This document shows, one piece after another, positions 1 through 56,755 of a stretch of 56,755 nt of DNA. The stretch comes from Desulfoscipio geothermicus DSM 3669 (GTDB lineage Bacteria; Bacillota; Desulfotomaculia; Desulfotomaculales; Desulfallaceae). Location: contig NZ_FOYM01000024.1 of NCBI RefSeq assembly GCF_900115975.1, forward strand, positions 1 through 56,755, written 5' to 3'. The notes beneath the pieces are model-generated. The model did no database searches. It saw only the letters and a program-made list of their open reading frames with translations, and had not been told where the DNA came from. A program made the position numbers and the translations under genes. Every line of letters starts with the position of its first letter. Position 1 is the first letter of the stretch.

Positions 1-372
1 ACTAAGCTTCACGACAAGATAGCCAACCAGCGCAAGGATTTCCTGCATAAGACTTCTTACGGCATAGTCCAAAAATATGACTTAATAGCCGTGGAGGACT
101 TGTCAGTCAAAAACATGGTTAAAAACCGTCATTTAAGTAAAAGTATTGCCGACGCCGGGTGGGGAAAGTTCGTGGACTACCTGGAATACAAGTGCCTAAA
201 ATATGGCAAGTCATTCGTAAAAGCTCCAGCCAGTGGAACATCCCAAACCTGCGTGTGTGGTGCTCACGTACCCAAGGACCTGAGCGTTAGGGTGCACAAG
301 TGCCTAGAATGCGGTTTGGTTGCAGACCGGGATGTGGTTTCAGCGATGGTGATACTTCAAAGAGCAAGTTAA
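1..372 (+). CDS. tnpB: RNA-guided endonuclease TnpB/OrfB, C-terminal fragment
   Basis: The frame is open from base 1, so the N-terminus is missing from the window; 123 residues are visible. The RuvC-II acidic motif is seen in AVEDLSVKNM, a zinc-finger-like pair in SQTCVCG and KCLECG, and the RuvC-III aspartate in ADRDVVSAM. TnpB proteins are transposon-encoded nucleases that cut DNA guided by a RNA from the element's right end. Two details differ from the usual pattern: the first cysteine pair is CxC rather than CxxC, and the usual DRDxNAA has valine and serine after DRD. Both acidic residues are kept, so activity is possible. The gene is not interrupted in the visible part. Confidence 0.85.
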   Translation, partial: TKLHDKIANQRKDFLHKTSYGIVQKYDLIAVEDLSVKNMVKNRHLSKSIADAGWGKFVDYLEYKCLKYGKSFVKAPASGTSQTCVCGAHVPKDLSVRVHKCLECGLVADRDVVSAMVILQRAS

Positions 373-505
373 GTTTTTGTGATTCAGTAGGGCTGGTAGC
401 ACCCGAATTTACGCCTGGGGAGATTGCATAAGACCTCAAAGGCTGCGGTCGATGAACCAGGAAGCTCCCGCCTCTTAGCGAAGCGTAGGCGGGAGAGGCT
501 TCACC
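373..505 (+). ncRNA. Putative omega-RNA (reRNA) 3' part / right-end structure of the TnpB element
   Basis: In TnpB elements the guide RNA scaffold overlaps the end of tnpB and the right end of the element. Here the 130 bases after the tnpB stop end in a hairpin: GAAGC-CTCCCGCCT (461-473) pairs with AGGCGGGAG (485-493) and GCTTC (498-502), with an AG bulge. The scaffold probably also includes the last part of the tnpB frame. The guide would be the bases just after the element, about 503-525. This is inference from the family; transcription is not shown. Confidence 0.45.
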
Positions 506-560
506 CAACCGGCCTAATCAAAACTTTTGCAAATGTAGCACAGCCCCATATCGGTTGTCA

Positions 561-587
561 ATAAAAAATGTGCGCGCCTTTCGGCGC
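561..587 (-). terminator. Rho-independent terminator after gyrA
   Basis: On the minus strand a GCGCC-GAAA-GGCGC hairpin (plus 574-587) is followed after a few bases by a run of six T. It lies about 25 bases beyond the gyrA stop. A second perfect 9-bp hairpin (603-625) surrounds the gyrA stop codon itself. Confidence 0.6.
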
Positions 588-610
588 TTTGTTACACGAC
601 AAAGCGGGGA

Positions 611-3037
611 TTATTCATCCCCGCTGATCACTCTGGCCACGGCCACTACATGATCCCCTTCACTGAGTTTCATAAGTAATACTCCCTGTGTAGCCCGGCC
701 AATTAGAGATATGTCATCCGCTTTCAACCTGATCATGATACCTTCAGCGCTGATCATCATCACTTCTTCTTCCGGTTTAACTACCTGCAGCGACACCACA
801 TAGCCGTTGCGCTCGGTGCACCTGATATTAATCAACCCGATACCGCCACGGGATTGCGCTCTGTATTCACTAAGCCTGGTCCGCTTACCGTAACCTTTAC
901 TGGTTACCACCAGTAAATCTGAATCATCTCGCACCCGGTCCATGGAAACCACCCGGTCGTTGCCCCTTAAACTAATTCCCTTGACACCCCGGGATACCCT
1001 GCCTGTGGACCGGACATCATCTTCAGCGAATCTGATAGCCATGCCCTGTCGAGTACCAATAATGATTTCCCCGTTGCTTTCGGTCAGCAGTACATTGACC
1101 AACTCATCTCCTTCATCCAGGTTGAGGGCGATAATTCCGTCGCGCCTGGAATAACCGTATTCACTAAGAGGTGTCTTTTTAATAATGCCCCTGCGGGTGG
1201 CCATAAGCAGGTAATAATCCGGTACAAACTCGCGTATGGGTATGACCGTGGTAATAAATTCGTCTTTCTCTATATACAGTAAATTTACAATAGCCGTACC
1301 CCTGGCCTGGCGGCCGGACTCGGGAATTTCATACCCTTTAAGTCTATATACCTTACCTTTATTGGTAAAGAAAAGAAAATAGTGATGGGTAGTGGCAATA
1401 AACAAATGCCTTAAAAAGTCATCCTCTTTAACACCCATGGCGTGAATGCCGCGCCCGCCCCTGCGCTGGCTGCGGTAGGTGTCCAGCGGCATTCTCTTAA
1501 TATAACCCTGATTGGTGATGGTAACCACCACATCTGCCTCGGGTATCAAGTCGGCTTCCTCAAAATCCGTGTCTTCATCGGAAATTATCGTGCGCCGCTT
1601 ATCGCCGTATTTCTTTTTAACCTCCAGGATTTCCTCCTTGATAATGGCCAGGACCATTTTCTCATCGGCCAGCACGGCGCGGTAGTATTCAATCTTCTTG
1701 ATCAGGTCCTTGTATTCGGCCTCCAGTTTATCCCTTTCCAGGCCGGTCAGCCGGTGCAGCCGCATATCCAAAATGGCCTGGGCCTGTTTTTCGGAAAGAC
1801 CGAACCTGTCCATCAAGCCATTTCTGGCCTCATCCACGGTTTTGGAACCGCGGATAATCTTGATCACCTCGTCCAGGTTGGCCAGAGCAATGCGCAGCCC
1901 CTCCACGATATGGGCCCGTTCTTCCGCCTTACGCAAATCATACCTGGTACGGCGGATGATGATCTCTTTCTGGTGTTCCAGGTAATGATAGAGCACCTCT
2001 TTTAAATTCAATATTTTGGGCTGCCCGTCAACCAGCGCCAACATGATGATGCCGAAGGTATCCTGCATCTGAGTATGCTTGTATAGCTGGTTCAAAATTA
2101 CCTTGGGCTTGGCGTCCCGGCGCAGTTCTATTACAATACGCATGCCATGCCGGTCGGATTCGTCCCTTAAATCCGAAATGCCATCAATTTTTTTATCTTT
2201 GACCAGTTCGGCAATCTTTTCGATCAAACGGGCCTTGTTAACCTGGTAAGGAATCTCAGTGACAATGATACTGGTTTTTTTACCGTTGTCTGTAATTTCC
2301 GCTCTGGCCCTGACTTTAACAGTTCCCCGGCCGGTTTTGTAAGCCGAGCGAATGCCGTCCCGTCCCATAATGATGGCACCCGTGGGAAAATCCGGGCCGT
2401 GAATGATTTTTATCAGGTCATCAACCCCGATTTCCGGGTGATCAATCATCCTGACAATGCCGTCAATCACTTCCGTCAGGTTATGGGGCGGAATGTTGGT
2501 CGCCATACCCACGGCAATGCCGGCCGAGCCGTTCACCAGCAAGTTGGGTATCCGGGAAGGAAGTATCACCGGCTCTTTTTCACTCTCGTCGTAGTTGGGC
2601 GCGAAATTAACGGTTTCTTTATCAATATCCGCTAACATTTCGGTGGCTATTTTAGCCAGGCGGGCCTCGGTGTAACGCATGGCCGCCGGCGCATCACCGT
2701 CCACCGAACCGAAGTTGCCATGCCCGTCCACCAGCGGGTACCGGGAGGCAAAATCCTGGGCCAGCCTTACCAGGGTATCGTAAATAGCCGCATCACCGTG
2801 CGGGTGGTACTTAGCCATTACTTCACCGACAATGTAAGCCGATTTGCGATGCGGCTTGTCGGGCGTAACCCCCAGGGTGTGCATGGCGTAAAGTATCCGC
2901 CGATGCACCGGTTTCAAGCCGTCCCTTACATCGGGTAAGGCCCGGCCCACAATCACACTCATGGCGTAATCCAGGTAAGACTTTTTCATTTCATCGTTTA
3001 TGTCAATAGAGCGGACTTGTCCAGTTAAAGCCGGCAC
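611..3037 (-). CDS. gyrA: DNA gyrase subunit A
   Basis: 808 residues, the normal length for GyrA. The protein makes the double-strand break through which gyrase passes DNA to introduce negative supercoils. The catalytic tyrosine is Y122 in [10 protein letters not shown], and the GyrA box QRRGGRG at about residue 525 starts the C-terminal beta-pinwheel and identifies gyrase rather than topoisomerase IV. The start is GTG, with GAGGTG eight bases upstream. It follows gyrB with a 135-base gap holding a terminator and its own promoter. In the quinolone-binding region the sequence is [10 protein letters not shown]: the usual serine is alanine (residue 83). Confidence 0.97.
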
Positions 3038-3082
3038 AGATTCTTCACCTCATAAAATAAATTAAAATTAAATACCTATAAT

Positions 3083-3111
3083 AGTATAATTGCCTTATTT
3101 AAGCTAGGCAA
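3083..3111 (-). promoter_or_regulatory. Sigma-A type promoter for gyrA
   Basis: Read on the minus strand: TTGCCT, a 17-base spacer, then TATACT, about 45 bases upstream of the gyrA start. It lies after the gyrB terminator, so gyrA can be transcribed separately. Confidence 0.6.
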
Positions 3112-3125
3112 TACCGTAATTTGGT

Positions 3126-3155
3126 AAATAAAAAGCAGGAGAACGGCACTCCCGC
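3126..3155 (-). terminator. Terminator between gyrB and gyrA
   Basis: On the minus strand GCGGGAG and CTCCTGC pair (one G-T wobble) around a 7-base loop, followed by TTTTTATTT. It lies 17 bases after the gyrB stop. Confidence 0.65.
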
Positions 3156-3171
3156 TAACGATAAACGTACT

Positions 3172-5091
<1,920 letters not shown>

Positions 5092-5095
5092 TTAG

Positions 5096-5332
5096 TTACT
5101 CAAGAGCTCGTTTTTTCAGAGTATTGCATGATATGGGGGACAGGTAAATTTCATTGCCTGTTATAACATAGGTTTTTTCCTTGCCCGGCTCGGATATATT
5201 AACTATAAACCCCTCATCGCCGGCTATTTCCAAATATTCACGGGTAATACCGGAAGACTTGGCTCTGATATCCAAAATTGCCACTATATCTTTTTTAGGC
5301 ACCACAACATCGCCGCCCAGGTGTAAAAACAT
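5096..5332 (-). CDS. remB: Extracellular matrix regulator RemB-like (DUF370, YaaB)
   Basis: 78 residues matching the DUF370/RemB family by its start MFLHLGGDVVVPKKDIVAILD. In Bacillus subtilis yaaB/remB has the same position between recF and gyrB and takes part in control of matrix genes. The ATG overlaps the recF stop (TAATG), so translation is probably coupled. The C-terminal part SPISCNTLKKR is the usual ending. A DNA-binding role is known mainly for the paralogue RemA and is inferred here. Confidence 0.9.
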   Translation of the reverse strand: MFLHLGGDVVVPKKDIVAILDIRAKSSGITREYLEIAGDEGFIVNISEPGKEKTYVITGNEIYLSPISCNTLKKRALE

Positions 5333-6432
5333 TAACTTTCCTCCTTCACTGTGCCTTTATTAACAAAGTATACCCGATCCACATACCGCTTAATTGAATC
5401 GTCCAGGGTAGTGGAAGTAATAAATGATTGATATTTGCCGGCAATCAGCTGCAGTAAATAATGCTGCCGCCGGTCATCCAACTCCATCAGCACATCATCC
5501 AGCAATAATATGGGTTGCTCACCGGTTTCCAAGCGAAACAATTGCAACTGGGCGGTTTTCAGGGCCAGAACAATGGACCTGATCTGTCCCTGGGAGCCGT
5601 AATGGCGAGCATCCTGTTTATTAATTAAAAAGACAATATCGTCACGATGCGGACCGATAACCGTTTGTTTTTTATAAAATTCTTCCTTTTCCCTGGTTTT
5701 TCCTTCAAAAATAAAATCGTTTATAATTTGCTCCGTATCCGTTCCACCAGATATTTTTACGGTTGAAAGGTATTTAATCTCCAGGTTTTCATGGTTTCCC
5801 GCAATGCTGGCGTACATTTCCCGCACCAGGGGAGAATATTTTTTTAATAATTTAATGCGACCGGATAAAACTTCCGCGCCATACCGGTAAAATTGCTCAT
5901 TCCATATTTTCAGTGATTGTAAATCCTTACCGCCACCCACGCGCAATAAATTATTTCTTTGCTCCACCACACGCCGGTACTGCTGCAAGCGGCGGCGGTA
6001 AACCGGCTCAATCATGCCGATCTCATTATCGATAAATTCGCGCCTGCGGGCCGGCGGTCCTTTAATTGTTTCCAGATCGTCCGGCCTAAATAGAACAATG
6101 CCGAAACGTCCCGGTAAAAATTTCCGACCGTCTTCGGCACCGTTGATCAATATCTTCTTTTTTCCCTCTTCGTTGATATCAGCTACTATGTCAACCGGCA
6201 TGTCCTTTAAAAAATAAGTGGCCCTGACGGATGAATGTGTCTTTCCCCAGCGGATGACATCACGGTCTTTTTTACGAAAAGAATAACCCAGTCCGCTGAA
6301 AAAAACAGCCTCCAACAAATTTGTCTTACCCTGGGCGTTGGACCCGGTAATAAAATTTATCCCATTACACGGCTCCCATAGTATTTTATCATAATTTCGA
6401 AAATCATTTAATAGTATATTCTTTAAAAACAA
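5332..6432 (-). CDS. recF: DNA replication and repair protein RecF
   Basis: 366 residues. RecF is an ABC-type ATPase that loads RecA at single-strand gaps. Walker A is seen in GSNAQGKTNLLEAV near residue 30, the signature segment in GSQGQIRSIVLALK and Walker B in PILLLDDVLMELD. The start MFLKNILLNDFRNYD aligns with known RecF N-termini and uses TTG, directly after the TGA of the upstream S4-domain gene. GGAG lies about ten bases upstream. Confidence 0.96.
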   Translation of the reverse strand: MFLKNILLNDFRNYDKILWEPCNGINFITGSNAQGKTNLLEAVFFSGLGYSFRKKDRDVIRWGKTHSSVRATYFLKDMPVDIVADINEEGKKKILINGAEDGRKFLPGRFGIVLFRPDDLETIKGPPARRREFIDNEIGMIEPVYRRRLQQYRRVVEQRNNLLRVGGGKDLQSLKIWNEQFYRYGAEVLSGRIKLLKKYSPLVREMYASIAGNHENLEIKYLSTVKISGGTDTEQIINDFIFEGKTREKEEFYKKQTVIGPHRDDIVFLINKQDARHYGSQGQIRSIVLALKTAQLQLFRLETGEQPILLLDDVLMELDDRRQHYLLQLIAGKYQSFITSTTLDDSIKRYVDRVYFVNKGTVKEES

Positions 6433-6660
6433 TCATGAGCACTCCTGTTCGGTCACAACGCGAAAAGAGCCCATGTTCTCCACTTCCACCAGGTCGCCGT
6501 GTTTCAATTTACGCGATCGCCTGTTTTCTAAACGGCCGTTGACCCGTACCATGTCGCTGGCAATCAACAGTTTGCTTTGACCACCGGTGGAAGTCACGCG
6601 GGACCATTTTAAAAATTGATCAAGTTTAATTTCGTCCCTGATAAGAATGTCTTTTGCCAA
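6433..6660 (-). CDS. yaaA: S4-domain RNA-binding protein YaaA (RlbA)
   Basis: 75 residues with a single S4 RNA-binding domain: IKLDQFLKWSRVTSTGGQSK and VRVNGRLENRRSRKLKHGD. The gene has the conserved position between dnaN and recF; its relatives are thought to act in ribosome assembly or RNA binding. The start is TTG with AAGGGTGA upstream. The stop abuts the recF start codon, which indicates coupled translation. Confidence 0.92.
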   Translation of the reverse strand: MAKDILIRDEIKLDQFLKWSRVTSTGGQSKLLIASDMVRVNGRLENRRSRKLKHGDLVEVENMGSFRVVTEQECS

Positions 6661-6673
6661 TAATCACTCACCC

Positions 6674-7777
6674 TTAAGGAACAGCCGGCACCAGGATGGC
6701 AAAGTAATTATCATCATCAATGGGTTTAAAAAGGGCCGGGTTTTCCGAGCCGCTCAATTTAATGATCACCTCGGAGGTGTCTAAAGATCGCAACAAATCA
6801 ATAAAAAACCTGACGTTGAATCCAACATCCAGTTGATCACCGGAAAAGTCAGCAGTAATTTCCTCCCTGATTCTTCCAGTTTCAGTATAAAAGTAAATTA
6901 ACAGGTTACCGGGTTGAAAATTAATGTTGAATACGTTTCGCCTGTTATTAACCAGCAAGGACGCCCTTTCAGCAGCATCCAGGAGCGCACTTACCGGAGC
7001 CCTTACTTCACAAACGTATTCATTGGGAATGACGATTCTATAATCGGGATATTGCCCGGCAATTAAACGGGACATCAGGCAAATATTTTCAAAGGCAAAA
7101 AAAATCTTATTGTCCGTAAGATACAAATCGAATGTATCGTCCACTGCATCAATTAATTTATATAATTCATTTAAAGTTTTACCCGGTACGATAATATTTA
7201 TAAAATTTTCAGGCGCTGTTTCCAGTTTTTCTTCGCACACGGCCAAACGCCGGGTATCCGTAGCTACCATGGAAATAGTTCCGCCGGTATCTATGCGAAT
7301 ATTGACACCGGTAAATACGGGGCGGTGTTCTTCGGTGGCCACTGCAAAAAGAACTTGTTTAAGCATCTTTTTAAAAATTCTTTGATTAATTTTCAGAGCC
7401 TGCTTTTCAGGCAAAGCCGGAAAAGGAGGGAATTCTTCAGCCGGATACCCATGAAGCACCACTTCGGAATCACCGTAAGAAAAAACAGTGGTGTTGGTTG
7501 AAATATCGCATTGCACATTTAATTCAACTTCCGGCAGGCGATTGATAAAATTGGCCATGTACTTGGCAGGCAAAGCAGCAGAGCCTTCAATTACAGTATT
7601 TACCGGAATGGTGCAGCGGATACCGAATTCGAGATCGGTAGCTGTTACAGTAAGTGTACCACTGGTGGATTCCATATGCAAACAAGATAATATGGGCATG
7701 GGATTGCGCAAAGAAACCGCTTTTTGAACAACCTGCACGACGGAATTCAAATCCTCTCTGTGAACGGAAAAATGCAT
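6674..7777 (-). CDS. dnaN: DNA polymerase III beta subunit (sliding clamp)
   Basis: 367 residues from the ATG at 7777. The clamp encircles DNA and tethers the polymerase. The N-terminus MHFSVHREDLNSVVQVVQKAV and the motif LRNPMPILSCLHM match DnaN, and the end DDNYFAILVPAVP resembles the clamp C-terminus, which normally ends with a YxxxPVR-type segment. An in-frame upstream extension to 7870 exists but is rejected: AAGGTGG lies five bases before the chosen ATG and the extension has no homologous character. The gene is downstream of dnaA. Confidence 0.96.
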   Translation of the reverse strand: MHFSVHREDLNSVVQVVQKAVSLRNPMPILSCLHMESTSGTLTVTATDLEFGIRCTIPVNTVIEGSAALPAKYMANFINRLPEVELNVQCDISTNTTVFSYGDSEVVLHGYPAEEFPPFPALPEKQALKINQRIFKKMLKQVLFAVATEEHRPVFTGVNIRIDTGGTISMVATDTRRLAVCEEKLETAPENFINIIVPGKTLNELYKLIDAVDDTFDLYLTDNKIFFAFENICLMSRLIAGQYPDYRIVIPNEYVCEVRAPVSALLDAAERASLLVNNRRNVFNINFQPGNLLIYFYTETGRIREEITADFSGDQLDVGFNVRFFIDLLRSLDTSEVIIKLSGSENPALFKPIDDDNYFAILVPAVP

Positions 7778-7979
7778 AATAACCACCTTATAAACATATA
7801 ATAATAAATTACGTAGTAGTAATAGTAAGGAAAAAAATGTGGATAAAGGCCACCGGATTAACGGCGGCAAGCTATCAAAGGTTTTAAAAAAATGTGAAAA
7901 ATGGCTGGGAAATTTTTTATAAAAATGTTAACCGGAAAAACGCCGGTAGAGAAATCAACAAAAAAATAAACAGGGTTTG
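7778..7979. other. dnaA-dnaN intergenic region with DnaA box, possible second half of oriC
   Basis: About 200 bases that are AT-rich next to dnaA. There is one perfect DnaA box, TTATCCACA on the minus strand at 7838-7846, and degenerate relatives such as TGTGAAAAA nearby. In Firmicutes oriC is often split on both sides of dnaA, with the unwinding element in this gap. That role here is inference. Confidence 0.45.
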
Positions 7980-9332
7980 TTAGTTTTGTTTAATAAGTTC
8001 CTTGATTTTAGTAATGGTCATGGCCAGGGTGGGGTCGTTGTTCATTTCTTTAGTAATTTTTTCTTGTGCGTGCAGTACGGTTGTATGGTCGCGACCCCCA
8101 AACCGGTTACCTATTTGGGGTAAGGATTCCTCTGTCATTTCCCGGCAGAGAAACATGGCGATTTGCCTGGGAAAGGCGATATTACGGGTTCTTTTTTTTG
8201 ATTTTAGGTCGTCCACTTTCACGTTAAAGTATTCAGCCACTTTTTGCTGAATTCTGGGAATGTTTATTTCCACTGGTTTTTTGGCCGGTAAAATGTCTTT
8301 AAGTACCTCGGCCGCCATGTCCTTGTTGATTATTTCATTGTTCAACGTGCTGTAGGCGGCTACCCTGATCAAAGCCCCTTCCAGTTCTCTTATGTTTGAA
8401 TTTATACGGTCTGCAATGAAATTAATGATTTCATCGGGGATAATTAAATTTTCCATCTGGGCTTTCTTTTGTAAAATAGCTATTCTTGTTTCAAAATCCG
8501 GTGGTTGAATGTCCGTAATTAAACCCCATTCAAAGCGGGAACGCAACCTGTCTTCCAGTGTGGGTATTTCCTTGGGCGGGCGGTCACTGGAAATAACTAT
8601 CTGTTTATTTGCTTCGTAAAGCGTGTTGAAAGTGTGGAAAAATTCTTCCTGGGTTCTTTCCTTTTTGGCTAAAAACTGAATATCGTCGATCAATAAAGTG
8701 TCTATACTGCGGTATTTATTCTTAAATTCCACAGTTTTTTCTTCCCTGATGGCGTTGATCAAGTCGTTGGTAAATTTTTCGGTGGTCACGTAAGCCACTA
8801 TATAATTACCGCTGTTATTATTTCTGGCGTAATGGCCGATGGCATGCATCAGGTGGGTTTTGCCTAACCCGACACCGCCGTAAATAAACAAGGGGTTATA
8901 TGCTTTGGCCGGTGATTCGGCTACAGCCAGACAGGCGGCGTGGGCAAATCTGTTGCTGTTGCCTACTACAAAGTTATCAAAAGTATACCTGGGATTGAGT
9001 AAGGTGTTCCTTAAATCGTTTTCCCTGTAATCCGAATTATCCACAGATTTTTCTTGCTGATCGGCAATATGGGGTATGTCTTCGTCCAGTATGAACTGTA
9101 CATTGATTTCTGATTCAGTAAAATGGCTGATGATTTCCCGAAAAAGAGGGGCATAACTGTTGTTCAACCAATCCCGTGAAAAATGGTCTGGTACACCGAT
9201 GTAAAAAGTATTGTTTCTGATTGTTACCGGTTTCATTGCTTTAATCCATGTTTCATAGGAACGGGCATTCAATTTGTTTTTTAGTTGGTTGATGGTTTTT
9301 TCCCAAATGGCGTTAGTGCCGGAATTTGCCAA
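7980..9332 (-). CDS. dnaA: Chromosomal replication initiator DnaA
   Basis: 450 residues, normal length. Domain I is at the N-terminus ([20 protein letters not shown]), followed by a variable linker (about 85-110), the AAA+ domain with Walker [10 protein letters not shown] (152-160) and Walker [10 protein letters not shown], and the C-terminal DNA-binding domain with the signature [11 protein letters not shown] at about residue 412. The start is TTG, with AGGGGGAT upstream. It is the first gene of the minus-strand cluster and sits beside clustered DnaA boxes, consistent with autoregulation and origin firing. Confidence 0.97.
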
Positions 9333-9542
9333 TGGATAATCCCCCTGAACAAATTTGTTAATAAAAAAATAAGCGAGTGCAGTATAAAATATCTAATCTT
9401 AACAATTTACACACAGATTTATCCACAGGTTGTGAATAATTTTATTGTCTGAAAGGCTAAACTAAATGATACCAAATCTTACTGATCTATTCAATAAGAA
9501 TAAATAGCTCGTAGTTGGCGGATTAAGTTCACAATCTATAAC
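9333..9542. other. oriC-type region with facing DnaA boxes
   Basis: Between the divergent dnaA and rpmH genes lie two DnaA boxes: TTATCCACA (9419-9427, plus) and TTATTCACA (9431-9439, minus), only three bases apart and facing each other. The surroundings are AT-rich. Genes on both sides point away from this region. The position upstream of dnaA is the classic bacterial origin location. Confidence 0.7.
9466..9494 (-). promoter_or_regulatory. Promoter for dnaA
   Basis: Minus strand: TTGAAT, a 17-base spacer, TATCAT. The paired DnaA boxes at 9419-9439 lie just downstream of the -10, a position suited to autorepression by DnaA. Confidence 0.5.
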
Positions 9543-9572
9543 TTGACTTGAAATAAGGGCATACTATATAAT
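9543..9572 (+). promoter_or_regulatory. Promoter for rpmH-rnpA
   Basis: TTGACT (9543-9548), an 18-base spacer and TATAAT (9567-9572), about 70 bases before the rpmH start. Confidence 0.65.
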
Positions 9573-9643
9573 GAGAACGTACGCCTAGTATTTTCCAAAA
9601 TTTTTCGTCAAGATAAAGCAGCGGTTAGGGGGATTTTGGTGCA

Positions 9644-9778
9644 ATGAAAAGAACTTACCAACCTAAAAAAAGGCAAAGAAAAAAAGTACATGGTTTTTTA
9701 AAGAGAATGTCTACAAAAGCGGGACGGAGGGTTATTAAGAACAGAAGGCTAAAAGGAAGAAAAAGATTGACTGCGTAA
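9644..9778 (+). CDS. rpmH: Ribosomal protein L34
   Basis: 44 residues, too short for many gene callers. The sequence begins [18 protein letters not shown] and ends [11 protein letters not shown], which is diagnostic for bL34 of the large ribosomal subunit. It is extremely basic, as expected. AGGGGGAT lies about ten bases upstream of the ATG. It stands first in the rpmH-rnpA-yidD-yidC-jag group found next to the origin in many bacteria. Confidence 0.97.
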
Positions 9779-9803
9779 GGCCGCTTGCTGAAAGTGGCCT
9801 TTT
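9777..9803 (+). terminator. Hairpin overlapping the rpmH stop, possible attenuator
   Basis: AAGGCCGCTT and AAGTGGCCTT form a 10-bp stem with one G-T pair and a 5-base loop, followed by only two more T. The stem starts inside the stop codon. It may reduce transcription into rnpA or protect the rpmH mRNA end. Confidence 0.4.
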
Positions 9804-9846
9804 GCTAATTGTATAAGGATGTTCCAGACAGGTTAAATTTTTAAAC

Positions 9847-10200
9847 ATGCACAAAAAAAAGTTTATAAAAGACAATAAAGAATACAGAAAAGTGTACAGG
9901 GAAGGCATATCGCTGGCCAATCGTTATGCCGTGCTTTATGCGTGTAAAAACACTTTAACCACAAAGCGGTTTGGATTTTCCGTCAGTAAGAGAATAGGTA
10001 AGGCCGTGGTTAGAAACAAGATAAAAAGGCGGCTGAAGGAAGTATGCAGAATACACGGTGACTGGTTTGCCGATGGTTATGACTATATTATCATCGCCCG
10101 CAGGGGTATTGATGAATTGTCCTTTAATTCGGTAAAAAATAATTTGGAAGACTTGGCGTACAGGATAAATAAAAAGATTATAAGGGAAAATCGGTTATGA
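9847..10200 (+). CDS. rnpA: Ribonuclease P protein component
   Basis: 117 residues, normal length. This is the protein cofactor of RNase P, which trims the 5' ends of tRNA precursors. The RNR signature is seen in [14 protein letters not shown], with [10 protein letters not shown] just before it. No strong ribosome-binding site is visible before the ATG. The stop overlaps the start of yidD (ATGA). Confidence 0.95.
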
Positions 10201-10403
10201 AAACTATATTGATTGGTTTGATAAAAGTTTACCAGATTTTTATTTCCCCGCTGAAGGGTCCGACCTGTCGATTTTACCCCACATGTTCCGAATACGCGGT
10301 TCAGTCATTGGTAAAATATGGATTTTGGAAAGGGTCTTTAAAGGCAGTATTCAGGTTATTGAAATGTCATCCTTTTAACCCGGGAGGGTATGATCCTGTA
10401 TAA
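10197..10403 (+). CDS. yidD: Membrane protein insertion efficiency factor YidD
   Basis: 68 residues with the family hallmark [15 protein letters not shown] and the ending [11 protein letters not shown]. YidD is a small, membrane-associated protein that assists YidC-dependent insertion. It overlaps rnpA by four bases and is followed directly by yidC. Confidence 0.95.
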
Positions 10404-10444
10404 TAATGCCTGGTTATCAAGAGTTGTTACAGGGAGGCGATGGT

Positions 10445-11116
10445 TTGGGAGAATTGTTCCAGTCACTGGTTAATGCCATGACTTCTTTGACACACTGGCT
10501 GTATGAATTGACGGTATCGGTAGGTGTGCCCAGTTATGCTTTAGCCATTATTATTTTAACCATATTGATTAAAGTGGTGTTGTTTCCGTTAACGCAAAAG
10601 CAAATGGTATCTATGAAAAAAATGCAGAAAATCCAGCCCAAGATTAAAGAAATACAGGACAAATACAAAAACAAGGACCCGCAGAAAATGCAGCAAAAAA
10701 TCATGGAAATGTACAGGGAAAACAATGTCAATCCCATGGCCGGATGCCTGCCCATATTAGTGCAAATGCCTATTCTTATCGCATTATATCGTTCTTTATT
10801 GCATATTGAATTTTTAAATAATGAACATGCCGGCTTTTTATGGATTACTACCTTGACGGATAAGGATCCGTACTTCATTTTGCCGCTGCTTGCCGGTATT
10901 ACCACGTTTATGCAAACCAAATTAACGACTTCCACCACGGACCAAACCCAGCGCATGATGCTGTATATGATGCCCGTATTTATCACCTGGATCAGCACGA
11001 CAGTGCCGGCGGGGTTGGTGTTATACTGGGTAACGTTCAATATTCTGGGGTTTGCGCAGCAATTGCTGGTAAATAAACAAGTTGGGCAAGTAAAGGAGGG
11101 TGCTCCTTCGAAGTGA
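10445..11116 (+). CDS. yidC: Membrane protein insertase YidC/SpoIIIJ
   Basis: 223 residues from a TTG with GGGAGG seven bases upstream; an in-frame ATG at 10406 would add 13 residues but has no ribosome-binding site. YidC inserts proteins into the cytoplasmic membrane. The first conserved membrane segment is SYALAIIILTILIKVVLFPL, followed by the charged loop KKMQKIQPKIKEIQDKYKNK and further segments ending in VPAGLVLYWVTFNILG. A Firmicute-type short insertase without the large periplasmic domain. The stop overlaps the GTG of jag. Confidence 0.94.
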   Translation: MGELFQSLVNAMTSLTHWLYELTVSVGVPSYALAIIILTILIKVVLFPLTQKQMVSMKKMQKIQPKIKEIQDKYKNKDPQKMQQKIMEMYRENNVNPMAGCLPILVQMPILIALYRSLLHIEFLNNEHAGFLWITTLTDKDPYFILPLLAGITTFMQTKLTTSTTDQTQRMMLYMMPVFITWISTTVPAGLVLYWVTFNILGFAQQLLVNKQVGQVKEGAPSK

Positions 11117-11733
11117 ATTACGTGGAAAAAAGTGGTAAAACCGTGGAAGAGGCAGTGGAAAACGCACTCAGGGAAATTAATTTAACCAGGGATGAAATTG
11201 AAATAGAGGTTCTGGAGGAACCCAGCAAAGGGTTGTTTGGTTTTATTGGCGGCAGGCCGGCGCTGGTGCGGGTCAAACCAAAGGAAACGCCGGCCCGGCA
11301 AGCCAGGGCACTACTGGAGAAGGTAATGCAAACAATGGATTTGGACGTGGATATTGATGTAATAGAAAAGGATGAAAAAATATTAATTAATATAAACGGT
11401 CCCGATCTTGGTATATTAATCGGTAGACGTGGAGAAACTTTAGATGCGTTGCAGTACCTGGTGAATTTATCCGCCAACAAAAATACCGACAAGCGCAAGC
11501 GAATATTAATAGATATTGAAGGTTACCGCAAGCGCCGGGAAGATACGCTGAAAAAGCTGGCTTACAAACTTGCCGACAAGGCCAAACAGCGAGGGCGCAA
11601 TGTTATCCTGGAGCCTATGAATTCAATGGAGCGGAGAATCATACACACGGCATTGCAGGGCAGAGATGATATTTATACATTCAGTGAAGGCGAGGAGCCT
11701 TACCGAAAGATAATTATCGCACCCAAAAAATAA
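11113..11733 (+). CDS. jag: RNA-binding protein Jag/KhpB (SpoIIIJ-associated)
   Basis: 206 residues in three parts: Jag-N (VEKSGKTVEEAVENALREI, then KGLFGFIG), a KH domain with the GxxG loop ILIGRRGETLDALQYL, and an R3H domain with ERRIIHTALQ. It binds RNA and in relatives is linked to cell-wall and division control. The GTG start overlaps the yidC stop and AAGGAGGG lies upstream. A terminator follows, closing the operon. Confidence 0.95.
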   Translation: MNYVEKSGKTVEEAVENALREINLTRDEIEIEVLEEPSKGLFGFIGGRPALVRVKPKETPARQARALLEKVMQTMDLDVDIDVIEKDEKILININGPDLGILIGRRGETLDALQYLVNLSANKNTDKRKRILIDIEGYRKRREDTLKKLAYKLADKAKQRGRNVILEPMNSMERRIIHTALQGRDDIYTFSEGEEPYRKIIIAPKK

Positions 11734-11738
11734 TATGC

Positions 11739-11775
11739 AAAAAAACCCAGCCCGGTATCCCGTGCTGGGTTTTTT
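11739..11775 (+). terminator. Terminator after jag
   Basis: AAAAACCCAGC (11741-11751) pairs with GCTGGGTTTTT (11764-11774). The A and T tracts on the two sides suggest it also works in the reverse direction. Confidence 0.85.
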
Positions 11776-11795
11776 AGAAATTTCGGGGGTAGGTT

Positions 11796-13178
11796 ATGCT
11801 TGACGATACCATTGCCGCTATTTCCACGCCGCCGGGTGAAGGTGGAATCGGTATAGTAAGGATTAGCGGACCGGCAGCAGTAGAAATCGCGCAAAAAATT
11901 TTTCGCCCGGCCAAAAAAAATAACTGGCAAAAGCAAACTTTTCGGTTGGTGTACGGGCATATTTACGACCCGGGGGACGGACAAGTAATTGATGAAGTAT
12001 TGCTGGGCATTATGCGCGCCCCCCATACATACACCAGGGAAGACGTGGTGGAAATCAACTGTCATGGCGGGGCGCTGCCATTGCGAAAAACCCTGGAACT
12101 GGTATTGGGCGTCGGGGCCCGTCCGGCCGAACCCGGCGAGTTCAGCAAGCGCGCTTTTTTAAACGGGCGGCTGGACCTGGCCCAGGCGGAATCAATAATC
12201 GATGTTATCAGGGCCAGAACCGGCGACGCGCTGCGCTTGGCCGTCGGCCAGCTGTCAGGCGGACTGTCAAAAAAATACGCGTCGATTCAGGAAGAATTGC
12301 TGGCCATGACTGCTCTTATTGAAGCCAATATTGATTTTCCCGAGGACGAGGTGGAAGAATACAACCTGGATGAAATATACTCACGCGCCGGAAAGATGGC
12401 CGGTGAAATACAAAAATTGATTGACGGCGCGGAAACTGGTAAGGTGTACCGGGAGGGAGTGCGTACAGTTATAGCCGGTAAGCCCAATGTGGGAAAATCA
12501 TCTTTATTGAATGTTTTATTGCGGGAAAAAAGAGCCATAGTTACGGATATACCGGGCACTACCAGGGATATTATCGAGGAAATTTTGAACATCGGCGGGG
12601 TTCCTTTAAAAATTATCGATACCGCGGGCATTCGGGATACTGAAGATATTATAGAAAAAATCGGAGTGCAAAAAACCAGGGAAAGTATCAAGGGGGCTGA
12701 CCTGGTTATTCTGGTTATTGACGCGTCCAGCGGAATAAGCGATGAAGACCGGAAAATCATTGATCTGGTGAAGGACAAGCAGGGCATTAAGGTGATGAAT
12801 AAGATTGATATAGTTGAGAATGATGAAAACCGGCGATATATTGATGCTGTGCTTCCGGAATGGCCCTTGGTGCGGGTTTCCGCTACCGAGGAAAAAGGCA
12901 TAGAACAGTTGGAAAAGGAGATAGTGGAAGTGGTTACCGGTGGAAGGATCATACCGGCGGATGGAGCTATGGTTACCAATGTACGGCACAAACTGCTGTT
13001 AAAAAAGGCGCTGGATCACTTAAAAGAGGTGCGGGCAGCTGTAGAAAACCGAGTGCCTCTGGACTTGATTGCCATAGATGTGCGAAGCGCATGGGAAGCG
13101 GTGGGTGAGATAACAGGCACCGTAACCACGGAAAATATTATCGATAAGATTTTTGCCGATTTTTGCATCGGAAAGTGA
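11796..13178 (+). CDS. mnmE: tRNA modification GTPase MnmE
   Basis: 460 residues. MnmE and MnmG together add carboxymethylaminomethyl groups to wobble uridine. The N-terminal tetrahydrofolate-binding domain starts MLDDTIAAISTPPGEGGIGI. The G domain has GKPNVGKSS, TDIPGTTRD, DTAGIR and NKID. The C-terminus is the required CIGK. GGGGGTAGG lies just upstream of the ATG. mnmG follows three bases later. Confidence 0.97.
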   Translation: MLDDTIAAISTPPGEGGIGIVRISGPAAVEIAQKIFRPAKKNNWQKQTFRLVYGHIYDPGDGQVIDEVLLGIMRAPHTYTREDVVEINCHGGALPLRKTLELVLGVGARPAEPGEFSKRAFLNGRLDLAQAESIIDVIRARTGDALRLAVGQLSGGLSKKYASIQEELLAMTALIEANIDFPEDEVEEYNLDEIYSRAGKMAGEIQKLIDGAETGKVYREGVRTVIAGKPNVGKSSLLNVLLREKRAIVTDIPGTTRDIIEEILNIGGVPLKIIDTAGIRDTEDIIEKIGVQKTRESIKGADLVILVIDASSGISDEDRKIIDLVKDKQGIKVMNKIDIVENDENRRYIDAVLPEWPLVRVSATEEKGIEQLEKEIVEVVTGGRIIPADGAMVTNVRHKLLLKKALDHLKEVRAAVENRVPLDLIAIDVRSAWEAVGEITGTVTTENIIDKIFADFCIGK

Positions 13179-13181
13179 GGG

Positions 13182-15101
13182 ATGGACTTGGAATACCTGG
13201 CCGGTCAGTATGATGTGATAGTTATCGGCGCCGGTCATGCGGGTTGCGAAGCCGGTTTGGCGGCGGCGCGCATGGGCATGAAAACACTGGTACTAACTAT
13301 AAATATGGAAAATATAGGAATGATGCCTTGCAACCCGGCCATGGGTGGTCCGGCCAAGGGACAGTTGATCAGGGAGATTGATGCCCTGGGCGGTGAAATA
13401 GGTTTGAACACCGACCGGTCGGCCATTCAAATGCGTATGTTGAATACGGCCAAAGGACCGGCGGTGCAGGCACTGAGGGCCCAGGCAGATAAAAATATAT
13501 ATCATGTAAATATGAAATGGGTACTGGAAAATCAACCTAATCTGGATGTCAAGCAAGTAACGGTAGAAAAAATTTTGGTTAAAGGGGAGCGGGTGGCCGG
13601 TGTTGTGGGCCGGACGGGGGCGGTTTTCAAGGCGCATGCGGTAATAGTAACCACGGGGACGTTTCTAAGGGGACGCATTGTCATTGGCGACCTGGCCTAT
13701 CCCGGTGGTCCGAGCGGTAATTTTTCGGCAATAAAATTATCGGAAAGTTTACAGGATCTGGGTTTTAAATTAGGCCGGTTTAAAACGGGTACGCCGGCCA
13801 GAGTGGACCGGCGCAGTATTGATTTTAATAAAATGACTATTCAGCCGGGGGATGACCGGATATACAATTTTTCTTTTATTTCAAGCATAAAGCAAAGGGA
13901 ACAAATACCTTGCTGGTTGACTTACAGTAATGAGCAAACCCATGATATAATCCGGGAGAACTTGCATCGTTCGCCGCTGTACAGCGGTTTTATCGAGGGC
14001 ACCGGTCCGCGATACTGCCCGTCAATAGAGGATAAAGTGGTAAGATTTGCGGACAAGCCCGCCCACCAAGTTTTTGTAGAGCCCGAAGGAAAAAAGACCA
14101 ATGAAATGTACGTGCAGGGTATGTCCACCAGTTTGCCGGAAGATGTACAGATGGCCATGCTGCGGACATTGCCGGGGTTGGAAAAGGTGGAAATTGTACG
14201 TCCCGGTTATGCCATTGAATATGATTACGTGGTGCCGAGCCAGTTGAAACTGACATTGGAGACAAAAGCTGTCAAAGGGTTGTTTACCGCCGGACAAATC
14301 AATGGCACCTCCGGGTATGAGGAGGCTGCGGCCCAGGGATTAATTGCCGGAATTAACGCGGTGTTGTATATAAAAAATAATGAACCGTTTATAATTTCCC
14401 GTTCCGAGGGGTATATCGGTGTGTTAATAGATGATCTGGTCACAAAGGGGGTCACTGAACCGTACCGCTTATTAACTTCCAGGGCTGAATACCGTTTGAT
14501 GTTGCGTCAGGACAATGCTGATCTGCGGCTTACAGAGCGAGGCTACCAGGTGGGACTGGTTTCGGCGGAACGTTACGGCAGGTTCATTAAAAAGCGCCGG
14601 GCTATAGAAGAAGAAATTGAGCGTCTTGAAAAGACCGTAGTACCGGTGGGACCGGAGTTGAAAAACGTATTGGAAAGAGCTAAATCGGCCCCGTTGCAGG
14701 GCGGTATTAAACTGGCCGCCTTATTGAAAAGACCCGAGATAACCTATCGGGACATAGAAGATTTACCGCTTGAACATCCCAATCTTGATGAAGATGTCAA
14801 GGAAGAAGTGGAAATACAAATCAAGTACGCGGGCTACATTAAAAAACAGGCGGCACAGATTAATAAGTTTGAAAAAATGGAAAATATGAAAATACCGCCG
14901 GATATTGACTACGGCAAGGTACGAGGGCTGGCGGTGGAAGCAATGCAAAAACTGGACAAGGTAAGACCGGTTTCCATTGGGCAGGCATCGCGCATATCCG
15001 GGGTTAACCCGGCTGATATTTCGGTATTATTAATTCACCTGGAACAAAATAAGCGCCAACAAACAACTGGCGGCAGCGCGAAAGATGATAGCCATGCATA
15101 A
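13182..15101 (+). CDS. mnmG: tRNA uridine-5-carboxymethylaminomethyl modification enzyme MnmG
   Basis: 639 residues, the normal length. FAD-binding partner of MnmE. The dinucleotide-binding motif is [19 protein letters not shown], then [13 protein letters not shown] and GTFLRGRI, which are typical of the family. The ATG at 13182 is used; a TTG two codons later has better spacing from GTGAGGG and may be the true start. It overlaps rsmG at its 3' end. Confidence 0.97.
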
Positions 15102-15810
15102 CGAGCTCAGGGAAGTTATTATAAGCGGTGGACGGAAATTAGGGCTGTCTGTTTCAGAAGAAACGGTGAATAAATATGAACAGTATTATCAAAAGTTACT
15201 GGAGGAAAATAAAAAGTATAACCTAACTGCTATTACCGCTGCTGCTGAAGCGGCAGAAAAACATTTTTTGGACTCATTGTTATTGGTTGAGGATCTACAA
15301 GAAATATATAATACCAGTGTGGTGGATATCGGCAGCGGGGCGGGTTTTCCGGGATTGCCTTTAAAAATATATCTGCCCGGTCTGAAAATGACCCTGCTGG
15401 ATGCGGTGGGCAAAAAGGTTTTATTTTTACAGCAGGTGATTAATATTCTTGAATTATATAATGTGGTAGCTGTACACGCCCGGGTGGAAGAATTTGCTGC
15501 AAATCATCGAGAAAGTTACCATGTAGCGATCAGCAGGGCGGTGGCGGAATTACGGGTGCTGGTTGAATACGCCCTGCCCCTGGTGCAGGTGGGTGGTATG
15601 TTTATCGCATCCAAGGGACCTGCAATAAACGAAGAACTAAGAGCAGCAGAGCAAGCCATAGAGATTTTAGGCGGGCGATTGGAAAAGGTGCGCGAGATAG
15701 CATTGCCACTAAGTAAGGAAAGGCGTTCCATTGTTATCATTAAAAAAATATCCGACACCCCCGCCAAATACCCGCGCCGGGCCGGGATACCAAAGAAGCG
15801 ACCATTGTAA
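15085..15810 (+). CDS. rsmG: 16S rRNA (guanine527-N7)-methyltransferase RsmG
   Basis: 241 residues, normal length. It methylates G527 of 16S rRNA. The SAM-binding motif is [18 protein letters not shown] and the later [17 protein letters not shown] fits the family. Two ATG codons (15085, 15094) are possible; both overlap the end of mnmG. The order mnmE-mnmG-rsmG is conserved near origins. A terminator follows. Confidence 0.95.
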
Positions 15811-15826
15811 AATTCGGAGTAGATTT

Positions 15827-15856
15827 AAAAACGGGGATAAAATGTCCCTGTTTTTT
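15827..15856 (+). terminator. Terminator after rsmG
   Basis: AAAAACGGGGA pairs with TCCCTGTTTTT (one G-T wobble) around a 7-base loop, ending in six T. Confidence 0.8.
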
Positions 15857-15943
15857 ATTTGCCCAAAAAACAGAGCAGGAAGTAACGTTATAAATGTGGA
15901 ATAAAAATTGAATGTAAACTTTGGCATCTAAGGGGTGCATAGC

Positions 15944-16705
15944 GTGGGAAAAATAATTGCCATTGCCAATCAGAAGGGGGGTGTGGGTAAAACCACCACT
16001 GCAGTAAACCTTTCAGCATGGCTTTCTATGATGGAATGCCGGGTATTACTGGTGGATATCGACCCACAGGGAAATGCCACAAGCGGGCTGGGGATAGATA
16101 AGGATGCCCTGGAAGGCTGTATATATGATTTATTGCTGGATAGCGCGAGCATTGAAAATATTAAAATTTGTAATGTACTGGAAAGACTGGACCTTATTCC
16201 ATCATCAATTGAACTGGCTGGTGCGGAAATAGAAATGGTGGGTATTGAGTACCGGGAAAATTTATTAAGGAATATATTATACCGGGAAAAAGATGAATAC
16301 GACTATATTATTATTGACTGCCCGCCATCACTAGGATTGTTGACGGTCAATGCCCTGGTGGCGGCGGATTCGGTGATCGTGCCTCTACAGTGTGAATATT
16401 ATGCACTGGAAGGCCTTGGCCAGTTAATGAATACTATAAAGCTGGTACAGCAAAGTATGAACCGTGGACTGGAGATAGAAGGCGTAGTATTGACTATGTT
16501 TGACGGGCGTACAAATTTATCTATTCAAGTAGTGGATGAGGTAAAAAGCCATTTTAAAGATAAAGTTTACAAGAGTATTATTCCGCGTAACGTTCGGCTA
16601 AGTGAGGCACCCAGTCACGGCAAACCGGTAATGCTTTACGATCGTAGGTCCAGGGGAGCGGAATTGTACCATGATTTGGCGCGTGAGGTGATGGGTCTTG
16701 AGTAA
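15944..16705 (+). CDS. parA: Chromosome partitioning ATPase ParA (Soj)
   Basis: 253 residues from the GTG at 15944, which has AAGGGG eight bases upstream; an in-frame GTG at 15935 overlaps that site and is unlikely. The deviant Walker A KGGVGKTT is near residue 10-17, with DIDPQGNATSGLG and the Walker B IIIDCPPSLGLLT. It works with ParB and parS in origin segregation and DnaA control. It is translated just before parB, with overlap. Confidence 0.95.
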   Translation: MGKIIAIANQKGGVGKTTTAVNLSAWLSMMECRVLLVDIDPQGNATSGLGIDKDALEGCIYDLLLDSASIENIKICNVLERLDLIPSSIELAGAEIEMVGIEYRENLLRNILYREKDEYDYIIIDCPPSLGLLTVNALVAADSVIVPLQCEYYALEGLGQLMNTIKLVQQSMNRGLEIEGVVLTMFDGRTNLSIQVVDEVKSHFKDKVYKSIIPRNVRLSEAPSHGKPVMLYDRRSRGAELYHDLAREVMGLE

Positions 16706-17561
16706 AAAAAGGGGCCTGGGAAAAGGACTTTCGGCATTAATACCGGTGGAGCCTGGTGATAAAGTAAAGAATAATGATAATGAAATGTGCTATATTGAAG
16801 TGGAAAAAATATTTCCCAATCCTAATCAACCTAGGAAAAATATTGATGAGCACAACCTGGAAGAACTTATAAAATCCATAAAAACCCACGGTTTAATCCA
16901 GCCTATAGTAGTACGTTCCAGAAGTAATGGCAATTATGAAATTATTGCCGGCGAGCGTCGCTGGCAGGCCTGTAAAAAATTAAAAATGAATGAAGTACCG
17001 GTTATTATAAAAACATATAATGACCTGGAAGCTTCCGCCGCTGCCTTGATCGAAAATATACAGCGGGAAGACCTGAATGCCGTGGATGAAGCCAATGCGT
17101 ATCGCCGTTTGATGGAGGAATATGGTTTAACCCAGGAGGAATTATCGTCTCGTCTGGGTAAAAGCCGGTCTTTTATAGCCAATATGGTGAGGTTGCTGGG
17201 ATTACCCGGGGAACTCAGGGAAATGCTGGCGGAAGGTATAATTTCCACCGGTCATGCCCGCGCGTTGATTCCTTTACAGGATAGTGAAACACAAATAAAA
17301 TTTGCACTCAAAATAATTAAACAGCATTTAAGTGTCCGCAAAACAGAGGAAATAGTAAAAAAATATATTGAAGAGGCGGGTAAAACCAAGCGAGCCAGGG
17401 AAAAGGATCATGAAAGCATGGAATGGGAAAGATTATTAAGTAAAAAATTAGGAAAACGGGTAACTATACGCCCTAACTCAAACGGTAGCGGTAAACTAAT
17501 TATAGAATATACCACACGAGATGAACTGGCCGCCATAGTTGATAATATTAAAATCAATTAA
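16698..17561 (+). CDS. parB: Chromosome partitioning protein ParB (Spo0J)
   Basis: 287 residues. It begins with the KKRGLGKGLSALIP motif, followed by the CTP-binding/nuclease-like domain containing NPNQPRKNI and GERRWQACKKL, the IENIQREDLNAVDEANAY segment and the helix-turn-helix LTQEELSSRLGKSRSFIANM. The C-terminal dimerisation region follows. The TTG start overlaps the parA stop. A perfect parS lies directly behind the stop codon. Confidence 0.95.
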   Translation: MSKKRGLGKGLSALIPVEPGDKVKNNDNEMCYIEVEKIFPNPNQPRKNIDEHNLEELIKSIKTHGLIQPIVVRSRSNGNYEIIAGERRWQACKKLKMNEVPVIIKTYNDLEASAAALIENIQREDLNAVDEANAYRRLMEEYGLTQEELSSRLGKSRSFIANMVRLLGLPGELREMLAEGIISTGHARALIPLQDSETQIKFALKIIKQHLSVRKTEEIVKKYIEEAGKTKRAREKDHESMEWERLLSKKLGKRVTIRPNSNGSGKLIIEYTTRDELAAIVDNIKIN

Positions 17562-17562
17562 A

Positions 17563-17578
17563 TGTTTCACGTGAAACA
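17563..17578. promoter_or_regulatory. parS: parS centromere site
   Basis: The 16-base palindrome TGTTTCACGTGAAACA is an exact match to the bacterial parS consensus bound by ParB. It begins one base after the parB stop and about 8 kb from the DnaA boxes. Confidence 0.93.
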
Positions 17579-17599
17579 TTTTATACGGGAGTATATTTT

Positions 17600-18292
17600 A
17601 TGACAGGTACTATAGTAAATATTATAGCCATCGGAATAGGTACGTCTATTGGCTTGTTTTTTAAAAAGGGAATATCGCCACGTGTAAAAAATACGGTGAT
17701 GCAAGGCATCGGACTGGCGGTCTTGCTAGTGGGCTTACAAATGTCATTACAGGGAGAACAGTTATTGATAGTAATTATCAGTTTGGCCCTGGGTGGGATT
17801 TGCGGCGAACTGTTAAAAATAGAATATAATCTGGAACGCCTGGGAATGTGGTTGGAAAGTAAGGTGGGTGATAATGGCGGAAACGTGGCCCGGGCTTTTG
17901 TTACAACCAGTTTAATATACTGTGTGGGCGCCATGGCCGTGGTGGGCGCTATAGAGGACGGTATTTCCGGTAATACCGATACATTGTTTGCCAAGGCCAT
18001 GCTGGACGGAGTAAGCTCCATTTTCTTTGCTTCTACCATGGGCATCGGAGTTATTTTTTCCGGTTTACCCGTACTGGTTTATCAGGGCACCATCACCTTG
18101 CTGGCCGCATCGTTGAAAGATATTCTCAACCCCTTTGTGATTAATCACTTAACTTCCACCGGTGGCCTTTTAATTATTGGCATAGCGATAAATATACTGG
18201 AAATTAAGAAAGTAAATATTGGTAACTTGCTGCCGGCCATAATTATTGTCATACCGCTGGCATATTTTATGCAATATTTGCATTTATTTTGA
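17600..18292 (+). CDS. DUF554 family membrane protein
   Basis: 230 residues with six to seven hydrophobic segments. The pattern (TGTIVNIIAIGIGTSIGLFF at the start, CVGAMAVVGAIEDGISG in the middle, and a final membrane helix) fits the DUF554/YdfK family, whose function is unknown; transport has been suggested. GGGAG lies before the ATG. It starts 22 bases after parS, so ParB spreading could cover it. A terminator follows. Confidence 0.85.
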   Translation: MTGTIVNIIAIGIGTSIGLFFKKGISPRVKNTVMQGIGLAVLLVGLQMSLQGEQLLIVIISLALGGICGELLKIEYNLERLGMWLESKVGDNGGNVARAFVTTSLIYCVGAMAVVGAIEDGISGNTDTLFAKAMLDGVSSIFFASTMGIGVIFSGLPVLVYQGTITLLAASLKDILNPFVINHLTSTGGLLIIGIAINILEIKKVNIGNLLPAIIIVIPLAYFMQYLHLF

Positions 18293-18294
18293 CC

Positions 18295-18326
18295 AAGGGA
18301 GGGGTAAAATATCCTCTCTTTTTTTT
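18295..18326 (+). terminator. Terminator after the DUF554 gene
   Basis: AAGGGAGG pairs with CCTCTCTT, with one G-T wobble, followed by a run of T. Confidence 0.7.
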
Positions 18327-18390
18327 AATAGTGCGCTTTTGGAAGTAGCTTTCTTCGCTAAAAAGCTAAATAATATAATAACTATTAACC

Positions 18391-18685
18391 AAAACATTTG
18401 ACTGCTGTAGTATCGCCCATAAGCGAACGACTTGCGTAGCGCCGGTAACAGAACCCGGGAAAAGCTTTTAGGTAACCGGATAGCGGCGCGAAAACAGTGG
18501 GTTACTAACAGTTTGCGATTTAAAAAGATGAGCTTTAAAGTCAATATATCAAAAATATGAATACATATCGCGCCGCTTTTGCAGCTCCGCTAATCCGGTC
18601 CGAAGCAAGGCGTGGTGTGCATCACACGCGAAGCATTAAAGTGAGTGTTAGGCATTACTACAGCGGGCTTGCTGAATAGTTACAT
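18391..18685 (+). repeat. MITE-like repeat, left copy (with about 135-base insertion)
   Basis: Bases 18391-18493 match, in reverse complement, 19817-19919 at roughly 90 percent. Bases about 18628-18685 match the rest of the right copy (19766-19816). Between these two parts the left copy carries about 135 extra bases bordered by CGCGAA. The region 18327-18770 holds no other gene that can be supported; 18686-18770 is AT-rich leader for the next gene. Confidence 0.8.
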
Positions 18686-18770
18686 AATATATTACCCACA
18701 ATCTTTTGCTCTATTAATAATTTACAAAGCATGGCGGGCAAAATAGAGTAAAAAATCGGGGGCGGTATGA

Positions 18771-19682
18771 ATGTTCGATGAAAATTATCAATACAAAGAT
18801 CGTCTTGAGGCGGGAAATATATTGGGCTTAAAGTTAATGGAAAAAGTTAGCAATAATACAGTGGTAATCGGCATACCCCGGGGCGGAGTTGTGGTGGCCG
18901 CCAGGGTGGCAGAAATGTTAAATAATCCTCTGGATATAATTATCCCACGCAAGATAGGGGCACCGTTTAATCCCGAGGTGGTCATTGGAGCTGTGACACA
19001 GGATGGGACGGTATTGTTAAACAGTCATGTGATGGCGGCTTATAACATAGAAGAGAAAGAAATTGAAACGCTGATTCAAGAACAGGTTGCCGAAATCAAG
19101 CGACGCATGGTTAAATATCGCGGCAGTGCAGATTACCCGGATTATTCCGGGAAATTAATTATTCTGGTGGATGATGGCATTGCAACGGGTTTTACTGCCA
19201 GGGCCGCCGTGCAGTCGTTGAGGAATATGTTTAGGCCGCGAAGAATTATCCTGGCGGCACCGGTTATGCCGGCCGATACAATAACCAGGTTAAGTGGTGA
19301 TGTTGATGAAATAGTTTGCCCTCTAACTGCCGAAAAGTTTTATGCCGTGGGTCAATTTTATAAGGAATTTGAGCAAACCACCGATGCTGAAGTCATTAAT
19401 CTCCTGCATAAAATCAAAAAAGCCAGGAAAGATAATACAGGAGGTGTGAATATGAAAAAGATAGCACTTGATGATGATCTACAAAGGTTCCGCAAGGATT
19501 TGGAAAGAGAAGGCTTTACGGTGGTTGACGGTGCCATGGCTGACGATGCTGACGCGTATATTGTTTCCGGCATGGAAAACAACTTTATGAATATGCAGGA
19601 CAGAGCGACGGAGAAAAAAGTGATTGACGCCAGCGGAAAAGACATTAATGAAGTTATAAACGAATTAAGAATTATTCCATGA
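18771..19682 (+). CDS. Phosphoribosyltransferase fused to a YkuS/UPF0180 domain
   Basis: 303 residues. Residues 1-225 form a type I phosphoribosyltransferase-like domain: VVIGIPRGGVVVAARVAEML and the PRPP-binding loop LIILVDDGIATGFTARAA. Residues 228-303 resemble YkuS (UPF0180), for example DDLQRFRKDLEREGF, DAYIVSGMENNFM and VIDASGKDINEV. At the junction the DNA holds a perfect AGGAGGTG (19439-19446) and an in-frame ATG (19452), so the YkuS part may also be made alone as 76 residues. The substrate is unknown. The gene lies between two inverted MITE-like copies. Confidence 0.8.
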   Translation: MFDENYQYKDRLEAGNILGLKLMEKVSNNTVVIGIPRGGVVVAARVAEMLNNPLDIIIPRKIGAPFNPEVVIGAVTQDGTVLLNSHVMAAYNIEEKEIETLIQEQVAEIKRRMVKYRGSADYPDYSGKLIILVDDGIATGFTARAAVQSLRNMFRPRRIILAAPVMPADTITRLSGDVDEIVCPLTAEKFYAVGQFYKEFEQTTDAEVINLLHKIKKARKDNTGGVNMKKIALDDDLQRFRKDLEREGFTVVDGAMADDADAYIVSGMENNFMNMQDRATEKKVIDASGKDINEVINELRIIP

Positions 19683-19765
19683 AGGAACAAGAAAGGCGCA
19701 CGCTTTCCAGTACTGCAATGTTTTGCCCGGCTATGAATATGGCCGGGTATATTTCTTAAAGTGAA

Positions 19766-19919
19766 AGTAACTATTCAGTAAGCCCCTGTGGTATTGTCCA
19801 ACGTTCACTCCAGTGCTTCGCGCCGCTATCCGGTTACCTAAAAGCTTTTCCCGGGTGCTGTTACCGGCGTTACGCAAGTCGTTCGCTTATGGGCAATACC
19901 ATAGCAGCCAACTGTTTTG
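19766..19919 (-). repeat. MITE-like repeat, right copy
   Basis: A 154-base unit inverted relative to 18391-18685. Its ends form imperfect terminal inverted repeats: CAGTAAGCCCCTGTGGTATT at one end and CAGTTGGCTGCTATGGTATT at the other (reverse strand). It has no coding potential. Internal self-complementary stretches include CCCGGG and AAAAGCTTTT. Confidence 0.8.
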
Positions 19920-19951
19920 CTGAATATTTACCTTTAAAGTGAAAAACTTAA

Positions 19952-19973
19952 AACCCGGAGTTTAGCAACTCCG
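19952..19973 (-). terminator. Terminator overlapping the yyaC stop codon
   Basis: CCCGGAGTT and AACTCCGGG form a perfect 9-bp stem; on the minus strand the stem is followed by TTTTAAGTTTTT. The TAA of yyaC falls at the loop. Confidence 0.7.
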
Positions 19974-20564
19974 GGCCTTTTTATGCCTGCTCTCCCTGGC
20001 AACCTTGTTCAATCCTGCTACAATGGTATTGGTAATCTTCATTACCAGGCTGAGGCGGGTGTTTTGCAATACCAGGTATTCCATAAAACCGCCTACATTT
20101 ACAATGCCGGTAATATAAATTTGACCCACGGAGGGTAAAGACTTGTTAACACCGGCGCCAGGCTGCAACGATCCGTCACCGATATTGATGCACCCGACAT
20201 TTTCCAAGCTGCCAAGGCAGGCATCAACGGCTATAATAAACGGGTCGCTGTATTGTTTGTTGATCATATCCAGATATTCCTGTAAATTACCGGCATGCAC
20301 CGGCTGGTCCAGGGTACCGTAAATTTGAAACAGGTCTTGATTTTGATATTCCAACTGGGTGCCAACCAGCGGTCCCAGACAATCGCCGGTTGACCGGTCG
20401 GTGCCGATACACAATAATATCACGGGGCCGGTATGCAGCGCTTCATAACGGGTTAGTTTATCCATTAAAGCAAGGTATATTTTCTCCGTTGCCAGCTGAT
20501 CATCAACATGTATTTTAATTTTAGGCATAGAATGTTGTTTTATGAGTTGCTTTGCCACAGCCAT
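19962..20564 (-). CDS. yyaC: Spore protease-like YyaC (DUF1256)
   Basis: 200 residues. The motif CIGTDRSTGDCLGPLVGT, the later AVDACLG and GIVNVGGFMEYLVLQNTR are typical of YyaC, a relative of the germination protease GPR found only in endospore formers. AGAGGTG lies upstream of the ATG. It is the one chromosomal gene in the window that is transcribed towards the origin. The vicinity of parB is also its location in Bacillus subtilis. Confidence 0.9.
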   Translation of the reverse strand: MAVAKQLIKQHSMPKIKIHVDDQLATEKIYLALMDKLTRYEALHTGPVILLCIGTDRSTGDCLGPLVGTQLEYQNQDLFQIYGTLDQPVHAGNLQEYLDMINKQYSDPFIIAVDACLGSLENVGCINIGDGSLQPGAGVNKSLPSVGQIYITGIVNVGGFMEYLVLQNTRLSLVMKITNTIVAGLNKVARESRHKKARSC

Positions 20565-20693
20565 AATATATCACCTCTTTGTTTAAAAAAACAAACTAAT
20601 ATATTTATTCCCTTAAACTTATGGCTTTATTCCTTTTTTGTAAAAAATTAATTAACTGGTGCATAAGATCATTAGAGGATGGAGGTGAAATAG

Positions 20694-21755
20694 CTGTCGT
20701 TAAATAAACAAATTTCAATATTAAAAGTTATTGCCATGTATATGGGTGCGGTTATAGGCGCGGGTTTTGCCTCAGGCCAGGAAATTATGCAGTTTATTAC
20801 TTTGCATGGCCTGAACGGGTTAAAGGAAGTTGTTCTGATAACCGCATTATTCGCTTATCTGGGAGCATCAATACTTTACCTTTCAGTAAAACTAAGCACG
20901 GATAATTACTTGGCACTAATTAATTATTTACTGGGTAAAAAAGTGGGAAAAATGTTGGATTTATTAAGCATGTTGATGCTTTTCGGCGGTTTGAGCGTTA
21001 TGCTGTCCGGCAGTGGAGCGATATTCAGCGAACACTTTAACATTAGTGCAAAATTTGGAATATTTATAGTAGTGGTGATAAATTGCTTTATTTTGCTGGG
21101 TGGTTTGAACGGTGTGGTACTGGTAAATGCGGTGTTGGTGCCCATAAAAATTATAGCTATTCTAATTATATCATTATTAATCTTACAGGCTGAAAATACT
21201 TCGTTTGTACAAAATAATGCCGTGCTGTTTACGGGAGCGGTAACGGGTCACTGGTTATGGTCGGGGGTACTGTATGTGTCGTATAATATGATTCTGGTTG
21301 TGGCCGTCTTAACCACACTGGGAAAAAGCATCACCAAAAAGGTAGCATTATGGGGCGGCGTAGCCGGCGGCGCTAGTCTGGGAATTATAGCCGGAATCAT
21401 GTATCTGGCCGGGCTCAGTTTGTATCCAGAAATTATCAATTACAAAGTGCCCATGTTATATATGGCCGGCAAGGTGGGTCAAGGATTTAAATATATTATG
21501 GGTGTATTGATCTGGCTGGCTATTTTAACCACAACGGTGGCCAATGCCCACGGGTTCGCTGCCCGCATGGCTGACGCGGGAAGTAAAAATTACAAAATAA
21601 TTGGTATCGGCGCAACTTTGCTGGCCGTTCCACTGGCAGGAATGGATTTTGACCGGCTGGTGGGCACCATATATCCTTTATTTGGTTATGCCGGTTTATT
21701 GTTAATGTTATTCTTAATAATGGCACCCCTGCTGGTGGTGCGGCGCAGGCAGTAA
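20694..21755 (+). CDS. YkvI family membrane transporter, probable CTG start
   Basis: 353 residues with about ten membrane segments. The first, MYMGAVIGAGFASGQEIMQF, contains the glycine-rich unwound helix typical of YkvI proteins of the APC/LeuT superfamily; the substrate is unknown. The first ATG (20736) would begin at the very start of that helix and has no ribosome-binding site. A GGAGGTG (20681-20687) points instead to CTG at 20694, which is preceded by an in-frame TAG. Confidence 0.82.
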   Translation: MSLNKQISILKVIAMYMGAVIGAGFASGQEIMQFITLHGLNGLKEVVLITALFAYLGASILYLSVKLSTDNYLALINYLLGKKVGKMLDLLSMLMLFGGLSVMLSGSGAIFSEHFNISAKFGIFIVVVINCFILLGGLNGVVLVNAVLVPIKIIAILIISLLILQAENTSFVQNNAVLFTGAVTGHWLWSGVLYVSYNMILVVAVLTTLGKSITKKVALWGGVAGGASLGIIAGIMYLAGLSLYPEIINYKVPMLYMAGKVGQGFKYIMGVLIWLAILTTTVANAHGFAARMADAGSKNYKIIGIGATLLAVPLAGMDFDRLVGTIYPLFGYAGLLLMLFLIMAPLLVVRRRQ

Positions 21756-21833
21756 ACCAAATAATCAAAAAACTGACAGGTAAAAAATATTAACAGAAAG
21801 AATAATTATAATGAGGAGGTGAAGCAGGCTATT

Positions 21834-22553
21834 ATGAACTGGTTGGATTGGTTAATGTTGTTGATTATTTTCTTTTCAGCCTGGCGCGGGCTGCACACCG
21901 GATTTATAGCCGGCGCGGCCGGGCTGGCAGGTCTGGTGCTGGGATTGGCGGCAGCCTTCATCGGGTATGCGCCGCTGGCATTGTATATGGAAAACCGGTG
22001 GGGTTGGGGAGGCGCCATCGCTACATTTATTAATGATAAACTACCTCTTTCCGTGCTGGATGAATTAATCAAGAATGATTATATGAATAACCTGCAAATT
22101 ACGGTGCCGGGCGTCAAAGCCACGGGCTATATAACAAACATGGTGTATCAGGCAGCCATGTCAATTCTGGAGATAATATCCTTTTTATTACTGTTGGTGG
22201 CGGTATCCCTGCTGGTGAAAATTGTATTGCGCATGTTTTCCGGGGCGGTGGCGCATACATTTTTCAGCCCGCTGGATCGCTTTGGCGGGTTGTTGTTGGG
22301 AGTGGTAAGGGGGCTTGTAATTATCACGTTAATGGCGATTCTTCTAGAGCCTTTGCAGGCCACCGGTGCGGCGCCGGTTCAAGGAGATCCGGGCTTTTTG
22401 GGACGGGCCGTCGCCGGATCCGCGCTGATGCCGTATGTATGGCATCTTTTGAATATATTAAATATGCATATACCAGCCTGGCAATCCCTGGGGGATATAT
22501 TTAAATCCGGCGGGAGTAATTATATATATCCCGGCCATACTAAAACATCATAA
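21834..22553 (+). CDS. CvpA family membrane protein
   Basis: 239 residues. The N-terminus MNWLDWLMLLIIFFSAWRGL followed by GFIAGAAGLAGLVLGLAAAF is characteristic of CvpA-like proteins, which have four membrane segments. The family was named for colicin V production, but its exact role is unsettled; stress and septation have been proposed. GGAGGTGA lies eleven bases before the ATG; a GTG inside that site gives a longer frame and is rejected. The M18 peptidase gene follows. Confidence 0.85.
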   Translation: MNWLDWLMLLIIFFSAWRGLHTGFIAGAAGLAGLVLGLAAAFIGYAPLALYMENRWGWGGAIATFINDKLPLSVLDELIKNDYMNNLQITVPGVKATGYITNMVYQAAMSILEIISFLLLLVAVSLLVKIVLRMFSGAVAHTFFSPLDRFGGLLLGVVRGLVIITLMAILLEPLQATGAAPVQGDPGFLGRAVAGSALMPYVWHLLNILNMHIPAWQSLGDIFKSGGSNYIYPGHTKTS

Positions 22554-22574
22554 CTATGGGTTGGAGGTTGACCG

Positions 22575-23972
22575 ATGAGTAAAAAGGGCCAACTGGCTTA
22601 CAGTAGGAAAAATGTTTGGGAAAAAATCAGTGAACTCGAAAAAAAATCGGTATTAAGCATGGGTGAAGATTACAAGCAGTTTATCAAACAGGCCAAAACG
22701 GAACGGGAAACTATTTATTTGATTAAGGAATTTGCCGAGAACAACGGTTTTAAACCGCTGCAGGGAATATCAGGCCCGTTAAAACCCGGTGATCGCGTGT
22801 ACGCCGCATTACGCAATAAATCGATGGTCATGGCCGTAATGGGCAGCCGCCCGCTGGTTGAAGGAGCTAATATTATCGGAGCGCATGTGGACAGCCCGCG
22901 CTTGGATCTAAAAGTTCACCCGCTGTATGAAAAAAGCGATCTGGCTTTATTGGAAACCCACTATTACGGGGGTATAAAAAAGTATCACTGGCTGGCGCTG
23001 CCGCTGGCGTTACACGGAGTGGTATTTCGCAAAGACGGCATTCAAGTGAATATTTGCATTGGCGAAGAGGAAGGCGACCCGGTATTTACCGTAACCGACC
23101 TGCTGCCCCATCTGGCCCGGGAGCAGGCGGAGAAAAAGGTATTGGAGGCTTTCCCGGGTGAAAGCTTGGATGTTCTGTGCGGGAGCCTGGCGGTCAACGA
23201 CCGGGAAGTCAAAGAAAGGGTCAAGGAAACAATCCTGGACCACCTGCATGAAAAATATGGTATAATAGAAGAAGATTTGGTTAGTGCCGAATTGGAGTTG
23301 GTCCCGGCGGTGGCTCCGCGGGATATCGGTTTTGACCGTTCCATGATAGGCGCATACGGGCAAGACGATCGAGTATGCGCTTATGCGCAAATGATGGCCA
23401 TTAATGGCGTTAACTTGCCCAATCGCACGGCAGTGGGCATATTTACCGATAAAGAAGAAATCGGCAGTGTTGGGAACACAGGCATGCAAGCCAGCTTTTT
23501 TGCTAATATTATGGCAGAATTATTGGAAAAAAGTACCGGTAAATATAATGAGTTGCTGCTGCGCCGGGCCATGAATGCTTCCCGGGCATTATCAGCCGAT
23601 GTCAATGCGGCTTTAGACCCCAACTTTGAGGAAGTGATGGAAAAGAATAACGCCGCGCGGCTGGGATGCGGTGTAGTCATTACCAAGTATACCGGTTCCG
23701 GCGGCAAAAAGGGGGCCAACGACGCCCACGCCGAATATATGGCGCTGGTCAGAAAAATATTTAATGATCATAACGTTATCTGGCAAACCGGCGAACTGGG
23801 CAAGGTTGACCAGGGTGGCGGCGGGACCATAGCTTATATGCTGGCTGAGTACGGGATGGACGTAGTGGATTGCGGAGTGGCATTGCTGGGGATGCATTCA
23901 CCGTTTGAAGTGAGCCACAAGGCCGATATTTACATGATGCACCAGGGTTACCGGGCCTTTTTTCTGTCATAA
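22575..23972 (+). CDS. M18 family zinc aminopeptidase
   Basis: 465 residues. Metal and catalytic residues can be seen in GAHVDSPRLDLK (His about 103), GAYGQDDRVCAYAQM, FTDKEEIGSVGNTGMQ and GMHSPFEVSHKAD near the end. The family removes N-terminal aspartyl or other residues from peptides in the cytoplasm. GGAGG precedes the ATG. It belongs to the plus-strand group after the CvpA gene. Confidence 0.92.
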   Translation: MSKKGQLAYSRKNVWEKISELEKKSVLSMGEDYKQFIKQAKTERETIYLIKEFAENNGFKPLQGISGPLKPGDRVYAALRNKSMVMAVMGSRPLVEGANIIGAHVDSPRLDLKVHPLYEKSDLALLETHYYGGIKKYHWLALPLALHGVVFRKDGIQVNICIGEEEGDPVFTVTDLLPHLAREQAEKKVLEAFPGESLDVLCGSLAVNDREVKERVKETILDHLHEKYGIIEEDLVSAELELVPAVAPRDIGFDRSMIGAYGQDDRVCAYAQMMAINGVNLPNRTAVGIFTDKEEIGSVGNTGMQASFFANIMAELLEKSTGKYNELLLRRAMNASRALSADVNAALDPNFEEVMEKNNAARLGCGVVITKYTGSGGKKGANDAHAEYMALVRKIFNDHNVIWQTGELGKVDQGGGGTIAYMLAEYGMDVVDCGVALLGMHSPFEVSHKADIYMMHQGYRAFFLS

Positions 23973-23990
23973 AACAACGGGGGTCGGTCT

Positions 23991-24188
23991 ATGTTTGTTA
24001 AATATAATATAGGGGACGTTGTTAAAATGCGCAAGCAGCATCCCTGCGGCGGAGATGAGTGGGAGGTTATGCGTACAGGTGTGGATTTTCGTATCAGGTG
24101 TACAACCTGCGGCCGGGTAGTTATGCTACCCCGGCCCAAGTTTGAGAAAAGCGTGAAAAGAATAGTGCAGCCGAAAGCCGAATATTGA
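23991..24188 (+). CDS. DUF951 family protein (YyzM-like)
   Basis: 65 residues, small and basic, with the family pattern YNIGDVVKMRKQHPCGGDEW, then RIRCTTCGRVVMLPRPKFEK. The cysteines suggest a zinc-binding fold. The function is unknown; these genes commonly lie just before rpsF or in the parB-rpsF region of Firmicutes, as here. Confidence 0.92.
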   Translation: MFVKYNIGDVVKMRKQHPCGGDEWEVMRTGVDFRIRCTTCGRVVMLPRPKFEKSVKRIVQPKAEY

Positions 24189-24240
24189 ATGCATTGCAAA
24201 TTCCCATATCATAATAATAGTTGTTGCAAGACCAAATTCC

Positions 24241-24269
24241 TTGCTACGGCTAAATAATTATGCTATAAT
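24241..24269 (+). promoter_or_regulatory. Promoter for the rpsF operon
   Basis: TTGCTA, a 17-base spacer and a perfect TATAAT, followed by a leader of about 95 bases containing the S6:S18 motif. Confidence 0.7.
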
Positions 24270-24311
24270 TTTATAGTTAAAGCTGAAACTGGCCTAAAAT
24301 GCATATTTTAT

Positions 24312-24351
24312 GGACCTACCCTGCTCTACCGAACAGTAGGGCCTTATGTCC
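24312..24351 (+). ncRNA. S6:S18 ribosomal-protein leader
   Basis: The rpsF leader holds a two-part hairpin: an outer GGAC/GTCC stem and an inner CCCTGCT/AGTAGGG stem with a loop containing CCGA. A CCG in the loop is the known recognition feature for the S6:S18 complex, which feeds back on rpsF-ssb-rpsR. It lies just upstream of the rpsF ribosome-binding site. The match is by eye. Confidence 0.65.
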
Positions 24352-24371
24352 AAAGGGAGGAGGTGAGCATT

Positions 24372-24659
24372 GTGCGCCAGTACGAATTGGTATTTATTCT
24401 TAAAACAAACCTGGATGAGGAAGCCACCGAGGCGGTAATCGACAAAGTAAAGGGTATAATTGAAAATAATGGCGCCGAGGTAACCAAGCTTGACAAGTGG
24501 GGCAAGCGCAGGTTGGCTTACGAAATTAAGCATACCCGCGAAGGTTATTACGTGATAATAAACTTCAAAGGCGAGCCGGCGGTGGCCGGTGAACTGGACC
24601 GGATCCTGAAAATTACCGATGAAGTTTTAAGACATATAATTGTGCGTAATGATGATTAA
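24372..24659 (+). CDS. rpsF: Ribosomal protein S6
   Basis: 95 residues from the GTG at 24372, with GGAGGTG six bases upstream; an in-frame GTG at 24363 overlaps that site. The start MRQYELVFIL and the motif KWGKRRLAYEIKHTREGYYV are diagnostic for bS6, which forms a heterodimer with S18 in the small subunit platform. First gene of rpsF-ssb-rpsR. Confidence 0.96.
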   Translation: MRQYELVFILKTNLDEEATEAVIDKVKGIIENNGAEVTKLDKWGKRRLAYEIKHTREGYYVIINFKGEPAVAGELDRILKITDEVLRHIIVRNDD

Positions 24660-24706
24660 AGATGTAACCAGAGATAGATTTACTTACACCGGGGCGGTGA
24701 TTAAAA

Positions 24707-25129
24707 ATGTTAAATAGAGTAATATTAATCGGCCGGCTGGCTCAGGACCCCGAACTACGCTACACACCGAATGGCGTACCGGTGGCCACCTTTACCCTGG
24801 CGGTGGGTCGCCAGTATACCAACCGGCAGGGTGAACGTGTGGAAGCTACCGACTTTATTGATATTGTTGTGTGGCAAAAATTGGCGGAAACTTGTACCAA
24901 TCATCTGGGCAAAGGAAGGCTGGTGGCCGTCGAGGGCAGGTTACAAGTTCGTTCTTATGATGACAGCCAGGGGATTCGCCGCAAGGCGGCCGAGGTTGTG
25001 GCAAACGATGTGCGCTTTTTGGATTGGCCTAAAGAGGCCCGGGGATCATCCACTGGTGGAAGTAAAACAACAGAAGGAGAAAATTTTGCCAGTGAAATAA
25101 GCTTTAACGAGGATGAAATTCCGTTCTAG
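24707..25129 (+). CDS. ssb: Single-stranded DNA-binding protein
   Basis: 140 residues. The OB-fold begins [20 protein letters not shown] and contains [12 protein letters not shown] and the [15 protein letters not shown] segment. A short flexible linker leads to the acidic tip NEDEIPF, through which partner proteins bind. It lies between rpsF and rpsR as in most Firmicutes, so it is linked to S6:S18 control. Confidence 0.97.
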
Positions 25130-25140
25130 GAGGGAAGACT

Positions 25141-25371
25141 ATGAGACGCGAGCGTGGGCGCCGGGGCAAAAAGCGTATTTGCAGCTTTTGCGTTGATAAA
25201 ATGGATAAAGTTGATTATAAAGATGTGCCGCGTTTAAAAAAATTTATCACTGAAAGGGGTAAAATTTTACCCCGGCGCATTTCCGGCAATTGTGCCAGGC
25301 ACCAGCGGATGCTGACTGTAGCAATCAAAAGGGCTCGTAATATTGCCCTGTTGCCCTTTACAGCAGAATAA
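25141..25371 (+). CDS. rpsR: Ribosomal protein S18
   Basis: 76 residues. The motif [22 protein letters not shown] followed by [14 protein letters not shown] is diagnostic for bS18. The cysteines in CSFC and NCARH indicate the zinc-binding form. GGAGGGA lies upstream. The operon's terminator follows. Confidence 0.97.
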
Positions 25372-25400
25372 ATAGTACATGTTAATAGGTGTATTTAATA

Positions 25401-25430
25401 GGGGAACATGGGTTCCCCTTCCTTTGTTTT
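25401..25430 (+). terminator. Terminator after rpsR
   Basis: GGGGAAC-ATGG-GTTCCCC hairpin followed by TTCCTTTGTTTT. Confidence 0.7.
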
Positions 25431-25558
25431 GTACACTTGGTACGACGGGTAACAAATAACAGGATACACCTGCTTCGCCCGGGCAGGAAAAGCGGTTTAT
25501 GTGCAGAACTATAATACAATTGTGTAATAAAAATATAACGAGGTGGTTCCCCGGACTT

Positions 25559-26533
25559 ATGGATAAGTATCCGAATGTGCCAGAAACAGTCATAGTGGCC
25601 ACCGTCACGGCCCTGCTGGGATTGCTGGGCCTTTATATTACGCCGGTGTTTTTTTTGACTTCCTTGATTTTGCCGGTGCCGCTGGCATATTTGATTTTAA
25701 AAAGGGATTTGAGGCATGGCCTGCTGGCTTTAATGATGTCTACGGTTATGTTGATGTTTGCCTTTACTCATATTAAGGCAGCGTTGCTGATGGTGCTGCA
25801 GTTCGGCCCGCCGGGCGTTATTGTAGGATTGCTGCTCAAGAACAGGGTGACGGTGTCTAAAAGTATCAATGTATTATTCTTTTGGGCACTGGTGGCCGCG
25901 GCAGTCAACCTGATAATCAGCTTCGCGGTCAATGACGCCGGCACAGCCAAGGTAGCGCATGAATTCCGGGCAACTATGGATCAAATGGCCCGGGTGTACA
26001 TGCAAAACGGTATCATGGACGAATCCGGCAGGCAGCAGTTTATGGCCGCCGCCGAGCAGATCGCCCGGTTGGTGCAAACATTTATCCCCGGCAGCGTGGT
26101 GGTCTGGAGCTTGATCATGACGCTGGCAAGTTATTTTATAACCAGGTATATCATGCACAGGTTGGGCTTGGCGCAAACCGAAAAGTTTGACTTTGCCAAG
26201 TGGCAATTGCCGTGGTACTCTACATGGCTGGTAATAACCGGCCTGGCCCTTACTCTGGGGGGCGATGAGTTGGCAATAAGCACCATGGGAATAGTGGGCA
26301 AAAATATACTTTATATTGCGGCATTTGTATTTTTTGCGCTGGGCACTGCTGTACTGACATACTTTATGCAAGTTTGGAAGGCTTCCCGGGTTGTCAAAAT
26401 AATCATTATTGTGGTTCTGACATTGTACTTGCCTTTTACCATTACCATGACGCTGGCGTGCGGTGTGGTGGACCCGCTGGTCAACTTGCGCCGGTTGACC
26501 GCCAACGGAGATGAGGGGATCAAAGGGGGTTAA
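25559..26533 (+). CDS. DUF2232 membrane protein (YybS-like)
   Basis: 324 residues from the ATG at 25559; a longer frame from 25499 would add 20 non-hydrophobic residues, but GAGGTGG lies after that codon, which favours the shorter form. About eight membrane segments, in two groups separated by a charged loop (HEFRATMDQMARVYMQNG). This fits the DUF2232/YybS family, of unknown function, conserved near rplI. In Bacillus the next gene is gdpP; here rplI follows directly. Confidence 0.85.
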   Translation: MDKYPNVPETVIVATVTALLGLLGLYITPVFFLTSLILPVPLAYLILKRDLRHGLLALMMSTVMLMFAFTHIKAALLMVLQFGPPGVIVGLLLKNRVTVSKSINVLFFWALVAAAVNLIISFAVNDAGTAKVAHEFRATMDQMARVYMQNGIMDESGRQQFMAAAEQIARLVQTFIPGSVVVWSLIMTLASYFITRYIMHRLGLAQTEKFDFAKWQLPWYSTWLVITGLALTLGGDELAISTMGIVGKNILYIAAFVFFALGTAVLTYFMQVWKASRVVKIIIIVVLTLYLPFTITMTLACGVVDPLVNLRRLTANGDEGIKGG

Positions 26534-26537
26534 AAAC

Positions 26538-26984
26538 ATGCAGGTAATTCTTCTGGAAGATGTGAAAAAGCTCGGTGAAAAGGGCAAAGTGGTGAACGTG
26601 GCGGAAGGCTACGCTCGCAATTATTTGATACCCAAAGGATTGGCCGTGGAAGCTTCCAAGGGTAGAATGAAAGACCTGGAAAAACAAAGAGCTATTCAGG
26701 CGGAAAAAAAGAAACAAATTGAGGAAAAAGCCCGGGAACTGGGCAACCGGCTTGACGGGTTGAAATTAACCATACAAGCCAGGGTGGGTGACGCGGGCAA
26801 ACTCTTCGGGGCCATTGGCAATAAGGATATTGCCGGCGCCTTGAAAGAAAAACACGGGCTTGAGGTGGATAAGAAAAAAATCATTGTAAAAAACCCCATT
26901 AAAGCACTGGGCGAATATCCCATTATCATTAAATTGCACCCGGCGGTACAGGTGGAAATTAACTTGGAGGTAGTGGCGGAGTAG
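26538..26984 (+). CDS. rplI: Ribosomal protein L9
   Basis: 148 residues from the ATG with AAGGGGG seven bases upstream. The N-terminal domain MQVILLEDVKKLGEKGKVVN and VAEGYARNYLIPKGLA is diagnostic for bL9; the long connecting helix (about 40-75) and C-terminal domain (VGDAGKLFGAIGNKDIAGAL) follow. It starts four bases after the DUF2232 stop. Confidence 0.97.
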   Translation: MQVILLEDVKKLGEKGKVVNVAEGYARNYLIPKGLAVEASKGRMKDLEKQRAIQAEKKKQIEEKARELGNRLDGLKLTIQARVGDAGKLFGAIGNKDIAGALKEKHGLEVDKKKIIVKNPIKALGEYPIIIKLHPAVQVEINLEVVAE

Positions 26985-27029
26985 TTTTTCGAAACAGGCC
27001 GAAACTGACATTAAGGAGATTTGACAGCA

Positions 27030-28955
27030 ATGAAAAGTTTTCTGGAAAAAATCAAGGGTAAAAACGAATTGGGCACCAACTTCAGGGAACAGGAACAACT
27101 ACGGCGACAGGTGAGTTCTCTTTACAACATCATGACGGACATATACGGTTCGGACAAAATCGTACTGCGGGCCGGTAAGCTGGGCGTGCTGCAGATGATG
27201 CGATCCGAGTATTTGCCCGAGCGAGTGTTGGCCCTGCAGAAAATTGTTCTTGAAGACCCTACATTGGATACCGTACCTGAGCCGGAACATATACGGGACA
27301 TTCTGGATGAATTAGAAAATGAAATTGCTGACATCATAGCGCGTCGCGCCGTGGAAGACGAACTGGAAAAAAAGATTAACGAGCGCTTGCAGCAACGGCA
27401 TGAAGATTACGTGCGCGAAATAAGAATGCAAATTGTAAAGGAGAACACCGGCCCGGAAAATGCCCAAACCTTGAAAAAACTGGCTATTCTTGAAAAACTG
27501 GAACAAAAAAACCTGGTGCGTTCCGCCCTGGATGTGCTCCGGCCGTCCAGCCTGGATGAGATTGTCGGCCAGGAGCGCCCGGTGCGGGCTTTGCTTTCCA
27601 AGCTGGCCTCACCGTTTCCACAGCATATTCTGCTTTACGGCCCGCCCGGAGTGGGTAAAACAACCGCTGCCCGGATCGCTTTGGCGGCGGCGCGCGACTT
27701 AAAATATAGCGCATTTGCTGCCGGGGCGCCCTTTGTAGAAGTTAACGGCACCACCTTGCGCTGGGACCCGCGCGAGGTTACCAACCCGCTTTTGGGCTCG
27801 GTGCACGACCCCATTTACCAGGGCGCACGTCGCGACCTGGCGGACAGCGGGGTACCCGAACCCAAACCCGGTCTGGTGACGGACGCGCACGGGGGTGTGC
27901 TTTTTATAGACGAGATCGGTGAATTGGACCTGATTTTACAAAACAAATTGCTCAAGGTGATGGAAGACAAACGGGTATTTTTTGAATCGTCATATTACGA
28001 CCCTTTAGACAACAATGTTCCCCGGTATATTAAAAAGCTGTTTGAAGAAGGCGCGCCGGCTGATTTTATCCTTATCGGGGCCACCACCCGAGAGCCCGAG
28101 GAAATTAACCCGGCCATCCGCAGCCGGTGCACGGAAATATTTTTTGAGCCGCTGACGCCCGCGGATATCTGTCAGATAGTCCGGCAGGCCGCCCGGAAAT
28201 TAAACGCACCCATGGATAACGGTGTGGCTGAAGTAATTGCCGAATATACCATTGAAGGGCGCAAAGCGGTTAATATACTGGCTGATGCCTATGCGCTGGC
28301 CTGCCATAAAGTTGTTGACGGGCAAGAACCGGTGATCACGCTGGCGGAAGTATATGAAGTTGTTCAAGTGAGCCGGCTGACTCCCTATATAACCCGGCGT
28401 TCCAGCGCCAACCACGAGGTGGGCAGGATATTCGGTCTTGGAGTGGCGGGATTTGTCGGTTCAGTGCTGGAAATCGAAGCAGTGGTATTTCAGGCCCGGC
28501 GCAAGGATGGCGGGGTCATCCGGTTCAATGAAACAGCGGGCAGCATGGCCAGGGATTCGGTATTCAACGCCGCCTCCGTGCTCCGTAAATTAACCGGGCG
28601 CGATCTGAACGAATACGACGTGCACGTTAATGTGGTCGGGGGCGGGCGGATTGACGGCCCGTCAGCGGGTGCGGCCATTTCCCTGGCCATATACAGCGCC
28701 CTGGAAAACCGCCCCATTCCCCAAAATATAGCCGTAACCGGTGAACTGTCCATTCAGGGCCGGGTCAAGGCGGTCGGCGGGGTGCCGGAAAAAATTTACG
28801 GTGCCAGGCAGTGTGGCATTGAAACGGTGTTTGTGCCCCGGGAAAATGAAAAGGATATACCCGCCGATACCCGCGGCGTCAAGGTGGTCCCGGTACAGAC
28901 GCTGGAGGAAATAATTGCGTCAATTTATCCGACAGCCAAGGAAATGGTTAATTGA
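27030..28955 (+). CDS. lonC: ATP-dependent protease LonC
   Basis: 641 residues. A charged, partly coiled-coil N-terminus (about 1-165) precedes an AAA+ domain with Walker A YGPPGVGKT near residue 205 and Walker B GGVLFIDEIGEL near 290. The C-terminal Lon-type serine-lysine protease domain has GGGRIDGPSAGAA (catalytic Ser about 545) and GRVKAVGGVPEK (Lys about 582). This architecture fits LonC, found in Firmicutes and thermophiles, rather than the LAN-domain LonA. AAGGAGAT lies nine bases before the ATG. It sits between rplI and dnaB. Confidence 0.9.
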   Translation: MKSFLEKIKGKNELGTNFREQEQLRRQVSSLYNIMTDIYGSDKIVLRAGKLGVLQMMRSEYLPERVLALQKIVLEDPTLDTVPEPEHIRDILDELENEIADIIARRAVEDELEKKINERLQQRHEDYVREIRMQIVKENTGPENAQTLKKLAILEKLEQKNLVRSALDVLRPSSLDEIVGQERPVRALLSKLASPFPQHILLYGPPGVGKTTAARIALAAARDLKYSAFAAGAPFVEVNGTTLRWDPREVTNPLLGSVHDPIYQGARRDLADSGVPEPKPGLVTDAHGGVLFIDEIGELDLILQNKLLKVMEDKRVFFESSYYDPLDNNVPRYIKKLFEEGAPADFILIGATTREPEEINPAIRSRCTEIFFEPLTPADICQIVRQAARKLNAPMDNGVAEVIAEYTIEGRKAVNILADAYALACHKVVDGQEPVITLAEVYEVVQVSRLTPYITRRSSANHEVGRIFGLGVAGFVGSVLEIEAVVFQARRKDGGVIRFNETAGSMARDSVFNAASVLRKLTGRDLNEYDVHVNVVGGGRIDGPSAGAAISLAIYSALENRPIPQNIAVTGELSIQGRVKAVGGVPEKIYGARQCGIETVFVPRENEKDIPADTRGVKVVPVQTLEEIIASIYPTAKEMVN

Positions 28956-28981
28956 ATAATTGAGTCAGGTGATGATGGTTT

Positions 28982-30313
28982 ATGTGGGACAAAACACCTC
29001 CCCACAATATAGACGCCGAGCAATCGGTGTTGGGTGCACTGCTTCTGGACAACAGCGCCATTTCCAAGGTGGTCCGGTATCTTCGCCCGGAAGATTTTTA
29101 TGTAGAATCCCACAGAGTCATTTTTGACGCTATTTTGGAGTTGGATGAAAGCGGGCAGGCCGCCGACCTGGTGACCGTGACCGATAAACTGCGCCGCAGC
29201 GGCGAATTGGAAAAGGTGGGCGGCGCCGCCTATGTGGCCACATTGACCAGCGTCGCTCCCACTTCGGCCAACGCCGAGTATTACGCGCGTATTGTGGAAG
29301 AAAAAGCGCTGTTGCGTAATTTAATCAACCTGGCCACCCGCATAGCCGGGCTGGGTTACGAGGGCAGCGAGGACGCCGAGCGGCTCATGGAGGAAGCCGA
29401 AAAAATGCTGCTGGAACTGGGCTCACGGCGTACCACGGCGGTATTTACGGAAATCAAGGATATATTGCTGGATACCTTCAAGCACCTGGAATTTCTATAT
29501 AAACATAAGGGAGAAATAAACGGTATCCCCACCGGTTTTAAAGACCTGGACCGGCTGTGCCAGGGCTTGCAATCCGGTGACTTGGTGATCGTGGCGGGAC
29601 GCCCGTCCATGGGTAAAACCAGCTTCGGGTTATGTATCGCTTTTCACGCTGCCGCCCAAACCAAAAAACCGGTGGCCATATTCAGCATGGAGATGTCCAA
29701 GGAACAACTGGTGCAAAGGATGCTCTGTGCCGAAGCCATGGTGGACCAGCATAAAATACGCAGCGGCTTTATTCAGGACGAGGATTGGGTCAAACTTACG
29801 CAAAAGGCTCGGGATATGGCCAGGTTGCCCATTTATATCGATGATTCCGGCGTGCTCACGGCGCGCCAGATACGGGCCAAGGCCCGGCGTATCCATGCGG
29901 AAAAGGGGCTGGGGTTGATTGTTATAGACTACCTTCAGCTGATGCAGGGTAGTCGACGCTCGGAAAACAGGCAGCAGGAAATCGCGGATATATCACGGTC
30001 TTTAAAAGGGCTGGCCAAAGAACTGAACGTGCCGGTGCTGGCCCTGGCCCAGTTGAGCCGCTCGGTGGAGCAGCGACAGGATAAGAGACCCATCATGTCC
30101 GATTTGCGGGAATCCGGAAGCATAGAACAGGACGCGGACGTGGTGATGTTTATTTACCGGGATGAATATTATAACCCGGAAACCGAGCGGATCGGCATTG
30201 CAGATATAATTGTGGCCAAGCAGAGAAACGGCCCCACCGGTACGGTGGAACTGGCCTTTTTAAAAGAGTTCACCAAATTTATGAACATCGCCCGCCGCAA
30301 GGAAGGGGAATAA
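28982..30313 (+). CDS. dnaB: Replicative DNA helicase DnaB (DnaC of Bacillus)
   Basis: 443 residues. The N-terminal domain begins PPHNIDAEQSVLGALLLDN; the RecA-like domain has Walker A GRPSMGKTSF at about residue 207, IVIDYLQLM as Walker B and QQEIADISRSLKGLAKEL. It unwinds DNA ahead of the replisome. rplI and dnaB are usual neighbours in Firmicutes; here lonC lies between them. No intein is seen. Confidence 0.97.
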   Translation: MWDKTPPHNIDAEQSVLGALLLDNSAISKVVRYLRPEDFYVESHRVIFDAILELDESGQAADLVTVTDKLRRSGELEKVGGAAYVATLTSVAPTSANAEYYARIVEEKALLRNLINLATRIAGLGYEGSEDAERLMEEAEKMLLELGSRRTTAVFTEIKDILLDTFKHLEFLYKHKGEINGIPTGFKDLDRLCQGLQSGDLVIVAGRPSMGKTSFGLCIAFHAAAQTKKPVAIFSMEMSKEQLVQRMLCAEAMVDQHKIRSGFIQDEDWVKLTQKARDMARLPIYIDDSGVLTARQIRAKARRIHAEKGLGLIVIDYLQLMQGSRRSENRQQEIADISRSLKGLAKELNVPVLALAQLSRSVEQRQDKRPIMSDLRESGSIEQDADVVMFIYRDEYYNPETERIGIADIIVAKQRNGPTGTVELAFLKEFTKFMNIARRKEGE

Positions 30314-30347
30314 ACGGTTATTACGGTTATTAATTAGTTGCTAAGCA

Positions 30348-30376
30348 AATTTAAATTTGATATAATTACATTGCTG
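30348..30376 (+). promoter_or_regulatory. Promoter after dnaB
   Basis: TTGCTA, a 17-base spacer and TATAAT. It leaves a leader of about 140 bases before the FAD dehydrogenase gene. Confidence 0.55.
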
Positions 30377-30441
30377 TGCGTCTTAACAGTTACCTAAATA
30401 ATCTTATTTACATTCATAACCGGTATATATTGATTAATTGA

Positions 30442-30473
30442 CTCAAACAATATTATCCGTTTGGGTTATTTTT
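30442..30473 (+). terminator. Terminator or attenuator in the leader of the FAD dehydrogenase gene
   Basis: CTCAAAC and GTTTGGG pair (one G-T) around ten bases, followed by TTATTTTT. It lies downstream of the promoter at 30348, so it could act as an attenuator as well as end readthrough from dnaB. Confidence 0.5.
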
Positions 30474-30519
30474 ATGTCGAGGGGAAAAATATTTTGCAGA
30501 ACAACAGGGGGTTTGCCCA

Positions 30520-31908
30520 GTGTCTAAACATTACGACATCATTATTGTCGGCGCTGGCCCGGCAGGTATATTTGCCGCCATGGAGCTGGTTAAAAAAAGA
30601 AGTGATTTGCGTATCTTGATTCTGGAAAAGGGACGCGATATCAACCAGCGCAACTGTCCCTCCCGGGAAAAGGGTGGCAGTTGCTTTAATTGCAACCCCT
30701 GCTCTACGGTTTGCGGGTGGGGTGGTGCCGGGGCTTTCAGTGACGGCAAACTGACCCTTTCATCGGAAATCGGCGGTAGCCTGGAGCAGTACATGGGCGA
30801 AGAAAAACTGGTGGAAATGATCAATTACATTGACCGGGACTATTTGAAATACGGGGCCCCGGAACACATATACGGTTTGGAACACCAGGAGGAAATTCAA
30901 GAGTTCCAGCGCCGGGCCACCCTGGCCGATCTAAAGCTGATTCCGGTGGCTATTCGTCATCTGGGCACGGGGCGGTGCCAGAAAATATTGGAGAACATGT
31001 ACCACTTCTTAATTGGTAAAGGTGTGGAAGTTCGTACCAGAACCACCGTGGATCATATAATGACAGACGGGCAGCGGGTCAAGGGCGTACAAATCGCGGG
31101 CGGCGAGGAAATCACCGGTGATTATGTTATCATGGCGCCCGGCAGAGAAGGAGCCGAATGGCTGGCCCAGGAGGCCTTCCGGTTGGAATTGCCGACTTCG
31201 GTCAATCCCGTGGACATCGGTGTGCGGGTCGAGGTTCCGGCGGCCGTGATGGAACCCCTGACCAGGGTGTTTTACGAATCCAAGTTGATCTACTATTCAC
31301 GGACCTTTGATGACCGGGTGCGTACTTTTTGCATGAACCCCCGCGGGGAAGTGGTCATGGAAAATAATGACGGCTTGGTGACGGTCAACGGGCACAGCCA
31401 TGCCTTCAATAAGACCGATAACACCAACTTTGCCGTACTGGTCAGTAAGACCTTTACTGAACCCTTCCGGGAGCCTATTGCTTATGGAAAATACGTGGCC
31501 AGCCTGGCCAACTTGCTGGGCGGCGGAGTAATTGTCCAGCGTCTGGGCGATTTGCTGGACGGGCATCGTTCCACGGTGGACCGCATGAAAAAATGCCTGG
31601 TGACACCTACGTTGAAAGAGGCCACCCCGGGTGACCTCAGCCTGGTATTCCCTTACCGGCACCTGGTGGCCATAGTGGAGATGTTGAAAGCGCTGGATGA
31701 AATAGCGCCCGGCGTATATTCCCGCTATACCCTGCTTTACGGTGTGGAGGTCAAGTTTTATTCCTCTCGATTGACACTAAGTAACGGTCTGGAGACAAAA
31801 ATTAAAAACCTGTTTGCCGTGGGTGACGGGGCCGGCATCACCAGGGGACTGGCCCAAGCCTCGGTGGCGGGCGTGGTGGCCGCCAGGGAAATCATTGGCA
31901 GAATATAA
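30520..31908 (+). CDS. FAD-dependent dehydrogenase (COG2509 type)
   Basis: 462 residues. The FAD-binding motif IIIVGAGPAGIFAAMELVKK is at the N-terminus and the second FAD contact NLFAVGDGAGITRGLAQAS at the C-terminus. Near residues 46-65 lie five cysteines (CPS...CFNCNPCSTVCGWGGAGAFSDGKL region), a pattern usual in this family. These proteins are annotated as NAD(FAD)-utilising dehydrogenases; their substrate is not known. The start is GTG with AGGGGG upstream. purA follows after a 125-base gap. Confidence 0.85.
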   Translation: MSKHYDIIIVGAGPAGIFAAMELVKKRSDLRILILEKGRDINQRNCPSREKGGSCFNCNPCSTVCGWGGAGAFSDGKLTLSSEIGGSLEQYMGEEKLVEMINYIDRDYLKYGAPEHIYGLEHQEEIQEFQRRATLADLKLIPVAIRHLGTGRCQKILENMYHFLIGKGVEVRTRTTVDHIMTDGQRVKGVQIAGGEEITGDYVIMAPGREGAEWLAQEAFRLELPTSVNPVDIGVRVEVPAAVMEPLTRVFYESKLIYYSRTFDDRVRTFCMNPRGEVVMENNDGLVTVNGHSHAFNKTDNTNFAVLVSKTFTEPFREPIAYGKYVASLANLLGGGVIVQRLGDLLDGHRSTVDRMKKCLVTPTLKEATPGDLSLVFPYRHLVAIVEMLKALDEIAPGVYSRYTLLYGVEVKFYSSRLTLSNGLETKIKNLFAVGDGAGITRGLAQASVAGVVAAREIIGRI

Positions 31909-32021
31909 CGAAAAATCATTTCCACCGGCATTAAGATGATGCATATTGGAAACAGTTGGGTTATAATATAGGCAACGCATATTATTATATAAAGATAATG
32001 CAGTAAGAGGGAAAATTGTAA

Positions 32022-33320
<1,299 letters not shown>

Positions 33321-33395
33321 GTATATGTTCGAAAGAGCACATAGGTACTAGTACAGCATTTGAGCAAAGTTTGCCAAGTCGGGGTAGTTAGCTTT

Positions 33396-33452
33396 GGTGC
33401 CAGGTGTTGAAAGTTGAAAATCAAAGATTTTCAACTTTCAACACCTGGCACC
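33396..33452. repeat. Perfect 27-bp inverted repeat (giant hairpin)
   Basis: Two perfectly complementary 27-base arms, the left beginning GGTGCCAGGTGTTGAAAG, separated by only AAA. It lies between purA and the tRNA promoter. There is no T-run behind it, so it is unlikely to be a standard terminator. The shape suits a REP-type or hairpin mobile repeat. The rest of 33321-33519 holds nothing recognisable. Confidence 0.9.
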
Positions 33453-33519
33453 TATCACGGATTTTTTAAATAACCTTTTTTAAATGTAAAACAATTACAA
33501 ACCTGTAATTATAATATTG

Positions 33520-33548
33520 TTGACACATTAGCTAATCTAATGTATCAT
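33520..33548 (+). promoter_or_regulatory. Promoter for the tRNA pair
   Basis: Perfect TTGACA, a 17-base spacer and TATCAT, 21 bases before tRNA-Lys. Confidence 0.8.
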
Positions 33549-33569
33549 GTAAAATTGTAAGACATGCGT

Positions 33570-33645
33570 GAGCCATTAGCTCAGTCGGTAGAGCACCTGA
33601 CTTTTAATCAGGGTGTCCCGCGTTCGAGTCGCGGATGGCTCACCA
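33570..33645 (+). tRNA. tRNA-Lys (anticodon TTT)
   Basis: 76 bases with encoded CCA. Acceptor stem GAGCCAT/ATGGCTC, anticodon loop CTTTTAA, T-loop GTTCGAGTC. All arms fold. Confidence 0.97.
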
Positions 33646-33652
33646 CTATACC

Positions 33653-33728
33653 GGCCCCATGGTCAAGTGGCCTAAGACACCGCCCTTTCACGGCGGTAAC
33701 CCGGGTTCGAATCCCGGTGGGGTCACCA
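33653..33728 (+). tRNA. tRNA-Glu (anticodon TTC)
   Basis: 76 bases with encoded CCA. Acceptor GGCCCCA/TGGGGTC, anticodon loop CTTTCAC between CCGCC and GGCGG, T-loop GTTCGAATC. Seven bases after tRNA-Lys and in the same transcript. Confidence 0.97.
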
Positions 33729-33732
33729 CAGA

Positions 33733-33764
33733 AATCACCTTCATATGAAGGTGGTTTTTTTTTT
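33733..33764 (+). terminator. Terminator after the tRNA pair
   Basis: CACCTTC-ATAT-GAAGGTG hairpin followed by ten T after one G. Confidence 0.88.
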
Positions 33765-33782
33765 ATTATTAAGGAAAGTATA

Positions 33783-33843
33783 CCAAAAAGGGGACAGGTT
33801 GCTTTTTTCGTTTTTTGAAAAAAGATGCCTGTCCCCTTTTTGG
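33783..33843. repeat. Nested inverted repeat (double hairpin)
   Basis: Outer arms CCAAAAAGGGGACAGG and CCTGTCCCCTTTTTGG are perfect complements; inside them CTTTTTTC and GAAAAAAG form a second stem. The whole 61 bases folds into one long hairpin. It lies just before the first polysaccharide gene. Similar GGGGACAGG-type hairpins are a familiar dispersed repeat in related Firmicutes, from memory. Confidence 0.85.
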
Positions 33844-33921
33844 CTTTTTTATTTGTTAACAACCCTGCTCAGTCGAGCATATAAATGTATGAAATTTGCA
33901 AGATCCAGGAATGGGGCACCG

Positions 33922-35742
33922 ATGAAAAGTAAGATGACAATGCTGCTAAAAATAGCCATAGACTTAATAGCGGTTAATACGGCTCTTAATATGATGCTGG
34001 CTCTGTCAGGAGTTTTTATCCCTGAACGGGAAGTGTTTTGGGCGCTGCATTTAATGGCCTCGATGATTGTCGTGGGCATTTTTTACATCCAGGAGATATA
34101 CCACCGTTTATGGCAATTTGCCGGGCTGCGTGATTACATGGTGCTAATAAATGGCGTGGCCGGTTACGTTCTAACCTTTTATTTCGGTTGCAACGTGTTG
34201 TTTTCTATCTCCCTGCCGCCGTTGGCGGTGATTGCAATGATTTGCGTCACGGGATTTTTGGCCGGTGGTTGGCGTCTGGCATGGCGAATAATCCGGGAAT
34301 TTAGCGGTAACCGTAAAACGGTGCAAAAAGTCAGACCGACGTTGATAGTCGGGGCGGGGGGCGCCGGCTCCCTGGTGGCCCGGACTCTGCTGGATAACCG
34401 GTCAATGTTGAGACCCAAGGGCTTTGTGGACGATGATCAAGCCAAGCAGGGCATGAGGCTTATGGGTTTACCCATTTTGGGCACCCGCCGGGATATTCCC
34501 GAACTGGTTAACCGTTTAAAAATCGAGGAAATCATTATCGCCATTCCCTCGGCCGGGGGCAGCGAAATAAAAGAAATTGTCGAGTTGAGCCGCAACACTC
34601 CGGCCCGGCTTAAAATACTGCCCAGCGTCTTTCAAATGATCGGAGGGAAAATTCCGGAAGAGCAAATTAGGGACATCCAGGTGGAAGACCTGTTAAAAAG
34701 GAAGCCGGTGAAATTAAACATAGAAATTATTGGGGGGTATATAACGGGCCATGTCGTCCTGGTTACCGGTGCCGGTGGCTCGGTTGGCGCGGAGTTGTGC
34801 GTGCAGCTGGCGGGTTACAATCCGGCGTCGCTGGTGCTGCTGGGTAAAGGAGAAAACAGTATTTATGAAATAGAAGCCAGGCTGGCTGCCGGTTTTCCCC
34901 GGTTGAAAATTTTTTCTGAAATCGTGGATGTCAGGGATTATCCCAGGATTTCACGTATTTTTCAAAGGTATAAACCGGCGGTGGTATTTCATGCCGCTGC
35001 ACACAAACACGTGCCCCTCATGGAAAAAAGCCCGTCCGAAGCGTTTAAAAATAACGTGTTGGGCACCTGTGCCGTTGCCCGGGCGGCTCTGCTGAACGGT
35101 GTCAAAACCTTTGTGTTGATTTCCACCGACAAGGCGGTAAACTGTACCAGCGTAATGGGGGCCACCAAGCAGTTGGCGGAAAGGATTGTGCGGGAATACA
35201 ACGAGCAGGGGGACACCCGTTTTGCGGCAGTACGTTTCGGCAATGTACTGGACAGTAGGGGTAGCGTTATTCCCTTATTTAAAAAACAAATTGCCGCCGG
35301 TGGACCGGTGACGGTAACTCACCCGGATATGGTGCGCTATTTTATGACCATTCCTGAAGCCGCCCAACTGGTCATTGAGGCTGGAGGTATTGCCAAGGGG
35401 GGGGAAATTTTTGTGCTGGATATGGGGGAACCGGTAAAAATTGTTGATCTGGCTCTGAATATGATTAAATTATCGGGCTACCGGCCGGAAAAGGACATCG
35501 CTATTAAATTTACCGGCATACGCCCGGGCGAGAAGCTATATGAAGAATTGTTCGGAGCAGACGAAACAGTGGTTGAAACCCAGCACGAAAAAATACTCAT
35601 GGCCCAACCGGCCGATGCGCAAGGCAATATCTTGGAATTTATAGCGCAATTAACCGAAGAAGATATTAATGAGGATATAAAAGTCCTGGGAATTATAAAA
35701 AAATTTGTCACCATATATAACGCGGAGGGGGGATTAAACTGA
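33922..35742 (+). CDS. Membrane NDP-sugar 4,6-dehydratase, CapD/PglF/WbpM-like
   Basis: 606 residues from the ATG at 33922; the frame is open further up, but that part runs through a hairpin repeat and is rejected. Four membrane segments at the N-terminus are followed by a CoA-binding-like Rossmann domain (TLIVGAGGAGSLVARTLLDN) and the dehydratase domain with LVTGAGGSVGAELCVQL, FHAAAHKHVPLMEKSP and STDKAVNCTSVMGATKQLAE. The MxxxK in place of YxxxK is typical of UDP-GlcNAc 4,6-dehydratases such as PglF and WbpM. It probably makes a 4-keto sugar that starts the polymer. First gene of the island. Confidence 0.88.
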   Translation: MKSKMTMLLKIAIDLIAVNTALNMMLALSGVFIPEREVFWALHLMASMIVVGIFYIQEIYHRLWQFAGLRDYMVLINGVAGYVLTFYFGCNVLFSISLPPLAVIAMICVTGFLAGGWRLAWRIIREFSGNRKTVQKVRPTLIVGAGGAGSLVARTLLDNRSMLRPKGFVDDDQAKQGMRLMGLPILGTRRDIPELVNRLKIEEIIIAIPSAGGSEIKEIVELSRNTPARLKILPSVFQMIGGKIPEEQIRDIQVEDLLKRKPVKLNIEIIGGYITGHVVLVTGAGGSVGAELCVQLAGYNPASLVLLGKGENSIYEIEARLAAGFPRLKIFSEIVDVRDYPRISRIFQRYKPAVVFHAAAHKHVPLMEKSPSEAFKNNVLGTCAVARAALLNGVKTFVLISTDKAVNCTSVMGATKQLAERIVREYNEQGDTRFAAVRFGNVLDSRGSVIPLFKKQIAAGGPVTVTHPDMVRYFMTIPEAAQLVIEAGGIAKGGEIFVLDMGEPVKIVDLALNMIKLSGYRPEKDIAIKFTGIRPGEKLYEELFGADETVVETQHEKILMAQPADAQGNILEFIAQLTEEDINEDIKVLGIIKKFVTIYNAEGGLN

Positions 35743-36773
35743 AAGCGTTCAATTTTGCCATTGTGGGTTGCGGTTTCATTGCAGCAAAGCATGCGCAAGC
35801 TTTAAGCGACATGCCGGGTTGCCGCCTGGTGGCGGTATATGACGTGGACAATATGGCGGCTGAAAAACTGGCCCGTTCCACAGGGGTCCAAATTTACCGC
35901 AGTTACGATGACTTGCTGGCCGACCCCGGGGTGGACGTGGTAAACCTGTGCACGCCCGGGAGTTTGCACGCCGTTCTTGGTATCAAAGCCGCCAGCCACG
36001 GTAAGCACGTGCTGGTGGAAAAGCCAATGGCCGTCACCCTGGAAGACGCCGATGCGTTAATTGAAGCCTGTGACCGAGCCGGGGTGGTATTGGTAACGGC
36101 GCATCAGAACCGTTTCAAAGGGCCTGTCCGGGCGTTAAAAACTGCGTTGGAACAGGAAAAAATGGGCCGGATATCCCACGGGTCGGTGGTGCTTCGCTGG
36201 AATAGAAATATGGATTACTATTTGCAAAAACCGTGGCGGGCAGATGCTTCCCAGGGCGGAGGGGTTTTGTTAAATCAGGCTATACATAATATCGATCTTC
36301 TGCAATGGATGTTGGGACCTGTCAACACAGTGTACGGTCTGGCTTCCAGTGCCACACCTTCTCTCAAGGCGGAAGAAAGTGCTGTTGCTGTTTTAAAGTT
36401 TGCTTCCGGAGTACTGGGGATAATTGAAGCTTGTTCATCGGTGTACCCGGTAAACTTGGAAGAAACACTGTCTATATTTGGTGATAATGGTACGGTTATT
36501 TTAAGTGGAACAAGTATAGGCCAAGTAAAAAAATGGCAATTTGCAGTAAATATATCCAAGCCTCCTGATCATGTCGTGAATCCTACGGATCCCGGTGGTT
36601 ATCGTCCATTACTTGAGGATATGGTACAGTGCATAAAAACCGGGCGCAAACCACTGGTTGACGGTTGGGAGGGGCGCAAGTGCCTGGAAATTATTCAGGC
36701 TATTAAACGTTCAAATAGAACCGGCCTTCCGGTTAACCTACCCCTTTTTAAAGATAGTAAAGTAAATAACTAA
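35739..36773 (+). CDS. Gfo/Idh/MocA family sugar oxidoreductase (WbpB-like), probable CTG start
   Basis: 344 residues if started at CTG 35739, which overlaps the previous stop (CTGA) and has GGAGGGGGG about six bases upstream. The nearest usual start, GTG 35763, would cut off the first beta strand of the NAD-binding fold (FNFAIVGCGFIAAKHAQAL). EKPMAVTLEDADALIEAC and the later LNQAIHNIDLLQWMLG are family motifs. With the neighbouring dehydrogenase, aminotransferase and acetyltransferase it fits WbpB, the 3-dehydrogenase of UDP-GlcNAcA in diacetamido-uronate synthesis. This role is inferred from context. Confidence 0.82.
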   Translation: MKAFNFAIVGCGFIAAKHAQALSDMPGCRLVAVYDVDNMAAEKLARSTGVQIYRSYDDLLADPGVDVVNLCTPGSLHAVLGIKAASHGKHVLVEKPMAVTLEDADALIEACDRAGVVLVTAHQNRFKGPVRALKTALEQEKMGRISHGSVVLRWNRNMDYYLQKPWRADASQGGGVLLNQAIHNIDLLQWMLGPVNTVYGLASSATPSLKAEESAVAVLKFASGVLGIIEACSSVYPVNLEETLSIFGDNGTVILSGTSIGQVKKWQFAVNISKPPDHVVNPTDPGGYRPLLEDMVQCIKTGRKPLVDGWEGRKCLEIIQAIKRSNRTGLPVNLPLFKDSKVNN

Positions 36774-36780
36774 CCAGATG

Positions 36781-36802
36781 GCTCCGGGTTTTTTCCCGGG
36801 GT
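36781..36802 (+). terminator. Weak hairpin after the oxidoreductase gene
   Basis: GCTCCGGG and CCCGGGGT pair around TTTTTT, but only a broken T-tract (TCTTGTTGT) follows. Possible partial terminator or RNA-stabilising hairpin. Confidence 0.3.
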
Positions 36803-36895
36803 CTTGTTGTGCGGCTGGCAGTCACACTTTCTGTCCGGTTAGAATAATATGCCTTTACAAAGGGAAAAAAGGTCGTCAATTTGGAGAGATAACTT

Positions 36896-37807
36896 GTGCT
36901 TAGAAAAACTTTACCGGTTGGGCTTTTTATCCTGTTACTGTGTTCGCTGGTAGTTGTATTAAAAGCCGCCGGGTTAGAGCAAATAAACCAAAATAGCCCG
37001 CCAGATATTAATTTAATTGAAAGTACAGAGAAAAAGAACTCTCTTGCCAAATTGCAAAAGCCGGTAAATGTTTTAATTGTCGGCCTTGACACAGGCCGGT
37101 TTCCCGGGGGAGCAAGCAGGGAGGGTGTTGGCAGAACAGACACTATCATATTGGCCTGCCTGAATCCTCAAAATCAGGCTGTAAACCTTTTATCCATACC
37201 CAGGGACACTCTGGTCGAAATACCCGGACACGGGGAAGATAAAATCAATCACGCTCACCCTTTTGGAGGGATGCCGCTGGTCATAAAAACTGTGGAGCGG
37301 TTTAGTGGGGTGAAAATTGATTACTATGTCAAATTTAATTACCTGTGTTATGAAGAAGTGGTCAGAACATTGGGCGTTGTTGAAGTTACTGTCACTGAAG
37401 AACTGCACCATAAATACTATGACTTCTATCCCGGCAAAATGAAAATGGGACCGGAACAGGCATTTATTTACCTTCGCCTGCGCAATGTGCCCAGAGGGGA
37501 TATTGCCAGGACGGAGCGCCAGCAGAGATTCTGTATTGATCTAGTTAAAGAAATTAAAAAACCTAAAAACTGGGCGCGTTTGCCTAAGATTTACCAAATT
37601 ATTAACGAAAAGGGTGAAACTAACATTAAACTTTGGGATTTGTTGAGAATTGCCAATACTTTTAAATCAATCAATGGTTCAGATATATCCGTCAATACGG
37701 TAGCCGGAAGCAATTACAAGGAGAGGGGGATTTATTATTGGAAACCCGATATGAAAAAAACAGCAGCACAGATAAAGTTACTATTTGATACAGATAAACA
37801 AAATTAG
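36896..37807 (+). CDS. LytR-CpsA-Psr (LCP) family protein
   Basis: 303 residues. One membrane anchor near residues 5-23 (TLPVGLFILLLCSLVVVLKA) puts the rest outside the membrane. The LCP domain starts VNVLIVGLDTGRF, with GRTDTIILACLN, LLSIPRDTLVEIPG and RNVPRGDIARTERQQRF, which include the conserved arginines and acidic residues that bind the lipid pyrophosphate. LCP proteins transfer lipid-linked polymers to peptidoglycan. Its place in the island suggests wall attachment of this polymer. The start is GTG with GGAGAGA upstream. Confidence 0.92.
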   Translation: MLRKTLPVGLFILLLCSLVVVLKAAGLEQINQNSPPDINLIESTEKKNSLAKLQKPVNVLIVGLDTGRFPGGASREGVGRTDTIILACLNPQNQAVNLLSIPRDTLVEIPGHGEDKINHAHPFGGMPLVIKTVERFSGVKIDYYVKFNYLCYEEVVRTLGVVEVTVTEELHHKYYDFYPGKMKMGPEQAFIYLRLRNVPRGDIARTERQQRFCIDLVKEIKKPKNWARLPKIYQIINEKGETNIKLWDLLRIANTFKSINGSDISVNTVAGSNYKERGIYYWKPDMKKTAAQIKLLFDTDKQN

Positions 37808-37910
37808 TAGTAAAGTTCCCGGAATATTCTGCGTGGGGACCGGTGGTTTCACGCAAGTAATGCAACAGACCGATAAAACCTCATGCTGGAAGAAAGCGGA
37901 GGGATTATAG

Positions 37911-39239
37911 TTGAAGGATGTGGATAGCATAGCGGCTTTATCCTTAAAAGAAAAGATAATTCAGAAAAAAATTGTATTAGCCGTTATCGGCCTGGGATAC
38001 GTCGGTTTGCCGCTGGCACTGGAAAATGCCAAATCAGGGTTCTTAGTACTGGGTATAGATAAGGATTCTGATAAAGTAGCTCAGGTTAACCTTGGTAACA
38101 GCTATATCCGGGATGTCAGAGACAGCGATTTGTTACAGGTAGTCAGCCGGGGCAGGTTGTCTGCCACCACTTCTTTTGGTGTTCTGGAAAGGGCCGATGT
38201 GGTAATTATCTGCGTTCCCACCCCCCTTACCGCGACAAGGGAACCGGATCTTTCATACGTTACAAACGCTGCCTTGGAAATAGCAAAGAGGTTACATCGT
38301 GGACAGCTGATTACCCTGGAGAGCACTACATACCCGGGCACTACGGAACAGGTTGTACAGCCGATATTGGAAAAGACGGGGTTAAAAGTCGGTCGGGACT
38401 TGTTTTTGGCTTTTTCACCGGAACGGGTTGACCCGGGGAATATTAAATATACAACTAAAAACACTTCCAAAATTGTCGGGGGGGTTACCCCTGCATGTTT
38501 GGACCTGGCATGTACTTTTTATAGCCAGACTTTACAGGTAGTACCGGTTTCTTCGCCTGCCGTGGCAGAAATTACTAAATTATTTGAAAATACCTATCGG
38601 GCCGTTAACATTGCTTTAGTAAACGAATTAATGTTTTTATGCGACAGGATGGGGATTGATGTGTGGGAGGTAGTCGATGCAGCCGGTACCAAACCTTTCG
38701 GCATACAGACTTTTTATCCCGGGCCGGGTGTGGGGGGGCACTGTATTCCCATAGATCCCTTTTATCTGTCATGGAAGGCCAAGGAATATAGCTATAACAC
38801 CAAATTTATTGAAATGGCGGGGGAAATTAATGCTGAAGCCACGCAACACGTTTTTAAAAAGGTGTACCGGGTGCTGAATAACCGCAAAAAAAGCATCAAT
38901 GGTTCGCGCATACTGGTTATTGGCGTGGCCTATAAAAAAGATATAGACGATGTTAGGGAATCTCCCGCCTTGCGCATCATTGCAATGTTACTTGACGAGC
39001 AGGCGGATGTAGTATATCACGATCCTTACGTACCATCCATTACCCTGGCGAATTCGGTAAGCTTAAAAAGCATTGTTCTTAGCGAGGATGAAATAAAAAA
39101 GGCGGATTGCATGCTGATACTGACTGACCACTCATGTTTGGATTATAATTGGCTGACTGAACATGCCGCCGTAATAATAGATGCCCGTAATGCTACAAAA
39201 GATGTTAAAACCGGGCGGGAAAAGATTGTCAAAATATAG
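37911..39239 (+). CDS. wbpA: UDP-sugar 6-dehydrogenase, WbpA-like
   Basis: 442 residues. The NAD-binding motif VIGLGYVGLPLALENAKSG, the TTYPGTTEQVV segment, FSPERVDPG, FENTYRAVNIALVNEL and GPGVGGHCIPIDPFYL are typical of the UDP-GlcNAc / UDP-ManNAc dehydrogenase branch rather than UDP-glucose dehydrogenases. The active cysteine is in GHCIPID. It would make UDP-GlcNAc uronic acid, the precursor for the following steps. The TTG start has GGAGGG upstream. Confidence 0.88.
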   Translation: MKDVDSIAALSLKEKIIQKKIVLAVIGLGYVGLPLALENAKSGFLVLGIDKDSDKVAQVNLGNSYIRDVRDSDLLQVVSRGRLSATTSFGVLERADVVIICVPTPLTATREPDLSYVTNAALEIAKRLHRGQLITLESTTYPGTTEQVVQPILEKTGLKVGRDLFLAFSPERVDPGNIKYTTKNTSKIVGGVTPACLDLACTFYSQTLQVVPVSSPAVAEITKLFENTYRAVNIALVNELMFLCDRMGIDVWEVVDAAGTKPFGIQTFYPGPGVGGHCIPIDPFYLSWKAKEYSYNTKFIEMAGEINAEATQHVFKKVYRVLNNRKKSINGSRILVIGVAYKKDIDDVRESPALRIIAMLLDEQADVVYHDPYVPSITLANSVSLKSIVLSEDEIKKADCMLILTDHSCLDYNWLTEHAAVIIDARNATKDVKTGREKIVKI

Positions 39240-39247
39240 GTGATGGA

Positions 39248-40009
39248 ATGATTAATTATATTCATGAAAAAGCGGATATTGGTGTTAACGCAAGAATCGG
39301 ACATTTTACAGTAGTTAATGAAAACGTAAAAATAGCTGATGATGTACAGGTGGGTCATAACGTTATAATTTATCCCGGGACCATTATTGACCAAGGCGTA
39401 ATTGTCGGGGACGGTGCAGTTATCGGCAAACCGCTGACTGTCGCAGCCACCAGCACCGTCAAATCCGGTCAGAATCTCGAACCGGTCCGGATAAAGGAAA
39501 AATCTATTATTGGCGCTTTGGCTGTTATATATGCCGGGACGGTGATTGGCGCCTATACTCTGATCGGTGATCAAGCATCTGTGAGAGAAAAGTGTCAAAT
39601 TGGTGATTTTGTCATCATTGGCCGGGGGGTTTGCCTGGAAAACTCCGTTTTAATTGAAAATTATACCAAAATACAGAGTGGCGCTTACATTACGGCCTAT
39701 ACCGAAATAATGGGTCACGTCTTTGTTGCGCCCATGGTAACTACAGCTAACGACAACTTCATGGGGCGTACCCGGGAACGTTTTAAATACATTAAAGGAC
39801 CGGTTATCGAAAGAGGCGCCCGGGTGGGGGCGGGCGCAATTTTATTGCCGGGAATCAAAGTAGCGGAAGAAACCTTTGTAGCCGCCGGGTCGGTAGTAAC
39901 CAGGGATACGGGTGCCAAAACCCTGGTCAAAGGAATCCCGGCAAGGTACGAAAAAAACGTGCCTGAAGAACAGCTGCTTTGGGGCACTGACAGGGAGGAT
40001 ATTGAATAA
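39248..40009 (+). CDS. Left-handed beta-helix N-acetyltransferase (WbpD-like)
   Basis: 253 residues made almost entirely of hexapeptide repeats (IGHFTVVNENVKIADDVQVG, GDGAVIGKP, GAGAILLPGIKVAEETFVAAG). AGGTGATGGA precedes the ATG. The stop overlaps the start of the aminotransferase gene. In the Wbp pathway WbpD acetylates the 3-amino group created by the aminotransferase. The protein is longer than Pseudomonas WbpD, with additional N-terminal repeats. Confidence 0.82.
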   Translation: MINYIHEKADIGVNARIGHFTVVNENVKIADDVQVGHNVIIYPGTIIDQGVIVGDGAVIGKPLTVAATSTVKSGQNLEPVRIKEKSIIGALAVIYAGTVIGAYTLIGDQASVREKCQIGDFVIIGRGVCLENSVLIENYTKIQSGAYITAYTEIMGHVFVAPMVTTANDNFMGRTRERFKYIKGPVIERGARVGAGAILLPGIKVAEETFVAAGSVVTRDTGAKTLVKGIPARYEKNVPEEQLLWGTDREDIE

Positions 40010-41112
40010 TGATACCCCTTTTGGACCTGGTGGCCCAATATAATGCCATTTCCCGCGAAGTGAACGAAGCTGTACAACAGGTTTTATCCGGAGGGAGGTA
40101 CATACTGGGCCCCAACGTGGAAGCATTGGAACAAGAAATAGCCGGTTATTGCGGTACGGATTACGCTGTCGGTGTGGCCAGCGGTACCGATGCGCTGCTT
40201 TTGGCTTTGGAGGCTTGTGGGGTTAAGCAGGGGGACGAAGTGATTACTTCTCCCTATACTTTCTTTGCCACCGCCGAGGTAATATCCAGGCTGGGCGCGA
40301 GACCGGTTTTTTGTGATATAAATCCTGACACATACAATTTAAATACCGATTTACTGGAGCGCTTGGTTACTTTACGTACCAGGGCCATTGTTCCGGTACA
40401 CCTTTATGGGCAGGTAACCGGCATGGCTGAAATTATGGAACTGGCTCGCAAACACAATCTGGTTGTGGTGGAGGACGCCTGTCAGGCCATGGGCGCACAG
40501 CAGTACGGGAAAAAAGCGGGTGCCTGGGGAGATGCCGGTTGTTTTAGTTTTTTCCCTTCCAAAAACCTTGGCGGCTGTGGCGACGGTGGCATGGTTGTAA
40601 CTTCTAATGCTGAAATCGCAGCTAAAATTAAAAAATTGCGGCACCACGGCACTGACAAGAAATATTTCCATTCGCTGGTCGGCTACAACAGCAGGTTGGA
40701 TGAAATTCAGGCGGCTATTTTGCGGGTGAAATTAAAACGATTGGATGAATGGAATAACGGGCGGCGAGAAAAAGCAACCTTATATAACCGGTTATTTAAA
40801 GATACGGATATTGTCACACCCCTTGAAGTACCCGGAAGCAGGCATATCTATCACCAGTATGTAATCCGGCATATTCAACGGGATAAAATCATGCAGATTT
40901 TACAAGAAACTAACATAGGCTGCGCAGTGTATTACCCGTTACCCTTGCATTTACAGGAGGTTTACCAAAACTTTGGCGCCAAGCCGGGCGACTTGCCCGA
41001 GGCGGAACGGGCCGCAAGGGAGACGCTGGCCTTACCGGTTTTCCCGGAATTGAACAGGGCGCAGGTTAAGTTTATTGCGGAAAAAGTAATCTTCGCTTTA
41101 ACTCAAAAATAG
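40009..41112 (+). CDS. DegT/DnrJ/EryC1/StrS aminotransferase (WbpE-like)
   Basis: 367 residues. This is a PLP-dependent sugar aminotransferase. SGTDALLLALEACGVKQGDEV, VEDACQAMGAQ and the lysine-containing CFSFFPSKNLGGCGDGG are family motifs; the lysine in PSKN holds PLP. It overlaps the acetyltransferase gene (TAATG). By context it aminates the 3-keto sugar as WbpE does. It is the only sugar aminotransferase in the island, so it could alternatively serve the 4-keto product of the dehydratase at 33922. Confidence 0.88.
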   Translation: MIPLLDLVAQYNAISREVNEAVQQVLSGGRYILGPNVEALEQEIAGYCGTDYAVGVASGTDALLLALEACGVKQGDEVITSPYTFFATAEVISRLGARPVFCDINPDTYNLNTDLLERLVTLRTRAIVPVHLYGQVTGMAEIMELARKHNLVVVEDACQAMGAQQYGKKAGAWGDAGCFSFFPSKNLGGCGDGGMVVTSNAEIAAKIKKLRHHGTDKKYFHSLVGYNSRLDEIQAAILRVKLKRLDEWNNGRREKATLYNRLFKDTDIVTPLEVPGSRHIYHQYVIRHIQRDKIMQILQETNIGCAVYYPLPLHLQEVYQNFGAKPGDLPEAERAARETLALPVFPELNRAQVKFIAEKVIFALTQK

Positions 41113-41183
41113 GAATTTGGCACATGTAAGCGCGCCACCGGCCGAAAAGGATGAATATACGTGTTTGAAGTAGGGATATTTTA

Positions 41184-42254
41184 ATGCCTAAAATTGTCAC
41201 AGTTGTAGGAGCAAGACCGCAGTTTATTAAAGTGGCTCCGGTTTCCAGGGAATTGAGACGCTTTCATCAGGAAGTGCTGGTGCATACCGGGCAGCATTAT
41301 GATTATCTGATGTCGGAAGTATTTTTTGTGGAATTGGGTCTTCCACGCCCGGATTATCATTTGGGGGTTGGTTCAGGTTCACATGGCCGGCAAACCGCCG
41401 GAATGCTGACTGCTCTGGAGGATGTTTTTTTAAAAGAAAAACCGGACTGGGTACTGGTATATGGAGACACTAATTCAACTTTGGCCGGTGCCATTGCAGC
41501 AGTAAAACTACACATCCCGGTGGCTCATATAGAAGCCGGTTTGCGAAGCTTTAACAGGAGAATGCCTGAAGAAATTAACAGAATCGTAGTAGATCATATA
41601 GCAAACATACTTTTTTGTCCTACTGAAAATGCAGTAGCCATGTTGGCCCGGGAAGGTGTCACGGAAGGCGTTCACTTCGTGGGGGATGTTATGTATGATG
41701 CTATTTTAAGTTTTACGCCAAAGGCCGATCAAAGTGACATATTAACCAGGTTGGGTATTGAACCGGGTAAATACTGGCTGGCCACAGTGCACCGGCCGGA
41801 AAATACGGACCGGCCCCAAAGGCTTGAGAGTATTTTAGGCACCCTGTCCGAACTCGGAATACCTGTAATATTGCCGCTGCACCCCCGCACCGCCAAGAAA
41901 ATTATTGAATTTTCTCTTACTTCTTTACTAAAAAACTTCGGAGTTATTGAACCTGTTAGTTATATAGAAATGATAGCTCTGGAAAAAAACGCGTGCGGTA
42001 TATTTACCGATTCCGGCGGTATGCAAAAGGAGGCCTATATTCTCGGGGTCCCCTGTATAACTTTAAGGGATGAAACGGAATGGGTAGAGACGGTGAAAAG
42101 CGGGTGGAACATGCTGGTTGGGGCGAACCCGGAGTTGATAAAGCAAGCCGTCCGGCAATTTCACCCCCGGGGACCCAGGCCGGCTGTTTTCGGCCGGGGA
42201 AAAGCCGGCCTGGAAATTGCCAAATTGTTGTTGGGGGATGACTATGCAACATAA
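41184..42254 (+). CDS. wecB: UDP-N-acetylglucosamine 2-epimerase family protein (WecB/WbpI)
   Basis: 356 residues. Motifs: VTVVGARPQFIKVAPVSREL, HTGQHYDYLMS, VYGDTNSTLAGAIAAVKLHI, HIEAGLRSFNRRMPEEINR and TDSGGMQKEAYILGVPC. WecB makes UDP-ManNAc; WbpI in the same family inverts C2 of the diacetamido uronate. The position after WbpA/B/D/E-like genes favours the WbpI role, giving the mannuronic form. Its end overlaps the next gene. Confidence 0.9.
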   Translation: MPKIVTVVGARPQFIKVAPVSRELRRFHQEVLVHTGQHYDYLMSEVFFVELGLPRPDYHLGVGSGSHGRQTAGMLTALEDVFLKEKPDWVLVYGDTNSTLAGAIAAVKLHIPVAHIEAGLRSFNRRMPEEINRIVVDHIANILFCPTENAVAMLAREGVTEGVHFVGDVMYDAILSFTPKADQSDILTRLGIEPGKYWLATVHRPENTDRPQRLESILGTLSELGIPVILPLHPRTAKKIIEFSLTSLLKNFGVIEPVSYIEMIALEKNACGIFTDSGGMQKEAYILGVPCITLRDETEWVETVKSGWNMLVGANPELIKQAVRQFHPRGPRPAVFGRGKAGLEIAKLLLGDDYAT

Positions 42255-44628
42255 TATTTGGATAATCAATCACTATGCCGTACCCCCTCAACTACCGGGG
42301 GGAACCAGGCATTACGAGTTTGCAGCGCAACTGGTTGCCCGGGGTTATGCGGTAACCATCTGGCTTTCATTATTCCACCACGGGATGCGGCAGTATGTTG
42401 ATAAAACCTTGCGTAATCAGATTAAAAACGATTTACCCGGTAATTTAACCTTTAACTGGGTGTGGTCATTGTCCCATACCGGTAATGATTTGCGCCGGGC
42501 CCTCAATATGCTTACCTTTTTTATGCTGGTGCTTTTGCGGGGCCTTTTTGCGCCGGCACCGCAGGTTGTTATTGCTTCCAGCCCCCATTTACTGGCCGGT
42601 CTGGCGGGATGGGTTCTGAGTAAAGTTAAAAGAAGCCGATTTATTCTGGAAATACGGGACGTTTGGCCTGACAGCCTCGTGGTGGTGGGAATAAAGGAAA
42701 GCTCTCTAAACTATAAAATTTTTTACCGCTTGGCGCATTTTTTGTACCGAAAAAGCCAGCGCATTATTGTATTGACGGAAGGTATTAGGGATACGCTGGT
42801 GCAGCAAGGGGTTGACGAGAAAAAAATTGTTTTTATTCCCAATGGAGTGTCTCTCAACTATTTACAGCAAACAGAAAGCATTGAAGAAACCAGGCATAAG
42901 CTGGGCTTTGGCAACAAATTCGTTTGCCTTTACGCCGGCGCGCACGGGCCCGCCAACGCGCTGGATACAGTCCTGGATGCAGCCGGGTTGGTGGGTAATA
43001 ATAAAGAAATTTTAATTGCGTTAATGGGCGATGGTCCCGATAAACCAAAATTACAGGCCAGGGCCCGGGAAATGAACTTAAAAAATTTAATTTTTTTGGA
43101 TCCTGTGCCCAAGAGCGCAGTGTTGCAGGTGTTGCAGGCGGCAGATGCCCTTATTTTATCCTTAAAAAAAGACAAAATGTTTGAAGGGTCCAGGCCGAAC
43201 AAGTTTTTTGATTACCTGGCAGCAGGCCGGCCAGTCATCTGCGCTGTGGAAGGTGAAGTCAGGAAACTGGTGGAAGAGGTCGGGGTAGGAATATTTGCCC
43301 GTCCTGAAGATGGGGAAAATTTGGCTGCTGCGATAAATCAGATATATATTAACCGGCATGAAATGACTGCCAGGGCATCCAGCAACGGCCCTTCGTATAT
43401 TAAAAAGCACGCGAGCCGGGAAAAGATGACTGATATTTTGGAAAAGGCCATTACCCAAGATTGTGACGGGGTAGATGAAAGCCCGGCTGTATTTATTATG
43501 ACTGTACATCGCTGGGATGACCCGCGAATTTATTATAAGCAAGCCCATTCCCTGGCCCGGAAGTACCGTGTAGAATTGCATGCTCCGGGGACTGGTAAAC
43601 CTTTTGAGCGGGAAGGGGTCAGGGTTGTGCCCCTGCCCCAATATGGCAACCGGTATTTTCGCCCGCTCAATTGGGTGCGGCTGTTTTATCGTGGCTGGCG
43701 TACCCGGGCTAAAATCATTCACCTGCACGACCCGGAATTATTACCGCTGGGCTTCATTATCAAGATTTTGTTCAAGAAAAAAATTATTTATGACGTCCAC
43801 GAAAATTTTGCCGCCACAATGGAATATAAGACATGGGTGCCCGCTTGTATGAGACCTGTTTCGGCTACGATATTGGGGGGGGCGGAAAAATGGTTTGCCC
43901 GGCGGGTTGATGCATTGGTACTGGCTGTTCCTTTTTTAAAGGAATTGTTCGCTGGTTGCGCTATGCCCAAGACAGTTGTTTGCAATTACCCCCTGTTAAA
44001 TCAAATTCCCGGGCCAAGGGAACATAAGCGAACCAATATTTACAAAATAATATATGCCGGAGGTATTTCCAAACCCCGCGGTGCGGTCCAGATGGTGCGC
44101 GCCCTTTCCCGGGTGAACTGGCAGGGTAAAGACTTCAGGCTATATCTCGTGGGGCCCTGTCAACCCCACTCGTTTCGAAAGGAGTTAATTGATTTAGCCG
44201 TGGGTCTGGGTATGGCGGATAAAATGGTGTTTACCGGCCTTCTGCCACTGGAGGAAGTGTATAAACATTATTCTGATGCGGATTTGGGCCTTTCTCTGTT
44301 ACACCCGGAAAAAAACTATATCAATTCCCTTGCTACAAAAATATTTGATTACATGGCAGCCGGTCTACCGGTAGTGGCCTCGAATTTCCCGCACTGGATA
44401 GAACTGGTGGAAGGCAATAAGTGTGGAGTGAATGTTAACCCGGTTGACGAAATTGCCATAGCCAGGAATATTGAAATATTAATTCATGACATTAATCGCC
44501 GTAATACAATGGGCATCAACGGCTACAGGGCATTTATTCTAAAATACAACTGGCGCACGGAAGAGCGGAAACTATTGAGCCTGTATGACAATTTATTACT
44601 GCCTGGCGGGGGAAATAAAAATGAATAA
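42244..44628 (+). CDS. Tandem fusion of two GT4 glycosyltransferases
   Basis: 794 residues, twice the normal GT4 size. The first enzyme (1-400) begins IWIINHYAVPPQLPGGTRHY and has LEIRDVWPDSLVVVG and GSRPNKFFDYLAAGRPVIC, resembling the WbuB group. The second (about 412-794) begins VFIMTVHRWDDPRIYYKQA and has HLHDPELLPLG, YDVHENFAA and LATKIFDYMAAGLPVVASN. No stop or frameshift lies between them. GGGGG precedes the ATG at 42244. Each domain probably adds one sugar on the cytoplasmic lipid-linked repeat unit; sugars are not predictable. Confidence 0.88.
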   Translation: MQHNIWIINHYAVPPQLPGGTRHYEFAAQLVARGYAVTIWLSLFHHGMRQYVDKTLRNQIKNDLPGNLTFNWVWSLSHTGNDLRRALNMLTFFMLVLLRGLFAPAPQVVIASSPHLLAGLAGWVLSKVKRSRFILEIRDVWPDSLVVVGIKESSLNYKIFYRLAHFLYRKSQRIIVLTEGIRDTLVQQGVDEKKIVFIPNGVSLNYLQQTESIEETRHKLGFGNKFVCLYAGAHGPANALDTVLDAAGLVGNNKEILIALMGDGPDKPKLQARAREMNLKNLIFLDPVPKSAVLQVLQAADALILSLKKDKMFEGSRPNKFFDYLAAGRPVICAVEGEVRKLVEEVGVGIFARPEDGENLAAAINQIYINRHEMTARASSNGPSYIKKHASREKMTDILEKAITQDCDGVDESPAVFIMTVHRWDDPRIYYKQAHSLARKYRVELHAPGTGKPFEREGVRVVPLPQYGNRYFRPLNWVRLFYRGWRTRAKIIHLHDPELLPLGFIIKILFKKKIIYDVHENFAATMEYKTWVPACMRPVSATILGGAEKWFARRVDALVLAVPFLKELFAGCAMPKTVVCNYPLLNQIPGPREHKRTNIYKIIYAGGISKPRGAVQMVRALSRVNWQGKDFRLYLVGPCQPHSFRKELIDLAVGLGMADKMVFTGLLPLEEVYKHYSDADLGLSLLHPEKNYINSLATKIFDYMAAGLPVVASNFPHWIELVEGNKCGVNVNPVDEIAIARNIEILIHDINRRNTMGINGYRAFILKYNWRTEERKLLSLYDNLLLPGGGNKNE

Positions 44629-47119
44629 AAGTTATAAATATATTTTACTGACAATTTTAGCAATACTGACGTTTTGTATAATAATTTCGTTCTTAAACGG
44701 GGCCGATCCCCGGGTGACGGCCCTGTTATTGCTGATGACACTGGTATTCCTGGGACTTTTGCTTCCCAAAGAATATATAATCATTACAGCTATATTCCTG
44801 ATTCCTCTGGCTCCCCATACCAAGTTGTTCAGTGAAAACTTGCCTGCAATGACCATAGAACTACCTTTTGCAGCAGTGTACGGGATAATGTTTTTGTACC
44901 CTGCCATGAAGCGGGCCGGGCAATTGAAAGGGCTATGGCTTCTGGTCGGGTGCTGGGGTATTTTTTCCATCCTGGTTGTGCTTAGCTGGAGGCATGCCGG
45001 CAGTAAAAATGCTAACGAACTGTTTGCCGTTAATCACTTTGCTTTTTTGGGCGCCCTCCTTGTCATGGCGGCAGCCGTCTATACAAATGATTTTGATTTT
45101 AAAAAGGTATGCCGGGCTTTTTATACCGTGGCGTTTGTAGTAGCTCTGATTGGATTGTTCCAGTATTTGTTCTTCCCTCACTTTATTAACGACCTGTATA
45201 TTAACGCTTATATGAAATCAGGGATGGACTCGGGTTACTACGGGCGGATTTATGACAGAGCGCTTTCCACATTCGGTAATCCCCATACGCTGGGTTTGTT
45301 TCTGGGCATTATTTTAATGTTTGCAACGGGCAGTAACTTCTGGGGATTTACAAACAGGTGGACTAAATATGCCTGGATTGTAACTTTGCTGTCAGTTATC
45401 ATCCTGACCCGTTCACGTACAACTTTTATTTGCTTGGTTTTGGGTTACTTATTTTTAATTTGTTTTAGAAGGTACGAATTGAAAAAAATCATTTATACCC
45501 TGGGGACTCTGGCTGCAATATTCGGCATAATAAACCATTATTTGCGAGACAACTGGATTGACAAATTGCTTAACTATGATATGTCTTTGCATGCCCGGTT
45601 TGTTAGATGGGATATGGCATTGGACCGCTTTATGTCATCACCGGTTTTTGGTGTGGGGCCAAATCCCAATATAAGAATCGGCAACGATATGTCTTCAGTG
45701 CCGATCGACAATATATATTTTACGGTTTTAGCTTCTTATGGCCTTTTAGGTACAGCCGCTTTAGCGTTAACCCTGTTTATTATTTTTTACCAGTTAATCA
45801 AACTGGCCAACTTTGATTTTAGATCCAAAAATATTGCGTTGGGGCTCGGGTGCAGCTTACTTATGCTGTTAATTGGCAATCTGAGCGGAGATTTTCTGTT
45901 CCATCCAAAGGTTATGGGCCCATACATGTTACTCTTGGGCTGCTTTATGGTTGCAGGTCAAATAAAAACCGGCGGGCCAACGAAAATACTGATTGTGGGT
46001 AATGCCAAAAGCATTCATATACAACGCTGGGGTACATCACTGGCGCAAAAAGGATTGTCGGTGCATGTGCTTTCCCCGGAAGCGCATGTTGTGGAAGGCT
46101 GTTCGGTACATGTGATCAAGGGGGCATCATTGTCTGTGCTGTCGCCGGCTGGTATGTTAAGCTTTGTCAGCAGGTTGTTGCAGGTGGAGAAAAAAATAAA
46201 AGTGGTTGATCCCGACCTGGTGCACATCCACGGCGCTTTTTCATTCGGCTGGTTTGCCGCATCCTGTAAAGGAAGCCCGGTTATTACCAGCACATGGGGC
46301 AGTGACATATACCGGTATGCCGGTGCTTCGCGGTTGAAATACAAGGTGGTTAAAAGCATCCTAAAAAGGTCGGATGTTGTGACAGTGCATAACAGGCAGA
46401 TGGCGGATTATGTAGAGGAAAAATTTGGGGTATCCAAATGTTTTGTCTTACCATGGGGAATCGAAGACCGGGTTTTTAGGTTGGAAGATCACAAAGGGGC
46501 GGCCAATATTAGAGAAGCGCTGCAGGTCCCGGAGGCAAACAAAATTGTACTCAGTCCCCGTGGGATGACTCCTCTTTACAATATTGAAGTGATAATAGAA
46601 GCTATTCCGCTGGTGTTAAGGTCTGATAAGCACGTTACTTTTTGTTTTGTGCGGGGTGCCGGAAGCGCCGCATATGAAGCCCGAATGATGCAAAGGGCAT
46701 TAAAATTAAAAGTGAACGACCACATACGGTGGATCAAGAAATTTCAAACTTCTGAACAGATGGCGGATCTTTACAGGGCATCAAATATCTTTATCAGCAT
46801 ACCGGAAACCGACAGTTCAGCATTGACCATCGCCGAGGGTTTGGCATGCGGCAGTATCCCGGTGCTTAAAAAGTTGATAACCTACCGGTGTTTTTATGAA
46901 ACCGGGGCGGTTATATATACCGTGTCTGATTTGACACCTGCAAATCTGGCCGCTGTGGTTAACGAGGCGTTGAAAAAAGATGCCCGCGAAATAAGGGCTA
47001 TAAACGCGGCGGCGGCGGCTTCCCTGGGTACATGGCGAAATGCGGTAAGCAGAATGGTAGAGTTGTATGAGAGTATTCATGCCGGGCGGCAGGTGAAAGG
47101 GGTTAGACAGGTTGAGTAG
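44621..47119 (+). CDS. O-antigen polymerase/ligase (Wzy-like) fused to GT4 glycosyltransferase
   Basis: 832 residues. Residues 1-447 form about ten to twelve membrane segments with the Wzy/WaaL (PF04932-like) pattern: STFGNPHTLGLFLGIILMFA, VTLLSVIILTRSRTTFICLV and the HARFVRWDMALDRFMSSPVFGVG region. Residues about 453-832 are a GT4 domain: ILIVGNAKSIHIQRWGTSLA, DLVHIHGAFSFGW, STWGSDIYRY and IPETDSSALTIAEGLACGSI. The frame is continuous. The ATG at 44621 has GGGGGAAA upstream and overlaps the preceding gene. Polymerase faces the outside, so the GT part should be in the cytoplasm. Confidence 0.87.
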   Translation: MNKSYKYILLTILAILTFCIIISFLNGADPRVTALLLLMTLVFLGLLLPKEYIIITAIFLIPLAPHTKLFSENLPAMTIELPFAAVYGIMFLYPAMKRAGQLKGLWLLVGCWGIFSILVVLSWRHAGSKNANELFAVNHFAFLGALLVMAAAVYTNDFDFKKVCRAFYTVAFVVALIGLFQYLFFPHFINDLYINAYMKSGMDSGYYGRIYDRALSTFGNPHTLGLFLGIILMFATGSNFWGFTNRWTKYAWIVTLLSVIILTRSRTTFICLVLGYLFLICFRRYELKKIIYTLGTLAAIFGIINHYLRDNWIDKLLNYDMSLHARFVRWDMALDRFMSSPVFGVGPNPNIRIGNDMSSVPIDNIYFTVLASYGLLGTAALALTLFIIFYQLIKLANFDFRSKNIALGLGCSLLMLLIGNLSGDFLFHPKVMGPYMLLLGCFMVAGQIKTGGPTKILIVGNAKSIHIQRWGTSLAQKGLSVHVLSPEAHVVEGCSVHVIKGASLSVLSPAGMLSFVSRLLQVEKKIKVVDPDLVHIHGAFSFGWFAASCKGSPVITSTWGSDIYRYAGASRLKYKVVKSILKRSDVVTVHNRQMADYVEEKFGVSKCFVLPWGIEDRVFRLEDHKGAANIREALQVPEANKIVLSPRGMTPLYNIEVIIEAIPLVLRSDKHVTFCFVRGAGSAAYEARMMQRALKLKVNDHIRWIKKFQTSEQMADLYRASNIFISIPETDSSALTIAEGLACGSIPVLKKLITYRCFYETGAVIYTVSDLTPANLAAVVNEALKKDAREIRAINAAAAASLGTWRNAVSRMVELYESIHAGRQVKGVRQVE

Positions 47120-48308
47120 GATAAAGGGACATATGTTACAGGTAGCAATGTTTGTAATCAATAATTTTACAAATGACGCCAGGGTACACCGGGAAGCCGC
47201 TACCCTGGCGGATAGTGGTTACAGGGTTACGGTGATAGCACTCAAGGACGGCAACACGCCTGCTGAAGAAACCGTAGATAATTTTTACGTCAGGCGGATC
47301 AATCTGTTAACCAGATCCTTACCCAGAGTGCCCGGTTTTCAAATATTTAAGTACCTGGAGTTTATTATTTGTTCAGTGTTTCTGGCTGTTCGTATCAGAG
47401 CGGATATATGCCATGGACATGACCTGAATGCGCTGGTTCCTGCATTTGTGGCCGCCCGTGTTTTAAAAGCATATTTGATTTACGATACCCATGAGCTGGC
47501 CACAGGGCAAAACACCCAACGGCGCCGGATATGGGGGGAGATGTCTCTGTGGCATTATATGGAAAGATGGCTGATTAAAAGGGTGCACCTGGTGCTGACG
47601 GTTAGCCCCGGTATAGCTGATGAACTGGCCGGAATGTATGGGATTGACCGTCCCCAGGTAATTATGAATTGTCCACCTTACGAAAACGTAACCCGTAATA
47701 ACCTGTTGCGCGAGTTTTTTAACTTTAATAAAAAGGATGTTATTGTAATTTACCACGGGGTATTTGGGCCAAACCGCGGGATAGAGGTGTTGGTAGAATC
47801 CTTTGTCCATATCCCGAAGGGATATAAACTCGTTTTAATGGGGCCGGATAACTCTTTTAAAGGTTTTATCAAGAATACCGTACGTAACCTAAATTTGTTG
47901 GACAGGGTATTTTTTCATCCGGCAGTACCTGTAAAAGATGTGGTTAAATATGTCGCTTCAGCGGATGTGGGGACTTTTTTGAGTAATCCGCAAATTAAAA
48001 GCCAGCAGCTTGGTTTACCGAACAAACTTTTTGAATGTATGGCGGCGGGCACTCCCATTGTAGTGGGAACCATTTGCCGAGAGCTGGTTTTGCAATTAGG
48101 GGTGGGCGTCGCCTGCGACCAGAACAGCCCGGTATCGCTGGCGGAGGCTATTCAAAGATTAACCACTGACAGTAATTTATATCACCGGGTTCAGCAAAGC
48201 GCTCGCGAATACGCCAGAAGCGAATATAACTGGCAGGCCCAGGGGAGAAAACTACGTGCCCTGTACGAAATGCTTCAGCACGAATCCCGCCGGCCCGGCA
48301 TAAGTTAA
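47112..48308 (+). CDS. GT4 family glycosyltransferase
   Basis: 398 residues. Rossmann-type N-terminal half (VAMFVINNFTNDARVHREA, DICHGHDLNALVPAFVAARV, YDTHELATG) and a C-terminal nucleotide-sugar half (VIYHGVFGPNRGIEVLVESF, LPNKLFECMAAGTPIVVG). The TTG at 47112 overlaps the preceding gene; ATG 47133 is an alternative start with a weaker site. Probably adds one sugar to the repeat unit. Confidence 0.88.
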   Translation: MSRIKGHMLQVAMFVINNFTNDARVHREAATLADSGYRVTVIALKDGNTPAEETVDNFYVRRINLLTRSLPRVPGFQIFKYLEFIICSVFLAVRIRADICHGHDLNALVPAFVAARVLKAYLIYDTHELATGQNTQRRRIWGEMSLWHYMERWLIKRVHLVLTVSPGIADELAGMYGIDRPQVIMNCPPYENVTRNNLLREFFNFNKKDVIVIYHGVFGPNRGIEVLVESFVHIPKGYKLVLMGPDNSFKGFIKNTVRNLNLLDRVFFHPAVPVKDVVKYVASADVGTFLSNPQIKSQQLGLPNKLFECMAAGTPIVVGTICRELVLQLGVGVACDQNSPVSLAEAIQRLTTDSNLYHRVQQSAREYARSEYNWQAQGRKLRALYEMLQHESRRPGIS

Positions 48309-48343
48309 TATTAGTTTAACAAGTTAGTTAAGGGGTGCAAGGG

Positions 48344-48973
48344 TTGTTCCATAGGATATTGGTGTTGGCCCCCCATACGGATGACGGAGAATTTGGTTGC
48401 GGGGGCACCATTGCCAGAATGGTTGAGGAAGGAAAAGAAGTATACTATGCGGCATTTTCGGCAGCGGAAAAGTCCGTTCCCCCGGAATGGGAAAAGGACA
48501 TATTAAGGCGGGAGGTTAAAGAGGCCACTGCCGTTTTGGGTATAAAACCTCAATGCTTGATAATCGAAAATTTTCCGGTGCGGGATTTCCCTGCCCTGCG
48601 CCAGGACATCCTGGAAAAAATGATTCAATTGCGTATGGAAATAAAACCTGATTTGGTTTTTTTGCCTTCGGTATATGATTTGCACCAGGACCACCTGACT
48701 ATTGCCCGGGAGGGTATCAGGGCTTTTAAAAATATAAGTATCCTGGGGTATGAAATACCCTGGAACAATCTTACCTTCAGCACAAATTGCTTTATTGCCC
48801 TTGACAAAAGCCATGTTCAGAAAAAAGTGGCTGCTTTAAAGTGTTATGCTTCCCAGTCTTTCAGACCGTATGCCAGCGAAGATTTTATCTGGAGCCTGGC
48901 TCGCACCCGGGGTACCCAGATTAATGCTGTTTACGCGGAAGTTTTTGATACGGTCAGGTTATATATCAAGTAG
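48344..48973 (+). CDS. PIG-L/LmbE family deacetylase (first copy)
   Basis: 209 residues from the TTG at 48344, with AAGGGG eight bases upstream; an in-frame GTG at 48335 overlaps the site. The zinc motif is LAPHTDDGEFGCGGTIARM and the third ligand region is DLHQDHLTIAREGIRAF. The family removes N-acetyl groups from sugars. In this island it may produce a free amine on one sugar. Confidence 0.85.
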   Translation: MFHRILVLAPHTDDGEFGCGGTIARMVEEGKEVYYAAFSAAEKSVPPEWEKDILRREVKEATAVLGIKPQCLIIENFPVRDFPALRQDILEKMIQLRMEIKPDLVFLPSVYDLHQDHLTIAREGIRAFKNISILGYEIPWNNLTFSTNCFIALDKSHVQKKVAALKCYASQSFRPYASEDFIWSLARTRGTQINAVYAEVFDTVRLYIK

Positions 48974-49045
48974 CTTTTTTCATCTCTCTGATTGTGCCGC
49001 ACAAGCGGCATGGGGATCTACCAACAAATTGGAGGTCTTGTTAAA

Positions 49046-49591
49046 ATGGGGCAGCGTGGAGTTACGGTGTGGTTTACCGGTTTGAGCGGTGCGGGTAAAA
49101 CAACTATCAGCCGGGCAATGGAAAAAGAGCTGCGGGTCAGGGGTTTAAATGTCGAAGTTCTGGATGGCGATATGTTACGCAGGAACCTTACCAGGGGGTT
49201 GGGATTTACCAAAGCGGACCGGGATGAAAATATCCGGCGCATAGCTTTTGTGGCCCGATTACTAACACGCAACCAGGTGATTGTGTTGGTTTCGGCCATT
49301 TCCCCGTACCGTGCGACCCGTGATGAGGTGCGGCGGGTGATAGGTGACTTCGTAGAGGTTTATGTCAATGCTCCCCTGGAAGTTTGTGAACAGAGGGACG
49401 TAAAAGATTTATACAAAAATGCTCGTGCGGGTAAGATCAAGTGTTTCACAGGGATTGACGATCCCTATGAACCGCCGCTTAACCCCGATGTGGAGTGTCG
49501 AACGGACCGGGAGAGCGTGCAGGAGAGTATGCAAAAAGTCATGCAAAAATTGGAATTATTGGGTTACGTTAAGCCGGTGGGGAGGTCCTGA
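49046..49591 (+). CDS. cysC: Adenylylsulfate (APS) kinase
   Basis: 181 residues from the ATG with GGAGGTC upstream; the frame is open further up without homologous sequence. Walker A is [20 protein letters not shown], followed by [21 protein letters not shown] and the [13 protein letters not shown] segment, all typical of CysC. It phosphorylates APS to PAPS. The stop overlaps the start of a sulfotransferase gene, so PAPS is most likely made for sulfation. No ATP sulfurylase is in the window. Confidence 0.93.
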
Positions 49592-50595
49592 TGCATAAAC
49601 CAATTTTCCTTCTCGGAGCGCATAAATCCGGAACCAGCTTGCTCCGCTCGTTATTTGACGGGCATAAAGATGTTTTTGTAGTTCCTATAGAGGCCCACTT
49701 TTTTCAACATATGAAATGGTGGGTTGATTATTCTTTAAGAAGAACGGTGCCTGCAAAACTGACTCTGGATCAATTTATAATCAATATTAAGGCCTGGGTA
49801 AAGCATTACAATGAATCTGAAGATTATCAAGCCGATAGTGTTGCCAGGGGAATATTTAACCTCCGGCGTTTCAATGATTATGTCGAGGAGTTTATCAATA
49901 CCGCCCCCGGCCGGGTGGGCAATCTTTTTAATGTTGATACAGGTACCTTGTTCAAGGTTTATGTTAAAGCCATTCACTATTCAATCTACGGCTCAAGACT
50001 GCCGGAAACCGGGAGAATAGTGGAAAAGTCCGTTGAAAATGTGGAATTTGCCATGGATTTACAAGCAATGTTTCCCGATGCTGTTTTTATACACATAGTT
50101 AGAAATCCATATGCCAACCTGGTGTCCATCAGAAAATATATGACTAAGGATCATTACCCCAAATTAAGGCCCATATATAAGTCGTTATATAATTCCTATT
50201 ATTTTTTATACAGAAACCGTCGGTTAATAAAAAATTACTTGGTAATTAAATATGAAGATTTAGCTCAAAATCCGGAACCTGTAATTAAACATATTTGTGA
50301 TGTTGCGGGGTTGGAATTAACACCATCCATGTTTGAACCTACATTTATGGGTAAACCGTGGAAAGGTAACAGCACTTCGCCGGAGCAGTTTAAAGGCATA
50401 TCTCCGAATCGCATTAACACCTGGCAAAGTGAAATTGCCCCGCTGGAAGTGGAGTTAATCAATAAATATCTTAGGCACGTTGTTGAGGAGTTTGAATATG
50501 GTGTTTTTAAGATGAAGAAATCGGTTTTTATTCCTGTAAGAAAAGAGTCTTTAAAGGCATACATTGCAAACCGGTTTTTATGGTGCGCCGGTTAA
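49591..50595 (+). CDS. Sulfotransferase family protein
   Basis: 334 residues. The PAPS 5'-phosphosulfate loop is seen in FLLGAHKSGTSLLRSLFDGH and the 3'-phosphate site in FIHIVRNPYANLVSIRKY, with the later LVIKYEDLAQNPEPVI typical of sulfotransferases. Its start overlaps the cysC stop and GGGGAGGTC lies upstream. It probably transfers sulfate from PAPS to a sugar hydroxyl of the polymer repeat; the site is unknown. Confidence 0.88.
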   Translation: MHKPIFLLGAHKSGTSLLRSLFDGHKDVFVVPIEAHFFQHMKWWVDYSLRRTVPAKLTLDQFIINIKAWVKHYNESEDYQADSVARGIFNLRRFNDYVEEFINTAPGRVGNLFNVDTGTLFKVYVKAIHYSIYGSRLPETGRIVEKSVENVEFAMDLQAMFPDAVFIHIVRNPYANLVSIRKYMTKDHYPKLRPIYKSLYNSYYFLYRNRRLIKNYLVIKYEDLAQNPEPVIKHICDVAGLELTPSMFEPTFMGKPWKGNSTSPEQFKGISPNRINTWQSEIAPLEVELINKYLRHVVEEFEYGVFKMKKSVFIPVRKESLKAYIANRFLWCAG

Positions 50596-50645
50596 AGGTT
50601 GTTTCAAACAGCCTTGCCGGGTGAGTTTCTTATGTGGAGGCTCGT

Positions 50646-52631
50646 ATGGGAAGTCTGGGTTTGCGTAAATTATTTATTAACATTGGTGGAACATTAGCGC
50701 GTCAAATGACTGCGGTTTTACTGGGCATATCTTTGGTGGTATTATTGGCACGCGCTCTGGGGCCGCAGGGTAACGGTACGTACGCTATGACCATCCTGCT
50801 CCCGACCCTGCTTGCCAATCTCTTAAACCTGGGCATTCCTTCAGCCAATGTTTATTATATCGGCCGGGGCAGTATTTCAGTGTATCATGCTTTTAAAACG
50901 AATATCCGGCTTTGGTTGTTTTTAAGCGGTCTGGGCGTGTTACTGGCTGTGCTCGTTGTCTGGGTGGGGGGCGAAGCACTTTTTCCGGGTGTTCCGAAAA
51001 TTTTTTTATGGCTAACTTCATTATTGATATTTCCCATGGCGTTGTTGCAATTTTTGTTAACCAGCTTGCTGCAAGGAGTGCAGGATTTCCGGCGGTTTAA
51101 TCATGTATTACTGGTAGCGCCCGCTGCTACATTGCTGCTCGCCGTTTTAACGGTATGGTTGTTTGACCTTGGAGTAGCCGGGGCGCTTACGGCTTTTGGC
51201 TTGGGTTATTTTTTGGGGTTGGTTTTTTCTATATATGCCGTTCGGACATATTTGCACGACAAAAGCAAAAGTACGCCACCCCCCGATTATGCCGGACAAT
51301 GCATTGGTTACGGCTGGAAAGCACATTTAAGTAATATTCTTACTTTCATCAACTATAGGACCGATATCTACCTGGTCAACCTTTTTCTGAACCCGGCTTT
51401 CACGGGTATTTATGTCATTGCGGTGCAAATCGCGGAACGGTTATGGATGTTATCCCAGTCGGTCAGCACTGTTATTTTGCCCCGGTTATCCGAACTGCAC
51501 CGTGATGAGGAAACCCGCAAGCGCCTTACACCCATTGTAGCGCGGTGGATTTTTATGGTGACGGTCGTTGCGGGAGGAACCCTGGCTCTATTCGCCAGTC
51601 CCCTGATTAAGCTTTTATTCGGCGCAAAATACCTGGCCGCCGCCGGTGCTTTGCTATGGTTGCTGCCGGGAATAGCGTTTACCAGTTTTTCAAGAGTTCT
51701 TGCCAATGATTTGGCCGCACGGGGCCGGCCGGATTTAAATATGTATGCGGCCTGTCTGGTCGTTATAGTAAATGTTATAGCCAATATAGTACTGATTCCC
51801 CGGATGGGCATAAACGGTGCTGCTTTGGCCACGACCATAGCATATACGGTTAATGCAGTTGTTAAGTTTTATTTATATGCCCGTTTGAGCGGGAATCCTT
51901 TGTGGCAGGTGATTGCCTTCAGTCGAGCTGATAGGGAGCTGTTGGCAAACGGAATAAATTCCTTTCGCAAACTGTTCGGTGGTTCGTTAAGTGCGGGGCA
52001 ATTAATAAAATCCGCCAATACGAACAGAAGATATAAAAGATGTATGGATATTTTTTTTTCATTAATTTTTATTATAGCTGCCCTGCCCTTGATGGTTTTA
52101 ATTGCCATGGCTATTAAATTTGAAACCGGTGCACCGGCAATATTTATCCAGGAACGGGCCGGTTTACAGGGGAGACCTTTTAAAATATATAAATTTCGCA
52201 CTATGCTCAGAGATTTTGTTTCAACGGGCCAAAATTATGCTGATGAAGAAAAAAGGATTACCCGGGTGGGCAGGTTATTGCGGTCCACAAGTTTAGATGA
52301 ACTGCCCCAGCTTTTTAATGTATTAAAAGGTGATATGAGCCTGGTGGGGCCTCGCCCGACTCTGCTTTACCAGGTTGAAAAATATTCCGACGGGCAAAAA
52401 AAGCGCCTGGATGTACCCCCGGGCATGACCGGATGGACCCAGGTGAACCGGGGTGAATGTTTCTCCTGGGAAGAGCGAATAAAAATGGACATTCACTATA
52501 TCCAAAACTGGTCCCTTGGGCTGGATTTTAAAATATTATGGATGACTGCAGGGGTAATGCTGAAAAAACGAGTTGCCTGGGTGGACCAGTCTGATGACAG
52601 GATAGCCCGGATACCTACTGATGAAAGTTAA
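50646..52631 (+). CDS. Wzx-like flippase fused to initiating phosphoglycosyl transferase
   Basis: 661 residues. Residues 1-435 are a 12-14 segment MOP-superfamily flippase ([40 protein letters not shown]). After a linker, residues about 457-661 are a WcaJ/PglC-type phosphoglycosyl transferase: [20 protein letters not shown] membrane segment, FKIYKFRTM, the catalytic pair in [24 protein letters not shown] and [13 protein letters not shown]. The frame is continuous. The transferase would load the first sugar phosphate onto undecaprenyl phosphate, while the flippase exports the finished unit. GGAGG lies five bases before the ATG. Confidence 0.88.
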
Positions 52632-52648
52632 TGCGTGGGGGGATGTAG

Positions 52649-53311
52649 TTGAAAAAGCTTGTTGTGGTAGGCGCCGGCGGGTTCGGGAGGGAAGTATTGC
52701 AACTCGCGATGCACCAAAACAAAATGACACAACAATGGAATATAATGGGTTTTGTTGATGATAACAGAAAGTTGCAAGGAAAGACAATCAACGGATTTCC
52801 CGTACTTGGGGACATTGACTGGCTGGCTGCCAATGCCGGCGATAAATATGCCGTTTTTGCTCTGGGCGAACCCAAGCTTAAAAGAAAGGTTGAGAAACGT
52901 TTGCAAAAATCGGGGATTCGTTATGCCACCCTGATTCATCCTTCGGCGGTTATGGGAGATTTTATTGACATACGGGAAGGAACCATTATTGCCGCCGGAG
53001 TGGTATGCACGGTAAATATTAAGATCGGTAAACACGTAATTATAAACCTTAATTGTTCCGTCGGTCATGATGTAGTAATTGGAGATTATGCAACCATCGC
53101 ACCTGATGCCAATGTCATGGGTGAAACCAGCATTGGGGAAGGATGCTATATTGCCAGCGGAGTCACTGTCAGGGACGGTGTGAACATCGGTCAAAACACC
53201 ATCATTGGTCTTGGTGCCGTGGTGGTTGGCAATCTTCCGGGTGATGTTGTTGCCCTGGGCTGCCCGGCTAAAGCGGTGCGGGAAAATACTGGCGGCAAAG
53301 TTTTTAAATAA
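52649..53311 (+). CDS. NeuD/PglD family sugar O/N-acetyltransferase
   Basis: 220 residues. An N-terminal nucleotide-sugar binding part starts KKLVVVGAGGFGREVLQLAM and a left-handed beta-helix follows (ATLIHPSAVMGDFIDIREGT, NLNCSVGHDVVIGDYATIAP). Such proteins acetylate amino sugars such as UDP-4-amino-bacillosamine precursors. It stands beside the PglC-like transferase, which fits a bacillosamine-like first sugar. The TTG start has GGGGGGA upstream. Confidence 0.87.
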   Translation: MKKLVVVGAGGFGREVLQLAMHQNKMTQQWNIMGFVDDNRKLQGKTINGFPVLGDIDWLAANAGDKYAVFALGEPKLKRKVEKRLQKSGIRYATLIHPSAVMGDFIDIREGTIIAAGVVCTVNIKIGKHVIINLNCSVGHDVVIGDYATIAPDANVMGETSIGEGCYIASGVTVRDGVNIGQNTIIGLGAVVVGNLPGDVVALGCPAKAVRENTGGKVFK

Positions 53312-53325
53312 ATTGGGGGATAATT

Positions 53326-54291
53326 ATGAATTTTAAGGTGGCTCCCTATACCCCGGGGGATGAAGGTAAAATACTGGAACTGTTCAGGTTGGTATATAAC
53401 AGGGAAATGACGGGTGATTACTGGCGCTGGCGGTTTGCCGGCAATCCCGCCGGCAGCCGCATGATAGAGCTTTGTTGGGATGGTTCTACCCTGGCGGGGC
53501 ATTACGCTGTGTCCCCGGTAAAGATGGTTATTAACGGAAGGGAGTATTTGACCGCCCTTTCCATGACCACCATGACCCACCCGGATTACCGGAAGAAAGG
53601 TATTTTTACCACCCTGGCCCGGTCTCTTTACCGCCGCCTGGAAAATGAAGGTGTGGTTATGATTTGGGGTTTTCCCAATAACAATTCCTACCACGGTTTT
53701 ATGACTAAATTAAACTGGTTTCCCCTGGCCCGGATTCCCAAGCTGGCAATTAACAGGTTTCAAAAGGGGCAATTGCTGCCCGGCAGAAGCAGGCCGGAAA
53801 TCATCGATGTTGACCGAATAGATCACCGGTTTGATGAATTATGGCATCAAGTTGATAAATCCGGTGTCAATATGGTGGTCAGGGACAGTAGATATTTACA
53901 GTGGCGTTATCTTGACAATCCTGTCAATAATTACAAAATATTTGCCTGGCAAGGTTTTACAAGTATAGCCGGATATGTAATATTAAAAACTTATCGAGAC
54001 ATTTCGGGGGAAGATGGTGAAATTGTCGACCTGATGGCTATAAATAATGAAATTAATTTTAAACTAATCAGCCATGCCGTTAATTATTTCTTTAAACAGG
54101 AAGTTGACAGAATAACGATTTGGCTTAATGCCCGTACAATGCTTTACCGGGCGGCCGTGGAATTGGGTTTTGAGCCTACAGATGAACTGACCCATCTGGG
54201 AGCGATGGTCAATGGCACGCAAATTTCCCAAAAAGATGTCAATGATTATACAAGATGGTTTGTTACCATGGGTGATTCCGATATCTATTAA
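53326..54291 (+). CDS. GNAT family N-acetyltransferase
   Basis: 321 residues. GNAT features include YNREMTGDYWRWRFAGNPAG, the acetyl-CoA binding region HPDYRKKGIFTTLARSLYRR and WGFPNNNSYHGFMTKLNW. This fits the multi-domain PF13527-like type. Substrate unknown; by context it could acylate the amine exposed by one of the deacetylases. It lies between NeuD-like and deacetylase genes. Confidence 0.82.
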   Translation: MNFKVAPYTPGDEGKILELFRLVYNREMTGDYWRWRFAGNPAGSRMIELCWDGSTLAGHYAVSPVKMVINGREYLTALSMTTMTHPDYRKKGIFTTLARSLYRRLENEGVVMIWGFPNNNSYHGFMTKLNWFPLARIPKLAINRFQKGQLLPGRSRPEIIDVDRIDHRFDELWHQVDKSGVNMVVRDSRYLQWRYLDNPVNNYKIFAWQGFTSIAGYVILKTYRDISGEDGEIVDLMAINNEINFKLISHAVNYFFKQEVDRITIWLNARTMLYRAAVELGFEPTDELTHLGAMVNGTQISQKDVNDYTRWFVTMGDSDIY

Positions 54292-54306
54292 AAGGTGGTG
54301 AGAAGT

Positions 54307-54975
54307 TTGAAATTATTGGTGCTGGCAGCTCACCCCGATGATGAAGTATACGGTGTCGGAGGGACGATAGCCAAGTACGCCCAAATGGGTGCCGAAATAT
54401 ATGTGGCCATTCTTACCGAGGGGTGTTCAGCGCAATATCCGGGGAGACCTGAAATGAAAGACCGTAAGCGGGAAGAGGCTCTGGCAGCCAATAAGATTTT
54501 GGGAACCAGGGAAATAATATTTTACGAATTGCCGGATATGAAGCTGGATGCGCTTGATCACGTGGAAATAAACAGTTGTATAGAGGATTGCGTAAAAAAG
54601 GTGAAGCCGGAAGTTATTTTTACCCATCACCACGGGGATGTAAACAAGGACCACCGGTTGGTATTTGATTCAACCCTGGTGGCGTCGCGTCCTTTAACCG
54701 GTAGCACAATAAAAAAGGTTTATACCTATGAGGTACCTTCCAGCACGGAATGGGCGGCGCCTTTTGAAAGGTGGTTTATCCCCAACTTTTACAATGATAT
54801 TGGTAAGACTCTGGAAAAGAAAATCGCTGCTATAAAGGCATATAGTAGCGAGCTACGACCCTATCCTCATCCCCGCTCGGAACAAGCGGTACGCATTTAT
54901 CACCGGCAGCGTGGTTTGTCATGCGGCCTGGAGTATGCCGAAGCCTTTATCCTGGTCAGGGAAGTGAACAGTTAA
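54307..54975 (+). CDS. PIG-L/LmbE family deacetylase (second copy)
   Basis: 222 residues from the TTG at 54307 with GGTGG seven bases upstream; GTG 54295 overlaps the site. Zinc motifs are LAAHPDDEVYGVGGTIAKY and FTHHHGDVNKDHRLVFDST. It shares the fold but not close sequence with the copy at 48344. A sugar N-deacetylase role is likely. A terminator follows. Confidence 0.88.
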   Translation: MKLLVLAAHPDDEVYGVGGTIAKYAQMGAEIYVAILTEGCSAQYPGRPEMKDRKREEALAANKILGTREIIFYELPDMKLDALDHVEINSCIEDCVKKVKPEVIFTHHHGDVNKDHRLVFDSTLVASRPLTGSTIKKVYTYEVPSSTEWAAPFERWFIPNFYNDIGKTLEKKIAAIKAYSSELRPYPHPRSEQAVRIYHRQRGLSCGLEYAEAFILVREVNS

Positions 54976-54994
54976 AAATAAATAAACGAATCAG

Positions 54995-55023
54995 CCGGCG
55001 TTTCAACGCCGGTAATTTTTTTG
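54995..55023 (+). terminator. Terminator after the second deacetylase gene
   Basis: CCGGCGTT-TC-AACGCCGG hairpin followed by TAATTTTTTT. It separates the biosynthetic genes from the secreted enzyme. Confidence 0.88.
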
Positions 55024-55057
55024 CTTTTTATTCTTGGATGGAGGGGGAGAGAAGGAG

Positions 55058-55087
55058 CACCCTTTTGCCTTAAATTGGCAAAGGGTG
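55058..55087 (+). promoter_or_regulatory. Leader hairpin before the secreted enzyme gene
   Basis: CACCCTTTTGCC and GGCAAAGGGTG pair with one bulged T around seven bases. No T-run follows. It may be a regulatory leader structure. Confidence 0.35.
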
Positions 55088-55109
55088 TGAAAAGGAGCTA
55101 TTAAAAAAT

Positions 55110-55175
55110 ATGTCGAATTATGGTCTTAGTCCCCTAAAAAATGAAGTTTTGACAAAAGGAGGTTATGTATGTTAA
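55110..55175 (+). CDS. Possible 21-residue upstream reading frame
   Basis: MSNYGLSPLKNEVLTKGGYV plus cysteine, starting at ATG with AAGGAGC about ten bases upstream. Its last codons contain the Shine-Dalgarno of the next gene and its stop overlaps that gene's ATG, an arrangement suited to translational coupling. No homologue is recognised, and it may be chance. Confidence 0.25.
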   Translation: MSNYGLSPLKNEVLTKGGYVC

Positions 55176-56755
55176 AGACAAAAAAATGGGGCTATCTGAC
55201 CATAACATTACTGGTCGCGGGATTATTATTCAGTTTGATTGGAACGGCGCATGCGGCGGTTAACATTTCCGGTACCGACCGGGCCGATCTTATCCGGACT
55301 TTTGATGTGCTGGATAAAGTGGGCAATAATGGCAACTGGTATCGGACAAGCACTAACGACTCCGGTGCCCTGGCCTGGAATGAGGGACCCGTGATATACT
55401 CTTACCTGCGAATGTACGAGGCTACCAGGGACAAAAATTATCTTGACCGGTTTATTTTACATGCTGACAGTATTCTCAAGAACCGTGACAGCGAGAGGGG
55501 AGTTTCCGATTATCGCGGGCTGAGCTTGCCGGCCTGGCGGGCGGGTGGAAAATATACCCTGGACGGCAAGTATTACATTTTTGCCGCTCACACGGGTATG
55601 ATTGCCTCGCCTCTAGCTGATTTTGCCAGAATAGTCAAGGAATACAACTTGCAAGAATACCAGGATAAAGCAGCGGTTTACCTGCAGGCCGCCCGGGATG
55701 CGGTGGCGGTTCATGATGACGAATGGGTGGACGAGGGCGACCAGGGTTATTATATTATCAGAAAGGGGGCGCCGGTCTGGTCTGACGGAGTGGGCATTCC
55801 TTTCAACATGTACCTGATTTTGGGTGAAGCCCAAATATCCCTGTATCAGGTTACCGGAGACCCCATTTATTTGGAAAGAGCCACAAAAATGGCCCGGCAT
55901 TTCAAGAGTCACCTGACCGTTGATCAAGCCACGGGGGCCTATGTGTGGAATTATTACTGGGGTCTTGCGTATACCGGCTGGACAGCCGCCAATAATCCCA
56001 CAACCAACACCCCTGAATACAGAGGTTACAAAAATGTGGAAGATATTCGTCATGGTGTATTGGACATGCGTTTTGCAGAAAAAGCATACCGGGCTGGGAT
56101 TGTGTTTAATGAACAGGATATGATTCGTTTTGGAAAGACTGTAACCAGTAATATAATTAAAGCTATCGACAGTGTGGCATTTCAAGTGGATGGCAGGGGG
56201 ACCGACGGTACTAACCGGTTAACCGGTTGGACAATGTTGTATCCCTGGGCCCCGCAAATTCTTGACGTGGATAAAAACGCCCCTTATATTGCTGCGGGCA
56301 GCATGGCCGGGTTATCCTTGTATATTAAAGCTTTGTCTGAAATAAACGGTTGGAACGAGACCACCCCGCCGGCGGACAACGGCGGGAAAGGCCCCGGGGA
56401 TGGTGGAATTACCCCGCCGTCCGACAATGAGCCGCCGGAGGAGCCGGTTAACGGTGGGACAACCCCACCGGCTGAAGAACCGCCGGCCGTACCGGAACAG
56501 GTGCAAAACGGCGACTTCAGCAACGACCGCACGGGCTGGCAGGGTAAATACGGTGAGCCGGGTGTGGAAGCAAACGGCAACAAATACATTTCCAACGGCG
56601 CCAACTGGGGCCTGTATCAGGATATTGCGTTGGAAGCGGGTAAAGAATACGTAATAAACGCCGATACCCGCAAAGGCAGCGCAGGGACTGCCGCGCGGAT
56701 AGTGGTGCTGGGTATAGATGCCGGCGGCCGGTTGATCACAACAGACCCGGTGGAT
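55169..56755 (+). CDS. Secreted alpha/alpha-toroid carbohydrate-active protein with CBM (partial at window end)
   Basis: 529 codons with no stop before the window ends. AAAGGAGG lies five bases before the ATG. A signal peptide (MLKTKKWGYLTITLLVAGLL, cleavage after AHA near residue 29) is followed by a helical region (about 31-390) with paired helices typical of an alpha/alpha toroid, as in polysaccharide lyases and glucuronyl C5-epimerases; the GAYVWNYYWGLAYTGW and EDIRHGVLDMRFAEKAYR segments are notable. A proline-rich linker (about 396-443) leads to a CBM4/9-like jelly roll (VQNGDFSNDRTGWQGKYG). The substrate may be the island's own uronic-acid polymer. The catalytic class is not certain. 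Confidence 0.75.
   Translation, partial: MLKTKKWGYLTITLLVAGLLFSLIGTAHAAVNISGTDRADLIRTFDVLDKVGNNGNWYRTSTNDSGALAWNEGPVIYSYLRMYEATRDKNYLDRFILHADSILKNRDSERGVSDYRGLSLPAWRAGGKYTLDGKYYIFAAHTGMIASPLADFARIVKEYNLQEYQDKAAVYLQAARDAVAVHDDEWVDEGDQGYYIIRKGAPVWSDGVGIPFNMYLILGEAQISLYQVTGDPIYLERATKMARHFKSHLTVDQATGAYVWNYYWGLAYTGWTAANNPTTNTPEYRGYKNVEDIRHGVLDMRFAEKAYRAGIVFNEQDMIRFGKTVTSNIIKAIDSVAFQVDGRGTDGTNRLTGWTMLYPWAPQILDVDKNAPYIAAGSMAGLSLYIKALSEINGWNETTPPADNGGKGPGDGGITPPSDNEPPEEPVNGGTTPPAEEPPAVPEQVQNGDFSNDRTGWQGKYGEPGVEANGNKYISNGANWGLYQDIALEAGKEYVINADTRKGSAGTAARIVVLGIDAGGRLITTDPVD

Follow-up and report, generated by a model that had tools for sequence, protein, structure and literature searches.

Does one polypeptide of Desulfoscipio geothermicus DSM 3669 carry both a Wzx-type flippase and the phosphoglycosyl transferase (PGT) that starts a lipid-linked repeat unit and, if so, what could the join be for? 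The question was raised by a sequence-only reading of a 56,755-nt stretch of contig NZ_FOYM01000024.1 (hereafter, the window), which described the two as complete domains of one protein. Coordinates given without a locus number refer to the forward (+) strand of the window.

A Single Reading Frame for Flippase and PGT

The fusion gene (50646..52631) is one open frame of 661 codons plus stop, running from an ATG at 50646 to a TAA at 52629-52631, with full-length orthologues in two other genomes. By direct reading, a Shine-Dalgarno-like GGAGG (50636..50640) lies five bases upstream of the ATG; a GTG in frame with the gene occurs at 50634. The Wzx-type MOP flippase domain (residues 1-425; 50646..51920), delimited by Pfam and by the match of the predicted fold to WzxE (9g9n_A), is followed by a divergent, in-frame linker (residues 426-462; 51921..52031) and by the small monotopic PGT domain (residues 463-646; 52032..52583), assigned by Pfam Bac_transf, by the fold of PglC (8e37_A) and, in sequence, by 8g1n. 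The codons for the catalytic pair Asp551-Glu552 (52296..52301) lie in an LDELP motif, and the pair is present in all 19 PGT-bearing rows of alignment A6.

The claim of one polypeptide holds, both by the single frame and by the same frame in the two other genomes, at 66-67% identity. The transferase is complete as described, with all 179 positions of the Bac_transf profile and the Asp-Glu pair; for the flippase, completeness was borne out by Pfam and the WzxE fold, while its size, given as about 435 residues, is put here at about 425.

Direct reading shows nine consecutive Ts (52051..52059) where the PGT membrane helix is encoded, a possible slippage site that is interrupted in both orthologues (codons of residues 469-470). 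A slip at this run would turn off the PGT half alone.

The Join Is Conserved in Two Further Genomes

The MAGs Desulfotomaculaceae bacterium STE_194 (G091; 669 codons) and STF1_190 (G092; 668 codons) also carry the fusion as one frame, 67% and 66% identical over residues 1-654. They belong to the same order as D. geothermicus, although to another family, and both orthologues have the same Pfam domains as the D. geothermicus fusion. Since both MAGs come from one sampling project, we count them as one additional lineage; they differ from each other at about 9% of the residues in each domain. Our own Nei-Gojobori estimates for the D. geothermicus gene against each of the two orthologues gave dN/dS values of 0.095 and 0.131 for the flippase (424 codons) and of 0.078 and 0.104 for the PGT, values that are only rough because synonymous sites are near saturation (pS 0.66-0.73 in both domains). 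Both domains are under purifying selection.

The 37-residue linker is only 26-28% identical to those of the orthologues; every gap spans whole codons, and none of the three genomes has a stop in it. As the linker has drifted with its frame kept while synonymous sites neared saturation, the join must have been in frame over a long time. The junction at 51950-52020, which the sequence-only reading had proposed to resequence, falls within this linker and is in frame without a stop in all three genomes. The Wzx-PGT join is thus confirmed as real and as conserved under selection on both halves.

The D. geothermicus genome holds other PGT and flippase genes: a PGT (44% identical) and broken flippase pieces (24-33%) in contig C34, and a PGT (43%) in contig C79. 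We considered these as a possible unfused wzx and pgt pair in the same strain and rejected them, as they are distant paralogues belonging to other loci. The frame of the C34 flippase gene (L050 16456-17669) is broken at a run of nine Ts ending in TAG and continues in another frame; the identical break occurs in another genus (G008, L159), within 10.5 kb at 89.7% DNA identity, and could reflect a shared pseudogene, slippage or phase variation.

Predicted Structure of the Whole Protein

A first model, built from a 34-row alignment, folded residues 1-440 well and the PGT badly, because it contained too few PGT rows. The second, from 24 rows (three fused proteins, five flippases and 16 PGTs), reached a mean pLDDT of 86.2 and a pTM of 0.66, with just two segments of pLDDT below 50, one in the linker (445-455) and one at the C-terminal tail (644-661); alignments A4 (PGT rows placed on the flippase) and A8 (lower PGT identities) were excluded from folding. 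At this pTM and linker pLDDT, the relative placement of the two domains is of low confidence. The structure of residues 430-470, proposed as a check on the junction, could be predicted, with very low confidence at 445-455. No PGT chain is among the best 50 VIA rows for the model (Foldseek ranks PglC first), and a viral fold library gave no match below E 0.001.

A Putative Wzx-Type Exporter

In Pfam, the flippase half matches Polysacc_synt_3 (PF13440; residues 33-332, E 1.8e-15), MurJ (PF03023; residues 127-426, E 3.1e-13) and, above cut-off, PF01943 (residues 14-285). VIA-align superposes WzxE of Escherichia coli (PDB 9g9n, chain A) on the model over 401 residues (Z 34.7, rmsd 3.5; model 11-418, WzxE 6-416), and Foldseek gives a TM-score of 0.79 on the target. 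Matches to export-family profiles and the MOP fold thus both place this half in the Wzx/MOP group. The two proteins have the MOP fold in common but are only 21% identical, and WzxE stops at its tail, whereas the fusion runs on into the PGT. For the lumen arginines of WzxE, the profile alignment, at low identity, is informative at the level of the whole profile only. Polar residues that are nearly invariant in the flippase alignment include R36 and K225 (each in 33 of 34 rows) and D240 and E264 (each in 32 of 34). From sequence and model, this half is probably a Wzx-type exporter, putatively flipping lipid-linked repeat units.

A Small Monotopic PGT Close to PglC

Bac_transf (PF02397) covers residues 464-640 (E 7.4e-66; profile positions 1-179 of 179). 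The top Foldseek match to the model is PglC of Campylobacter concisus (8e37_A; TM-score 0.85 on the target, 44% identity over 185 columns), and the closest solved PGT by sequence is also PglC (8g1n, E 1.4e-43). The PGT half keeps the motifs KFRTM, LDELP, GPRP (568-571) and PG.TG as well as the membrane-helix proline P481, which stands in all 18 rows printed of the PGT alignment. We take the Asp-Glu pair, the GPRP motif and the reentrant-helix proline to have functional roles in small monotopic PGTs. A full-length catalytic domain, these motifs and the PglC-like fold agree in placing the half in that class. It resembles PglC in fold and sequence, and its motifs are those of its PGT relatives, but PglC is a stand-alone enzyme, whereas here the PGT makes up the C-terminal end of a protein that begins as a flippase.

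The architecture of the large PGTs (WbaP, WcaJ) is absent: residues 1-425 are flippase, and the NCBIfam scores for large PGTs fall below cut-off (TIGR03025, 272.5 bits versus 295.55; TIGR03023, 241.3 versus 410.75). Both have membrane helices ahead of the PGT domain, but in large PGTs, as described in the accessible text of PMC10942596, these form a four-helix bundle accompanied by an extra domain, while the fusion has a whole flippase at its N-terminus. On sequence and model, we predict that both domains of the fusion are probably active.

A Rare Fusion of Single Origin

The fusion, carried by a handful of related anaerobes, is rare in the genomes searched. The pair of flippase and Bac_transf domains, whose frequency the sequence-only reading had left to be established, was found in three of 113 genomes of the class, three rows covering both halves among the matches listed; among all matches from the other 15 genomes of the Desulfoscipio family, none covers both halves. 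At E 1e-25, the flippase half is matched in five of the 113 class genomes, three times by the fused proteins (100, 69 and 69% identity) and twice by unfused flippases (28 and 30%; frames of 449 and 479 aa). A collection of 84,980 species supplied 52 flippase relatives, 44 of them with a flippase frame recognised by BLASTP; two of these 44 are fused, namely those of the two MAGs, and the remaining eight loci (L102-L109), with no BLASTP match to the flippase half at 1e-6, stand outside the count. The nearest unfused flippases, from a Phycisphaerae MAG (58%), a Euryarchaeota MAG (56%) and Desulfoferrobacter (53%), stop 5-16 residues past the flippase match. That the halves are normally separate proteins is therefore borne out in the family, in the class and among the unfused relatives.

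In a flippase tree of 34 rows (alignment A5: D. geothermicus and 33 of the 52 relatives, omitting L079, L081, L093-L096 and L098-L110), the three fused proteins group together as a single clade (support 100/99), and one change suffices for the fusion label. The tree indicates that, among the sequences compared, the fusion arose once. In samples of the phylum, PF02397 (E 1e-40) gave 99 matches over 101 genomes with no other frame of 600-900 aa, and the flippase profile (E 1e-12; best four candidates per genome scored) at least 95 rows over 398 genomes with no other frame of at least 600 aa, counts that detect fusions by frame length, a crude test that diverged, independent fusions could escape. 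None of 1005 matching plasmid records and none of 39 matching phage records spans 80% of the query; no flippase relative was confirmed on viral contigs, and a single-sequence scan of genome contigs for the fusion gave nothing.

Six other long PGT frames of the class were followed up. Those in G007 and G018 are large PGTs (521 and 608 aa) with CoA_binding_3, and that in G085 is a PGT-PglD fusion; BLAST with both fusion domains found no flippase in the PGT frames of G016 and G024, and among ORFs of at least 400 aa, G034 yielded only a 413-aa aminotransferase.

In some flippase relatives, the PGT gene lies several kilobases off (L058, a Sulfitobacter plasmid; also L069). In L058 (Sulfitobacter pontiacus plasmid; 9955-13320), an unfused flippase, 42% identical, follows a sulfotransferase, from which a single glycosyltransferase gene separates it; the locus also holds a sulfate adenylyltransferase/APS kinase, and its separate PGT gene is 9.5 kb from the flippase.

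A Polysaccharide Locus with Further Fusions

Two other fused genes stand upstream in the window: a GT-GT fusion of two GT4-type glycosyltransferases (42244..44628; two stretches each of four Pfam families, start set by eye from the orthologue) and a Wzy-GT fusion of a Wzy_C polymerase/ligase with a GT4-type glycosyltransferase (44621..47119; Pfam, start set by eye). As one frame, Wzy-GT occurs in three of the 113 class genomes (E 1e-20), the same three as Wzx-PGT. The GT-GT frames of the two MAGs are 62-63% identical to that of D. geothermicus; the G092 copy is cut by the contig end, and the G091 match extends past the stop of a 785-aa ORF. Frames covering both GT halves, at 28%, are also found in G085, G086, G087 and G088.

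In G091 the order is WbpE, GT-GT, Wzy-GT, GT4, PIG-L, Wzx-PGT, PglD, GNAT and PIG-L, and D. geothermicus has the same order as the orthologous loci except for a two-gene insert between the first PIG-L and the fusion, present only in D. geothermicus among the three genomes. The insert consists of an adenylylsulfate kinase (48992..49591; Pfam APS_kinase, 1.3e-64) and a sulfotransferase (49591..50595; Pfam Sulfotransfer_3, 3.3e-24), and D. geothermicus likely makes a sulfated version of the same glycan. Among the 52 flippase loci, a sulfotransferase was hit in L068, L093 and L094 and an APS-kinase-type gene in L079, L081, L099 and L101; as raw counts, these suggest at most a weak tie of the flippase clade to sulfation. 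Directly downstream of the fusion gene are a PglD/NeuD-type sugar acetyltransferase (52649..53311; NCBIfam TIGR03570, above cut-off) and then a GNAT. Further genes of the locus encode an LCP-type ligase, glycosyltransferases, a Wzy_C protein and two PIG-L deacetylases. Of its sugar-nucleotide genes, a UDP-sugar dehydrogenase and WecB score above curated cut-offs, a PglF/PseB-like dehydratase and an aminotransferase below them.

PGTs are also joined to other partners elsewhere. In G085, of the same family as G091, a PGT is fused to a C-terminal PglD-type acetyltransferase (L115 52-1353). Two giant proteins of 1580 and 1706 residues, in G204 and G166 (L171 54-4796 and L172 953-6073), combine a glycosyltransferase domain with a C-terminal PGT behind a long N-terminal part that has no Pfam match and looks membrane-bound by eye; in their frames (1657 and 1712 aa), Pfam finds no flippase domain.

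Relation to Known Bifunctional PGTs

Bifunctional PGTs (Bi-PGTs) are a recognised class, described in the accessible text of PMC10942596 as carrying a second functional domain at either end of the PGT domain; Neisseria PglB, a PGT with an acetyltransferase, is one (PMC11130364, accessible part). By its domain content and conservation, the D. geothermicus protein would belong to this class, a PGT catalytic domain and another functional domain being united in one chain. The partners named in those sources (acetyltransferase, ATP-grasp) serve sugar synthesis, an earlier step, whereas the fusion pairs the PGT with the protein that exports the completed unit, placed at the N-terminus.

A 2015 model of Salmonella O-antigen synthesis has Wzx help to bring the initiating PGT (WbaP) and the ligase (WaaL) together, and the same source, as far as its available text goes, counts only the Wzy-Wzz interaction as confirmed (PMC4863624). 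The fusion is akin to that model in that Wzx is a go-between for the initiating PGT; the model is a hypothesis on separate proteins, whereas the fusion joins two of its members covalently. Among the titles and abstract openings listed from the open-licence PMC literature, we found no Wzx-PGT fusion. PGT fusions to other enzymes are thus already known and the flippase partner is apparently new, without our claiming priority.

A Proposed Role for the Join

We consider it probable, from sequence and model, that the protein is a bifunctional Wzx-PGT of a Wzx/Wzy-type polysaccharide locus, of single origin, which would provide the two activities in a fixed ratio and in one place. The C-terminal PGT would start the repeat unit at the cytoplasmic face by loading undecaprenyl phosphate with a sugar-1-phosphate taken from a UDP-sugar. 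The donor may be UDP-N,N'-diacetylbacillosamine, a guess based on PglC being the closest relative of solved structure and on the PglD-type gene downstream. The unit would be extended by glycosyltransferases, separate or fused, and then flipped by the N-terminal Wzx domain. The fusion itself would have been made by the joining of adjacent or newly juxtaposed genes, and then retained.

The topology appears to permit such a join. According to the available text of PMC11706664, WzxE has its C-terminal tail at the entrance to the lumen on the cytoplasmic side; a cluster of arginines there is required for function and has been suggested to capture the pyrophosphate. As the alignment to WzxE ends at model residue 418 (WzxE 416), that is, where WzxE itself ends, the PGT would hang on the flippase's C-terminal tail at that entrance, so that the enzyme making the pyrophosphate-linked sugar would be attached to the very tail proposed as receiver of the pyrophosphate. 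The earlier suggestion that start and export are placed at one site in the membrane agrees with the covalent join and with a PGT that begins some 45 residues past the last WzxE-aligned residue, and we infer that both steps are co-located at a fixed ratio. Most likely, the join would serve to fix a 1:1 ratio and to hold the start enzyme at the cytoplasmic opening of the flippase to which it is attached, whereby undecaprenyl phosphate, which is scarce, would be spent only in the presence of an exporter. That the state of the flippase gates initiation is speculation. Further still goes the idea of a covalent assembly line, in which GT-GT, Wzy-GT and Wzx-PGT join steps pairwise and the flippase gates the tethered PGT, a unit being started only after the last has been flipped; we regard this as unlikely.

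We take PssL to be the flippase of Rhizobium. In a Rhizobium two-hybrid screen, the PGT made contacts only as the C-terminal part of the test fusions (PMC9860679, available text), so a blocked PGT N-terminus seems to be tolerated. Its partners named there are four glycosyltransferases and not PssL, although this was tested (PMC9860679), which, by analogy and as far as that text goes, would speak against a general tight contact between PGT and flippase.

Alternative Explanations

The unconserved linker and the flippase relatives with separate PGT genes argue against functional coupling, and a rare fusion of single origin could be neutral. Both domains would then work, and the join would have no functional meaning: two products that share a membrane and a pathway would have tolerated the loss of the stop between their genes. 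The divergence of the linker and its partly very low model confidence suit such an operon fusion, as do the single origin and narrow range; moreover, neighbouring genes are fused too and G085 has its PGT-PglD fusion, so such operons may simply fuse genes often. Against this, separate lineages have retained the frame over a time in which synonymous sites came close to saturation, and none of the three genomes has a stop at the junction. We regard neutral fusion as a serious contender, somewhat short of an even chance.

Quite unlikely, in our estimate, is that the gene yields two proteins, an internal start or proteolysis of the linker freeing the PGT. The linkers of all three genomes do share an in-frame TTG at one aligned position (codon 433; 432 in the orthologues), about 30 residues ahead of the PGT domain, and in D. 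geothermicus alone AGGGAG precedes it by three bases; by eye, however, neither orthologue has a ribosome-site-like stretch before the TTG or the ATG. The ATGs themselves are at different places (codon 436 in the orthologues, 467 in D. geothermicus), and a start at the latter would cut into the PGT membrane helix.

More doubtful again is that the flippase domain has lost or reduced transport and acts as a scaffold or regulator, a membrane anchor or sensor for the PGT. It stands N-terminal to the PGT, much as the membrane bundle does in large PGTs, whose four helices may act likewise, and the genome does contain broken flippase-like pieces elsewhere. A flippase dN/dS of about 0.1 over 424 codons and the retention of the near-invariant R36, K225, D240 and E264 speak for a working transporter; in addition, a search of the D. 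geothermicus genome (E 0.001) matched the flippase half only to the two broken C34 pieces, a search that a more distant flippase could escape.

Finally, a sequencing or assembly error fusing two genes, for which one might cite the draft state of the genome and the nine-T run just behind the junction, is ruled out for practical purposes, because two further assemblies show the same join, with 66-67% identity at the protein level and no gaps other than whole-codon ones.

Significance

Units that are started but cannot be exported tie up undecaprenyl phosphate and harm cells, according to the available text of PMC12826051. The GT-PGT giants of G166 and G204 hint that a PGT may be joined to a later step in other proteins too. 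A Wzx-PGT fusion that occurs naturally and is conserved offers a ready system for testing whether the two ends of the pathway form one machine and, if the gated assembly line were true, it would amount to a built-in control of the use of undecaprenyl phosphate.
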